Origin: Lepiota brunneoincarnata
Lineage: Eukaryota > Basidiomycota > Agaricomycetes > Agaricales > Agaricaceae
Length of the DNA: 64,000 bases
NCBI GenBank assembly: GCA_023014365.1
Contig: JAEBUN010000035.1
Span: 310,001 to 374,000, forward strand
Direction of reading: 5' to 3'
The notes below the pieces were generated by a model. The model did no database searches. It saw nothing but the letters and a program-made list of their open reading frames with translations, and was not told where the DNA came from. Positions 1-64,000 of this stretch are shown here, piece by piece (within the stretch, counting starts at the first letter, position 1; each line of letters opens with the position of its first letter). The position numbers and the translations under genes are program-made.

Positions 1-1345
1 AAGGTTATCCCAGCCTGCTATTCCGGCTTAGCAACCTCGGCAACTCATTCAGACATCGCTTTCAAATAACTCGAGATTTTACTTGAAAATCCAATATCCA
101 ATTACCAAGGAGCTGTCCCGCTCATTCCAGCTGGAAGAACCAGCTTACTACCGTTACTTAGTAACCTCGTGCATTCACTCTACCACCGCTTCCAAGATAG
201 TCGAGATTCGACAGATATAGAGAGTGCATTATCCTAACCATCCAGCTTACCTCAGAGGACCATGCCAACCTGCCCTCACAGCTCCTCAATCTGGGAGACT
301 CATTCTGGTCCCGTTTTTAATTCACACACGATCTTACAGACATCGAAGCTCTCATACCAAATTTGCAGAGGGTTGCCCAACCCGCACCAGAGGGTCACGC
401 TCGATTGCCTTCGTGCCTTAGAGGCCTTGGAACCTTGTTCAAATCACGATTTGAAATTTACCCCGGGCCAGCCCACTCCAACAATCAACGTGGTTGTCTG
501 ATGTACAGTGCAAACGATTGTTGGAGACTTCAATCAGCTTAACGACGAAACCTAGGTTCACATCTTCATGATGATTAAATTCGATCTCTGATAAGATATT
601 TGCTTACCAGAAATTCAAACAGCCTTCTCTTCTGATGGTTTTAGCTCCGCTGGCTGCGGTTCAAGAGCTTTATTTATAGCCTGCGCGTTAAGGTGGGATG
701 AATATTGAGCGAGGCCAGTCGGAAGCCAAGGTCTGGGCGTTATTTCGATTGGCTGTCCCCGTGTTGGCGAGAATCATGTGATGTCACACCATCGGTTTCT
801 TCTGCTACTCCCTCTGCGCTCAGCTCCCATCATCTTCCACCCGCAACCCCCTATGTTCCCCTTATGAAGGCCCCTCTTTCCAGCGCCTTGTCCACATTCG
901 AACTCGTCTATCGACACACCCCTCATTACTGTCGCATGGGCAATCCGTTCCGTGAATTGCAGGTTCGGCGTGTTCATGGACGGTCACTAACCCAAGTTTA
1001 TCTCTCAATCCCTGCCAGATGACGTTTGGTTTAATCACATTTCACGTTTGTACGCCTCGACTTTCCCGACTCGTCTTGTGCTTTCGGATGGGCAGGGACC
1101 TCTACGCAAATCTAAAGGGATATAGTGTCCGCGTGCAGGAGGACAATCGTGTTACTGAGCCGCCCCCATCCCGCGTGCAGATCCCATATACAAAATTCTT
1201 CGAAAACTTTGCGAACATGTAGCCAGACCGATGCTACATGCTCTTGACTAGATGGCGGCTATACCTGATGCTGGCCCTGGCCTCCAGTTGCTGGAATCAC
1301 ACAGACCTCCCACATGTTCGGTAGTTTCCCCCAAAAAGATTTCAC
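1..1345. other. No recognised gene; weak repeats at left edge
   Basis: I see no protein family here. Positions about 25-75 and 150-215 are two diverged copies of one short segment (TAGTAACCTCG-like core, then TCATTC/TTCACTC and CTCGAGATT/GTCGAGATT), so the left edge holds old repeats. The open frames between 224 and 1222 are short, overlap one another, and show no domain, signal peptide or convincing splice structure. Confidence 0.4.
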
Positions 1346-2045
1346 GCAGCCAGGGCATACAGCGAACAAGACGGATCTCGCGTTTCGGATTTCGTTGGTT
1401 CCTCATACAACAATCCTTCTGTCACCGCCCTTCTCGAGGAAATCAAATCGGCATCGATAACGGACCAAACTCTCACTAGATCATTCAACCATCCCACAGC
1501 TCTGATCCCCGCCGCGAGACAGGAAACGCGTATGCCCAGGGAGATGATGGACCGGGGGGATATTGGGTCATCATTGTTGCAAGATGCTGATGTCGCTACC
1601 CTACGAGTCACAGAGCAAATGGGCGCCCACAATTGGATGTACTTTGCTTGCCGCACAGTTCAGGACCAGGCAAGACCCTCTCAAGAGCGGAGTGCACCCC
1701 CCATATGACCGTCGGTTGGAAGCTATTGGTAATGATGAAGCTTTGTCTGCAGGCCAGACGAGTACAGGAGACGAGAAGCCGTCTATCTTGCTGCAGGAAG
1801 GTTGACTGGTGGATATCGAGGTGTTGTGGCCACCATGTAGTCGGTCGGGGACGACTATGGTCCTGATATTGCTCAAGGCTTCTATAAGTATCTTTATTTG
1901 GAGAAGTGGGCGGAAGTGGCTCGATAACGGCCGCGCAGCCCGCGCACTTGATAGGAGGACACGAAAGGTTCGAACGACGATTGGAGATACGGAGGACGGT
2001 TTTCTGATATGGATGCCATACTTACCGGTCGCCTTGAATGATTCA
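1346..2045 (+). pseudogene. CHAT-domain (caspase-like) protein, decayed C-terminal part
   Basis: Pieces in three frames match the C-terminal half of a CHAT domain, which in agaricomycetes usually follows TPR repeats. The pieces are NWMYFACRTVQDQARP (about 1631-1680), LSAGQTSTGDEK (about 1740-1780), a GGYRGVVATM segment followed by a stop and SVGDDYGPDIAQGFYKYL (about 1805-1895), and NGRAARALDRRTRK onward (about 1927). CHAT proteins usually have HFACHG and LSACQT, carrying the catalytic His and Cys. Here these read YFACRT and LSAGQT, so both catalytic residues are lost. The Trp usually found in ATMWS is a TAG stop. At least three frame changes occur, not all of them +1, so this is a real old pseudogene. 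No TPR region is visible upstream. Confidence 0.6.
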
Positions 2046-2790
2046 TTGTACGACTTCTGTGCGAAGGGCTCCGAGAGTGGCAGACCCATACCCTTCCTTC
2101 AAGGTACGACGATTACACATTTCAAGCCCGTAGCATGCTCGGAGGGTGGGTTTCGCTGCTGGTGCTCTTCATATTCAGGGGCGTACGAGCTCTCAGCGAC
2201 GTTTGTGTTAAACACAGTACCAAAAGCGAGGCTCCCCGAAGTCCGAAGAAAGAGACTGAGGAGGAGGATAAGGATATCCGTTTAGAAATACCCCATGACC
2301 ATACTGTGGCACAGAGACTTCTCTTCAACTGCGCGAGGGAGACTTCTTCGATCATCTCTCGTCGTGTTCAAGTTCCCTCCGACGTCCGTTTGATGTTTGA
2401 TGTTTGGCAAGAAAAATTGACTTGTCCGGGCTCAACCGCGAGCACCGGCCCTGTCTGTCTCCATGTTCGATACGCCTGGGCAAGGGGTTCCGAACGTGAA
2501 CTCCAGAGCTGCGGCATTTCGGTGTCCATTACCAATTGAAATGGAACAATTCTATTTTAATCTGGTCGTCATCAGGAATTGCATTACGCGGTGCTCCGAT
2601 ACCGAATACAGGATGTCATAGAAACGCCAAAGGGTCAGTCTATTATCGAATGGCATCATGGGGTTTGTTTTGGGTATATAGTAACGGTGGGGGCTGCCGT
2701 CATGGAACTGGTACCTGCCGTCATGGACAATAGATATATGATGAGTTCGAACTCCTCTTGATCTCAAGCCGCTAAGATTAAGCTTACCTC
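2046..2790. other. No recognised gene
   Basis: Overlapping open frames on both strands (for example 2135-2539 plus) show no family features. The stretch lies between the CHAT remnant and the 3' end of the small precursor gene on the minus strand, and may include that gene's 3' UTR. Confidence 0.3.
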
Positions 2791-3115
2791 CTACTCGGAG
2801 TCTGGCGCTGGATTGCCGATGATTCTAAAATTCTGCACATCACGTTTCTGATACCCTAATTGTCCTTGAGAAGGACATTTTTTTTAAGTGCCGGCGAGCG
2901 GGGAGAGGGGGAGACAGAGGAACTTACGAGGCTCATGTCCTGGGTGCGAATCAGGCGTTGGGTTGCCAACGATAGCGAAGTTCACTTGTTCGGTTTGGTC
3001 AGCCCATCCGTTGATCAACTAAATCTATGTACTCACAAGGTTCTAAGGTGCTTGCTACAGGGGCGGCAGCGGCTCCTGAGATGAGAACGAGGACGGCAAG
3101 GAGGGCTGAACGCAT
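2791..3115 (-). CDS. Small secreted repeat peptide precursor (KEP/RiPP-like)
   Basis: The start at 3115 opens a classic signal peptide, MRSALLAVLVLISGAAAAP. Exon 1 is 3037-3115 (donor GTGAGT), exon 2 is 2928-2984 and exon 3 is 2791-2847, ending in TAG. Exon 2 encodes LNFAIVGNPTPDSHPGHEP and exon 3 encodes RDVQNFRIIGNPAPDSE. The two exons therefore carry two copies of NFxxxGNP(T/A)PDS, the same motif repeated 15 times in the large precursor at 12136-15043. Splicing leaves exon 3 one base out of frame in the A run at its start (2845-2847); removing one A restores it. In the alternative reading the junction gives a KR dibasic site. The mature protein would be only about 45 residues. I infer a secreted, proteolytically processed peptide; its activity is unknown. 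Confidence 0.65.
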
Positions 3116-4562
3116 GATGAAGGCAAGGTAGAAAGTGAACCTGGGGGGGGAGGCTAGAGTCTGGATGTTTAGTTCCGAGTACTGGCCTTTTATATTCATG
3201 CTAGTGGGTCCCAGAGCTTGATATCCGGAAGGTGCCTGTCCCGAAGAGTGATTGTTTCATACTGAGGTGCACTGGCCTTGCGACATTCAAGACGTACTGA
3301 ATCTAATCATTTAGAAGAATGATGACGCGCGACGTGATCCAATGGTTGGCATTCAGTATGTGATGTTCTGTGCAGGGGCCGTGCTGCAGGTTTTCGAGTG
3401 GGTCCCCCCCTACAAGACCTTAACACAGCGGAGCCAGTAAGTTCGTTCCCCGGGGGCTATTTGAAGGTCTTCCATACCCAACGAACCTATTTCCAAATAT
3501 CGATGATTTCGGCTCGTGCTGCTGGGAACACCAAAGTATGCAGCAGGTGGGGAAAGAAACCTAATAACATCCGTTGTTTATTGTCGCAGGAAACGCAGAA
3601 GATGTTTCCATCCTCCCAGACATTCATCGAAGTGGAAATGGGGGCCGCCAGCCCGCGGTGGGCTTCTCAATATGGCCTGGGAATATTGGGAAAGAAGGAC
3701 ACGTGTGACCGCGTGGGAATGTTCGTTCGTGCTTTAGTCCCCCCCCAGATACTTCGCCACACTATTCCCACCCACCCCATTCCTCGCCTTCCAGTGCTAC
3801 GTGTCGCTTGGGAACGGGTGTTTGAGGTAGAGGGGACATACTGCGTTTACGACCTTACTACTTGCGAATCCTAGGAAACCGAGTGAGTTGTCCAGCTGGG
3901 TAGGCGTGCCCGCAAGTCGTACAGGTGGCAGCAATACTCCCTGGATTTGAGGAGGATATGACAATGGCAGCAGTAAGTGACTACAAGCGACCGTCCCTTT
4001 GACGACATCAGAACAGCTTACGCTCCAGGTGCTGCGCTACATTCAGGTTGAATTTTAATCCTTGTTAGGGCATTCCTTCACTTGCGAAGTTCATCCTCAG
4101 CAACAACGTCGTTGAGCCTAGGAAGCATGATGGACCGGTGCATAACAGCGTGGAGAAGCTGGTACCACTCGGAGCAGAACGATGGGCAATCCGGGTCCGA
4201 TGAATCTCCCTGCGCATTTATGTAGCACGAACTGATAAATAGTAAAGAAGCGCCAGTGAGCGTCCAAACGCCCTCGAACAACAACAAATGGCCTGGCCCT
4301 GACGTGATCTATGACCAGGGCAATTTGCCAATCAATCGAAACACAGATTTCCACTGTCTAACGTCACTTTGCGTGTCATGCGAGTGAACGTGTTGAGTTG
4401 AGACGGCCACAGCGGATTTACGAAGTCCGATCTGACAACCCATCCATATGCGCCCTTGTCTAAACTTAACTTAAATCCCCACAGCGCATGCGATTAAGCT
4501 TAAGTTGCAGTTGGCCAGCTCTTTGATGTGATCCCAGGCTTCGAGTCCCCTTCCTCCCAACC
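3116..4562. other. Intergenic; probable divergent promoter region
   Basis: This stretch separates the minus-strand small precursor from the plus-strand membrane protein and probably holds both promoters. The 158-codon open frame at 3398-3874 is the longest but has no hydrophobic, repeat or family signature that I recognise, so I leave it unannotated. Confidence 0.35.
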
Positions 4563-5836
4563 ATGAGCAACCCCAACGCACCACCCGGCGAGTCAGCCGC
4601 AGACATCTTCAATGAACGTACCATCCTCGACGGTCCTCTTCCTCGGCGCTGTAGCCTACGGTAAGCGCTGTTGCTGCAAGTGGAGGAGCTTAGCCCTTGG
4701 TTAATCACTGATGTGTCTACCCTGCGAAGGTGTCCATCTGACCCTCTTCGCCTGGTGCTTCCAGCTTTTAATCCACAAAAAGAAGACAAGAGGCGACTAC
4801 CTTCTCATGGTTTACATATCATTACTGTTCATCATGGGGAACGTTGGCAACGGCACCAATATCAAAGTCGGAGAATTGACATTTGTGGATAACCGAAACT
4901 ACCCTGGAGGTCCAAATGCGTACTTTTGCTACAGGGGCGGGGCCCGTTGGGCTCACCTGCAACGTTATTTATATCATCAACACCTGGTTCCAGGATGGAC
5001 TATTGGTGAGCGAAACCTGTTTCAAGGACCATTCAATGCGTTGGCCATGGTCCTAAATTTCATTTACCAGCTCTACCGATTCTGGATGTTCTTCCAACAC
5101 AACGGCTGGTATCTAACCGTTGTACCAGGCCTCATGTTCGTCGCCTCTGTGGGTGAGTCAATGAGCATTCCATCCATCCTTGGATCCGCGTTTCCTGACT
5201 CCGGCTACCCCCCCCAATTCGTCAGCTCTGTCCCTCATGCTCATAGTCATGCTCTGCGTTCCTGGGATAACCCTCTGGTCCACTATCGCTAGCCAGCTAG
5301 CGATCTCATACTGGTCAATATCGATCGCGTTGAACGTCGTCATCACAGCCTGCATCGTCGCCCGCCTGCTCTACATGAGATACCAGCTGCGTCGAATAGT
5401 GTCGGGAGCTGGATCCGAGTATATTTCAGTCACAGCTATGCTAGTAGAGTCCGCGGCACTCTACACAGTGAACGGATTGCTATTCCTGGTTAGCTTTGCT
5501 GTCAACAACTCCGTTCAAAATATCTTCCTTCCTGTGCTTGGTCAAACCCAGGTGCGTTTATTTCATTTCATCTCGGCTTGCGTGGAGAAAAAAAGTGCTA
5601 ACGAGTATCCACTGAATTACTACAGTCGATTGCTCCACTGTTAATTATCTTGCGCGTGCTGCAGGGTCGTGCTTGGTCGTCCTGCCACTGTTGCCAACTT
5701 CAGCGTCCAAACGGGTACCGACGTGCGGTTTAACAATATGAGCAATACAGTGGTCGGGACCAGCGGGACTAACCACTCATTCATCGCGAAGAGCCAGGGG
5801 AGCAATCCAAGCATAAAGGATAAAGAGTCCGTTTAG
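4563..5836 (+). CDS. Seven-helix integral membrane protein (agaricomycete family)
   Basis: The gene has at least five exons: about 4563-4660, from 4730, a short intron near 5005-5070, a second near 5154-5225 and a third near 5551-5624. Hydrophobic segments in order include VLFLGAVAYGVHLTLFAWCF, LLMVYISLLFIMGNVGNGT, a CNVIYIINTWFQDG region, YLTVVPGLMFVASV, LMLIVMLCVPGITLW with a following helix, and LYTVNGLLFLVSFAV. The stretch GELTFVDNRNYPGGPNAYF is characteristic of a large uncharacterised mushroom family; I know of no assigned function. Single extra bases are needed near 4923 (T run after NAYF) and near 5683, and possibly near 4611, where an alternative start (MNVPSSTVLFLG) also fits. It lies beside the peptide locus and could be a transporter or receptor, but nothing shows that. 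Confidence 0.75.
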
Positions 5837-6475
5837 TGAACACTTGGCGTTGATTGATTGGTGTGATTGGTTGGGGAGGAGCTAATCATAGCGGGCTTAC
5901 TTTGTGACGGCGAGGGTGGTGTGTCCGAACTTTGTAAGGTTTAGGCGAGAGAAAAACCGCTTATCATTGATACCCATTTTGTGTCCCGGATTGGTCATAC
6001 CCACTTTGATAACTGGATTCGATGATGGAAATCATTTTGTGGCGGGCTTCCCAAGCCTCATGGTCTTGGCGTTATGAGGGACTTAGAAAATTCAGACAGA
6101 AAACTCTCATGGATGCAACTTGAACAAGTGGAGGGAGTGTGAGTGGCTTTTCAGAACACGGCGGGAGAGCGAAGTTTGGGCTTCTATAAGCTGGATAAGT
6201 AAGTGACGTGGGGAATTAATGCTGATTGTAAGGACTTCAAGAAGAAAATCTGTGGGCTTTCCAGATTTCCCAATGTTTTTTTTTCCTGTTCCCACTGCGG
6301 CGTGAAAGTTGGAAGGGCTTGACCACGTTCCACAGTGGAGAAACGTCGGGCCAGCCAACATGATCTGCGCGCCCCAAACCTGTCAAACGCTGCTATATAC
6401 AGCTGAGGGTTGCTTTCCCCCTCACCCCCCCCCCTCCCCTCCCCCCTTCGCCACCCCCCCCAAGCTCTTCCCACA
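5837..6475. other. Intergenic spacer with pyrimidine-rich promoter
   Basis: No gene is visible. The last 70 bases before the next start form a long C/T-rich tract (about 6413-6465), a common arrangement just upstream of fungal start codons. Confidence 0.4.
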
Positions 6476-7574
6476 ATGTCGTCAACCTCTCAACCGAACA
6501 ATGTTTTAGCTACAGAAGGAGAGATGGTATGGAACGTTCCGAATGCCGGGAAACTATGCAAGACGTGGTATCGGATATACGGCGACTTGACATCTGGAGT
6601 GCGGCCATTGGTGGCTCTACACGGGGGACCTGGCGTCACCTCAGACTACCTTACCATCTTCTCCAATCTCACCCAACAAAAGTCTATTCCTGTCGTCATC
6701 TACGATCAGCTTGGGAATGGACTCTCGACACACCTTCCGGAAAAGAAAGGCGATGTGGAAGTTTTGGACCGAGCAACTTTTTTTGGATGAACTAAAGCTC
6801 CTTCTCGAGCATCTCGGAATATACGATAACTATGACCTCCTGGGTCATTCCTGGGGTGGGATGCTTGGGAGCTCGGCATGCTGTTCGACAGCCCGGCGGC
6901 CTTGAGCATCTTATTATCGCGTCTTCTCCTGCATCGCAGGAACTCTGGATTGAGGCACAAAATGTCCTCCGAACAAAGCTTCCCCAAGAAGTGCAGGACA
7001 CTCTTGACAAGTGTGAAAAGGAAGGGAGGACGGACAGTAAAGAATACCAAGATGCAGTTGCTGTCTATTATTCGCGGTTCCTTTGTGTGTTGAATCCAAT
7101 GCCCTGAGGCCCTTCAAAAGTCCTTTGGGTGGCTGGAGAAAGATCCAACAGTATACCTCACAATGTCAGCTTCCCTCCCCACCCCTCTGTCTTTCACGAA
7201 ACTAGAACGTTGAACCATGTCTCTTGTAGGAACGGTCCGTCAGAATTCTTCGTTACCGGCCCTTTAAAAGACTGGTCGATTCTCGACGAAGCTCACAAGA
7301 TCGCGGTTCCGACGCTTCCTGACGAACGGATGGAAGGACGAAGCAGCTGATAGTTGCGTGTACCCATTCTTCAAGTTGATCCCCAAGGTCCGCTGGGTGC
7401 AATTTTCTGTATGTCGCCCCCCTCCCTTTTACACATTATGCATACGTATCCATGAGCTTTTCTCCCCCCCCCCCCCGCTGAAACGTTATGAAAAAGGAAT
7501 CTAGTCATACGGCACACTTCGAAGAGCAAGAGAAGTACCTCGAAGTTGTTAGTCTCTTCTTGATGAGCGAATGA
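6476..7574 (+). CDS. Alpha/beta hydrolase, proline iminopeptidase-like (peptidase S33), frame-disrupted
   Basis: The N-terminus contains [14 protein letters not shown] (oxyanion region HGGPG), then [10 protein letters not shown] and the nucleophile elbow GHSWGGMLG, as in S33 proline iminopeptidases and related amidases. Downstream come [19 protein letters not shown], a [14 protein letters not shown] segment after an intron (about 7161-7229), and the His-bearing end [19 protein letters not shown] after a second intron (about 7409-7495), with a stop at 7574. The expected Ser-Asp-His triad is therefore present. Four +1 shifts interrupt the frame, near 6752, 6868, 7102 and 7318; each is fixed by removing one base. 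S33 enzymes release N-terminal residues, often proline, from peptides. Its position next to proline-containing peptide precursors and UstYa-like genes makes a role in peptide trimming attractive, but this is inference. Confidence 0.75.
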
Positions 7575-8558
7575 TTGGTGATTGGGCTGTGTGAGGGAGA
7601 GAAGCAGTGGCTTCGGTGGTTGGTTTTTTTTTTTGCTTCTATCCGTCATTATTGTTGAGAAGAACTTTATAGCATCGCTCCAGATGTATGTAAGGAGTCA
7701 TGACATATACTCACCTTTCACTCAGGTCCAACAGGGGGCCGTAAGTAAGCAAGCAAGCTCGAGTGGCTGACACAGCCATTAGCCTATAGCGCTTAAGGTT
7801 TTGCGTAAACAAACAGGTCCTGATCAGAACCCAACCCGGCCGAGGTCCACTCTCTTCTTAACGCCACAACCCCTCTTCCCACGCTTTAAATTCTCGAAAC
7901 CTTGTTGGACCATATGAACAAGTTGATGTGAAGGTGGATCATTCCGACAACAACAGGAGAACACACTTGGGTTTCGGGGCTAGACCCGATAGTATGGAAC
8001 ATCACCCACCCACCTTCCCTTCGCCTTCGCGGCGATGCAGCGCCTATCGGGGGAGGTTCGTCCGATACGTCTCTCGGTCCCTTCATACCTTGAGGAGGCC
8101 TAAGCAGGACTAGTTAGAATTTGATTTCCCATGTTTGGTGTCCACCCATTGATTGTCATGAAGAGCTAGGATAGGAAGTCTAATCCCTATTATCCAATGA
8201 ATTGGAACATGATAAAGAGGTTGAGAGCGGCCATTGAATGAGATCCAATGCGCTACATTTTTAATTACCTCTGAATTTGGCTTATTATTGTGCTTGTCAC
8301 ACACCCCAAGTTTAGCGATGTGGATTGAAGGGGTTTCTTGAGTGCTGATGGAATTACTGCTGACCAACCCCCCCCCCCCCCTCCCTTTCCCATCAAGCAT
8401 CCCTGCAGGGCCATCAATATATGGTTTTTCCCGGTTGCGATTTCCCTTATTCGGACTCGAGCCCTGTAGATGCTTAGATCCCCTTTTCCAGCTTCTTGAC
8501 CAACAGCCATCACATCCCCCCCCTCCACTCCATTTTCACATCATCATCATCACCAGCT
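7575..8558. other. Intergenic
   Basis: No gene seen. Poly-C tracts occur near 8370 and 8598. The segment directly before 8559 is C/T- and ATC-rich, consistent with the promoter and 5' UTR of the UstYa-like gene. Confidence 0.35.
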
Positions 8559-9263
8559 ATGAAGTTGAGCAAGGTATGTGTGGTCGTTTCCTCAATCCCC
8601 CCCCCCCCCCACTTCAGACTTGGAGCTTAAACCGCGAGACTAGGATTTTCCGTATTATGCCGCTGTCGTAACCTGTGCCTACGTTGCAATATGCAACCTG
8701 CTCCGCATCTCAGCAACGTTCAAACTGAAAAGTGCCCTTTCAAACCACGTTGATTTCCGTTCGTTACTATATTGTTTCCTTCTTTCAAGAACGAAAAAAA
8801 TCTCAACCTATGTTCGTTGTTAGCCCTGAGTGCAGATGGATACCCTCGTCAACTCCCCCTCAATGTACGAAACGCAGTCATGGTATTCAACGATACATCG
8901 CACTACGGCCTACACGACGTACACGAATGGGAATCACTCACACCGCCGGGAAATGGGTGGGTCGTACTCGAGCCTGGACTTCGATCGTACGCGGTCACAA
9001 TGTACCACCAGTTACATTGTCTCAATGCGATGCGCTACGACCTCACCCAGTCCAAAATCGGGAAGAACGCCACTTCGGCAGAGCTCGGTCATGCTCACCA
9101 TTGCTATAACTATATTCGCCAGGGTTTACAGTGTCGTTTGGACTTGACGTTGGAACCGAATCATGAAGGGACGAATGGGCTCGCTCATGTTTGTGGGGAT
9201 TGGATTCAGATTCGGACTTTCATGGAGCAGAATTACCGCAAGTATCCCTCGTACTATGTTTGA
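8559..9263 (+). CDS. UstYa-like oxidase (DUF3328), canonical copy
   Basis: UstYa-family proteins are small membrane-anchored, probably metal-dependent oxidases that install ring closures in fungal ribosomal peptides such as ustiloxins. Both signature HxxHC motifs are present: HQLHC in YHQLHCLNAMR (about 9003-9035) and HAHHC in HAHHCYNYIRQGLQC (about 9088-9135). They are followed by LTLEP and HVCGDWIQI. The upstream core YPRQLPLNV and EWESLTPPGNGWV also fits. The start is chosen at 8559: a 15-nt first exon (MKLSK), then an intron with acceptor at 8643, opens into a membrane helix (YYAAVVTCAYVAICNLL). The second intron before about 8790 is uncertain; the only phase-compatible donor I see gives a very short intron. 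First of three tandem genes of this type. Confidence 0.82.
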
Positions 9264-9920
9264 AATCTAGTCTTGCGTTACGTATCCTCCCGTACACATA
9301 CCACTTAAAAAACTGGTGTTCGTTAAGTGGCACATATTAAGGGGAAGTCGAGCTGTCAGGGCTGTTGATAAAAGCATTCACTCCCTCCCCCCATCCATGC
9401 AAATACAAATGATGAATTTCATCTTTTGATCATCAACTCTTATACAAGGTAGGAAAACGCAAAGGGCCCCACGGAATTGGACGTTCTCCGAGGTGCCAGG
9501 TCGCTTGTCCGATGCCATGTATGTATGTATAGTGCAGTACAGTACAGTACATACAATACTGAAAGGCACTCAGGGCAACATCTGCCAACGCAGTCAATCG
9601 CTTCCGCGCCCCTCCCCCCTTCTTTCCTTTACAGGTGTGATCCCTCCTTAAACGCTTCGGGTGGGACTAAACCAACAAGGGACTAATCGCAACGGAGAAA
9701 TCCACATCACCCACACAACACCAATCGGTCCCGCGGTATCCTCGCGGGAGATTGATTCCTTTTTCTTTTTCCCTTTGAACCTGCCCAGCCAAGCCACACA
9801 GCCTCCGAGAAATGAAAACACGTCTATTTTCTGACCCTCAACTTGCGTAGTCAGATCAGATAGTATCTACTACTACTACTACTGCTACCACTACCACCAA
9901 GGATCCCCCCCCCCCAAACC
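9264..9920. other. Intergenic
   Basis: No gene seen. It includes the terminator region of the first UstYa-like gene and, just before 9921, a CTACTACTACTAC-type run and a C tract that probably belong to the promoter of the next gene. Confidence 0.35.
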
Positions 9921-10616
9921 ATGAAGCCCAGCATTGAACGCGGAATCCCATTTCATGCGTTTCTGCCTTTTATCATTATCTTGTCCCTAAGCACGGCGTT
10001 CAACGCTGTGTTGACCTGGAACGACTTCCGGACGCTCAACACGATACGGGATGCTAGAGGTTTGTGCGACAATGCTTCATAAGGCCCCCATCAACTGACC
10101 AGCAGAGAACTTGACAGTGTCAAGACTTACTGCTGGAAAGAATGAGGTTCCGTTCAGGTTGGATCCAGTCGCGTTGATGGTCGACGCAAATGGGCGCTAT
10201 GGAATGAGCGCAGACGACGAGTGGGAATCCCTCTTTCCCTCAAACCATGCCTCGGGCATACACCTCGATCCCTCCGCGATGGAACATGGAGAATATATCT
10301 CCGTCTACCATCAACTGGGTTGCCTGAACTCCCTCAGGACAGCTCTACATGAACCCCGGTTGGGAAGACGACAGGAAGAAGAAAGCACGAGCGCATCACT
10401 GTATGAATATCCTACGCCAAGCTGTCCTCTGCAATGCAGATACCACCCTCGAACCATCGTTACCAGGAAGCACTCTCTGACGGGAAGTTGGTGGCTGCTG
10501 CGAGTGGGATGGATGTACTTCATGTGTGTAGAAACTGGGAGCAACTCAGGACTCTGGCCGAGGAAGACAGATTCGCAACCAGCCATCATTATCATCATCA
10601 TTCTTTGAGCGAATGA
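9921..10616 (+). CDS. UstYa-like protein (DUF3328), altered motifs
   Basis: Exon 1 (9921-10059) encodes a short N-terminus and a membrane helix (FHAFLPFIIILSLSTAFNAVL). Exon 2 begins near 10106 with ENLTVSRLTAGKNEVPF. The core DDEWESLFPSN and YHQLGCLNSLR is followed, one frame later, by AHHCMNILRQAVLCNADTTLEP and, one further frame later, by YQEALSDGKLVAAASG and HVCRNWEQLRTLAEED. Two +1 shifts (about 10349 and about 10457) break the frame. Compared with the copy at 8559, the first HxxHC motif reads HQLGC and the second reads RAHHC, so one His is missing from each. Since these His residues are thought to bind the metal, this copy may be inactive or serve as a partner subunit. The order and spacing of all other family motifs are intact. 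Confidence 0.75.
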
Positions 10617-10901
10617 TCTCAGTTATTGATACGAACTAATATAAACCAAGCAGCCCCCCCCCCCCCCCGTTTCCCATGGACTTCCCTGAATTTTCCTGCC
10701 GAAGCGCTGGCCAAAAAAGGCTATGTGGGTCGGCCAAGCCTCGTTTTAGCCAAATGAAACAAACTCTGTTTTTGTGGTACCTAGTAGTAAATTCCGACGT
10801 GATGGGGTTACCCATTTCCGCACCATAATAATAGCGAGTCCACTTGTTACTTGGTTTCCAAATCCTCTCGTACTCCTCCTCCTCCTCCTAAAGCTATAAT
10901 C

Positions 10902-11218
10902 ATGCGCCCAGAACACGACGAAGAGACCAAGACGCTGTTGTCGTCTAGGTCGAGTGATGATGACGAGTTCAGCAGCAGTCCTACAGTGGATCAGCTGGAG
11001 CAGCCGAGGAGCACAAAGACTGGCTTCATCACTCCGAGAGCGATTTACCTCTTCTGTTTCCTCGTCTTTGTGCTGAATGCCGGACTACTGGCGGCAAGTT
11101 GGCGTGCACAAGAGGAGATGAAGGGTTTATACTCCACCATGGAGCGTAACGTTGCGAATCTTCCCTCGACCAGATGCGTTCGCTGGGTTGTCCGACGCAG
11201 CGAGAAGCCGTCCTGACG
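10902..11218 (+). pseudogene. UstYa-like N-terminal exon only
   Basis: The start at 10902 gives an acidic cytoplasmic N-terminus (MRPEHDEETKTLLSSRSSDD) and one membrane helix (IYLFCFLVFVLNAGLLAASW). One extra base near 11162 must be removed to read NLPRPDAFAGLSDAAR, a segment typical of the start of the UstYa luminal region. A consensus donor follows (GTGAGT at 11219). I find no HxxHC-bearing continuation anywhere between 11219 and 12135, so the catalytic part is missing. Either the gene is truncated or this single-helix protein has another role. Confidence 0.55.
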
Positions 11219-12135
11219 GTGAGTTGAGGAATTTCTTATTTTCCATCGATACTGAACGATGCACTTGAGCAGTTCGGCCTGACTATTGAGCTGGGCTAAT
11301 GCTCCGGATGGGATGGACTTGCACGAGTAGCAGAGGGGGTGTGTGTGTGGGCGGTGTTCATTCGGGTGGAGCGCTGATCAATGGGATCCCATGTTTCATG
11401 TCCATATTAGGCAATCATTCATATTGGATCATTCCTTCCTTTCGCGGACCCAAGACCGTTATTGTCCCCGAGTAGCTATAGAGCGGGGGTGCTGTGCGCT
11501 GACTTGACGCGTTACATTGCAGCGCGCGCAGTGCTATTTTTGGGGATTTAGTCTTTGCCCTGCTGTGCTAGTCTAGTAGTGGCCCCCATGGTGAATTGGC
11601 GGCGGTGGCAAATGAGATGGAAAGGGGTGAGGTGGACGGTTCGCGACGCCCCAATGGGTTCCAATAATGGTATAGCTCGGTTAAATGCAGGGGAGAGGGG
11701 TGGGGGGGGGGAGTGATCAATCGGGACCTAGCCCCGAAGATCTCGTTTCATTGTCCTCGATTTTTACCGTTGCTACATATACGATTCTGGGAAAGAAGCC
11801 GTGTTGTGTGCGACATCGACACATTGTTAAGCCCCGTTCTGTTTGCTCAATAGCAATGAATATGAATACGAATCGGTGCAGATTGTCACGGAAAAGTTAT
11901 CTGAAAGGTCTTAATGTTTGATGTTCAGGTACATAGTACGTAGGGGGGGGGGGGGGGTGTGTGTGCGATGGCGGCCACCCGCGCGGGTGGGCCAAGTCTT
12001 TTTTTGTACATAACAGCTTTGTTATTTCCTACTTGGTATTTAAAGTGGGCTGGAGTTTGGCTCTCTCTCTCGCGCTTACCCGCTTATTCCACATTTCTCC
12101 TCTCTCCCACCTGAACACTAAACTTGTGTTTAAAC
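11219..12135. other. Intergenic; promoter of the large precursor
   Basis: No UstYa core and no other gene is recognised. A G run at 11943-11957 and CT-rich sequence at 12060-12110 precede the precursor start, consistent with a promoter and 5' UTR. Confidence 0.35.
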
Positions 12136-15043
12136 ATGCGACCGTTGCTACTTGCTGCTCTCCTCTTCCTCTGTTCCTTTGCGAGCGGATTGCCAATCAA
12201 TTACAATCCTGCGTTGAACTTGAGTGAATAACCAGAATTCCCGTTCAGAGACTCAAAGGAGGGTTTTGCTCATAACCTTGTTCGATTATAGGGACCCCGA
12301 CGCCGGACTCGGCGAACAGTAAGTACATACAATCCGGCTTATACTCGGGGGAAGGGGAACAAACAAACTGACTTTGTCCATAGGGCGTTATGAGAGTCGT
12401 AAGTGATATTTTTGTTTCACGCTGAAACTGTGGCTGAACGACACAAAATTCAGGAGAGGCATCTGAACGACGTATGTCTTTATCTACATATGTATTTTTA
12501 TTTTTATTTACAGCTGTCTAAACTTGAGCAGAGAACTTCAAGAAATCTGGTAATCCAACTCCTGATTCTGTTCTCCGTCGTGAGTGTTTACTTATGTCGC
12601 ATGGATCTTGGAATTAAGCTAATAAGCATAAAAAGGTGAGCCTTCTGGGAAACGTAAGTCTGCTCATACGCATTTATCCTACAGCCATCTAATCCTAAGC
12701 AGAGAACTTCAAGAAATCCGGTAACCCAACTCCTGACTCCGACTCCGTTCTCCGTCGTAAGTCTTTGGCCATATGGATCTTTTTGAAATTAAGCTAATAA
12801 AAAACTAATGAAAGGCGAGCCATCTGGGAAACGTAAGTCTGCTCATATGCATTTTTATCCTTGCAGCCATTTAAATCCTGAGCAGAGAACTTCAAGAAAT
12901 CGGGGAATCCGACTCCTGACTCTGTTCTCCGTCGTGAGTCTTTAGCCGTATGGATCTTGAAATTAAGCTAATACCATGAAAGGCGAGCCATCTGGGAAAC
13001 GTAAGTCTGCTCATATGCATTTTATCCTTACAGCCATTCATTCGTGAGCAGAGAACTTCAAGAAATCGGGGAATCCGACTCCTGACTCTGACTCCGTTCT
13101 CCGTCGTGAGTATTTACTTTGGCCGTATGGGTCTTGGAATAAACTAATAGTGTGAAAGGCGAGCCGTCTGGGAAACGTAAGTCTGCTCATATTCATTTAT
13201 CCTACAGCCATCTAATCTTTAGCAGAGAATTTCAAGAAATCGGGGAATCCAACTCCTGACTCTATTCTCCGTCGTAAGTATTTGCTTTCGCCGTATGGAT
13301 CTCAGAATAAGCTAATAGCATAAAAGGCGAGCCGTCTGGGAAACGTAAGTCTGCTAATATGCATTTTTATCCCACAGCCATTTAATCTCGAGCAGAGAAC
13401 TTCAAGAAATCGGGGAATCCAACCCCAGACTCTATTCTCCGTCGTGAGTATTTGCTTTCGTCGTATGGATCTCAGAATAAGCTAATAGCATGAAAGGTGA
13501 ACCATCTGGGAAACGTAAGTCTTCCACTCTGCTCATTTATCCTACAACTATCTAATCTTAAGCAGAGAACTTCAAGAAATCTGGGAATCCAACTCCTGAC
13601 TCTGACTCCGTGCTCCGTCGTGAGTATTCACTTTCGTCGTATGGGTCTCAGAATAAGCTAATACCATGAAAGGCGAACCGTCTGGGAAACGTAAGTCTGC
13701 TAATATGCATGTATCCTACAGCCATCTAATCTTGAGCAGAGAACTTTAAGAAGTCCGGTAACCCAACTCCTGACTCCATTCTCCGTCGTAAGTGTTTGCT
13801 TTCGCCGTATGGATCTTGGAATAAGCTAATACCATGAAAGGCGAACCGTCTGGGAAACGTAAGTCTGCTAATATGCATGTATCCTACAGCCATCTAATCT
13901 TGAGCAGAGAACTTTAAGAAGTCCGGTAACCCAACTCCTGACTCCATTCTCCGTCGTAAGTGTTTGCTTTTGCCGTATGGATCTTGTAATAAGCTAATAG
14001 CATAAAGGCGAACCATCTGGGAAACGTAAGTCTTCCACCCCGCTCATATGCATTTATTTTACAGCCACTTAATCTTGAGCAGAGAACTTCAAGAAATCTG
14101 GGAATCCAACTCCTGACTCCGTTCTCCGTCGTAAGTTATTTGCTTTGCCCGTATGGGTCTTGGAATAAGCTAATAGCATAAAAGGCGAGCCGTCTGGAAA
14201 ACGTAAGTCTGTCCCTCCACCCATTTCCCTATTTTCCCTGCAACCATCTAATATCGAGCAGAGAATTTCAAGAAGTCGGGGAATCCAACTCCTGACTCCG
14301 TCCTCCGTCGTGAGTATTGACCTTCGTCGTATGGATCTCAGAATAAGCTAATAGCATAAAAGGCGAACCAGTCTGGAAAACGTAAGTCTGTCCCTCCACC
14401 TATATCCCTATTTTCCCTGCAACCATCTAATATCGAGCAGAGAATTTCAAGAAATCAGGGAATCCAACTCCTGACTCTGATCCTACGTCGTGAGCACTCA
14501 CTTTCCATTGCGTGAATCCCGGAGAGAGTGAGCTAATAGCATATGGAAAAAAGGCGAGGCATCTGAACGCCGTAAGCCTGTCCCCTCTGTTCCACATGCC
14601 ATTTTTCCATGCAGACATCTAACTAATCTTGAACAACAGAGAACTTCAAGAAATCGGGGAATCCGACCCCTGACTCCGTTCTCCGTCGTGAGTTGATTCA
14701 CTTTATTATTGTTGCGTGCATCTCGGAGTGAGCTAATTGATGTGACAGGAGAGGCAGATCAAGGACGTAAGCATGCCCCCCCCCCCTTACCATGTGCTAT
14801 CTTTCGGCGGCCGGCTGAGCCTTGAGCAGAGAATTTCAAGAAATCCGGTAACCCGACTCCTGACGGTCTCCTGATTCGTGAGTATTCGACTTTATTGTAT
14901 ATGTTCCATAGATTAACATTTGAAAAGGCGAGGCATCCAAAGAACGTAAGTCTGTTCTTCCACCTTTTTTTCTTCCACAACCTATCTGACCTCGGGCAGA
15001 GAATTTCAGGAAATCGGGGAATCCGACACCTGACTCTGTCTAA
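12136..15043 (+). CDS. Large repetitive secreted peptide precursor, about 33 exons (KEP/RiPP-like)
   Basis: Exon 1 (12136-12223) encodes the signal peptide MRPLLLAALLFLCSFASG and a short leader. Exons 2 (12292-12318) and 3 (12384-12398) encode RTPTPDSAN and RRYES. After these, 18-nt exons (REASER/REPSGK type) alternate with 48- or 54-nt exons (QNFKKSGNPTPDSVLR type), 15 of each. The first 18-nt exon is 12454-12471. The last long exon starts at 15000 and ends in TAA at 15041-15043, directly after NPTPDSV. All introns are phase 1, so one frame runs to that stop, giving about 377 residues. Each unit ends in RR, a Kex2-type site, followed by Glu-Pro or Glu-Ala. Two +1 bases disturb this, in the exon at 14363-14381 (19 nt) and at 14441-14489 (49 nt). 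The architecture matches Kex2-processed repeat precursors such as those of ustiloxin-type peptides, and UstYa-like genes lie just upstream. The peptide itself is unknown to me. Confidence 0.85.
12454..15043 (+). repeat. Tandem repeat, 15 units of about 165-175 bp with conserved introns
   Basis: Each unit holds an 18-nt exon, an intron starting GTAAGTCTG and ending in a CTAATC branch with GAGCAG acceptor, a 48/54-nt exon, and a second intron starting GTGAGT or GTAAGT with a shared TATGGATCT...AAGCTAATA core. Long exons start at 12532, 12703, 12886, 13052, 13226, 13396, 13566, 13740, 13908, 14083, 14262, 14441, 14640, 14830 and 15000. Three units (starts 12703, 13052, 13566) have a 6-nt expansion giving PDSDSVLR. 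Units starting 13740 and 13908 are identical in their coding exons. Introns are as conserved as exons in the middle units, while the outer units (REASER, READQG, REASKE) diverge, which is the pattern expected from unequal crossing over. Confidence 0.92.
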
Positions 15044-15336
15044 CGTCACAAGCAATCAATCCTGTCACTGAGGGATGGACCTAGTGGGTGGCTCTGACTT
15101 GCTTAAATTGTGAGAGAGAGCTGTCCAACAACTCGGGGGGCGGGGTCTCGGTATAAATTCGCAAATTACGGCTTTGTTTGTTTTGATATGATGTTTTGAT
15201 GGCTTTGTTTCTATTGTAAACCAATAATGATAAGATAAGATCTGTTCACGTGAGATGACGCTCAGTCAGCAACATACAAAATCGATCGCGCCACTCCCTT
15301 GCAACGTTTGACCACATCGGGGGCCCAAAAATCGCC

Positions 15337-16242
15337 ATGCTTGGTCGTTTAAAGACCCTCCTCAGTGTCACTCCCCCTGTCATAGACCCTGCCAAATTCC
15401 GTGCCACCATGAGTTCCGGTTCGTCTTACCCTTGTCACAACCTTCATTTCTAATCCAACAACAACGGCTGATCCATAAACCCAACTTACAGAGGCACTCA
15501 AACCAGAGATTGCCACATTTGCAGCAGGGTGTTTTTGGGGCGTAGAACATATCTTCTTGAAGCATTACCCACCTTCGCAGAACAAAGGAATCCTTAAGAC
15601 ATCCGTGGGTTACACCGGTGGCAATCCACTCGTCACACATCCCACGTACAGAACCGTGAGTTCAGGTGCGACAGACCACGCGGAGGCTTTGAGAATCGAG
15701 TTCGACCCTGGAATCGTTAGCTTACGCTGAACTTGTGGGTGAGTGGTTATGTAAAATCCCCCCCCCACCCTGTTTTTTGTGAATTTCTTATTTTTTCTAA
15801 TTCATTCCCCCAAAAACGAAAACGTCGTCATATGCACAACTTAGAATTCTTCTATCGTACCCATGACTCCACGGCACTCAATCGGCAAGGTGTTGATGTT
15901 GGAACTCGTAAGTTTCCCTTTTCACGCCACCCACCCACACACATACACACACACTCTCCTTCTCATGTGCTTTTTTACGGCCCGCTTATTATTATTTCCC
16001 TTTCCGCCATTGGGCGCACAGAATATCGGTCCGCGATCTTTTACCATTCTCCAGAGCAAGAAGCCATCGCAAGGAGAGTTACGGAAGAAGTTCAAGCCAA
16101 GCATTTCACTCCCAAAGGTCTCAAGATCGTCACAGAGATTACCCCAGCGGCTGAATGGTGGTCCGCCGAGGAATACCACCAATTGTACCTCTTCAAGAAT
16201 CCAAGTGGTTATCAGTGTCCAACCCATAAACTCCATTGGTGA
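15337..16242 (+). CDS. msrA: Peptide methionine sulfoxide reductase A
   Basis: MsrA reduces methionine-S-sulfoxide in proteins. The catalytic motif GCFWG sits in [14 protein letters not shown] (about 15520-15550), followed by [16 protein letters not shown], the [26 protein letters not shown] segment, and the usual end [22 protein letters not shown]. Exons are 15337-15418, 15492-15738, 15845-15907 and 16022-16242, all with GT...AG introns. A single extra T near 15720 (TTAGCTTACGCTG) breaks the frame inside SYAEL. For such a conserved single-copy gene, an assembly error is the simplest explanation. The start at 15337 adds about 24 residues before the second ATG at 15409; this extension could be a targeting peptide or 5' UTR. 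Confidence 0.93.
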
Positions 16243-16546
16243 ATGGGCCCTGGGATCACGGCAAGAAGCTTGTTTCGTTCAGATGTCGTTTTTGTTCTCT
16301 TTTCCGTGACTAGAGGAGGTTTTCCCTATATGTACCCGTATAATATGTCTAATATCTCCACGTGTTGGAGGTGGGTGTGCTGCGTTGATGATGATGTTGA
16401 ATGCTATACATTACGAGTGTGGGATTACAACATTATAACACAGAAGAGCAAAGTACTCAGCATAAACGAAATACGAGCCACTCGAAAGCATGGACCAAAC
16501 TATACATGAAATATCACATAATAAACCACTATTCCTCTTGGGTAAT

Positions 16547-19500
16547 TCAACGTCCACTCCTTTTCTTCTTCTTCGGAGCCTTCGAAGCCGCCACAGGCAA
16601 CGGCGCAGTCGCATTGATCCTCGTATTCCTCTCAACCAAAGTCTCCACCTCCTCCTCCCCTTCCTCTTCCTCTTCCCTTCTCAACGGGTTCTGATACACT
16701 CCACCCCCACCCGGTGTCCCTCCGCCCGACGCGGCTCCCGGTAAATTCCTAGTCGAACCACCAGGTGTGCCGTTCCCATAAATACTCCTTGGTCTCTGGC
16801 CCGGAGTCCTCGCAGACCCTGACAACGAAACATCCTCAAACGCAGCCTTGGGTATCACCGGAGGCTCATTCAACAGAGGCGACGATGACATATAGGGCGA
16901 AAACCTCCCTCCCGACCTTGCCCCCCCTCCTCCTCCTCCTCCTCCTCCGGAACCGATACCAAACACGCCACCGTCCCTGTTTTCCTCTTGGTCGTCCCCT
17001 GCGTTCGGATTTCCATACAATGACTGCCTCCTTGAGTTCGGCCCCGAGTTTCCGCCACCACCAACACCACCATTACCAACACCACCACCACCACCACCAC
17101 CAACGCCGCCACCAGTACCACCACCAACGCTTGGCAATGCACTCGCTCCCGCCAGTGGCGTCGTAACACCCGTGATGGTATCTGTGATTGCCCGAGGCAC
17201 GAATCCAGGAGGAAGAGGCTCCTCCGCCGGGAGCGCAGCGGCGGGTGCCGAATTGGGTGTAAACGTCAGTGGGACAAAACCTAGTGGAAAGGCTTGTGTG
17301 CCAGCACCACCATTGTTGGGAGAGCTAGATCTAGTAGGGCTCCGTGGGAACTGTTCTTCCTCCTCCCCCCGTCCTAACTCCCGTCCCCGTGCCATTACCC
17401 CGAGGGTCGCGTTGAGTCTGGACCGGCGGGACAGGCAACTGCTGCATGCATAGGGCTGAGTAAGTGCGGCGTCTGGTCTTGACCTCCTGACATTGGCGAT
17501 GAGGGATGTGACTACGCAATGATCCACAAGTGAGAAAACTTTGTATGTACTGAAAAACTTTGGCCAACTCACCGGGGGTTCAACAACAAACTCGTACGAC
17601 GAATTACTCCTAACGGAAGGTCGACTACTATTGAAACTATCCGAACGGCGCAACTCCGAGTCTCTGGGCTGGTACTGTGGATTGAGATAATCCATGTTCA
17701 TAGGCGCGGGCACGGCCGGCATATAGCGCTGTCCACCATGTTCATGTTCACGATCTCGGTTCTACATCAATAAAAACTCAGTTTGCTTGCTATTAGCTCA
17801 CAGAGACAAAAAAAAACCCTACCTGGTGTCCACTACTTCTCCCCTGTCCTCCATCCCTCTACATCCACCCGGATATTGGGAACCGGTACAGTTGGCACTG
17901 GCGGCGGCGGTGGTCCAGCCGTCCTGGACAAATCCGGTGGAGGGTTCACGAACCAGCTAGGAGGCTGCTGCTGTTGCGAACTTGACGATGGGGGCACAGG
18001 CATAACCGGGGCATGGCTATCAGGCGACGAAAGAGCCCGTATACTTGCATCTTCTGGTATATCACTCAACACGTCCGGTCCACCTCGAGTCATATTATTA
18101 CTCATATGCGGCCGGGTGTAAGCTCCGTTTCGTGATACCGAGGGTACTCTAGAACCTGTGCCCGATATCCCATTACCACCACCACCAGCTGTGCGAGTGG
18201 ACACGGTGGAGTTGGTACGGCCTACAGGCGGGAATGTGAGGATGTCAAATTGTGAGATACCGGTCATCGTAGAGGTGGTTGACTGGGAATCAAGTGAGGC
18301 ACGACGTTTGTGTTTGGTACGGGCTGGAACTGTCGAAGGGAGATTAGGTTGCGCTGTCGATGAACGAGAAGGTCGGACCGAGGGTTCGGGCATGGTTATC
18401 GGTGTAGGCATGTTTGGTGGAGGGGGCATGGGGAGGTAAGGTAGGGGCGGAACGGGCGCCATGGCCCTCGGACGGGAACCTGTATCCGAAGCAGAACCAG
18501 AGTCGGATATGGATCGTGCGGCACTGACTGCAGCAGCGGCAGCCGGCTGCAACTGCACGGTCTCTGTCGCGTTCACGTTCCCTCGCCGCCTTCCTCTCTT
18601 TCTCCCTCTCCCTCTCGGCCCGCTCACGCTCACGATCCCGATCCTGTATCTCAAGCATTCGCTCCCTCTCGCGTTGCTGGCGTTCACGCTCACGTTCTCC
18701 CTGCTCCCTGAGCCTTAACTCTTTTTCTCTGTCCTTCTCCGCCTGCAACAGCACAAGCTGTTGTCTCTCTTCCACCCTCTCTCTCGACCTCTGCCTCTCC
18801 AGTTCCTGAACCTTCTGTATCTCTGCTTGGAATGCCTCCTCCCTCTTCCGGTCTTCCAACAACACATTATTCCTCAAACGCTCCCGCTCTTGGTTCAACA
18901 GAGTCTCCATCTCGCGTTGTAGTCGATTTCCTTCGTCTTCTCGAATCCGCTGCAGAGCACCTTCAAACTTCTGCCCTCGACACGCGTTTGCCCCGTGCAC
19001 TGGACTCGAGGGACCGTCTATCACGACTCTGTCCCTGTCCCTGACTCTGACTCTGGCTACGGCTTTCGGTAGAGCTAGAAGCGTTAGGGTCTCGTCCCTC
19101 CGCAGTCGTATTTTCGCTGACATCCTCGATAAATGCCGCTCCGTCGCCTACAATTGAGGTACCATTCGCCGGGGGATTGGAGTTATCGTTGGAACCACCA
19201 GCGCTACCACCAGCACGGGCGTTCGTACTGGTAGTTGTAGCAGCGGCGGGTGGTTCACCAGCATGAGTTATTCGGCGAGGAACAACATTGACACTACCAC
19301 CCCCACCCTGTGTGATACCCAAGAACCGACCCTGTTTCATACCCTCATCAAACCCCTCTCGACGACCTTGTTCACGCGCCTCGCGGACGGCTGTATCCTC
19401 TCGGATTCGACGGGCTGATTCTCGTGCGCGAGCAGCTGCTCGTTCAGCTTCGTCGCGTTCGTCTTCAACGGCGCGTACGACCGATTTCGCGCGATCACTA

Positions 19501-20504
19501 GCTTTAAGTTTGAGTTCATGCGGGGGGAGGGGGGAGGGGTGGAAGGGGGTAAAATAATGGGGTTGGGGAAAACTATTAAAAGACGCACACTTCATCCTCA
19601 GCATGTCTAAGCTTCAACTTGACCAATGCCAATTCTTGTTGAGCAACAGCAGCCTGTTGTTGAGCGTGCATCACCGCTTCGGTAACTTTGACATTGAGCG
19701 TCAACCGCTCATCCATTAACCTCTTCCGCTCCGTCTCCAACGCCTGTCGATGTAAATCGGCCTCTGCGAGGCGTTGAGCGGAGACCTGGAGTTTGGATAC
19801 GGCAAGGTGTAATAGACGTTTGCTTTCATCGGCTTCGTACTCTTGTCGAATGAGTAATTGAAGTAAAGTCTCCTTGTTGTATGTCACTAGTTCCTTTTCG
19901 CGTCGTCTGTGACGACGCCGACTAGGTCCGTGGTTGTTGCTGTTGTTGCTGTAGGATACAGTGGAAGTGTGGCTATTGGTATCGTTGTTACCATTACGGC
20001 TGTTGTTACGGTTGCTGTTGTTGTTGTTGTTGTTGTTATGGTCGGTGCTGCGGCTGCCTGGACGGAGTTGGGAGGTGATGTGGGAGGGGACGCGGTTGAG
20101 GCTGTCGTCGCTGGTTTCTGTTACGGGACTTGCAGGGGGTGGGGAGTGTAAGTGGCCGTTGTAGCCATTGTGATGAGGGTATTGGTGACGCTTTGGTGAA
20201 GAGAGGGGCGGAGGAACGGGTACTGTCTGTGGTGGAGGGACCGGAACGGTTTCTGGTGGGGGGACGGGAAGGGGTTTAGTTGGTGAAGGGGGATGAACGG
20301 AGTGGTAGGCTTGTTGAGAGATAGGGTCTGAGGGTAGGACGTGTAAAGGTGGAGGAGATGATGAGGGCGCTACGGGGTAGAATGAATCTGGAGAGTGGAA
20401 CCTTTTGGTGATGATAGTCAGAGAGACGCGTTGATAGGACAGCTGGAAGGGAATGAAACGCACGGTTGGCCTGGCGCTGAGTCGAAATACTCTTTTGCGG
20501 ACAT
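16547..20504 (-). CDS. Long low-complexity coiled-coil protein, unknown function
   Basis: The start at 20504 gives MSAKEYFDSAPGQP, spliced (intron 20402-20463) to FHSPDSFYPV and a Pro/Ser/Asn-rich stretch. A coiled coil follows from KELVTYNKETLLQLLIRQE through a splice (19498-19588) into DRAKSVVRAVEDERDEAERA and REQGRREGFDEGMKQGR. Next come a long Arg/Glu region (QRERERMLEIQDRDRERERA), a Pro-rich region, and introns at 17762-17822 and 17487-17572. The protein then continues through a Gly-rich tract and ends in KAPKKKKRSGR. The total is roughly 1,150 residues. Four +1 shifts are needed, near 18986, 18525, 17845 and 17345. I recognise this only as an uncharacterised basidiomycete protein. Coiled coil plus disordered tracts suggest a scaffold. 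Confidence 0.7.
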
Positions 20505-22240
20505 TATCGCGTAGTGCTTAATACGCGATAGGCTGGAGAATGTTCCATGAGAAGAGGGCATGGCATGCGGCGACTACGCAAATGCAAGAGGACCACATAC
20601 ACGAGTGGACCAGATCACGATATGCTGGAGTAGGGCCCTCAACCCGCACAAAAGCCAGCACAGCGCGCGAGCCAGTCGCCAAAAGTTAATCTCGCTTTTG
20701 AATTGGTGGGATATGAGATGCATACGGTGACATGGCTGCAGTGGCTACTTACGGGTTCTTCTAGCTTGGATGCAGGAAGCGCCAGTCAGATAAGTAGCGT
20801 GTCGCGAGAACTCGAGCACTTGATCAGAGGAGACCTTATGTATGAACCAGATAGGGGTCGTCAAGGCTGTTATGGTGGATATCTGAGGGAGGAAGAGGTG
20901 GTTGCCCCAACCAGGGCTGTTCTCCAGGCACCAGGCGCCCGTGATAAGCGCCCGTGAGGGTTAGGGTTCCCACCCTGATGCAAAGGAGCTCTTGTGGCGT
21001 TAACTCACGGTACCATCTCAACACATTAAATATAGAGACATAGCAAGGTGACAGAGAGGGTTCCAGAAACTCATCACTTGGACAAACACCGCTTCTTGGC
21101 CCCCCCGGTCGGGGGAAGTTCTGGTTGACCCTCGGCTACAATGCGAAGGCTATTCGCTCGAACGAGATCCGAAACGCACTGTCGCATGTCAGTGCCAAAA
21201 AACCGTGCCGACCCTGCTCCATTCCTATGGGTGGAGATCAACTGATGAATCAATTAGCACGACAGCTGAGCATGTTCGGCAACTCCATTAGTAGGTACAC
21301 TATTTCTGGCATCTGCCACCCCCAAAGGACAAAATGATAACGAGACTGGCAGGGCCCCTCTTTCTCAGGGACGCAAGCAGCCCCTCAGCTATACGAGTTG
21401 GTGAATTAAAGAGCAGGCTAGGCGAACCGAAACATATAACAAGTAGCTGCTAGGGAAAGGCTACTCGAAAGAAATTCTCCAGACGCCGGGGATCAGGCTT
21501 GACTTTCACAGCCAACAGTAGTCGAACATATACAGGGTCCTTCTACAGGTCCTGGCGGTGGCAGGCCCACTGCCCCCGACATAAAGAGGGTTAGCGAGCG
21601 ATCGAGGCATACAGCAAGATAACGGGTCGTACACAAACGGGGCGCGTGCAAACATCCACTTGGCGTACTGTTTCTGGGATATTGCCTGTGGGATCTCTGC
21701 TCGAATATCGGAAGAGAACAAGGGCAAGATAATCAACAGGTGTGGTGCGATTAAAATAACTTGCTTTGTGCTCCACTTCGAAAAATAGATGATTGATCAT
21801 TCTGCGATTATGTCCAGAAGAGCAGGCGTGATCAAGGCTGGGAGAATTGGGACATGCGGGCAGAAGGCAATGAACACGTGTACTACTCAACCCTTTCAAA
21901 CCAGGACTCGAATGGTGTACAGCGCTTGGGACACCCTAACAAATCAGCTCGCGATTGCTAGCCTTGGGTAGATCTCATACCCCATGTTGTATGTATGGAC
22001 ACGCGACGGGATGTAACAGAATAACGATGATTCTAATAAACTACGGTCGAAAGCGCCATGGCCTCAAGATCTGGTGCACCAACACGGCTGCATCCTTGGT
22101 TGCAGACATCGGAGGTTATAGTACAGTGCTGAAAGTGGCAGATATACAGGAGAGGAAGAAAGCACCAGGTTTGAAGAGCGGATGAAATGGCAGAGTACAC
22201 ATCGTGCAAGAAAAGAGGAAATACAGCAGCATGCGGAGGA
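20505..22240. other. Intergenic; part of a duplicated block
   Basis: No gene is recognised. From about 21380 to 22240 the sequence matches about 24350-25394, the 3' flank of the second array copy, so it belongs to the segmental duplication described below. Only one TTAGGG-like doublet occurs (about 20960), so it is not telomeric. Confidence 0.4.
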
Positions 22241-23735
22241 TCATAGATGGGGAATAAATGAAGTCCATTCGATGGGTGCGTAGGCTTCTTGAGGGAGGGC
22301 GCGCAGAGTGGTGAATACAAGGATGAGGAGTACGAGACGGACAAAATAGTACTGCGCGGGCACGGTCACCAAACCTAGTACGTGATACATAAACCCTAAT
22401 TGTTGGCGGAAACGGACCATAATTAAATAGCCAGGGATGAAAAGGAGGGGTTGAGCGGTAATAAGGGCAGCAGATGAGCACCAGAGCCAGCGTTCTGCAG
22501 TGGACGGGAACCAGGATGACCACGGAATGAGGTGGAAAGATCCAAAGAGAGCGCTAATTGCCGCGATGGGAAGGATGTCTTGTTCCTCAAACCGATCGGC
22601 GTAGAACATTGGCATCCTCAGCGATCCACGAATCGGAAATTGCATGTAGTACCTCTGGCCGGACATTTTCCCAACAGGAGCAAACGCAGCAATATCAAGC
22701 CTTTTCAGGACTCTAATCACCGACTTAACCCAGCCATCGCTCATTGGGTCTCTCGGTGCCCGGGTGAGGTTCCCCCGCTCACCTTTCGGCAGGTTCTCGT
22801 CTAGTATGCCCGACTTCAGTTGCACGCGCACAGCAACCTCGATACTCTGCGGACTTCTTCCACCACAACCCATATGTCACAACATTCAGCATCGCAAACG
22901 CAAGCGTCGCCACCTCAAGCTCCGTCACCGGAAGGTCAGTGGCCCAACGAGCAAAGCACTGAAACGAAAACCATGTCGTCTGGAGAACGACGAGGAGCTT
23001 GGCGAGCAAGTCACCCTTGCTTCGGTCATTGATCTCCTTCTCGGTGATGTCAGGTACTTCAACAGACCCCTTATCAATCATTTCCGTCAAGTCGCCGAAT
23101 GTGAGCACTCGGACTGGTTCCTTTCCTTCACATAGCATGAACCCGCCCATCTGGACAAAGAATCCATGCGTCAGGGTCCAAACGTCGGGTGCGTTCTGGT
23201 CTGGGCCTCTCCACCACTCGCGTACATCATTTGTGATTGCTGCATAACACCCTGTGAAGGCGCATAGAATGGTCATATACCATGGTGTGCATGGAGGAGC
23301 ACCTAAGCACTTCAGGTCAGCTTTACTCTTTAATCCAGCAATAATTCGAAAGGCACCTGCTCCGCGGTACTTCACATTGAATTCCTCTGCAATCCTCCCA
23401 GCAGCCATCCGCTGCCGCAATGCCCACATCGTCATGAACTCAGGTGCCATGACTGCATATATAGTTGTAACTAGCTTTCTTTTCAGTTTCGTCTTCCCAG
23501 AGTCCCAAGGTCCCGGGAGATTTGGGTGAACAGCGACCCAAGTACACGCGAAAATGGTTGCAAGGCAACTCAGAACGATATCTTGTACTGTCCGACCGCC
23601 TACAACGTTTATGCATTCTGGAAGTTGACGGTTGAAGAGTACGAGTGGCACACTGTTGATGTTTGTACCCGGATCCGCGATTGGCACACTCGATGAGAGG
23701 TTGAGAGTGAAGAAGAGAATGACAAGGGCTAGCAT
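22241..23735 (-). CDS. Array copy A: secreted/multi-pass membrane protein, unknown family
   Basis: The start at 23735 opens a signal peptide (MLALVILFFTLNLSSSVP). Then come CLATIFACTWVAVHPNLPGPWDSG, MWALRQRMAAGRI, a 54-nt intron (23303-23356), EWWRGPDQNAPDVWTLTHGFF with GGFMLCEGKEP, the very conserved VPDITEKEINDRSKGD, and a helix ending in TYGLWWKK. After a variable linker come SLRMPMFYADR and three or four C-terminal hydrophobic segments, ending in EWTSFIPHL. This family is abundant in agaricomycetes and I know of no function for it. One +1 base at the WWKK-PQS junction (near 22853) breaks the frame; otherwise the gene is complete. Confidence 0.8.
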
Positions 23736-24129
23736 GTAGGGCAGGTAGACTCCTTGGCCATTCCCTCGCACGGTTTTTAACCACTGGGCGCTAAACAATA
23801 TTCCACGCACAGCACGTATCCATGGCCCTGCAGCAGGCCGCGCGGGACATTCCCGGTACCTGTAATAATAGACACTGCTAATAATAAGTCGGATGCTCTT
23901 TACATACTGTATTGGTAAGCAGTGGGTCACTCCGAGTTTTGATCTCACAGATACCCAAAACCGCAATCTTTGTTATCCATGAGGCGCTCAACAAGATATA
24001 CGATGAGCAATTTGTATTGGGTTGGTGAATGGCTGATGTTATAATAAATTCGAGAATAGCGAGTGTGGTTCGAAGTAAGTACATCTGTGTGTATTCAACC
24101 GGGATGATCCACTATGAGAGGACAAACAG

Positions 24130-24340
24130 AACGTACGAAACCGGCTCTTTTCCTGCGTACAGCGCAAACCCGCCCATCCGGATAAAGAACCCATGCGTCA
24201 GGGTTCAAATTTCGGGTGCATTCCGGTCTGGGCCTCTCTACCACTCGCGTACATCATTTGTGATTGCCGTATAACACCCTGTGAAGGCGTATAGAATGGT
24301 CTTTTAACCATGGTCTGCATGGAGGAGTACCTAAGCATTT
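24130..24340 (-). pseudogene. Fragment of an array family gene
   Basis: Only the start of exon 2 is present, corresponding to the EWWRGPDxNAPDxWTLTHGFFxxMGGFxL region, in the same orientation as the other copies. Neither the signal peptide exon nor anything after the GKEP region is present. It lies exactly between duplicated blocks A and B and looks like a breakpoint remnant. Confidence 0.7.
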
Positions 24341-25394
24341 CAGGTCAGTTTGATGATTAAAGAGTAGGGTGGGCAAACCGAAATATGTAAAAGAAAATAG
24401 GTGCGGGGGAGAGGTAACGGAGTGTTGACACTCATACAGTTGTACGCTCGAAAGAAATTCTCCAGATGCCAGGGATCATTATTTAGGCCTGACTTTCACA
24501 GTCACAGCAGTTTAAACGAGGTCCTTCTGTAGGTGTGGTGAAGGGCCCGCTACCTCGACATAAACATGGTTAGTGAGTGATCAGGGCGTACAGCAAAATA
24601 ACAGGTCCTACACAGATGGCCCGCATGCAAAAGTTTACTTCGAGTACCGTTTCTGGACCATTCCCTTTGCGACTTCTACTCAAAGATCAGAAGAGAACAA
24701 GGCCTGTATTCTACCTCCCTCGCTCAAGTCGCTCTCTCTTTTCCCTCGAGAGTTTCCCTCGGTCTTTCTCTCACTCACCCTGGAGTTGTGATGCTGATTT
24801 TACAAGGTCGAGAAGACGAACCGTGATCGTTTATCGATCACACCTCACCCTTGTTGTCTTGGACTCAGATCCTCTTCCCTTCAGTCAGCAAGTTTGTGCG
24901 ATTAAAATGGCTAATTTTGTGCTCCACTTCGAAAAATAGATGATTGATCATTATGCAATTATGTCAAGAAGGGCAGGGTGATCGAGGTTGGGAAAATTGC
25001 GACTTGCGGGTAGATAATGAACACATGTGCTACCCGCATTGTCGAGTGGCGCACGGCTATTTGGTCACCTATGGTGCTGCTGAACCGTTGGGATGCTCTA
25101 ACCAATCAACATACAGTTTTCTAGCTTTGGGCAGATTCCAAATGATGTTGTAAGCACCAGCACGGCACCCAACGGAATAATGATGATTCTAATAAACTAC
25201 GCTCGAGAGCGCCACGGCCCCAAGATCTGGTGCACCGACACGGGCGCACCTTGGTTGCATACATTGGAGTTTATAGCACAGTGTTGCAAGTGGCGGGTAT
25301 ACAGGGGAGGAAGAAAGGACCAGGTTCGAAGAGCAGACGAAATGACGGAGCACACGTCATGCATGAAGGAAGAAATACAGTAGCATGCAGGGGA

Positions 25395-26899
25395 TTATAG
25401 ATGGGGAATAAATGAAGTCCATTCGATGGGCGCGTAAGCTTCTTGAGGAAGGGCGCGCAGAGTGGTGAATGCGAGGATGAGGAGTGTGAGACGGGCAAAA
25501 TAGTACAGCGTGGGTGTGTAGTTGGACACCAAAAGTAGTATGTGGTGCATAAACCGTAATCGTTGGAGGAAACGGTCTAGAACGAAACAGGGAAAGGATG
25601 AAAAGGAGAGGTTGAGCTGTAATAAGGGCAGCAGAGGAGCGCCAGAGCCAGCGTTCTGCAGTGGACGGGAACGAGGATGACCACGGAATGAGGTGGAAAG
25701 ATCCAAAGAGAATGGTAATTGTGGTGATGGGGAGGAAGTCTTGATCTTCAAACCGATCGGCGTAGAACATTGGCAACCTTAGCGGTTCACTAGGCCAAAA
25801 TTGCGAGTAGTACTTAGTGCCAGCCATTTTTACAACAGGAGCGTATGCAGCAAGGAAGACCTCTTTCAGGGCTCTAATCAGCGACTCAAACCAGCCATCG
25901 CGAGCTGCGTCTCCCAGGGCCCAGGTGAAAAAGCTCTCCCTCTCACCTTTCGGCGGGTCCTCGTCTGATACCCCCGGCTTCAGTTGCACGCGCACAGCAA
26001 CCTCGATACTTCTGCGGCTTCTTCCACCATAACCCATATGTCGCAACATTCAACACCGCAAACGCAAGCGTCGCCACTTCAAGCTCCATCACTGGGAGGT
26101 CCATGGCCCAACGAGCGAAACATTGAAACGAAACCCATGTCGTCTGGAGAACGACGAGGAGCTTGGCGAGTAAGTCACCCTTGCTTCGGTCGTTGATCTC
26201 CCTCTCAGTGATATCAGGTACTTCAACAGATCCCTTATCAATCATTTCCATCAAGTCGCCGAATGTGAGCACACAGACCGGCTCTTTTCCTTCACATAGC
26301 ATGAACCCGCCCATCTGGACAAAGAATCCATGCGTCAGGGTCCAAACGTCGGGTGCGTTCCGGTCTGGGCCTCTCCACCACTCGCGTACATCATTTGCGA
26401 TTGCTGTACAATACCCTGTGAAGACACATGGAATGGTCATATACCATGGTCTGCATGGAGCAGTACCTAAGAATCTCAGGTCAGCTTCACTCCTTAATCC
26501 AGCAATGACTCGAAACAGACCTGCTCCGCGGTACTTCATATTGAATTCCTCTGCAATCCTCCCAGCAGCCATCCGTTGTCGCAATGCCCACATCGCCATG
26601 AACTCAGGTCCCACGACCGCATATATAGTTGTAACTAGCTTTCTTTTCAGTTTCGTCTTCCCAGAGTCCCAAGGTCCCGGGAGATTCGGGTGAACGGCGA
26701 CCCAAGTACACGCGAAAATGGTTGCAAGGCAGCTCAGAACAATATCTTGCACTGTCCGACCACCCGCAATGTTCATGCATTCTGGAAGTTGACGGCCGAA
26801 GAGTATGAGTGGCGCACTGTCGATGTTGGTACCTGGAGCCGTGGTTGGCACGCTCGATGAGAGGTTGAGAGTGAAGAAGAGAATGACAAGGACTAGCAT
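25395..26899 (-). CDS. Array copy B: secreted/multi-pass membrane protein
   Basis: The start at 26899 gives MLVLVILFFTLNLSSSVP. The protein closely follows copy A through ATIFACTWVAVHPNLPGPWD, an in-frame intron near 26467-26520, VPDITEREINDRSKGD, WWKKPQ, SLRMPMFYADR-type sequence (here PLRLPMFYADRFEDQD) and EWTSFIPHL. Two +1 bases interrupt it, after WWKKPQ (near 26015) and within the C-terminal hydrophobic part (near 25590). High identity with copy A over coding and flanking DNA points to recent duplication. Confidence 0.8.
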
Positions 26900-27383
26900 G
26901 TAGGGCAGATAGGACTCTTTGATTATCTTCCTCGCACGGTCTTTATCTACTGGGCGCTAACAACTCTTCCACGCACAGCATGTATGTATGACCCTACAGC
27001 GGCAGGCCACACGAGGCATTCCCGGCACCTGTAATAATACGCACTGCTAATAATAAGTCGGTGTTCTTTACATACCGCAGTGGTAAGCGGTGGGTCACTT
27101 CATGTAGCGGGCAAACTCCGAGTCTTAATCTCACAGATACCCAAAACCGTAATCTATGAAGATGTGACAGAAAGAGGCGCTCAATAGGATATATGATGAG
27201 CAAGTTGTATCGGATTGGTGAATAGCTGATGTCAAAACAAATTCGAGAATAGCGAGTGTTGTTCGAGTAAGTACATCTGTGTGTATTCAACCGGGATTGT
27301 CCACTATGAGAGGGCAAACAGAACGTACGAAATATACCGATGACGGAAAGGCAGGAGAAATACGGCGGCATGTGCTGGGAGGA

Positions 27384-28907
27384 TTATAGGTGGGGAATGA
27401 AAGTAGTCCATTCAATGGCTGTGTAAGCTTCTTGTGGAAGGGCGCGCAACGTGGTGAATGCAAGGGTAATGATCGCAAGACGGGCGAGGTAGTACAAAGG
27501 AAGAGTGTTGCGGTACACCCAACATAGTGCATCGCCAAGAAATCCTGTGTGATGCAATCCGAGAATGAAGAGGGCAGGATGGATGGTGATGAGGAAGGCA
27601 GAGGAGAACCAGAGCCAGCATTCTATACTGGACGGGAATGAGGATGGCCGCGGAACGAGATGGAATGATCCAAAGAGAATGCCTATTGACATGATGGGAA
27701 GGAGGTCCTGCAGCTCCCATCTATCGGCGTAGAACATGGGCATCCTCAATAATCTGGGTCGAACTTTCGAGTTCTCATCGTTGGTCATTTTAGCAACAGG
27801 TTGACGGAGAGCCCCCAAGAGCACGGATGGGACTCCAATAAACCACCCAGCCCACCCATCCTTCACCACATTCTTCAGTGCCCTGGTAACATAGCTCTCT
27901 TTCTCGCCTTCGTCTTCGCCCTTCAGCAGCTCCTCTGCTTCTGTGTTATCCTCCGCCTCTTCACCGCTTCCGTACGCCATACCTGCTGCACTCTGTTTCA
28001 GTCGCACACGCACGGCAACGTCAATGCTCTGCGGCTTCTTCCACCATAACGCATAAGTCACAATGTTCAACACTGCAAAGGCAAGTGTAACCACTTCCAG
28101 CTTCGTCACTGGAAGCCTCAGAGCCCAACGAGTGAGACACTGGAACGAAAACCATGTAGTCTGGAAAACAACGATGAGCTTGGTGAGGAAATCGCCCTTG
28201 CTTCGGTCATTGATCTCTTTCTCAGTGATATCAGGCACTTCCACAAACCCCTTATCAATCATTTCCATCAAATCGCCGAACGTGAGCACACGCAGCGGCT
28301 CCTTTCCTTCACATAGCATGAACCCGCCCATCTGGACAAAGAACCCATGCGTCAGGGTCCAAATGTCGGGCGCATTCCGGTCTGGCCCACTCCACCATTC
28401 GCGTGCGGCATTTATGATTTCCATATAACACCCAACGAGGGCCATATACCAAGGGTAGCATGGGATACCTAAGTATCTCAAGTCAGTTCCACCCTCTTAG
28501 ATCCTGCAACAGTGTGACAGTGACCTGCTCCGCGGTACCTCACATTGAATTCCACTGCAATCCTCCCAGCAGCTATCCGTTGCCGCAATGCCCACATTGC
28601 CAAGAACTCGGGCGCAAGTACCGCATATACCGCTGTTACAATCTTCCTTTTCAACTTCGTCCTACCAGGAGTCCCAAGGTCCTGGCAGATTCGGGTGGAT
28701 AGCGACCCAAGTACATGCAAAAATGGTGGCAAGGCAGCCCAACACTATCCCTTGTATTGTGCGATAGCGCGCAACACTTATACACTCGGGAAGTTGATGG
28801 CCGAAGAGTACGACTGGGACGCTGTCGTTCTCCGTGCCTGGGACTGCTGCGATTGGTATGCTCGATGAGAGATTGAGAGTGGAGAAGAGAATGAGAAGGA
28901 TCAACAT
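27384..28907 (-). CDS. Array copy C: secreted/multi-pass membrane protein
   Basis: The start at 28907 gives MLILLILFSTLNLSSSIP. One extra T near 28677 (after GPWDS) shifts the frame within exon 1. After the intron (acceptor near 28470) the whole exon 2 reads open to 27384, through VPDITEKEINDRSKGD, WWKKPQSIDVAVRVRLK, a 60-residue acidic linker (EEAEDNTEAEELLKGEDEGE), SRLLRMPMFYADRWELQD-like sequence and EWTTFIPHL. The longer linker, compared with A and B, separates this copy from the A/B pair. It is the best copy for reading the family's exon 2. Confidence 0.82.
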
Positions 28908-29728
28908 TTGGGCTAAGAGGGCTCTTCGGTCGGTCTCTCCATACCGTCTTCATATACTCGGCCCTAACGGCTGTTCCGTGTGTACACGCCTGCAATTGCG
29001 ATCGCGTCGCTACCGTAATACTCCCGTGTTGCAGTCGCTCCTGTCGTTGAACTTGATTTCATGACACTGACCTTCTGTTTACCGTTGTGCCCCATGGCTG
29101 CTTTGCACTCAATCCTACTCCACCAGTCGGCCATAGTGTACGAAGTGACACAGATCTTGCTATAGGGTACCAAGATTACTCGAATGGTTTCATTTCAAGA
29201 CAACACGCCTTCCCCACGAGATAGAACTGTCATGTCACGGCGACATTGCTGCTGTGCGTATTCTATTCTCATCAATTAAACTCAACGGCTCGTGAGCCCC
29301 CCCAGCAGCACAAAGATCAGTTCCTCACCCTGTACTGTCCGTCAGTTGCCAAATTCATTCTATCCTAATCACGCTCCCTCATCGTGCCTACCTGTCACCA
29401 TGTTGGTTGCAAGCCTTCGCCGTTATTACAGCTAAGCTTTTGGCATGCACGCAGGGGAAAGGCAAATCCCGAGGTGCAGAGCCATCCGCACAACGGGAAG
29501 CTCCGGGGCTGACCAGGTGGCTGAGTTGCGTGTAGGTGGGTTTGAGCCCTTCATTCGAGATATGCACCTTTGCCGAGGTAAAGCGGGTATCAGTCGATGA
29601 TGGAGGTTTGGAACTTTGTGACAAGTATACCTATACCTGTACTATACGTTTGGCATAAAGCAAACCCACTGCCAGAGAGAGGGATTGAAGATTGGTTTCA
29701 TGGGTGGGGTGATACGTAGTACAGGAGA
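28908..29728. other. Intergenic
   Basis: No gene seen. This is the upstream flank of copy C and the downstream flank of copy D. Confidence 0.35.
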
Positions 29729-31254
29729 TCATAGATGGGGAATAAAGGTAGTCCATTCAATGGCTATGTAAGCTCCTTGCGGAAGGGAACGCAACGTAGT
29801 GAACGCAAGGATGAGGAGTGTGAGACGGGCAAGATAATACAGTGGGAGGATGTTCGTGAATAGAAAAGACAATACATGCTTAAGATGTCCTGTGGAGTAC
29901 ACCCACAAAGTAATAAGGAGAGGGTGAGCGGTAATAAGAAGAGCAGAAGAGCGCCAGAGCCAGCATTCTGCAGTGGACGGGAACGAGGATGACCACGGAA
30001 TGAGGTGGAAAGATCCAAAGAGAATGGCAATTGCCGTCATGGGAAGGGCGTCTCAATCCGCGTCTCGGTCAGCATAGAATGTGGGCACTCTCAGCCATTC
30101 ACCTGGAGCACAGTCACTGGCCATTTTAAAAAGAGGGTGAAATAGAGCATCGAAGAACACCTGGAAGGCTTCAACCGACCGTCTGGGCCAACCATCCTGG
30201 TTGCTCACCCTCCTTCTCAGCTGTCGGATAAAAAAGCTCTGCTTGTCATTTCCACCCTCCAACAGTTTCGCCGATTCCGTGGTCTCCTCCCCTCCGCCAT
30301 TCCCATCTACGAGGTCTGCTGGACTTGACTTCAGCTGCACACGCACCGCGACCTCGATACTCTGCAGGCTTTCGCCATCATAGCGTATAGGTCACAACAT
30401 TCAGCGCTGCAAATGCGAGCGTAGCTAATTCAAGTTCCGTCACCGGGAGGTTCATAGCCCACCTAGCACAGCATTGGAACGAGAACCATGCTGTCTGAAG
30501 AATGACGATGAGCTTGGTGAGCAAGTCTCCTTTGCTTCGGTCATTGATCTCCTTCTCCGTGATATCAGGCACTTCCACAAACCCCTTCTCGATCCCTTTC
30601 ATCAAGTTGTTGAACGTGAGGACACAGAGCGGCTTTTTCCCTTTGCACAGCATGAACCCGCCCATCTGGACAAAGAATCCATGTGTAAGGGTCCAATTGT
30701 TGGGTGCATTCCGGTCTGGCCCGCTCCACCACTCATTGACAGTATTTGTGATTGTTGTAAGGCAACATTTTACTGCCTTTAGAACGGCCATATTCCATGG
30801 CATGTGCAGAGGAGCAACTATGTATTGCGGATCAGTTTCACTCTATAATCCAGTAGGAACATGATAGTGACCTGCTCCATGGTGCTTTGCATTGAATTCC
30901 CTTGCAATCCTACCAGCAGCTATCCATTGTCGCATTGCCTACATAGCCAAGAACTCGGGTGCCAGCATCGCGTATATCGCTGTCACGACTTTCCTTTTCA
31001 GCTTCACCCTCTCGGAGTCCCAAAGGCCCTGGCAGATTTGGGTGAACGACTACCCAAGTACATGTGAAAATGGTTGCAAGGCAGCTCAACACGATCCCTT
31101 TTACCGTCCGAGATTGCGCGACATTCATGCATGCTGGAAGTTGCCGGCCGAAGAGTACGACTGGGATGCTGTCGTTCTCAGTTCCTGGGGCTGACGTAAT
31201 TGGTATGCTCGATGAGAGGTTGAGAGTGAAGAAGAGAATGAGAAGGATTAACAT
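29729..31254 (-). pseudogene. Array copy D: inactivated family member
   Basis: All family blocks are present in order, from MLILLILFFTLNLSSSIP to EWTTFIPHL. Unlike its neighbours, this copy has true nonsense codons: TGG to TAG in the MWALRQ segment (30939-30941), TGG to TGA at the first Trp of WWRKP (about 30379), and an in-frame TGA after FYADRDAD (30053). It also has +1 shifts near 31020 and 30370. The gene is a real pseudogene, a useful contrast with the copies that carry only +1 changes. Confidence 0.8.
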
Positions 31255-31809
31255 TTGGGTGATGAGGACTCCCCAGATGATCTCTTCATACGTTCTTTAT
31301 CTACTGAGTACTAACTGCTACTCTTCCACACACAGCACATATGTATAACGTACGCTGCACGAGGCATTCCTGCGGTCGGTCACAAATAGCTGATGCCCAT
31401 AACGGGACGGTTGGACTTCCTACTCTTCCTCTGAGACGTGATAATCGGTCTGTAGTGACAAGAGACGAGTTAGGTGGGTCCAGTGAGTAATTGGTTAATA
31501 ATTTCACATTCTTACTAACCTATGGCATCCGGTACTTGTCTAAACGAGAGGGGGCCGAACTGGTTCATTGCTGTCAGAAAAGCAAGGTACCCTCCAACTG
31601 TTGACACCAAAGAACTAAGCAAACGACCCTTATCGTCAACACCTCCTGGGATCCACTCCAACCGTCCAGATGAAATGCGACATGAGCACAACTTTTCGCC
31701 CATAGAAAGTTGAGAAATCAGGGCCAAGCTATTGGACATGGAAATATGACTTACATATATGCTCAAATAGTTCTCCATGTCCAGAGTTAATTTCGCCAGT
31801 GAATTCAAT
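31255..31809. other. Intergenic
   Basis: No confident gene. A minus-strand 97-codon frame at 31515-31808 could be the continuation of the NACHT remnant next to it, but I cannot align it to a known part of that family. Confidence 0.3.
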
Positions 31810-32190
31810 GCAGTCGTTTTTCGGCCTCCGTGCCCTCACATTCATCTAATTCACCCAAAATAATCAGCAACAGCCGGTCGACGTTGAACGATCCACGAGC
31901 CTTCAAGGCGGTGAATGACTGAACAAGAAGCTTCTTGGACTGAGATCAAGGCTCCTTCCACGGGATCGTTGAGTCATCCACAAGAAGCTGTGCAACTGAG
32001 CGCCTACACTTGGGAAAATTAACAGCAAGTTGATGTGTGAGAGCAGGGATGACACAAAAAGGGTCGTTCTAATTGTTCAGCTTGGAGAAGAAGAAAGTAG
32101 CACCAAGCTAACCAATGCCCCTGCAGTGCTCCGCAATGGGCTGTGCGATGGCGGACTTCCCAACGCCAAAGGGACCTAAGAGCCGGAGGA
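31810..32190 (-). pseudogene. NACHT NTPase domain remnant
   Basis: The minus strand reads LGPFGVGKSAIAQPIAEHC (Walker A, about 32125-32180), GATFFFSK, ALTHQLAVNFPKCRRSVAQLL, and LLLIILGELDECEGTEA (Walker B, about 31825-31865). This is the hallmark order of the NACHT domains in agaricomycete NLR-like proteins. Several stop codons lie between the motifs, and no N-terminal effector or C-terminal repeat region is visible. I call it a relic inserted or stranded between array copies D and E. Confidence 0.72.
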
Positions 32191-33653
32191 TGTGCCAGAG
32201 TCACCGAGTATCGTTAAGTTACGTCAAGATGCTCAATCCTCTGAGTTCCATGTGGATGGTATCTAGGTGTAGAATAGCAAGCAGAGGAGTCGGATTGCTA
32301 TGGCTGATAGATCAGCAGCTTAGGCACAATACATGAAAGATATCGTCCACATACCTACCCTCCCGCTTCCAGTGAGGCCATCACAATGTGTTGAGTGCCT
32401 GCGGGTAAACCAGGGGTCTGTCTCTGGTGGCCCTGCCGAGGAAGCCACGTGTCCACCAGAATTCCGCCAAAATGGGTAGTGGGAGGTGCGATTGGTGCGC
32501 CCAGCAGATGTGGGAGAAAGTGAAATAATTGGTTGGTGGCTATCGATTTATTAATTTATTAATTGTGCTCTGATCATGGGACATGATCTGCCGAAAGGAA
32601 AATAAAATTCAATGCGTCCTCACGAGAATTAAGAGATTAGTGCCAACATTCAAGGGGGGGTTCCGGTCTACAGGCACTGCACCGAAAAAACACCATATAA
32701 GCCTCAACTATCCAACTCATCGTGCAATGCAAGGTACACTATGCAAATTTATGTCCAAGCGGATTCCTGTCAGCGTAGGAGGCTCTTTGGAGATTGGTCT
32801 GAAGCAGCAAGATGGTAGTTCCTAGTGATCATCAATCGGGTCTGGCAGCTCCAATGTCCATTGGCACAGGTCATTGTTCGCCGCTTCGCTACTTCACGTT
32901 ACTCTCAACTATCAACCCAGGCGAATTACTCAACACCCACCAGTAGCTATGATGAAGTATTTCTAGCATCAGCCGCAAGGGGACACCATCGGCGTGAACA
33001 ACGGGAGGGGCGAACTCCCTCTACCACACTGTTAGGCTCGACGCCGCGATTCTCTGCAGCTTGCGTTGGGGCCCTACTTTTGTTCTGATGTGTGTCTCTT
33101 CACTTGGAGATGGCTGGCGAAGCAATCGGGATAAATGAGTACGAAAGTAAGTTGTACATACATGATGCTCGCACACGCAGGACATGATTATTTCTCGAGC
33201 CTGCAAGTACTCCAAGTCCTGATCCTGTACCATCGTCATTGAGATCGCTAATGTTAGAATGAGTATGGAAGAGGAGCAATGTTCCGAATCGGGACTGCTT
33301 AGGTGGTCAAAAAAATATATGAACTTTGCCTGTTCATCGCTTTGTAGTGCTGGTTTAGATGCGCCGACTGCGAACACGAGGCTTGCAACCCGTATGCTCA
33401 AGTGGGTGCTAACAAGGCCGGTCGGGGCTCGGGTGACCACCTCGAGTTAATTGCGTGTGTTGGGCTCCAAATCATTCCAACCAATCAGCTTATGTTGTGT
33501 ATTTTGAGTGCGCTGATCAGTCCGACACATATCTTCATATGGGGCTACAGCGGTGCTACAAATAGCTATACAGGAGCGGAAGCAACGACCGGAATCGAAC
33601 AACAACAAAATATCATTTGGTAGTGTAGAAGGAACCCCGCAGGATGCGGAGAG
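32191..33653. other. No recognised gene
   Basis: Short frames on both strands only; no family motif seen. It may contain the lost flanks of the NACHT gene. Confidence 0.3.
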
Positions 33654-35194
33654 TCACAGATGAGAGATATGAGGGATAAAAGTGGTCCAGTTAATAGCTG
33701 CAAAAGCTCCTTTTGGAAGGGCACGTAAAGTGGCGAAGGCAAGGATGAAGATTGTGAGACGGGAAGAATAATACAAAGGAAGAGTGTTACGGTATACCCA
33801 ACACAGTATATCTTGAATAAATTTCGAGTTACGTGTGTAATAGCTTGAAATGAGGAAGAGAGGATGGACAGTCATAAGAAGAGAACAAGAGCGCCACAGC
33901 CAGTGTTCTACACTGGACGGGAATGAGAACGACCACGGAATGATGTGAAAAGACCCAAAGACGGCACCAATCGCTACAATGAACAAGCCATCCGCATCTA
34001 TATCTCGATCAGCGTAGAACATGGGCATCCTCAGCGATCCACTGAGGAACAAACTCGTTGTTGTTTTTGGCCATTTTCACAATGGGACGACTTAGAGCAC
34101 CCGAGATCACGGATGGTACCCCAATCAACCGCCCGGCCCACCCACCGCCCACTATCTCTCTCAGTGCCTTGCTGACCTTGTTCTCATCCCCTCCCTTCAA
34201 CAACCTCCTCAATTCCCTGGCCTCATCTACCTGCTCGTCATTCCCGTTTACCATCTCTGCTGCATTGGACTTCAGCTGCACACGCACTGCAACCTCAACA
34301 CTCTGCGGCTTTCGCCACCATAATGCATAGGTCACAACGTTAAGCACCGCAAATGCAAGCGTAGCGACTTCAAGTTCCGTCACTGGAAGGTCCGTGGCCC
34401 AACGCGCAAAGCATTGTAATGAGAACCACGTAGTCTGGAGAACGACGAAGAGCTTGGTTAGGAAATCGCCTTTGCTTCGGTCATTGATCTCCTTCTCTGT
34501 GATGGAGGGCACTTCCACGGAACCGTTGTCAATCAATTTCATCAGGTCCTCAAATGTGAGCGCACGAAGCGGGTCGTTTTCTTTACATAGCATGAACCCA
34601 CCCATCTGGACAAAGAATCCATGTGTCAGGGTCCAAGTGTCAGATGCATTCTGGTCTGGACCTCTCCACCACTCCTCTGCAGCATCCACGATCACCGTAT
34701 AGAATCCTGTGAAGAATCTTGGAACGGCCGTACGCAACGGGACAGAGGGAGGAGTTTCTGAAAGTTTCCAGTTAGTCTCTCATCCGTTAATAAGCAAGTA
34801 GCAAGTGATAGGAACCTGTTCCGCGATACTTCGCGTTGAATTCCGCTACAATATGTCCGGCTGCCATCCGCTGTCGCAATGCCCACATCGCCAAATACTC
34901 AGGTGCCATTATCGCATATACGGTTATCACTAGTCTTCTTTTCAATATTGTCTTGCCAGAGTCCCAAGGTCCCGGGAGATTTGGATGAATGGCAACCCAA
35001 GTACACGCGAAAATTGTTGCAAGACAGCTGAGTACAGTGCCATGTACTGTCCGACTGCCCGCAGAATTCACGCACTCGGGAGATTGGTGGTCAAAGAATA
35101 CGGGTGGTGCGCTGTTGTTTCCGGTACTGGGGATCGTGATTGGCACACTCGACGAGAGGTTGAGAGTGGAGAAAAGAACAAGGAAGGCTAGCAT
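33654..35194 (-). CDS. Array copy E: secreted/multi-pass membrane protein
   Basis: The start at 35194 gives MLAFLVLFSTLNLSSSVP; exon 1 runs through ATIFACTWVAIHPNLPGPWD and MWALRQRMAAGHIVAEF. Exon 2 is open through EEWWRGPDQNASDTWTLTHGFF, VPSITEKEINDRSKGD, WWRKPQSVEVAVRVQLK and an Asn/Glu-rich linker. One +1 base near 34045 (before SLRMPMFYADR) shifts the frame into the C-terminal membrane part, which ends NWTTFIPHISHL, slightly longer than the others. This copy has VPSI where the others have VPDI. Confidence 0.8.
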
Positions 35195-35924
35195 CTGGGC
35201 TGTTAGGACTCTTCAGCCACTCAGCTCCTCACAAAGGTCTTTAATGACTAGGTATCGAATACTTTTCCACGCACAGGGTGCTACATCTATGATCATGACT
35301 ATAGTGCCCTTCCAAAATATAACCACCGCCCAATGTATTTGAAACTGAAAACATGTTCTCCCAGTCCAAACGAGGTGAGACAGATTTCGGCAATGCATCC
35401 CGATCATTTCTCGGGACTATCTTTTTCTGTGGCTGCAAGTCATCATGCCACAGCATCATTGTTACTGGGCTCAGTCCCAGTGGAAAGTCGATTGAGCCAG
35501 ATATCGCTGAGGCCCGAGTAAGCAGTTCTGTTTGCAGTCATTTTCGCTGGGTTGACGCATCTATATGGTGTTTCTGCCACCTAGTTTATGGTCCTCCTAG
35601 GACCTGTCCGTCTCTTGGACGCTACAATTTATGGTTTCCTTTTTCTTTTCAATGCTCGCATTCAAATATCCCGCCACGAACCATAAAGTGTCACCTTGAT
35701 TCGAACTAGGGGCGTTCCGAATGTCTAGACCACGACGCCAAGGTAGAGCGCACTTTGTAGCGACATCAAGCATTACCCAGCTGCTCAAGCGAACGCGGGT
35801 ATGCGTGATATTGTTGAACCTACATCACAGCATAGCGTCGAAAGTGGCTAGGTACCCAAGCCCAAGGACGGAAACAATGATTAGTGTAGAGCAGCAAAGG
35901 GGTGGCAAATAATATGCTGGGTAA
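35195..35924. other. Intergenic
   Basis: No gene seen. A tRNA-like GTTCGAATC box lies on the minus strand near 35698-35706, without a foldable tRNA around it. Confidence 0.35.
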
Positions 35925-37423
35925 TCATAGATGGGGGATAAAGGTAGTACATTCAATGGCTTTGTAAGCCTCTTGGGGAAGGGCGCGCAGTGTGGTGAAC
36001 GCAAGGATGAGAAGTGAAAGACGGGCAAGGTAGTACAGTGGGAGAGTGTGGTCGTATACCCAATATAGTGCGTCGCCAGGATATTCTGGGATTTGGAGAA
36101 GGATAAGATGGGTGGTAATCAGGAGCGCAGAGGAGCGCCAGAGCCAGCATTCCTATGGTGGATGGGAACAGGGATGACCAAGGAATGAGGTGGAAAGATC
36201 CAAGAGAGAACGCCAATTGACATGATGGGAAGGATGTCCCTGACCCTCCCACCGGATCGGCGTAAAACATTGGCATTCTCAGCGATCCATATAGGAAGTT
36301 CGAGTTATTAATGTTGGTCATTTTGGCTACAGGGGTGACGGAGAGTCTGTAAGAAAGCATACGGCACCGCAATTAGCCATCCAAAGCACCCACGGCTCAC
36401 CGCCTCTCTCATGTTCCTGGTAGTAAAGCCCTCGATCTCCTCTCCGCCCGTCAGCAGCCCCTCTGCTTCCATGTTCTCCCTGGGACCCTCGCTATTCTCA
36501 TCCACTAAATCTGCTGTACTTGCCTTCAGTTGCACGCGGACTGCAAGCTCAACGCTCTGTGGCTTTCTCCACCACGATGCATAGGTCACAATATTAAGGA
36601 CTGCAAAGGCGAGGGTGGCCACTTCGAGCTCCGTCACCGGGAGGTCTATGGCCCAACGAGCAATGCATTGGAACGAAAACCATGCGGTCTGGAGAACAAC
36701 GAGAAGCTTGGTGAGGAAATCGCCTTTGCTTCGGTCATTGATCTCTTTCTCCGTAATATCAGGCACTTCCACAGATCCTTCATTAATCACCTCCATCAAG
36801 TTGTTGAATGTAAGCACACGGAGTGGCTGTTTTACTTTGCACAGCATGAACGCGCCCATCTGGACAAAGAAACCATGGGTCAGGGTCCAAGTATTGGCTG
36901 TATCCCGGTTTGGACCTCTCCACCACTCAGTCTACAGCACTTGTGATTGCCCCGTGGCACCCCTTTAAAGTGTCAAGAATAGCCGTATGCCATGGTGCGT
37001 GTGGAGGTGTACCTAAGTGATTCAGGTTAGTTCCACTTTTGACCCAGTAATAACGCGACAATGACCTGCTTCATGGCACTTCATATTGAACTCCATTGCA
37101 ATCCTTCCAGCAGCGATCCGTTGTCGCAGTGCCCACATCACCAAGAATTCGGGCGCCATGACTGCATATATTGCTGCCACCACCTTTCGCTTCAGCTTGG
37201 TCTTTCCAGAGTCCCATGGACCTGGTAGATTCGGATGAATAGTTGCAAGGCAGCTCAACACGATCCCTTGTACTGTCCGATACCGCGCGACATTCATGCA
37301 CTCTGAAAGCTGACGGCCAAAGAGCACGACCGGCAAGCTGTCGTTCTCGGTGCCTGGGACAGCCGTAATTGGTACGCTCGACGAGAGATTGAGAGCGGAG
37401 AAGAGGACAAGAAAGGCCAACAT
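35925..37423 (-). CDS. Array copy F: disrupted, with a 7-residue deletion
   Basis: The start at 37423 gives MLAFLVLFSALNLSSSVP. Exon 1 lacks the seven codons for FACTWVA: it reads LSCLATIHPNLPGPWD, an in-frame 21-nt loss in the most conserved N-terminal block. Exon 2 holds VPDITEKEINDRSKGD and WWRKPQSVELAVRVQLK. I count about six +1 shifts, near 36930, 36335, 36258, 36243, 36207 and 36155, the last four within a 110-bp stretch. The end reads EAYKAIECTTFIPHL. It carries more disruptions than any other copy and no nonsense codon that I can identify, so it may be a real pseudogene or a badly assembled gene. Confidence 0.65.
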
Positions 37424-38217
37424 TTAGGACACTTTGCTTAGTTTCCCCGCATGGTCTTTATCTACTAGGCGCTAATCGTGCACATGCACAGCATGCACAG
37501 TGTGGCTACAGTGGCACACACCGCCATTGATGACTGCTGTCATCCTTTAATTTCGGTCTAATCCTGTCCATTGTATCCCTAACCGCTTTGTATTCAGTTC
37601 CATTCCTCCAGTCTGAGCGGGGGGGGAGCCGACTTGGCCAATGTCGATCACTTTTCGGAACGTGTCTTCGGGAGGTGCAATGTTCTCCTGGCGGCATCAT
37701 CGTCACTGGGTTCTCAAGCATCCCGCTTAACGGGCTGACTACGTATGGTGAGTAGTGAAGTAGCACGTCGCGTTACAGGACCCTACAACTGAACGATATA
37801 TCTGCTGCGGTAGCGCTGGAGTATGTACAAAGGCACAGGATGGTAGAAATGATGGTTTGTTTGTCGACCGCGATGAGGATCAGACCACTGTCCCGGACCC
37901 TGAACTGACCGAGTAAATGCGTTGGAGACGCTGGCTGTTAAGTCTGTCATGGTGTAGGTGCACTGTTCATTGATGTGTAGTCCTGCCTGTCCATCTTCAT
38001 GTCATTGTACTCAACAAGATAAATAGTCGCGCTTGCGTCGGTATAATCAAGGCACTCTTGGTTAGTTCTTAATCTCGGGAGATTGCACGATGGTCCACTA
38101 GTATTTCATTGGATGTATTCAGTCTGAGCTTTCGCTAATGTACCAGCATAACAGAATGGACGAAACGTGCAGAATATCTTAAGTCAAGGAAAGGGAAAAG
38201 TGCGGTAGCACGGGGAA
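37424..38217. other. Intergenic
   Basis: No gene seen; spacer between array copies F and G. Confidence 0.35.
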
Positions 38218-39726
38218 TCATAGATGGGGAATAAGGGTAGTCCATTCAATAGCGATGTAACCATCTTGGGGAAGGGCGCGTAATGTGGTGAATGCAAGGA
38301 TAAGGAGTGTGAGGCGGGCAAGGTAGTACAGTGGGAAAGTGTGGGCGTTTACCCAGAGTAGGACGTGGAGAATACTTAAGGGACGACTGAGATAGGCCAA
38401 AATGAAAAGGAGGGGATGGATAGTAATAAGGAGAGCAGAGGAACACCATAGCCAGCGCTCTGCAGGTGGATGGGAATGGAGATGACCATGGGATAAGGTG
38501 GAAAGATCCAAAGAGAACGCCAATTGTTGTAACGGAAAGGAGGTCTTGACTCTCCCATCGATCCGCGTAGAACATTGGCATCCTCAGCGAATCATCTGGA
38601 ACATTGTCGGTGGTAGCCATTTTCGCAACAGGACGACGAAGACCTTTTAAAAATGCATACGGCACCCCAGCTAACCACCCAACCACCCCGCCGTCCAGTA
38701 CGTCCTTTTAGTTCCCTGCTCTCCTTCTCGCCTTTGGGCATCGACGGTTGCTTTGCTTCCTTTTCCTCCGCCCCCTTGGCAGTTCCCATCTACAACGTCT
38801 ACTGGACTTGACTTCAGCTGTACGCACACCGCAACCTCGATGCTCTGTGGCTTTCGCCACCACAGCGCATAAGTCACGAAGTTGAGCACCGCAAATGCGA
38901 GCGTAGCTACTTCAAGCTCTGTCACTGGAAGGTCCGCTGCCCAACGAGCGAGACATTGGAATAAGAACCATGACGTCTGGAGGAACGACGAGGAGCTTGG
39001 TGAGCAAATCGCCTTTGCTTCGGTCATTGATCTCCCTCTCCGTGATATCAGGTACTTCAACGGTTCCCTTCTGGATCATCTTCATCAAGTCGTCGAATGT
39101 GAGTGCGCGGACTGGTTCCTTTCTTTTATATAACATGAACCCACCCATCTGAACAAAGAACCCATGGGTCAGTGTCCAAATATCGGGTGCGTTCCGGTCT
39201 GGGCCTATTCCACCACTCGCGTATGGCGTTTGTGATTGTCGTACCGCACCCTGTGAAGGCCATATACCATGGTGGGCACGGAGGAGTATCTAATTGTTTA
39301 AGTTAGCTTCGTTCTTTGATCCAGCAATAGTGTGACACCTGGCCCTGCCCTCCGGTGCTTCATATTGAATTCTAATGCAATTCTCCCAGCGGCTATCCGC
39401 TGTCTCAATGTCCACATCGCCAAGGATTCGGGCACCATCACTGCATACGTCGCTGCTATCATCTTTCTTTTCAGCTTTGTCCTCCCCGAGTCCCAAGGTC
39501 CTGGGAGATTTGGGTGAATGGCGACCCAAGTGCATGCGAAAATGGTCGCAAGGCAACTCAGCACAATCCCTTCTAGTGTCCGATAGCGCGCGATATTCAT
39601 GCACTCTGGAAGTTGGTGACTGACGAATATGACTGGCACACTATCGTGCTCGGCGCCTGGATCCACTGTGGTTGGTATGCTCGATGAGAGGTTAAGAGCG
39701 AAGCAGAGAACGAGGAGGGTTAACAT
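38218..39726 (-). CDS. Array copy G: secreted/multi-pass membrane protein, frame-disrupted
   Basis: I choose the start at 39726 (MLTLLVLCFALNLSSSIP) rather than 39747 because it aligns with the signal peptides of the other copies. The gene follows the family through ATIFACTWVAIHPNLPGPWD, VPDITEREINDRSKGD, WWRKPQSIEVAVCVQLK, SLRMPMFYADRWESQD and EWTTLIPHL. Five +1 shifts occur, near 39209, 38986, 38780, 38695 and 38463. It is the outermost (5'-most) member of the array. Confidence 0.72.
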
Positions 39727-40617
39727 TTGTTGGAATTCTGGCATCATGCAAGCCTGCGCGATGCATGTGATTTGAAATTGTTTTATTGTTTACGGACCTT
39801 ATTGTTGTAGATATTATTTAAGTAGTCTACTCGAGTTGTATGTAGCCATCCGTTTGCCTCACGAGCTCACCGAGGCCAAACGAACACGCCGCCGTTGCAC
39901 GCTTTTTTCAACAACATTGAGTGACTCGGAACCCTCCAGACGGTCTTCTCACAGTGATCTTTATCTACCGGACGTTAATCGCTGTTTTCGGGTCTGTTGT
40001 CATTAAGCTCATCGCCTTTGATGACTATTTGCTATGAGCGTGGCTCACCACTGCCTAGTGACGAAGCACGTGACAACGACTGACCATACGGATATCCACG
40101 CACGACCATGGAGATAACCTTTCTTCCTTTCTTCCAAGTTCCGTACCTGCGTATATGCATAAACTCTCAACTATTTTAATGTACGATCGTTCCTATTCAT
40201 TTGGACGGTCTGAACGTGAGTGTCGCTTAGTGAGAACAGGTTTACATTTGCCTTGTTAAAGTCTATTCTATAACACCTACACAACTTTGGTCAATCTTGT
40301 TCTCTCTTCCTGTCGCCTCAAGTGGATAAAGTGATATAAGGGATCCTGGGTGTGCTTGGCATGGTTTACTTTTTTCAGAGGCTGTGCCGTGTCACAAGTA
40401 CATTTATGGTTTTTACTGATGCGCATGATCAACTCTCCTTGTTTGTAAGCAAGTTTGTGGGCACATACATTCTTAAAGTTCCCTGCAGAGAAGCATGACG
40501 CGCGGCTCTGTTCGACCCAGGGGTTTCCAGATATCGAGTGGAATGGATGGATGGCGTCAACCAATTTTCTCTCTCCCTAAGTGCCACCATCACTTGTTTT
40601 TTTTTGCCCTGCGAACA
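39727..40617. other. Intergenic
   Basis: No gene seen. It probably holds the promoter of copy G (minus) and of the small Cys-rich gene (plus). Confidence 0.35.
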
Positions 40618-41015
40618 ATGGGAATTGCGGACAATATCCTCATTAACGACATGATGTTCTGTAGGGACCACGGCCGCGAGTGGTGCATTTCATGCCAATG
40701 CGACCACAGGCCCGGCAACAACATGAGGTTGGACGTTGAATTCGAGACACGCGGGGGGCTCCGAAAGGCCATAGGCTGTCACATAGACGTAAGTGAGCAG
40801 GCGGCATTCTGTCTTGTCCCCGTCGCGTTTCGGGTGCTGATAGCTTTTTAAGAATCGTCCACCGCTCAATGCTTACTCGCTGGGCGCCTAGCTTGGCCAA
40901 TAAGGAGGCAGAAACGTATAAATGCGCAACGCACGGAACAGTCGACTGCGGTGATTGTTTTGACTGGGTCAAACTGATACTCGAGAGCGTGGGTTTGCCG
41001 GGGATGAGCTCCTAA
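40618..41015 (+). CDS. Small Cys/His-rich protein, paralog 1
   Basis: Exon 1 (40618-40788) encodes DNILINDMMFCRDHGREWC followed by ISCQCDHRPGNN. Exon 2 (40844-41015) encodes NRPPLNAYSLGA and, after one +1 base near 40890, YKCATHGTVDCGDCFDWVKL. The two halves give CxxHxxExCxxCxCDHRxxNN and CxxHxTVDCxxCFDWV, which look like paired zinc-binding motifs, somewhat like MYND-type clusters but not a clear match. The neighbour at 41418 shares both motifs and the intron position. Unknown function; about 113 residues. Confidence 0.7.
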
Positions 41016-41417
41016 AGTCAAGGCCGGGACTCAGGCACGAAGTCGGTTGGTGCTCATGATGTCGATTGAACTGTTCCTGTGTGTCTTTTCCTTCGCACTG
41101 CCCAAGCACTGTGTTTTCCAGACGCTCATTTTCGTTCACCGGTCTGGCAGATATCAATTCTTCAGCACACCATGGTTACGCCCAGAACATGTATGCCAAA
41201 CTGTCCGAGCTTGTACCTTACATAGTACACGTGTAAATGAGAATGATCCGAACGAGAGCGCCCAGAGTGTATATTTAAGTAGGATTCACCGGAGATTGCC
41301 CACGCAACACCTGCTAACGCTCAGAGGCTTCTTCCACCCTGTCATTCCACCTGCCTTTCACCTCTTCCCTTCCGTTCATTTCTCCTCACTCACCCAAGCT
41401 TTCTCAGTGTCTGAACC

Positions 41418-41911
41418 ATGTCGAAAATCGAGCGTGATATCCTTGTCAACGACTTCATGTTTTGCGCTGCACACGGAAATGAGTATTGTCAGTCGTGCTG
41501 CTGCGATCATCGGATGGGAAACAACGTCAGGATAGAAGATGAATTGGGAGACATGTCAGAGTTTCTTGGCTTTGAGGTCGAGGTGAGGGTGGAGCTGTTC
41601 TTTCCTGCTTGAACGAACGCGGCTGGACAGCCCTTGGCATTGGTCGCGCCATTGATGACATCCGTCTGCAGGAACGACAGCCTCTGAACGTCTACGTTCT
41701 CGGTGCAGAGGCCGCGCTATATACCGAGGAGTCGTATCAATGTGAAAAGCACAAAACGGTGGATTGTTCGGAGTGTTTTGATTGGGTAGGGATTATCAAG
41801 CGAGAGGCGGAGGAGACGGAGGAAAGTGGTCGCTGGATGAGCAAGAGGAACAGTCTGCAGGAGAAGCTGGAGAGTGGGGCGTTGGCAGCAGTGCTTGTGG
41901 ATAGTAGTTGA
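41418..41911 (+). CDS. Small Cys/His-rich protein, paralog 2
   Basis: Exon 1 (41418-41582) encodes RDILVNDFMFCAAHGNEYCQ then SCCCDHRMGNN. The intron (41583-41671) ends in CTGCAG, and exon 2 encodes ERQPLNVYVLGAEAALY and QCEKHKTVDCSECFDWVGII, then an acidic/basic tail. Both halves align with the gene at 40618, with the intron in the same phase 0 position. This copy reads open throughout. The paired Cys/His clusters suggest zinc binding, inferred from residue spacing only. Confidence 0.78.
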
Positions 41912-42075
41912 GGATTTTCGTGCTGGCAGGGTTCGAATTCTATCGCCTTGGCTGTGACTCACTCTCTGGGTGCAAGAAAGACTGGTATGTTGCCAACAAG
42001 GAGTTGACACGTGTTTGTCAAGAGCTTCTCGCTTTGTCAACATATACCTCTCGTGAGCAGTGTCGGGCTACCATC

Positions 42076-43854
42076 ATGGCCTCCGAATCTTGGTCTCCGC
42101 CCATTTACGATCTGTCCGTAACACCAACACACACCAATACCTACGAGGTGCAGAGTACATCCCCTTCTCAGAATTTTGCACGGTCCGCCAAGTGGTATGG
42201 TCTCAGATGCGATCTCGAGACTTGGTGCTGCAAATGACCTCAACATCCTAGGACTCCAGATGGCTCCGCGTTCATGGCACATTGTGAAGATAGATCGTTT
42301 CAGTTGTTCACGCCGTAAACCTATTTCATCATAACCCTATTCTTCGCTAAATGAGCTCACTGAGTGGTCCACGTAGAACGCTAGCACCCACTGCGGAGCG
42401 AGGTCGGCGCGTTAAACCGGCACTTCAGCTTCTAGTCACCTTACTCTAATAACCATCCAGCACAGCCAAAGCTCGTCATCCTGTCAACCTGCTCCAATTC
42501 TCGACTTTGCTTGGTACCCTGCCGCCTCCTCCAATGATCCGGCGTCTTTCTGCTTCTTTGCTTCGGTGCGGGAGAGCCCTGTGAAGCTGCTGGATGCTTC
42601 TGATGGTCGGGTACGATTCCCTCTTTGGAGCTTCGCTGTAAGGAAACGAGTGCCTGAAATTCATGATGTAAGAGTAGCTGCGAGCGTCATACAAGATCGT
42701 CGACCACCGCGAACGATTCATTGCGCCACATGCCATGTCATTTAACTTGAATGCCACCAAGTGAATTACCACACCGAAAGTGTATAATGGCTGGACTGAC
42801 ACTGACAGATTTTTCTTCTAAGGATATACTGCGGCTATGAAGATGCCATTGAAGTATTCGATGTCTCTAGACCTGGAGAGGGCACGCGGCTCTTTACAAC
42901 CCCATCTCGTAAGAGCAAAGATGGACTCAAAGGTAGTGTCACCCTGTTATAAGGTGGTGGAACTTGATCTGATCATTTTTCTCTGTGGCGTTCAGGAATC
43001 ATCTCGGCTTTGGCCTTTTCTCCAAGCTACAACACCGAGTCTGATGCGTTTTTCGCGGCGGGAACACTTAACCCCACCCTTTCAAATCTCGCGCTATACA
43101 GCGAATCGCAAGGCGAAGTTCCTCTTATGTTTTTGAGCGGAGGGCCCCGCTCAGGAGTCACACAGGTACGATCGATGTATCCCCATCTTGTGATTCAGCG
43201 GTAGAAATCCACGAAAAAAACTATAGTTAAGGTTCAACCCTACAAAGCCCCACATTCTCTATGCCGCTTATCGGCGCCGCGAAGCGATATACTCATGGGA
43301 CCTCCGCTCTAATGTCAATGTACCTATCGAGAAACATGTGATCAGTCGCAGGCCCGAGACGAATCAGAGGATGCATTTTGATGTAGATATTTCCGGGCAG
43401 AGGCTTGGCATCGGGGATCAGGTGCGGGACGAGCTTTTTGTACACACGGCGCGGGCTGAATTCATTTTTTTTGTTTTTGTTAGGGAGGTTCGATCTCTGT
43501 TTTTGATCTGAGCATTGTGGGCGATGATGCTCAAGGAGCGGATACGAAGCGCCCAGGGCTCCAGTTCAGCGCTCATGGTGGTAAGGGTATTTCCATTGAT
43601 GAAGAGGAGATGCTAAACTCGTTGTGTGGACAGATTCTGTTGGGTCGTTGGCTTTCCATCCGTACGAGTCGGTTCTGCTTTCGGTTTCGGGGTCGCGGCA
43701 TTTTCATGATCTTGATTCGGGAGAGGATTCGTCGGATGATTCAGAGGCTCAGGAGATTGTAATGAGGTCGAAGCAGGAGCTGCAGCCAGAGGTTGTGGAT
43801 TCAACGATTAAGATGTGGAAATTCGATTCGAGAGCCGAGGTGGCTGCTTGTTGA
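42076..43854 (+). CDS. WRAP53/TCAB1-like WD40 repeat protein
   Basis: In animals WRAP53 (TCAB1) binds box H/ACA and telomerase RNAs as a WD40 propeller. The order of motifs fits its family: NFARSAKW spliced (intron about 42195-42251) to TPDGSAFMAHCEDRSFQLF, then PAPILDFAWYPAASS, LRASYKIVDHRERFIAPHAM, IYCGYEDAIEVFDVSRPG, ISALAFSPSYNTES, HILYAAYRRREAIYSWDLR, NQRMHFDVDISGQRLGIGDQ with GGSISVFDL, and DSVGSLAFHPYESVLLSVSG followed by SRHFHDLD. At least eight exons are needed. The splice between about 42430 and 42470 is uncertain, and one +1 base lies near 43245. The start at 42076 precedes the first conserved block by about 30 codons. Confidence 0.8.
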
Positions 43855-45189
43855 TCAAAGATCGATAACTATTCATCGAACCCATGTTTGGTACCTCCAG
43901 GCTCTACAGGTTACTGCTATCACGGCTTTGTTTCTTTATGTTTGATATCCCATCTACCTCACTTTGTGGAGGAAGTTGTAAGGCTAGAGCCTTCACGTTC
44001 TTCGATAATTTTTTGGAGTCTACAGAATCTTGTGGATCGAATATGTTGTGATGCCGAGCCGCTCGTAAATTCCACTCTGGGCAAGGAAATAATGCCCAGC
44101 TCCGGACGCCCAGGTGACGAAGGGCATGTAAGCTCAGGACCAACCGCATTTTCTTTTTGCATGTATGATGTACCCCCCTCCTCACATTCCCTTGGAACTC
44201 GATCGTCGGGGATGGCGAATTCTCCGTCTGCATCCTGATTCAAGTTGGACCAACCCCTGTTGGCGGACGAGGTAAGAATATGTTACAAGCATCGACCTGG
44301 TAAGGCATGTTTCTCCGGTCGCTGGTGGAGACAACCTTTTGTCCTCTAACCGCCATGCTGGGCCTTCGGACCTGGTTTCCACTTTTAGAAAACACAACAA
44401 GAGAAAGGCCTGGAGGCTGGGGTATCCAAAGCAGATCTGCATAAAAAGGGGTCCGATTCGAGAGCCCGAAATCAGTCGCATTGTGCACCCTGCAAGCTTC
44501 CAAATGTTGGAGTATTTTTCAAAAGAGCAAGGGATATTATCAGATAAGAGTATGATGTGAACAAAACCAATTGTTGACGGGGCCCTAACGGTCCGAGGCG
44601 AAGAAAGACAACTGGCACTCGTAAAGAAGGCGTAAAATAGAGCCTTACACTGTGATGTGTCCAGATAAAACAAGATATGAATGATGAATCGCAAGTGATG
44701 TAGAGCGATAAATGGGGGACTGATGCGGGTTTCGCCGTCGCGAAGGGCCTCATCAGAGGGCTTAACCGCTGGCCCAACCCGCTTTGGCCCATGTAGCGCC
44801 AGAATTAGACTACCTAACTTAGTGTGGCTGTGGGGGAGTATGAATCCAGGTAGGTAGAATAGGGGGCTGGGCCTGGGACATCCCTCCCACTCGGCATCCG
44901 TTTCGGACTGGTCAGTCGGCCCTACCAATCGCTCAGGCCCGGCTGTTTCTTCACTCTGACTACCTCTCGGCAAGGCGACAGCCATTCCCCACTTCGCCTC
45001 CTTGCCTTGAGATCCTCTCAGCCCTCACGAGAGCATCTCCCCCGTTAGTCACATGATAACCAGAGGCTTACACCTCCGTAACCCACACAATCGCCCACTG
45101 ATTGTCCACTACTCATCTTCATACCTTCTTATCTGGATAAATCACCCCTATATTCACTTGCGAAGTATAACGTGCGAAGAATTAACTTA
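43855..45189. other. No supported gene
   Basis: The largest frame is a 267-codon minus-strand frame at 44182-44985. It shows no conserved motif, odd composition and overlapping frames on the other strand, so I do not call it. Confidence 0.3.
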
Positions 45190-46910
45190 TCGTCTGTGTG
45201 TGTGTATGATTCCGTAGCTAGATCCTTACTTTAGCATCAGGCCGTCGGTCTCCGAAGACAAGGGAGCAAGCTACGAAACTGCAAGGCCTTGGAATCGAAC
45301 CAAGGCAAAGATTCACTGTTGGCCACGCGGTTCTGGTGGGGTCTTCTGTTCGGATAACAAGCATTGCGAATGACGCCCATACAGTACTTCTTGATTATTA
45401 CAAGTATGGAAGGTTCTTCCAAAGCTTTTTGTGAGCCAGATCACCTTGAAGCATTCGACATCGGAGAAACATAGGTATCCCCGAAGACGGGCGGATCACC
45501 TAAAGAACCAACCCAGCCGACGCGGGGCTGACGAGGCAAGTTCACCCCAAAAAGGCAGGTCTAATGGCAAGAGGGTGCGAGAACACGTAGCACTAGGGGA
45601 TCCGTAAAGCCATAGAGAATGGGTGGTGTATAATCTAAAACAAGTGTCCGAAGGAGTGAGGGACCCCGTGTGATTGGTCGAGAAGCAGGAGATAGATTCA
45701 CTATGGTCGTTTGCAGCGAAAGCCACGCTGATGGCCATCAGTATAGCACTCCAGCTTTCGCTCATTTGGGATGGTTATGCTGTTCCATTCGGGGCATCTG
45801 GTTACATCAGTGGGTGGGTGTAATTGGGAGTGTCGTATGATGATAATGCCAGGGTTGGCGCGTTGTAGGGTGGCCCCATTGTTGGTAACGTGTTCGCCAG
45901 GTCGAAGGTGTCGGGAGCGGTCAATAGTTGGAAAGGATGCTAGATTTTGCGTGGTATACACGCGAAATTGAAGGTTGGCGAGCGAGGTATGTACTTGTTG
46001 TAGATACGAATAGGTGCGACCATGTCACGTGCCCTTCTCTGTCCTGCTCTGCGGAGTCATTGGAAGGAAACTAATCTGTGATTCCTGTTCTTTCGGACGT
46101 GTGGGCCGGGGGTTAGAATCCATGATTCCGTGGATACGAGTCGATTTACAAATCCCATGGGGTCGATCCGATGCTTTTTTTCTAGCAAAAGAGGAGCTGT
46201 ACGAGGCTGCACCTCGGCTCCCCCGTCGGAGTCGTGATTGTAGGGAGACAATAACACGCCCCTGCAAAGGATCGAAACCTATAAAAGCCATGGCCTCGTC
46301 CGTAATTCTTCCGCACTTTTTCTAGTTCCCAGATATTACAGAAAGCCTATTGCCCCCAAGACACGTCAACGGTCAGAATGTGTCAAGGCCACCAGTACGC
46401 CGAACGCACACTAATTTCCCTTGCCTAGTTCACTCACTGACTTCTCGATCAGGAAGAATAAATGTTGCGAAGTGATACGTGCAACAGGAAAGCAGTGTGG
46501 CATCATTATCAGAGTAAATGTAAGTTGACTATTTGTCCCTGCCACATCCCGTTGCAATCTTTAATAATTCTGTCCCTCTTTTAATTCTCTCCCACCTCCG
46601 AAGGACCACATAGAACGCGTAAGCGTCTCGTATCCTGCAGTTTATCCACATTGAAAATTTGTCAGGTCCAATGTGATAACCCGCTCTGCCGCACCAGCAC
46701 GACGCATGACGAGACTCAATGCGATATGCATGAGTGCTATTGGCCGTATGTGCTAATTCATAACGATTTCATCACAGGCTAATATTTAGTGTCCACCGCC
46801 AAGTTCGAGGAAAGTCAGTGCGATTGATAGTGAGTTTGTAGCATATTGGTTTTGGACTCAAAACTCATGTCCTTGGAGGGTTCTACCATGGTCGCTGCCG
46901 GCGGTGCCGG
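45190..46910. repeat. Direct repeat of about 1.7 kb, copy 1
   Basis: This block matches 47517-49335 over its whole length, from GATTCC-TAGCTAGATCCTTACTT through GGTTCTTCCAAAGC, CATCTGGTTACATCAGTGGG and TATAAAAGCCATGGCC to CATGTCCTTGGAGGG. Substitutions and small indels separate the copies, so the duplication is not recent. No transposase or other protein family is visible in any frame. It could be a non-autonomous repeat or a plain segmental duplication. Confidence 0.75.
45287..45325 (-). other. tRNA-like (SINE-type) box pair
   Basis: On the minus strand the T-arm-like CTTGG-TTCGATT-CCAAG can form a perfect 5-bp stem with a canonical 7-base loop (B box GGTTCGATTCC), preceded closely by TGGCCAACAGTG, which resembles an A box. 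The two boxes are too close for a complete tRNA and no anticodon arm fits. The same structure occurs in the second repeat at about 47617-47655. I read it as a tRNA-derived remnant. Confidence 0.35.
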
Positions 46911-47516
46911 GGGGCACCCAGGGTACTGGCAAGGCACAAGGCAACATCTATTGCCAGAGGCGCCGCCGGCTGGCATGATTCAAGATCATTTGGAAGCCGG
47001 CGAATGTAAGGATGGTCACATAGCTGCCGTGCCCATTACACCAAAAGGGTTCTGTTACTGGACTGTATATATGTACAGTAGAGGGACTGTAGTAAGCCCA
47101 GGCTTACACTCTTCCATACTCTAGAACATGACCCACTCATGTGTGGCCCTCATCCCGGACCAGTTTAACGGTGACAGTTTGGTAAGGTGGCAGTGATGGT
47201 GAACAGCAATGGTAACATGACTTTCACAAAAAAAAAAAAAGAAAAAGTGTAAGCCTGTGGGCTCACTAGTATTAGAGACTCACAAGTCACGCGCGACAAG
47301 AGTGGTCCCAAATGTCTATTCGGATTAGAGAGAATACGCGTATGGAGTAAGGGAAGATGATAGTATGAAGAAGAAAAGAAGGTTGTTTACATCACGGTTT
47401 GTCATATATCTAGGGGTTAGTACACGTGATCACGATCGCTGTAAGCTCAATGCTTACATCACGGCATGGTGCCTGATGAGAGGCTGGCTAACCGCGTAGT
47501 CTTTTACACTACGGCA
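46911..47516. other. Spacer between direct repeats, with a short inverted repeat
   Basis: The two 1.7-kb repeats are separated by this unique stretch. Within it, GTAAGCCCAGGCTTACACT (about 47093) and GTGTAAGCCTGTGGGCTCACT (about 47247) form an imperfect inverted repeat flanking about 130 bp with an A13 run. It resembles a tiny MITE, but no target-site duplication is clear. Confidence 0.4.
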
Positions 47517-49335
47517 TTTTCGCCTGTCTGTCTGTGTGATTCCTTAGCTAGATCCTTACTTGGGCATCAGGCCGTCTGTCTCCGAAGACAGGGCAGCAAG
47601 CTGCGAAACTGCGAGGCCTTGGAATCGAACCAAGGCAAAGATTCACTGTTGGCCACGCGGTTCTGTTGGGGCCTTCTGTTCGGATAACAAGCATTGCGAA
47701 TGACACCCATACAGTACTTCTTGATTATTACAAGTATGGAAGGTTCTTCCAAAGCTTTTTGTGAGCCAGATCACCTTGAAGCATTCCACATCAGAGAAAC
47801 CTAGGTATCCCCGAAGACGGTCGGGTCACCTAAAGAACCACCCCAGCCGACGCAGGGCTGACGAGGCAAGTTCACCCCCAAAGGGCAGGTCTAACGGCAA
47901 GAGGGTGCATAAACCATAGGGGATAGAGGGTGCGAGAACACGTAGCACTAGGGGATCCGTAAAGCCATAGGGAATTGGTGGTGTATAATCTAAAACAAAT
48001 GTCCGAAGGAGGGAGGGACCACGTGTGATTGGTCGAGAAGCAGGAGACGGACTCACCATGGTTGTTTTGCAGCGAAAGCTACGCGGATGGCCATCAGCGT
48101 GGCACTCCGGCTTTCGCTCATTTGGGATGGTTATGCTGTTCCATTCGGGGCATCTGGTTACATCAGTGGGTGGGTGTAATTGGGAGTGTCAGATGATGAT
48201 AGTTCTAGGGTTGGCGCGTTGTAGGGTGGCCCCATTGTTGGTAACGTGTTCGCCAGGTTGAAGGTGTCGGAAATGGTTGGCAGTTGGAAAGGATGCTGGA
48301 CTTTTTTTTTTTGCGTAGTATACACGCGAAATTGAAGGTTGGCGAACGAGGTATGTACTGTGTATACAAATAGGTGGTGCGACCATGGCACGTGCCCCCC
48401 TCTCACTGCTGGCGTACGAATATAAACAAAGGTTATCTCATGCTCAAATATAGTCGTACACCAGCAGTGTCTGCGGAGTTGAGTCATTGGAAGGAAACTA
48501 ATCTGTGATTCCTGCTCTTTCGAACGTGTGGGCCGGGGTTTATAATCCCTAAGGCTTTGGATACGAGCCGATTTACAAACCCCATGAGGTCGATCCGATG
48601 CATTTTTTTAACAAAAGAGGAGCTGTATGAGGCTGCACCTCGACTTCCCCGTTGGAGTCGTGATTGTAGGGAGACAGTATCACGCCGCTGAAAAGGATCG
48701 AAACCTATAAAAGCCATGGCCTCGTCCGTAATTCTTCCGCACCCTTTTTTCTAGTTCCCAGATATTGCAGAAGGCCTATTGCCCCCAAGACACGTCGGAA
48801 TGTGTTACGGCCTCCGGTACGCCGGAACGCACACAATTTCCCTTACCCCGTTCATTCGCTGACTTCTCGATCAGGACGGATTTAGTTTGCGATATGAGAG
48901 ATGCAACAGGAAAGCAGTGTCTCCGCCTTGTCAAAGGAGTCGTAAGTTGGACTATTTGTAACTGCCACATTCCATTGCAATCTTTAACAATTCTGTCCTT
49001 CTTTTAATTCTGTCCAACATCCGAAGGCCGACATAGAGCGTGTAAGCGTCTCGTATCCTGCAGTTTAACCACATTGAACATTTGTCAGATCCAATGTAAT
49101 AACCCGCTCTGCTATACCAGCACGACGCATGACCCGGCTCTATGCAGCATACATAAGTGCCAGTGGCCGTACGTGCTAACTTGTAAGGATTTCATCACAG
49201 GCTAATACTTAGTATCCACCGCCAAGTTCAAGGACGGACATTCTGGTTCAGCGTGAGTTTGCAGCATATTGGCTTTGAGCTCAAGACTCATGTCCTTGGA
49301 GGGGTCTGCCATGGTTGCTGCCGGTGGTGCAGGGC
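47517..49335. repeat. Direct repeat of about 1.7 kb, copy 2
   Basis: Partner of 45190-46910, same orientation. It carries an extra duplicated piece near 47910-47950 (GGGATAGAGGGTGCGAGAACA region) and an insertion near 48408-48470 relative to copy 1. The tRNA-like box pair and the TATAAAAGCC motif are both retained. Confidence 0.75.
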
Positions 49336-50860
49336 GGAGCGCAAGGGAACAGCGCCTATTCCTCGTAGGCGCCGAAAGCCAATACCAGACTCCTCTATAG
49401 GTCAGTTGCGTCGTGCCGGAAAGAAAGAAACAACACGAAAGAGAACGAAATAAGGTGCAAGCGTGACCGACGGAACGATCACTGGGCTTCAGAAACATGT
49501 AGGTTGGTTGGCGGAAGAAGAGAGATTGGGGAAGAGGCAGAGATGAGAGGCTGGATCATATTGACTGGCGAACGAGCCTCTGAAACCTACTCTTTATATA
49601 CAGTACAAGTGTTGCTATGATACACTACTCTGTCCTATGCCCGAAAATGGATAAGGAAAAGCGAGGGATTAAGAGCTAAAATAAAGCTGGAAGACAGAGA
49701 GGATGAAACAGGGGGAAATTAGGAAAATGTTACAGCTACGTGAATTGAAGTTAAAAGAGAAGGACAAAAGAATTGGCTTGGGAGGCATAGAGGGTCCCAT
49801 AAGAGAAGAAAAAATTGAACCTATAATCATGCTCAGGGGGCAGAATAGGAATGGAAAGGAAATTTCTCTATCTGCAAACATATGAAGCTGGAAACGGAAT
49901 GGGGAGGTTGTCGAAATGGTGATGCTCCCTTAGACATGGGCGCTCCGAGGTTTTGATCCAAAGTTTGTCATGGGTTCGTCACGGGTTCGTCCTCCGCAAT
50001 CCACGAGCGACAAGAGGCGTGTGGTGGCCATTATACAAGCAGCCACCCATCAACCTATACAATAACCGTATGGATATATGAGCAGGATACTGCGTTCGTT
50101 GGTGTGCATATCACCAACGGTTTGTCAGCACCTAGTTCGGGTGCTTGGTTTGGACACTGATGAAGAGAACGAGACTCTTCAGCACGTGAAAGGCGCCGAA
50201 ACAAAGCGAAACTGAAACGAAACCGAAACGAAACGACGCGAAACACATCCAAACAAAGGGCGAGTGTGGTCGACAAAACAACCACTGGGCTTCGAAAACC
50301 AGGAGAGACAAGTTGTCTGAGAGAGAGAGATTTAGAGAACAAGATCAGGAGGAAGTTTCTGGGTCATGCATTGACTGCTGAGCTCATAAGTGAGCTCGGA
50401 ACTTTATATACTAGTTCAATATTGTACTAGCTATGTTTTTTGTACCGAAACGGACCGAAAATTTGAGAGATAATTATACTAAGACAAATCTGGGGAATAA
50501 CAAACATGAAACAGGAGAGATCATGAAGTTTTCATGACTACATTAACAGGGAACTAGAAAATGGAAGGAAAAGATGAAAGGGATGGTATGCAAGGCTCAG
50601 AGAAGTCTATATACAGGGAGAAAACTTATGCTATGGTACAACCTCAGGGAAAGGAATAGAAATATAGTGAAAATTTATTTGTTAAGGAATGTAAGAGGTT
50701 TTGGACAAAATGGATATGTTGCAAAATGATAACAGCTCTGATCAGCTGGGCACTCCAAGTTTCTTGATCTGGGTTTGGATTTCGGGTTCTGAGTTCAGGT
50801 TCTGAGTCCTACGAGAGGTGGCATAGGGTGGCCATTACAGGTGTAGCCACTTGCCCACCT
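49336..50860 (-). repeat. Two diverged LTR-like sequences (solo or partial)
   Basis: About 49440-50045 and about 50180-50860 share an organisation. On the minus strand each begins near TAATGGCCACC, includes a short TATATA-like box (CTTTATATAC on plus), and ends near a CACTGGGCTTC-like stretch on plus. The second is preceded on the minus strand by a purine-rich tract (GTAGAGGTGGGCAAGTGG) that looks like a polypurine tract. They are probably LTRs of gypsy-type elements; the one at 50180-50860 may be the 3' LTR of the element whose pol lies at 60220-64000. Confidence 0.5.
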
Positions 50861-51082
50861 CTACATCTCCTGGGTACTTAAGAAACTGACCTCCTGGTCA
50901 GAGTGATGGTGGGTTTGCAAGCATTCAAGGGGAGTCAAAATTGTGGGAAAGAGAGGTGGGAAGAGCATCAAAGAGTTATTGAGGGCAGAAATGGTGAAGC
51001 TGGCAGTGATAGAAGGACATGGTGAATGAGGTGGTTGAACACCTAATTTAGGCTCAATGGGAGTTACATCCCAAGATAGGAT

Positions 51083-51752
51083 TGAGCCTTCAATCACTCT
51101 ACAAGGTGTCTGAGATGGTTGGCCTTGCAGAGCTTAGTGGATTGCACTCAATGAGATAACAAGGGAACACACCAAGTTAAGGCAGAGAGGGTTTACAACC
51201 ACTGTTAACAAGATTAAAGCTTAGGGCTTTAATCTCTACTTGTACAGCCTTTATATACCTATGAGATATCATATACTCATTATAGGTTATTGGGCTATCC
51301 TACTTGTCCTGTGCAGTCTTGACTATGATGTGCATCTTAGCTGATGGCATCCTACTGTTATTTATATCTTACAATGAGTCAGTGTCCTTGTTCTCCATTC
51401 CACTGCTGTGCAATGTTCCATTGCTTTCTCCTGACTCATAATCCTCTTCTCCCAATCCTATCTCCATGGACTCTCCTCCATTCTCACTTTCCATTCTCTT
51501 GGTGCTTCCATCCATATTGGAGGTTGGATTGGTTGATCCATGGCTATCTTCTTCATCCTCAGGATATTCCAGAATAGTCCTCCAGAGTTATCTCCATTCC
51601 TGCTTCTCTTGCCAGGTCCTGCATGGCACTGTAGTACTCCCCTTCTTCGTCTTCATATTCCTGTGCTCAGCATCTGGTCTGTAGTCTCCTGTACCTATCT
51701 TGTAAAGTCAAATAATTGTTCTTGTTCCTCTCGGTTTGGACTGTTCATAACA
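51083..51752 (-). repeat. 3' LTR of the gypsy element (670 bp)
   Basis: Matches the 314-bp LTR at both ends, but about 51325-51675 is extra sequence with no counterpart. Either an insertion entered this LTR or the other LTR lost the segment. Confidence 0.75.
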
Positions 51753-51759
51753 TTATCCC

Positions 51760-52890
51760 CTTCATAAGGTCTGATGTCCTCATCAGACATATCTTCAGTA
51801 TAATCCAACAGGCTCTCCCATGATGTTTGATTTGGTGACGGGGTCCCAGTTGTAGTAGGGGTTGGGTTCTGGAGAGTCACTTTGGTAACTTGGTGGTCTG
51901 GGGATGGCAGGTCTTGGGTGAGGTTGATGATGGGGGGTTCTCTGGAGCAAGTGGTGACAGGAGTGTTGAAGGACCAATTCAGAAAATTGGTGGCCTCTGC
52001 CAGCAGATGTGGTGGTGGTGTTGGTGGCTGGAATGATGATGGGGGTACCTTGAATTCAGGTGCAGAGGGGTCTGGCTGAGGCAGGGTGCTGCTTGGTGTT
52101 TGCAACAATGTATCAAATATTGTTTGCTGGTTTTGCATGCAAGGGATCAAGCTCTGCTTGGTATTCCTCATGGGCAGTGATACAAGCCAGGTACCATACT
52201 TGCAGGTTGATGTTGATAAGGGTTTCTTTCACAGTGCTTCTTGTAATGGCCAGGGGCAATCTTTTGACAATATTGACATTGGTAGTGTGGGCATCCTGCT
52301 TTGATATGGCCTGAATTGATGGCAGCAATTGCAGCAAGTTCTGGTGGTGGATAAGTGAGTGGTGGCAGTCCCAGTGGGGGTATCATTAGAAATAGATATA
52401 GCTCAGTACAGCACTTGATGGTTGGTTACTCGTATCTACCATGGGAGGGTTGGAAGGTTGGGTAGTGGTTCTGATAGGTAAGATAGGGTAGTCCTGACTT
52501 CCACTTCCATTGCTCAGGCTTGGGATCAGACTCTTGAACAGGAATTCGGTGAGAGCAGTTGATAGCATGGCAGAAATGGTAGTGTGGTCCTGTTCCTCTG
52601 TTGTGCTAGAAAGAATAGTAGTGCATAATTCTTGGAATTCTGTTGTTCAGTCATAGACAAGGCACTTGTGATACAGAAGAGCAGTAAATGTCTTCCAGCA
52701 GGTGTCAACCAGGGGTACCATTGTTGGACTGCATTTAAGACGGGTTCCAGTAATATGAAAGGGAACTTCATGTAAAAGGATGGATTGTATTTCGGGTTGA
52801 TTGGAGGGAAGGAAGGTATGCCAGATGATATAAGGACTGTTGGTCCTGTCTGGTTGGTTGTCAATGGTATTAGTGGTAGGGCCAGGTTGA
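51760..52890 (-). pseudogene. Extra frame 3' of integrase with CCHC-like finger
   Basis: Between the chromodomain and the 3' LTR, the minus strand holds long frames rich in Pro/Gln/Asn (52647-53009, 52526-52951, 51695-52171). Near 52215-52290 one frame contains CPHYQCQYCQKIAPGHYKKHC, with a CX2CX6HX4C spacing reminiscent of a nucleic-acid-binding finger. I do not recognise the protein. Its position matches the place where some LTR elements carry an additional gene. Confidence 0.45.
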
Positions 52891-55800
52891 CTATTTCCTG
52901 TGATGCGGTTTGCCAGGGATATAATTCTTTCCCAGATGAGAAGGCATCCATTGTTGTCTGGCTTTGGAAGGTCTGGAGTGGTTGCTTGAGTGTTGGGTGG
53001 TTGGGTCATTGGTGGGGTTGTCTAGTTTGTGGGCCCTTTTATATTCTTCAATGACTCCCTTGGTGTTCTCCAGGTTTGCTTCTGGCTCCCAGGAGTCCTT
53101 GGTGGGAAGGTATCCTTTCCATCTGACTAGGAATTGATACTTGTTCTGGATCTTTCTGTGGTGCAGTATTGACTTGACCTCGTATTCTTCTTCTCCATTT
53201 ACAAGGTTGGGTGGTGGGGCTGTGTTGTATTCCCTATGTGTGTCATTCTCTTCTGCAGGCATTAGGAGGCTTGCATGAAACTTGTTGTGGATCTTCTATT
53301 TGATGGGTAATTTTAGCTTGTAGGTAACAGGTCTGAGTTTTCTTGTTATGGTGAAGGGACCTTCTCAGTGTTAGGCCAGTTTCTTTGAGGCATACTGAAT
53401 TGGGAGGTTGCAGTTGTCTAGCCAAACCTTTTGTCCAACTTTTAGATTGATATCTGGCTGGTTATATCTTGCAGCCATTTTTAGTCTGGCCTTGTCATGC
53501 ATAGCTTGAGCTTCTTGGCATATCTTGGTAAGGTATTTAAACTTCTCTCCTATTGCTGGAACATTTGTTGGCTCCTCGGAGGTTGGAAATCCTTTGGGGC
53601 TTGATCCATAGAGAAGTTCAAATGGGGTATGCTGGTGTTCAGCATGTGTCTTCAAGTTGTGGACATATCCCAGAAGTGGGAGTGCCCATTTGTTTGGGTT
53701 TGATGAGCAATAGATGCCAAGGTATAGTTCTATTTCTTGGTTGAATCACTCTGTTTGTCTGTCTGTCTGCAGGTGATAGGTGGTAGAGAGTGCTTGTTCA
53801 ATTCCAAGTTGTTTGTAGAATTCTTTCATGGATTTGGCAGCAAATCTGGGGTTGTGATCACTGAGAACCTTTTTGGGGGGGCCAAATCTAGAGAACAGCC
53901 ATTTGATAAGAATTTTAGTGATCTTGTCTGTGTTGGCAGTTTTTGCAGTAGGTTCTAGAATTATCCCCTTTGTAAGCTGGTCAACCATGACCAGTATAGA
54001 ATCATGGGGTCTGTCTGGGGGTAGGTCTGTGATAAGATCCATCAAGATATTTGAGAATGGACAGGTGGAATGGGATCCAGGGATAGGTTGAAGTGGTAGC
54101 TTCAGGGGGTAGCAATTGATTTTGTATTGTTGGCAATAGGGCTGTGAACCGTACCATCTGATGGGTATGGCCATCAAAATGATGGTCAGGTGATGGGTAT
54201 GGTTGACCTGTCTGCTGTCCATCTAATCTGATAAGTAGAGCCTCAACGGCTACAGGACAGGTACAGGTATGGCTGTAGTACAGACTTGTACAGTTGATGG
54301 TGGCATGGAATAATTAATGACTTCATTTGGCCTTCTTTTGGATGTTGGGGTGAAGAGTGGATGCCAAGAAGAATGAACTGAGGATTGAATACATCTAATG
54401 GATAGTCAATTTACTGAAAATGTGAGATAACAACAATAGTGATGAACCAAGTCTGTTCCAGCTTTGAAAATACAATATCAGGTTTCAGAAAAGGTAGTAC
54501 ATGAGACATGTATACACACCTGCATATAGCACAGCAGAAGTGTCCTTGATGATTTGTTCCTTTTCCTTGGACACTTGAGTCCCTCCAAATTCTTCAAGTA
54601 GGTGTGTGACATAAGAGTTGACTGCCTTTCCAGCAAGCTATCAATTAGAGTGAGGTTGGATTGGGTGGCTATCATCTGGATTGTTGTACCAAGTCCATTT
54701 TGGACACGTCAAGCAATTGGCCATTGGGTCCTAGAGCAGGCTGATCTGACATGTCAAGAAGGGGGGTGTCAGACTTTGTAACTATGGTGAGGTGCATTTT
54801 ATCCCATCTTCTTGCTGTAAAAATATTCATTGGTGACACTGAGAAACCTTGTCATTCCCACTCCACCCCATTTCCATGCTTTCAAGGTCAAGACTCAAAA
54901 TGCAGGATAGATTATGAAGCCTCCTGTTGAAAATGGAGCCAGCATACTTGCAGAGCATAAGTGTTTGGGTACCAGCAGCTGCCTAACACATATGTTAACC
55001 CAGGCTTGACACACTCACCAATGAAATGGAGGAAAAATCAATAGGCCTTGTTAGGCCAATGAGGGAATTTAAAAGAATGGTTTGTATTTCAAATAGTGAT
55101 GTGGTACATATACATCCTGAATGATGTTCAATGCTGTGGCCTTGGTGGGGTCTGTGAGCATCCTTGAATCTTTGTTATGTTGATCCTGTCACAATAGAGT
55201 TTAATTGGAGATTACTGTCTAATGCCATCTAATGCCATGGACAGCCATACTTTGGATGGTATTGGATGGTCAATGACTGTCCTGTCTACCATTCATCTGA
55301 GTGGTCAAGCTAACCCTGAACAGCACAGGTACAGCACCCATACTATGGTACCATCTACTCCATACTGTACAGTCATGGTGCACAGCCTTAGTTGGCAAGC
55401 ACCATATCCTTGGATGTAGTTTTTGACAAATGATTGCATCCTGGGCCAGTAGGCATATTCCTGGAGTTTTCTAGTTGTTTCTGTGATTCCAGGGTGTCCT
55501 GTGGTGGGTGAGTTCGTGTACTCTTTGCAGTAAGTGGTGTCTGAGATGAAGATCCTGCAGTATAAATAGCTTTCCGTGAACATATGGGTGTCCTGAGTCA
55601 TCTTCTTAGGCAATATCAGTCTGTTTCTTCTTCTTCCACAGCTTCTTTATTTCCTGTTTGGTAGTTTCATTGATAATACAGATGTACTGTGATTGTTCTG
55701 GGGTGAAGAACTTATCAGGTAATGTGACAATTTGTTTGTTGTCTTTTGTCTTGGGTTCATGATTAGGTCATCTTGAGAGAGCATCCACTGGTCCATTTTT

Positions 55801-57760
55801 CTTTCAGGGATGTATCAAATTTCAATGTCAAATTGTTGCATGTAAGCAATCCATCAAGCTTGTCTTCTGCTAAGGTCTTTGGGTTTTCTCCAGTGGCAAA
55901 GGTTGTCATGATCTGACTATGCAATGGTCTTGTGAGATGATCCTTCTATATGGTGGCACCATTCTTTGAGGGCTTGGATTATAGCAAAGAGTTATTGTTC
56001 AGAACAGTGGTAGTTGCATTCAGCTGGTGAGAATCCTTTTGAGAAGTAGGCAACTGGGTGTTTAACTCCATTATTGTCATGTTGAAGGAGGACTGCTCCT
56101 AATGCAAATAGTGATGCATTGCATTCGATTTCAAAAGGTTTGTCTTGGTCTGGAACCATTAAAACTGGTTCACTTTGGAATTTCCTCTTGAGGGTGTTGA
56201 AGGTGTTCTGGCATTCTTCTGTCCATTTGAATTTCTTGGTTTTGGACATCAGTGCATTGAGGGGCTTGGCCCATGTGGTGTATTGATGTATGAACTTCTG
56301 ATAAAAGTTGCAAAATCCTATGAATTTGCATACATCATGTAGGGGTAGTTGGTGTTGGCCATTCAGCAATGCCTTTGAGTTTTGTTGGGTCCATTGAGAC
56401 TGAGTCTGGAGTGATAATAACTCCTAGGTATTTGAGTTATTGGTGTTCAAATTCACATTTCTCAGTCTTGAGGTATAGATCATTGTCTTTGAGTATCTTG
56501 AGTACTTCTCTTATAAGATATCGGAGTTCTTGTTTTGTTTTGGTGTGGATGAGGACGTCATCCATATAGACGATTACTCCTCCATTGTCAATGAGTTTTC
56601 AGAATAGTGAGTCCATCATGGTTTGGAAGGCTGCTGGAGAGTTGCACATTCTGAAGAACATAACTGTAGGTTTGAATAATCCTCAGAGTGTTCTGAAGGC
56701 TCCTTTCCATTCATCTCCTTTGCAAATGCAGATGTTATTATATCCTGCTCATATGTTGAGTTTGGTAAAGTATCTTGATCCTTGGAGTTTGTCAAGAATA
56801 TGTGAAATAAGGGGAAGGTTGTATGCATTTTTGACTGTATGCTTGTTGAGGTAGCTGTAGTCCTGACAGGGGTGTAGTTTTCCATCTTTCTTTCCTATGA
56901 AGAAGAAGGGTGAGGCCATTGGTGACTCGGATGGTTGGATATATCCCTTTTGAAGGTTTTCTTCTAAAAACATATCAAGTTCTTTTTCTTCATTGAGAAA
57001 GAGTTGGTAGGATTTCATGGCAATTAGTTTGAATGATTCCTTGAGTTCAATCTTGTGATCCCATGGTCATTGTGGGGGGAATCATTCAGCTTGTTTCTTG
57101 CTGAATACTGGGAGGTATTCATGGAATTCTGTGAGTATAACTTTCCTTGGGTCATTGTTCTTCTTTTCTCCATGTTGTATGGCAAGGAATTGTGATGTGG
57201 AGGCTTGGCAATTGATTTCTTTGAAACTTGTAGGCTTAAGTGTGGAGATATGATTGAGCTGGTCATTGTAGATCCAGTTGGGTTCCATGGATTGGATGAG
57301 TTCTCAGAAGATAGTGTTGTCCCAACCTTTGTTTCTCCAGTGTAGTTGTTTGGCATCCCAGTTAATGTCTGGGTTGTGTTCTGTGAGCTAGGGGAATCCA
57401 AGGATGAGTCTTGGGCTTCTGAGGGAGACTACTTTTGGTTTGATCTCCATGTCCTTTCCATTAACCATTAGGTTGAGGGTTGTATAGTGGGTGGCTGTCC
57501 CATTTTTGTTAATGGATCCATTGGCATTTCATACTTTGATGGGTCGATCAAGGGGTGTTGTTTTAAACAAATGTTGTCTGACCATTCTGGGGTCAATGAA
57601 ATTTCCTGCTGCTCCTGAGTCAAGTAGAGCGAGTAGTTCCATGCTTTCAGGTCCTTTCTTAGTGATTTTGTGTTTTCAGATTCAACAGGGTAGATGTATT
57701 ATGTGTGCTGACGTTTCCTGTAATTTTATGACATTAATAGCATTTTGTGAATAAGGAAAG
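52891..57760 (-). pseudogene. Retrotransposon Pol polyprotein with chromodomain
   Basis: On the minus strand: protease active-site region LLDSGAAGNFIDPRM (about 57583-57630); reverse transcriptase with [19 protein letters not shown] and IVYMDDVLIHT (about 56540-56575); RNase H with PFEIECNASLFALGAVLLQH and YFSKGFSPAECNYH (about 56000-56150); integrase zinc-binding HPGITETTRKLQEYAYWPRM (about 55440-55500); integrase core with LVMVDQLTKG and DHNPRFAAKSMKEFYKQLG (about 53790-53990); and a chromodomain EEEYEVKSILHHRKIQNKYQ followed by FLVRWKGYLPTKDSWEP (about 53060-53205). Several TGA/TAG stops interrupt it, and the core is split from the zinc-binding part by the hAT element. Not functional. Confidence 0.85.
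54137..55390. mobile_element. hAT-type non-autonomous transposon nested in the integrase
   Basis: The 1,254-bp insert begins TAGGGCTGTGAACC and ends in the inverse of TAAGGCTGTGCACC, giving 14-bp terminal inverted repeats with two mismatches. It is flanked on both sides by the identical 8-bp GTTGGCAA (54129-54136 and 55391-55398), which also matches the spliced-out integrase sequence. TIRs of this type and 8-bp target duplications are the hallmark of hAT elements. No transposase (no RW motif or hATC dimerisation domain) is visible inside, so it is non-autonomous. Confidence 0.85.
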
Positions 57761-58001
57761 GAAGGGGGTCTTTGTGGAGGGCTAGATGTAGTGGCTAGTC
57801 TCCTTAGGCAAAATCTTTAACCAGAGGGGCATCTGGGTGATTGGATTCATTTGCAAAGTGTTTGTAAATGTCCTCAACTTCTTCATTGGTTGCATCTTCT
57901 AGTATATTGTATAGGGAGTTCTTCTTCCTATAACTTGCTTGTCTTCTTCTGGATATTGCATTTGACTGGTTTCTGGCATCCAGATTGCAGGGTAATTTGG
58001 A

Positions 58002-59382
58002 TCAGTGATATATGGTCTTCTTGGTGGGGCATTCACAGGTGAAGTGTCCAGTCTTGTGGCAATTGAAGCATCTCTTCTCTTTGAGATCCCTTCTCTGGGC
58101 ATCTGTGAGGATTGCAGTTGAGGGCTTCACAGGTGCACTCTTGTACCAACTGGTGGAGTCTGTCTTCTTCAGTTTCCTCATCTTCATCAGCTTCCTCAGT
58201 AAGTAAATCTGGCTTGTCCTCAAAGTTGAGGTTGTAGACCACTTTGGTGAGTTGGTCAATATCCATTGCATTAAGGTCTGTTACTTGATAGGGGAGTGGG
58301 ACACAGCATGTAAAAGCATTCCTTTTCCCTTTAAATGAGTGAGGGTGCAAAGTCATTGGAAACAAGGGAGTTCCTTGAGTTTGCATATAGTCACATTGAG
58401 TTTGTAATATTTGATATGCTGTTTGAGCTTGCTTGAACCAGTCACTGAGTTTGTTTTCTGGATTGAGGCTAATTGTTTTGATTGCGACAGGGTGATCCAG
58501 CCCATTCTTGAAATAGTTGACCACCACCACTCCATCTCCAAGGTCAGCCTGGTAAGCAAGTATCTGGAACTGGGATATGTAATCATCGATATATTGTCCA
58601 TTCTGTTTGAGGTGGCAGATTCTGTCCATCACATCTGTGGGGACATTGTTTGGGGCAAAGGATGTGTCAAGTCCTTCAATGAATTTCTTCCATATTGGAA
58701 GGGTCTGGCTTCCATCAAGTTCCTTGTTTAATTCCAAAAATGCTCCTCGCCATGTTGCAGTGGGGCTGGTGGACATGTTAGAAAGGGCGAATTGTATCTT
58801 GGTCTTGTCATTGGAAAAGGCTCCAGGCTTTGCATCAATGTATAATTGTATGGCATCCTTCCAGAGGTGGTAGTAGTCAGTCTCTCCATTAAAGGTTGGG
58901 GGTGTATTGATCTTTGTGGAGGAGGCCATATTGTCAATGTCAGAGGTTGTGGATTCTTTGTTGGAAGTATGAATAGACCCGGTAGTGAGGCTAACTTTGG
59001 GTGATTTAGGTTGTACAGGGGAACTGGATTGAGGTGGTGAGTGTACCAGTGATCCAAGTGGTGATGTGAGGGGTGAGAATGTTCTTGAGGGTTCCTGTTG
59101 TGAAGTGTTGTCATGAGTTCTTGTACTTGTTGAGGGTTGAGGACCAGAGGATGGGGCAGATATTCTATGAATTGGCTCCCTGAGCTTTGAGCAGGTAGAG
59201 GTGGCAGTTCTTTCAGGTGGTGGTTGTTTAGGTAGGGATTGAAGAACTGATGCTGGGGGTGCTGGGTATCCTGGGTCTTCTGTTTGACATTGAACTCTCT
59301 TGGTAGGTTGTGTAGGGTATGGTGTGGAACCAGAGGGTGAACAAGTGAGGGGTATAGGTTTTGTTTTCTTTTTAGGGTCCAT
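58002..59382 (-). pseudogene. Retrotransposon Gag polyprotein
   Basis: A long frame from 59382 contains a Pro/Ser/Thr-rich head, then PPTFNGETDYYHLWKDAIQL, a capsid-like segment (WKKFIEGLDTSFAPNNVPTD, HLKQNGQYIDDYISQFQILA) and LTKVVYNLNFEDKPD. One frame later, at about 58028-58074, is a zinc knuckle, CFNCHKTGHFTCEC (CX2CX4HX4C). The frame change near 58110 separates capsid and knuckle. Upstream, 59382-59672 holds a second frame with repeats of the form DWDNxPxSxVY, which may be an N-terminal extension. Gag packages the element RNA; this copy is probably non-functional. Confidence 0.8.
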
Positions 59383-59905
59383 GGTGGAGGGGGTGTGAGG
59401 TTGGGTTCAGAGTTGGTTGTTGACCAGTCAGAACTGTTAGATTCTTTGTAGTTGGTGGCAAGGGGGTCATTTTGGTTTGTAGACAGGGTGTAGAGAGAAG
59501 AAGTTGAAAGTGAAGGTGGGGGTAGAAGTGAATAAACAATGCTTGCAGGTGCATTATCCCAATTGATGCTTGAAGGTGCGGATGACCTGTATACAACACT
59601 TATGGGTGTGTTATCCCAATCAACACTTAAAGGTGTGGATGACCTATCAATGCTTTCAGTGTGTCTGACCAAGGGTGCAGAGGGTATGGTGGCCTGCTCT
59701 ACAGGGGTGTATCACCAGACAGCAACAAGGCATGTCATCAGATACGGTTGGCACTTGGATAGCAATAAAGTGTATCGTCTGCCAGTGTGGAAGGGTAGCA
59801 ACAAGGCATACTGATGCCAAAGGGTGTATGATGGAGATTATCCAAAGGAAGCTTTAATCTAATGTTATGATCTGTGCTCCTTCTGTATCCAAAGCTAACT
59901 GGAGA

Positions 59906-60219
59906 TGGCCTTCAATCACTCTACAAGGTGTCCAAGATGGTTGGCCTTGCAGAGCTTAGTGGATTGCACTCAATGAGATAACGAGGGAACATGCCAAGTT
60001 AATGCAGAGAGGGTTAATGACCACTGTTAACAAGATTAAAGCTTAGGGCATTAATCTCTACTTGTACAGCCTTTATACCTATGAGATATCATATACTCAT
60101 TATAGGTTATTGGGCTATCCTACTTGTCCTGCACAGTCTTGACCACTGTGGTCTCCTGTACCCATCTTTTAAATTCAAATAATTGTTCTTGTTCCTCTCA
60201 GTTTGGACTGTTCATAACA
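59906..60219 (-). repeat. 5' LTR of the gypsy element (314 bp)
   Basis: Shares CCTTCAATCACTCTACAAGG, the TTAGTGGATTGCACTCAATG stretch and TTTGGACTGTTCATAACA with 51083-51752. It starts TGTTATGAAC and ends near GGCCA on the minus strand. It is about 355 bp shorter than its partner. Confidence 0.8.
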
Positions 60220-61853
60220 GGTCCTGGTCAGCTGTTGCTTGCTGTAACTTGTCTCAATGGGAAGGTTCTGTGTCATGTGTGAGCTCCTCAAGGGCCTCAG
60301 GTGGCATATCCATGATTTTTGTGACTGGTATTATGCAAAGATCGTGTGGGTGATAAGGCACAAGCCGGAAGGTAGCAAAGCAAAGCTTGGAGATCATGCC
60401 ATTGAGCTTCACAAGGATGTAGGATCCTCCAGTTGTCTTCCTGAGTACTATGAGTAGCCCATAATACCTAGGCTTTGGTCTTGCTGCCCACATCGTGGTC
60501 GTATTGTGAATTTCTGACCAAAATGAGAGAGCCAGGTGAGAAATTGAAGTTCCAAATTGAATTAGAATACTTCTCATTGAACTGTTGTATAGACTCAAAA
60601 TGAGCCTTGAGTACCATATTCTTAACCTTTGCCAGGTCCTGCAGCTGCTTTTGAAGCTGAATTGCTCAGGCTGCAAGGAGATCAGCCATTGAGAGGGGCT
60701 TGGTGAGATTTGGTGTGAGGTATGTAGCTTCAGCAAGATCAAAGGGAAGGAGGGGTTCAATGCCATGTACTATGTAATAAGGTGAGTACCCTGTAGATTT
60801 TTGAATGGAGACTCATTCAGCCCAGAAAATAGAGGGTACAACTGTAGTCCATCTTTTCTCATCTCCCTTAGCTGCTTTTACCAAAGGCCTCTCAGACATC
60901 AAAATGTCAATGCTCCATGGGACCATTCACTCGAGAGTTGTAGGGTGAGATCCAGATGTGATTTATCCTTGTATTTTGTGCAAGGAATTTGACTGCTTGT
61001 ACAAAGGTGGGGCCATTGTCAGTTACTATTTCTTTGATAGTGCCCCATCTGCAGAGGATATCTTTAAAAACAAAGGTTCCAAGGGTTTAGGCATTCTTGA
61101 GATGAAGCATTTGCCACTTGGGGTATGAGGATAGAGAGCAACATGTGTGGACAATGTAGTGGTAGCCATTTGATTTTGGCATGAACATTGTGTTTATGTA
61201 AGTATTTCAGAAGAGGGTGAATGGAGTAGGGACTGTAGGGGGATATAGAAATGATGGGAAAGTCTTGTCTGGCATTCATGGCATGTTTGGATGTACCAGC
61301 ACACATCCTGGTCAAGATGGGACCACCAGAATCATTCTAAAAGCCAAATTTAGATGGTAAACATACCCTTGTAGCCCAGATCATCGTGAGCCTGTTGTAT
61401 GAGCCTGTATCTTTGGTTTTCTGGTATCACAAGCTTGTGCTTGAGCTTGGCATCCTTTTTCCATAGCCTAGTGTCCCATTCAAAAAATCCTGCAGTAAAG
61501 CAAACAAGGTTCTTGAGCATATCTTCTGGTATGGCACTGGGTCATTTTGGATCATTTAGGAAGATCTGGACATGTTGTAGATCATGGTTGCATTGCTTCA
61601 CTTTTTCAGATTGTGGAATGATGGGCTCAGGAGGTGTGGTGGAGTCCAGGTGCTCACCTGATAGGATTTTGACTGGGCAAACACTGCCAAAGTGATGGAT
61701 AGGATTTGATTGTGAGATATAGGGGGAAGGGTAGATCAGTTCTGTTTTGTTAATAAATTTGATAGTGAATGTGTTTGAGGTCCATATCCATCCTGGTTCC
61801 TCCTGGCAGGGTGTCATCTGTGGCCCATTACCATGTGTTGTTTGAAGGGTGAA

Positions 61854-62084
61854 TCACTGTGAACCCCTACAGGTTGTAATTTACGTCAGAAATAGTCAAG
61901 AAGTGAGAATTACACCAGATAGTGCCGTTTTTAGGAGAGTATGTAATAATGACATTTTGATAATTACACCAGATAATGCCGTTTTTCTGAATAAAGGTCG
62001 TAATTCTTTAATAATTCGATGTGAATTACAACACAGCCCCCACATTTTTCAACGTAAATCATAACTGGTAGGGGTTCACAGTGA
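61854..62084. mobile_element. MITE of 231 bp with inverted repeats
   Basis: The ends are inverted copies beginning TCACTGTGAACCCCTAC, perfect for 17 bp and extending imperfectly to about 33 bp (ATTTACGT shared). Inside, AATTACACCAGATA(G/A)TGCC occurs twice (about 61911 and 61967). No coding capacity. The flanks (GTGAA and TGCAT) give no clear target duplication. Confidence 0.75.
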
Positions 62085-62529
62085 TGCATTTGCTGAATCA
62101 ATCCAGTCTTCAAAGTCATCTGTGATGGCAGGGTCTTCTGGGGCTCAGGGGCATCACAACAATCTGTCAGGGCCATGTTCCTTGCCAGGGACATGCCTAA
62201 GATGAAAATCAAATAGTAGAATCCCTGATATCCACCAATTGATGGTTGCCAAGGGCTGAATGTCAGGGTTGTTGATCATACCCTTGATATATTTGTGTCA
62301 ACCTCCACAACCTAGGGTCCCAACTCCTATAATCCATAATCAGATGTCCTTTAAGGCTCTAAACAATCCAAACAGCTCCAACTTGGCCTGGAAATAGTGA
62401 GATTTGCATTCATTGAGGGTGATGAAGCTGAACCTTGAGGGGTATCATTTTGTGTCATCTCCCAGTTGTGATAGAATGTATCTGATGGCAATATTTGATG
62501 TATCAACTGTAAGAGGACTGTCAGGTTTG

Positions 62530-63177
62530 CCCCCCCTTATGCAAGGTATGTCTAGAGGTCTGTGGTAAAGCATCTGGGTTTGGCCACCCTAGCCAATGCC
62601 CAACACCAAACCAGCCTCATCCTTCAGCCACTGCTATCTCCAAGTCTGATCCCACATACAATCTATATTGTTGTATGTTGTTTGCACATGTTATTTCTGG
62701 TAGTCTACATAGTGTTTGGTTACCCAGTCTGTGTGCAGACTGTTGCTGTACTTAAGTAGCATGTGTGCTGGTTATGATCAGCACTCAAATATTAAATTGG
62801 TTCTGGCCTCTTTATTCCCCTAACATTGATGCCTAGGATGACCTTATTAGTGCTTGAATAGTCTATTGCTTGAATGCAAGGTGTGAGGGGAAGTAAGAGC
62901 GCCAGAACCAAGTTGATATTCAGGTGGTGAATACAATCAACACCCACACTGCTTATATACATAGAGGTCTGTGCACAGACTGGGTAGCCAGATACTATGT
63001 AGCTACTAGAATATAACATATGCAAACAATATACAAACAACATTAGTTGTATGTGGATCAGACTCAGGGATGGGGGTGGCCAAAGGCTGAGGCTGGGCTT
63101 AGGCATTGGGCATTGGCTAGAGAGGCCGAGCCCAGACACCCAACCACAGACCCCTAGACATACCTTGTGTAAGGGGG
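62530..63177. mobile_element. Foldback element with inverted arms of about 230 bp
   Basis: Positions 62530-62760 and the reverse complement of 62940-63177 match through AAGGTATGTCTAGAGGTCTG, CTAGCCAATGCCCAA, GTTGTATGTTGTTTGCA-type and TACCCAGTCTGTG stretches. About 180 bp separate the arms. Each arm carries a TA-rich promoter-like box, so the arms may be two LTRs in inverted orientation instead of a DNA transposon. The outer edge (GTAAGGGGGTGTAGTCCCCTTAC, 63168-63190) is itself palindromic. Confidence 0.6.
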
Positions 63178-63231
63178 TGTAGTCCCCTTACACAAGGTGA
63201 ATTCTTCACTAATTCCTTTAGTGTATCCATT

Positions 63232-63459
63232 GCAGCCTGTTCTTCACTGCCAAATCTAAATTCCACTCCTTTCCTTGTCAACTTGACCAGAGGTCATGAG
63301 ATTGCAGCAAAATCCTGGAGAAAAATTCGGAACATGCCATCCATCGCAGCCTGTTCTTCACTGCCAAACCTAAATTCCACTCCTTTCCTTGTCAACTTTA
63401 CCAGAGGTTGTGAGATTGCGGCAAAATCCTGGAGAAATATTTGGAACGTGCCAAGGGTA
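63232..63459. repeat. In-frame 114-bp tandem duplication in pol
   Basis: The segment GCAGCCTGTTCTTCACTGCC onward occurs at 63232 and again at 63346, about 114 bp apart (38 codons). On the minus strand both copies read the same frame (EEQAAMDGMFRIFLQDFAAIS then QPLVKLTRKGVEFRFG), so the RT/RNase H connection is lengthened by 38 residues without a frameshift. Confidence 0.8.
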
Positions 63460-64000
63460 CTGAGAAACCCCCGCACTTCAGTGATGTTTGAGCATAATGG
63501 CCAGTCAAGGACCTTTTGGATGCGTGAGGTATCAGGAAGCCGTCCAGTATACGTACATAAGTGGCCTACGACCACAGCAGATGAGGTGCAGAATCATGAT
63601 TTTGGCCCCAAAAATGTTCCTCTGGCATGCTTGATCTGTTGTATGATTTGGTTGATGTTCTGGAGATGTTCCCATACAAAATGTCAAACTCCAGGATTCT
63701 CAGCTATAGTCTCATAGCTATCATTGATTTTGTATTGCATTTTTGGCCCTTTAATTAGGACATTGTCAACAAAGGGAAGGGCAGTATGTGGGATTTCATC
63801 CTGGAGAAGGAATGTGAGATCACATTGCTGAATTTGCATTGAGTTGGTGTATCCCATAGGGATCAAGGTGAGGCATAGAGTCCCAAGAGGAGATTGAAAT
63901 ATGGTAAGATTGTGAGATTTAGGTGCTAGAGCACACTGGTCAAAGCCAACAAAGAGGTCAAATATCCCATAGCATCCACAACCACCAAAGGACTTAGCAT

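Follow-up and report, generated by a model that had tools for sequence, protein, structure and literature searches.

Can a tandem array of very short exon-like segments in a fungal genome be a gene, and what would such a gene make? The question is raised by positions 12136-15047 of the window, as we call the whole stretch of 64,000 nucleotides analysed here (C31:310001-374000, from a genome of 55.6 Mb in 95 contigs). The initial annotation had read the region as one gene with a single frame and an Arg-Arg (RR) site at every repeat junction. Its array and splice-site pattern held up, but the single frame and the universal RR sites did not. We think it likely that the array belongs to a dikaritin-like peptide pathway of an agaric-type fungus and encodes a secreted repeat precursor of the Kex2 type.

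Micro-exon structure of the array

Tandem-repeat detection on the DNA placed a 168-nt period across 12509-14494. A splice model of 33 exons and 32 introns accommodated the whole of 12136-15047 (Table 1), in agreement with the roughly 33 micro-exons first proposed, and the two introns per repeat were likewise borne out. All 32 introns were of the GT-AG type, as the conserved splice sites noted earlier had suggested, with lengths of 49-68 nt. A signal-peptide-like exon of 88 nt and two linkers of 27 and 15 nt were followed by 15 pairs of exons, each made up of an 18-nt exon (B, the spacer) and a 48- or 54-nt exon (A, the core). This alternation had been annotated throughout; it was present in 14 units, the only exceptions lying in unit 12. 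Every intron through unit 11 was in phase 1, cutting a codon after its first base, and the exons between them were thus symmetric.

The repeat consensus was REPSGK-QNFKKSGNPTPDS(DS)(V/I)LR, in which the originally reported REPSGK-led repeat is seen. The predicted product begins with MRPLLLAALLFLCSFASG-LPINYNPALNLRTPTPDSANRRYESREASERQNFKKSGNPTPDSVLR and continues with repeats of REPSGKQNFKKSGNPTPDS(DS)(V/I)LR. Its N-terminal segment looked, by eye, like a typical signal peptide. Acceptors were AAG at 13 of the 15 B exons and CAG at all 15 A exons. The idea that B exons have weak acceptors was dropped, as a related precursor on contig C14 (see below) likewise had AAG at three of its five introns. 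Rfam and tRNA scans gave no matches.

Table 1. Positions of the array components and neighbouring genes in the window.
Feature	Position	Strand	Basis and remarks
Second, short precursor, 3 exons (3115-3037, 2984-2928, 2855-2791), one KR	2791..3115	-	Motif search, splice model
Multi-pass-like membrane protein exons, with homologues around the C14 cluster	4705..5641	+	37-73% identity over pieces; "multi-pass" by eye
Proline-iminopeptidase-family alpha/beta hydrolase, pieces 6476-6760 and 6892-7104	6476..7104	+	Protein matches; pieces in different frames
UstYa gene 1 (UstYa1), last exon, UstYa/DUF3328 domain PF11807 (E 5.3e-17)	domain 8826..9260; ORF 8754-9260	+	Pfam, alignment
UstYa-like gene 2 (UstYa2), PF11807 match at 10349-10459	10099..10605	+	Profile match; matches in different overlapping frames
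Small single-pass membrane protein ORF (DEETKTLL...), related to the N-terminal half of P0001	10902..11213	+	End matches in another frame (11152-11220)
Exon 1, start and signal-peptide-like segment MRPLLLAALLFLCSFASGLPINYNPALNL	12136..12223	+	Splice model; signal peptide judged by eye
Exon 2, 27 nt, (R)TPTPDSAN, putative relic or first half-core	12292..12318	+	Splice model; "relic" inferred
Exon 3, 15-nt linker giving RRYES	12384..12398	+	Splice model
Units 1-11, alternating 18-nt B and 48/54-nt A exons, phase 1, intact frame	12454..14309	+	Splice model, codon comparison
Unit 12, B of 19 nt and A of 49 nt, joined frame lost	14363..14489	+	Splice model
Units 13-15, more diverged; TAA in A15 at 15041-15043 (A15's own frame)	14554..15047	+	Splice model, codon comparison

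Codon variation among the units

Fifteen codon columns were variable in units 2-11, and 14 of them varied only synonymously; the sole replacement was Val/Ile. Pooled dN/dS was 0.022 for these units and 0.102 for a wider set of 13 (units 1-11, 13 and 14). Unit 12 was omitted from both sets and unit 15 from the wider one, and for the codon alignment units 2, 4 and 7 were stripped of their two additional DS codons. Identity within units 2-11 was 0.90 for exons against 0.82-0.86 for introns. Over all 15 units the A exons reached 0.862, while the B exons, at 0.753, were no more alike than the introns (0.723 and 0.754), which counts against our main reading. In units 2-11, variation in the B exons was synonymous-only as well, and because they share this pattern the B exons appear to be selected as coding sequence.

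The non-terminal repeat exons had lengths divisible by three in 27 of 29 cases; intron lengths were spread 8/10/14 over the mod-3 classes. A branch-point-like word, CTAAY, lay close to the 3′ end of 22 of the 32 introns against 3.6 expected from base shuffling, although the copies are related and do not represent 32 independent cases. Judged by its codons, the array is real and coding, an unusual gene.

Genes surrounding the array

UstYa1 lies about 3 kb upstream of the array and has both motifs, HQLHC and HAHHC. HQLHC, HxxHC and a later Cys did not vary among 11 aligned sequences, those of the window and of C14 together with 9 of 16 database matches. Relatives of UstYa1 showed 67-82% identity in jgi, lgn and ena records; others, with 50-61%, came from Crepidotus, Coprinellus and Ephemerocybe, and on these relatives we base the term agaric-type for the fungus. 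No UstYa relative was found in PDB. The first motif of UstYa2 was HQLGC, not HQLHC. Counted by exon, PF11807 had 18 matches in the genome, two of them in the window.

The hydrolase matched PDB entry 3wmr (E 1.1e-52), and its C14 piece matched TIGR01250 with E 2.7e-40 and 138.7 bits, under the cut-off of 167.65. The window pieces at 4705-5641 matched no Pfam family. Downstream of the array, an exon of methionine sulfoxide reductase is found at 15721-16239, and the cluster therefore seems to end with the array.

Related precursors in the genome and in Leucocoprinus

The short precursor on the opposite strand has both introns in phase 1 and the cores NFAIVGNPTPDS and NFRIIGNPAPDSE-stop. A paralogous cluster at about 3.666-3.690 Mb of C14 contains the gene types of the window. 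Identity between the two clusters was 74% and 66% for two pieces of the hydrolase, 79% over 123 residues for UstYa1, 46% over 35 residues for the start of the membrane protein and 37-73% over pieces of the multi-pass-like proteins. The C14 copy of the hydrolase has an open frame, and its UstYa2-like gene carries HQISC. The C14 precursor, at about 3.6795 Mb, was modelled with six exons, all five introns being in phase 1 and each exon holding approximately one core (GFAIIGNPTPD, NPTPVA, GFTIIGNPTPD and GFLMLGSSTPD). None of the dibasic sites KR, RR and KK occurs in it. A degenerate copy (L050), 12 kb from this precursor, adjoins another hydrolase fragment.

Searching the genome with the pattern GGNAAYCCNRCNCCNGAYTC, one mismatch permitted, gave 25 matches against four in the control: 17 in the window, one in the C14 cluster and seven elsewhere. 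Four of the last seven were inspected: L037 was read fully and set aside as a methionine aminopeptidase by eye, and L038, L041 and L044 were read as a 20-residue frame. A second pattern gave eight matches against one in the control and added L050; its matches on C25 and C36 were viewed in at most one frame. At 22 UstYa-related loci a tandem-repeat finder yielded four small matches and no precursor array. We also screened 17 sequences for an exon-per-repeat layout (both strands, one shuffle each). The positive control, L040, stood out, and the flanks of other UstYa genes were not clearly above their shuffles. This screen is weak, since it missed L050 and the short window precursor. One of its matches, L057, was dismissed as a TPR-like repeat by eye.

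Against 5.8 billion proteins, the long precursor had one credible relative among the 7995 scored candidates listed: P0001, the 200-aa "hypothetical protein" D9756_009978 of Leucocoprinus leucothites (E 6.7e-17). Its C-terminal half holds five NF-x3-GN(P/Q)TP(D/G)S units, three of which are followed by RR within three residues, and by eye the units start with SA-MP, AP and AA-MP after RR. Its N-terminal half was 48% identical over 88 columns to the window membrane protein at 10902-11213. With matches in both halves, the order membrane protein - precursor is thus kept in Leucocoprinus, and the gene model behind P0001 has probably merged two genes. A second match (P0002, E 0.02) was dismissed on its unrelated precomputed Pfam domains, PF07494 and PF01436. 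For the C14 precursor, none of 53 candidates from the protein database reached E<=1. The core motif F-x3-GNP(T/A)PD, with a few variants, is common to the long, short and C14 precursors and the Leucocoprinus protein.

Predicted cleavage sites and pathway

RR was present at 12 of the 14 A-to-B junctions (A1-A11 and A13) and not, as had been annotated, at every one: at the A14 junction the residues are IR, and A12, when read in the frame proper to it, lacks RR. The second RR codon is split by the A-B splice junction (C|GN). The long precursor also has KK, listed as a KEX2 site in PMC9769878, inside its cores, and the peptide may be cut further there. The cores of the other precursors lack KK, and for this reason RR is taken as the main cleavage site of the long precursor. 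After the predicted cut the units start with E-P or E-A, the Ste13-type XA/XP signature. Fifteen units are repeated, 11 of them in an unbroken frame. No repeat of the long precursor contains Tyr, and Trp is absent from units 1-11 and 13-15 (the last three in their own frames). The predicted core peptide, with its DS and Ile variants, is EPSGKQNFKKSGNPTPDSVL.

We propose that the transcript would be spliced some 30 times and that the precursor protein would enter the ER. Kex2 cutting after Arg-Arg would then release about 11-14 copies of EPSGKQNFKKSGNPTPDS(DS)(V/I)L, whose basic ends would be trimmed by Kex1. The N-terminal EP/EA may be removed by a Ste13-like enzyme or by the proline-iminopeptidase-family enzyme of the cluster, and the F...GNPTPD core would be oxidised or cross-linked by UstYa. 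F...GNP(T/A)PD is taken as the modified core because it is kept across paralogues while the spacer varies; alternatively, it may serve as a recognition segment. Introns were probably present in the repeat unit before tandem duplication enlarged the array, a course that agrees with the roughly one intron per repeat of the C14 precursor.

The Kex2-type precursor with UstYa partners of the initial annotation thus gained ground at the sequence level (PF11807 about 3 kb upstream, UstYa2 and the C14 cluster), while the Tyr-free repeats and the C14 precursor without a dibasic site speak against a simple dikaritin label. Repeats without Tyr count against our main reading, as 65.6% of DUF3328-linked repeats contain Tyr in the Umemura survey (PMC7329392). 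So do the lack of a dibasic site in the C14 precursor and the occurrence of DUF3328 proteins outside RiPP pathways too (PMC12048977). The frame break in unit 12, the KK of the cores and the weak screen, which yielded no exon-per-repeat pairs at other UstYa loci, weigh on the same side.

The same sites could also yield a linear KEP product, trimmed by Kex2/Kex1 and a Ste13-like enzyme and secreted unmodified, with UstYa acting elsewhere. Four agaricomycetes yield linear, minimally modified KEP peptides, and EP/EA after Arg matches the XA/XP signature described there (PMC9769878), the Leucocoprinus units being similar by eye; in addition, the repeats offer no Tyr for a classical ether cross-link. 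However, in both clusters precursors of this family come together with UstYa genes, and it is F...GNP(T/A)PD, not the spacer, that is conserved across paralogues. We regard unmodified secretion as possible but doubtful.

Frame break in unit 12

The B exon of unit 12 is 19 nt long and its A exon 49 nt, so that the joined frame is lost and ends within the unit; units 13-15 were readable well only each in its own frame. This contradicts the single frame to a TAA in the last repeat that had been proposed. Window frames were taken as assembled, with no correction applied. Matches to the hydrolase, UstYa2 and the small membrane protein change frame as well. Together with unit 12 these make four frame-broken elements, which, if not due to assembly error, would suit decay, that is, a once-working precursor in a dying locus with the C14 cluster still active.

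However, breaks of this kind are found beyond this locus. Among 23 matches to HSP70 genes in the same assembly, four adjacent pairs (C90, C19, C58 and C79) overlap or lie <=4 nt apart in differing frames, and three more pairs shift frame over 17-31 nt, the shortest intron in our precursor models being 47 nt. Some HSP70 copies could be pseudogenes. As these genes show similar frame breaks, assembly error is a fair explanation, and the break in unit 12 may be one. The synonymous-only variation in units 2-11 and the open exon of UstYa1 also speak against decay, which we consider unlikely. The product of the predicted secreted precursor may hold 11, or as many as 15, units.

Other readings of the repeats

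The position of the splice junctions suggests a further, rather improbable idea, that splicing controls proteolysis. Inclusion of the 18-nt exon would form the RR site, through the C|GN codon across the A-B junction, and its skipping would join the cores in frame as ...LR-QNF..., with no dibasic site at that point and the core KK staying. Regulated micro-exon skipping could in this way shift the output among peptides cut at different sites, or to a repeat protein that stays largely uncut.

The repeats might form a surface or amyloid-like protein and not free signalling or toxin-like peptides, as in Ustilago Rep1, a KEP whose peptides influence hyphal walls and assemble into amyloid-like fibrils (PMC6339444, PMC9769878). 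The units are short, charged and rich in Pro, Asn and Lys, with no obvious amyloid-like pattern by eye, and the linkage to UstYa also makes such a role very improbable. A non-coding tandem repeat with splice-like sites arising by chance retains next to no credibility. In its favour, the 168-nt period is detected in the DNA on its own, and over all 15 units the B exons are no more alike than the introns. Against it, the amino-acid motif recurs in unlinked genes and another species, and 14 of the 15 variable codons in units 2-11 are synonymous-only, a pattern that in our view excludes this reading.

Implications for precursor discovery

The family to which the predicted precursor would belong, KEPs with UstYa, is already known. 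Among the literature matches listed, none described the motif family, a pair of introns in each repeat or the splice-split second Arg codon. That no repeat precursor can be recognised in some UstYa clusters has been described as a puzzle (PMC12048977). The layout of this gene may help to account for UstYa clusters that seem to have no peptide, and it offers a concrete, testable reason for some of them. Any KEP survey that begins from predicted proteins could overlook a gene in which exons of 18 and 48 nt divide up the repeats. It is plausible that gene finders easily overlook such a gene; the P0001 repeats were called as coding by one. Both F-x3-GNP(T/A)PD and the micro-exon architecture can be searched for in DNA, not in protein sets. 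The gene also poses a splicing question, namely how some 30 introns between 18-nt exons would be removed reliably in a fungus.

Comparison with known systems

Repeats and dibasic sites are the layout of KEPs and dikaritins, to which DUF3328/UstYa is added in dikaritins (PMC9769878, PMC12048977). The array resembles the dikaritins ustiloxin, phomopsin and asperipin-2a in its repeated cores between dibasic sites and the UstYa/DUF3328 genes close by; its first exon, judged by eye, is like their signal peptide. Unlike them, its repeats are intron-split and without Tyr, with the core F-x3-GNPTPD. Of the 30 window ORFs run against Pfam, a set that short exons could escape, none had a P450, tyrosinase or methyltransferase domain. 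The array is no more than a candidate dikaritin, because DUF3328 proteins serve other pathways too.

Agaricomycetes KEPs share the repeat architecture and the Ste13-like XA/XP after the cut, whereas the window gene is a 33-exon micro-exon array with UstYa in its cluster. A DUF3328 gene lay near 103 of the 1680 Basidiomycota KEPs in the Umemura survey (PMC7329392). "Intron-less KEP gene sequences" were made from cDNA in PMC9769878, so some Coprinopsis KEP genes have introns, at places that the relevant passage does not give. In Glomeromycotina, the one or two introns of repeat genes lie close to the signal sequence and not in each repeat (PMC8786786). The terms intron and exon are absent from the main text of PMC7329392 and PMC6339444, and none of the literature matches listed described a precursor whose repeats each contain introns. 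The Leucocoprinus leucothites protein is alike in its five repeats of the motif family, three with RR, and in its membrane-protein half, but it is annotated as a single protein.

Ascomycete alpha-type pheromone precursors also have XA/XP after the Kex2 site, as in the EP/EA of the array. Their cores contain Trp (PMC6339444), which units 1-11 and 13-15 lack. Exon symmetry is a trait of the MEGs of Schistosoma, and the array has symmetric micro-exons, but not their long introns or schistosome homologues. By analogy only, since the organisms are unrelated, MEGs are the likeness in exon size: their secreted products come from many very short exons (3-81 bp), separated by introns of up to 5 kbp (PMC10526429) against the 49-68 nt of the array.

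Paralogous cluster and other UstYa groups

A degenerate copy of the GNPTPD precursor was found at ~3.6678 Mb on contig C14 of the genome assembly G000 (locus L050), where it is adjoined by a fragment of a proline-iminopeptidase-like hydrolase. Several copies of the membrane protein encoded at window 4705-5641 surround the paralogous cluster on C14 (loci L054, L056 and L057; 3.669-3.690 Mb). When pieces of this protein were tested against Pfam, no family was matched at its cut-off; one possible role for it is as a partner of the receptor or transporter type. Further UstYa matches were clustered closely on C8, C10, C14 (at 1.70 Mb), C18 and C65, and a weak screen detected no precursor within ~1.5 kb of them.

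Assembly accuracy

HSP70 loci on C90, C19, C58, C79 and C47 changed frame across intervals too short for an intron, which suggests that the assembly contains many one-base errors.

Other features of the window

Repeats and mobile elements elsewhere in the window
Feature	Window position	Strand	Support
Ty3-type retrotransposon gag	58036-59406	-	PF19259, E 4.9e-8; PF03732, E 1.7e-6
Tandem repeat, 114-nt period, 2 copies	63225-63453		92% matches

TATA-like words were present 5′ of the start codons of both window precursors, at 12037 for the long micro-exon array (99 nt upstream) and at ~3195 on the minus strand for the short precursor (80 nt upstream).
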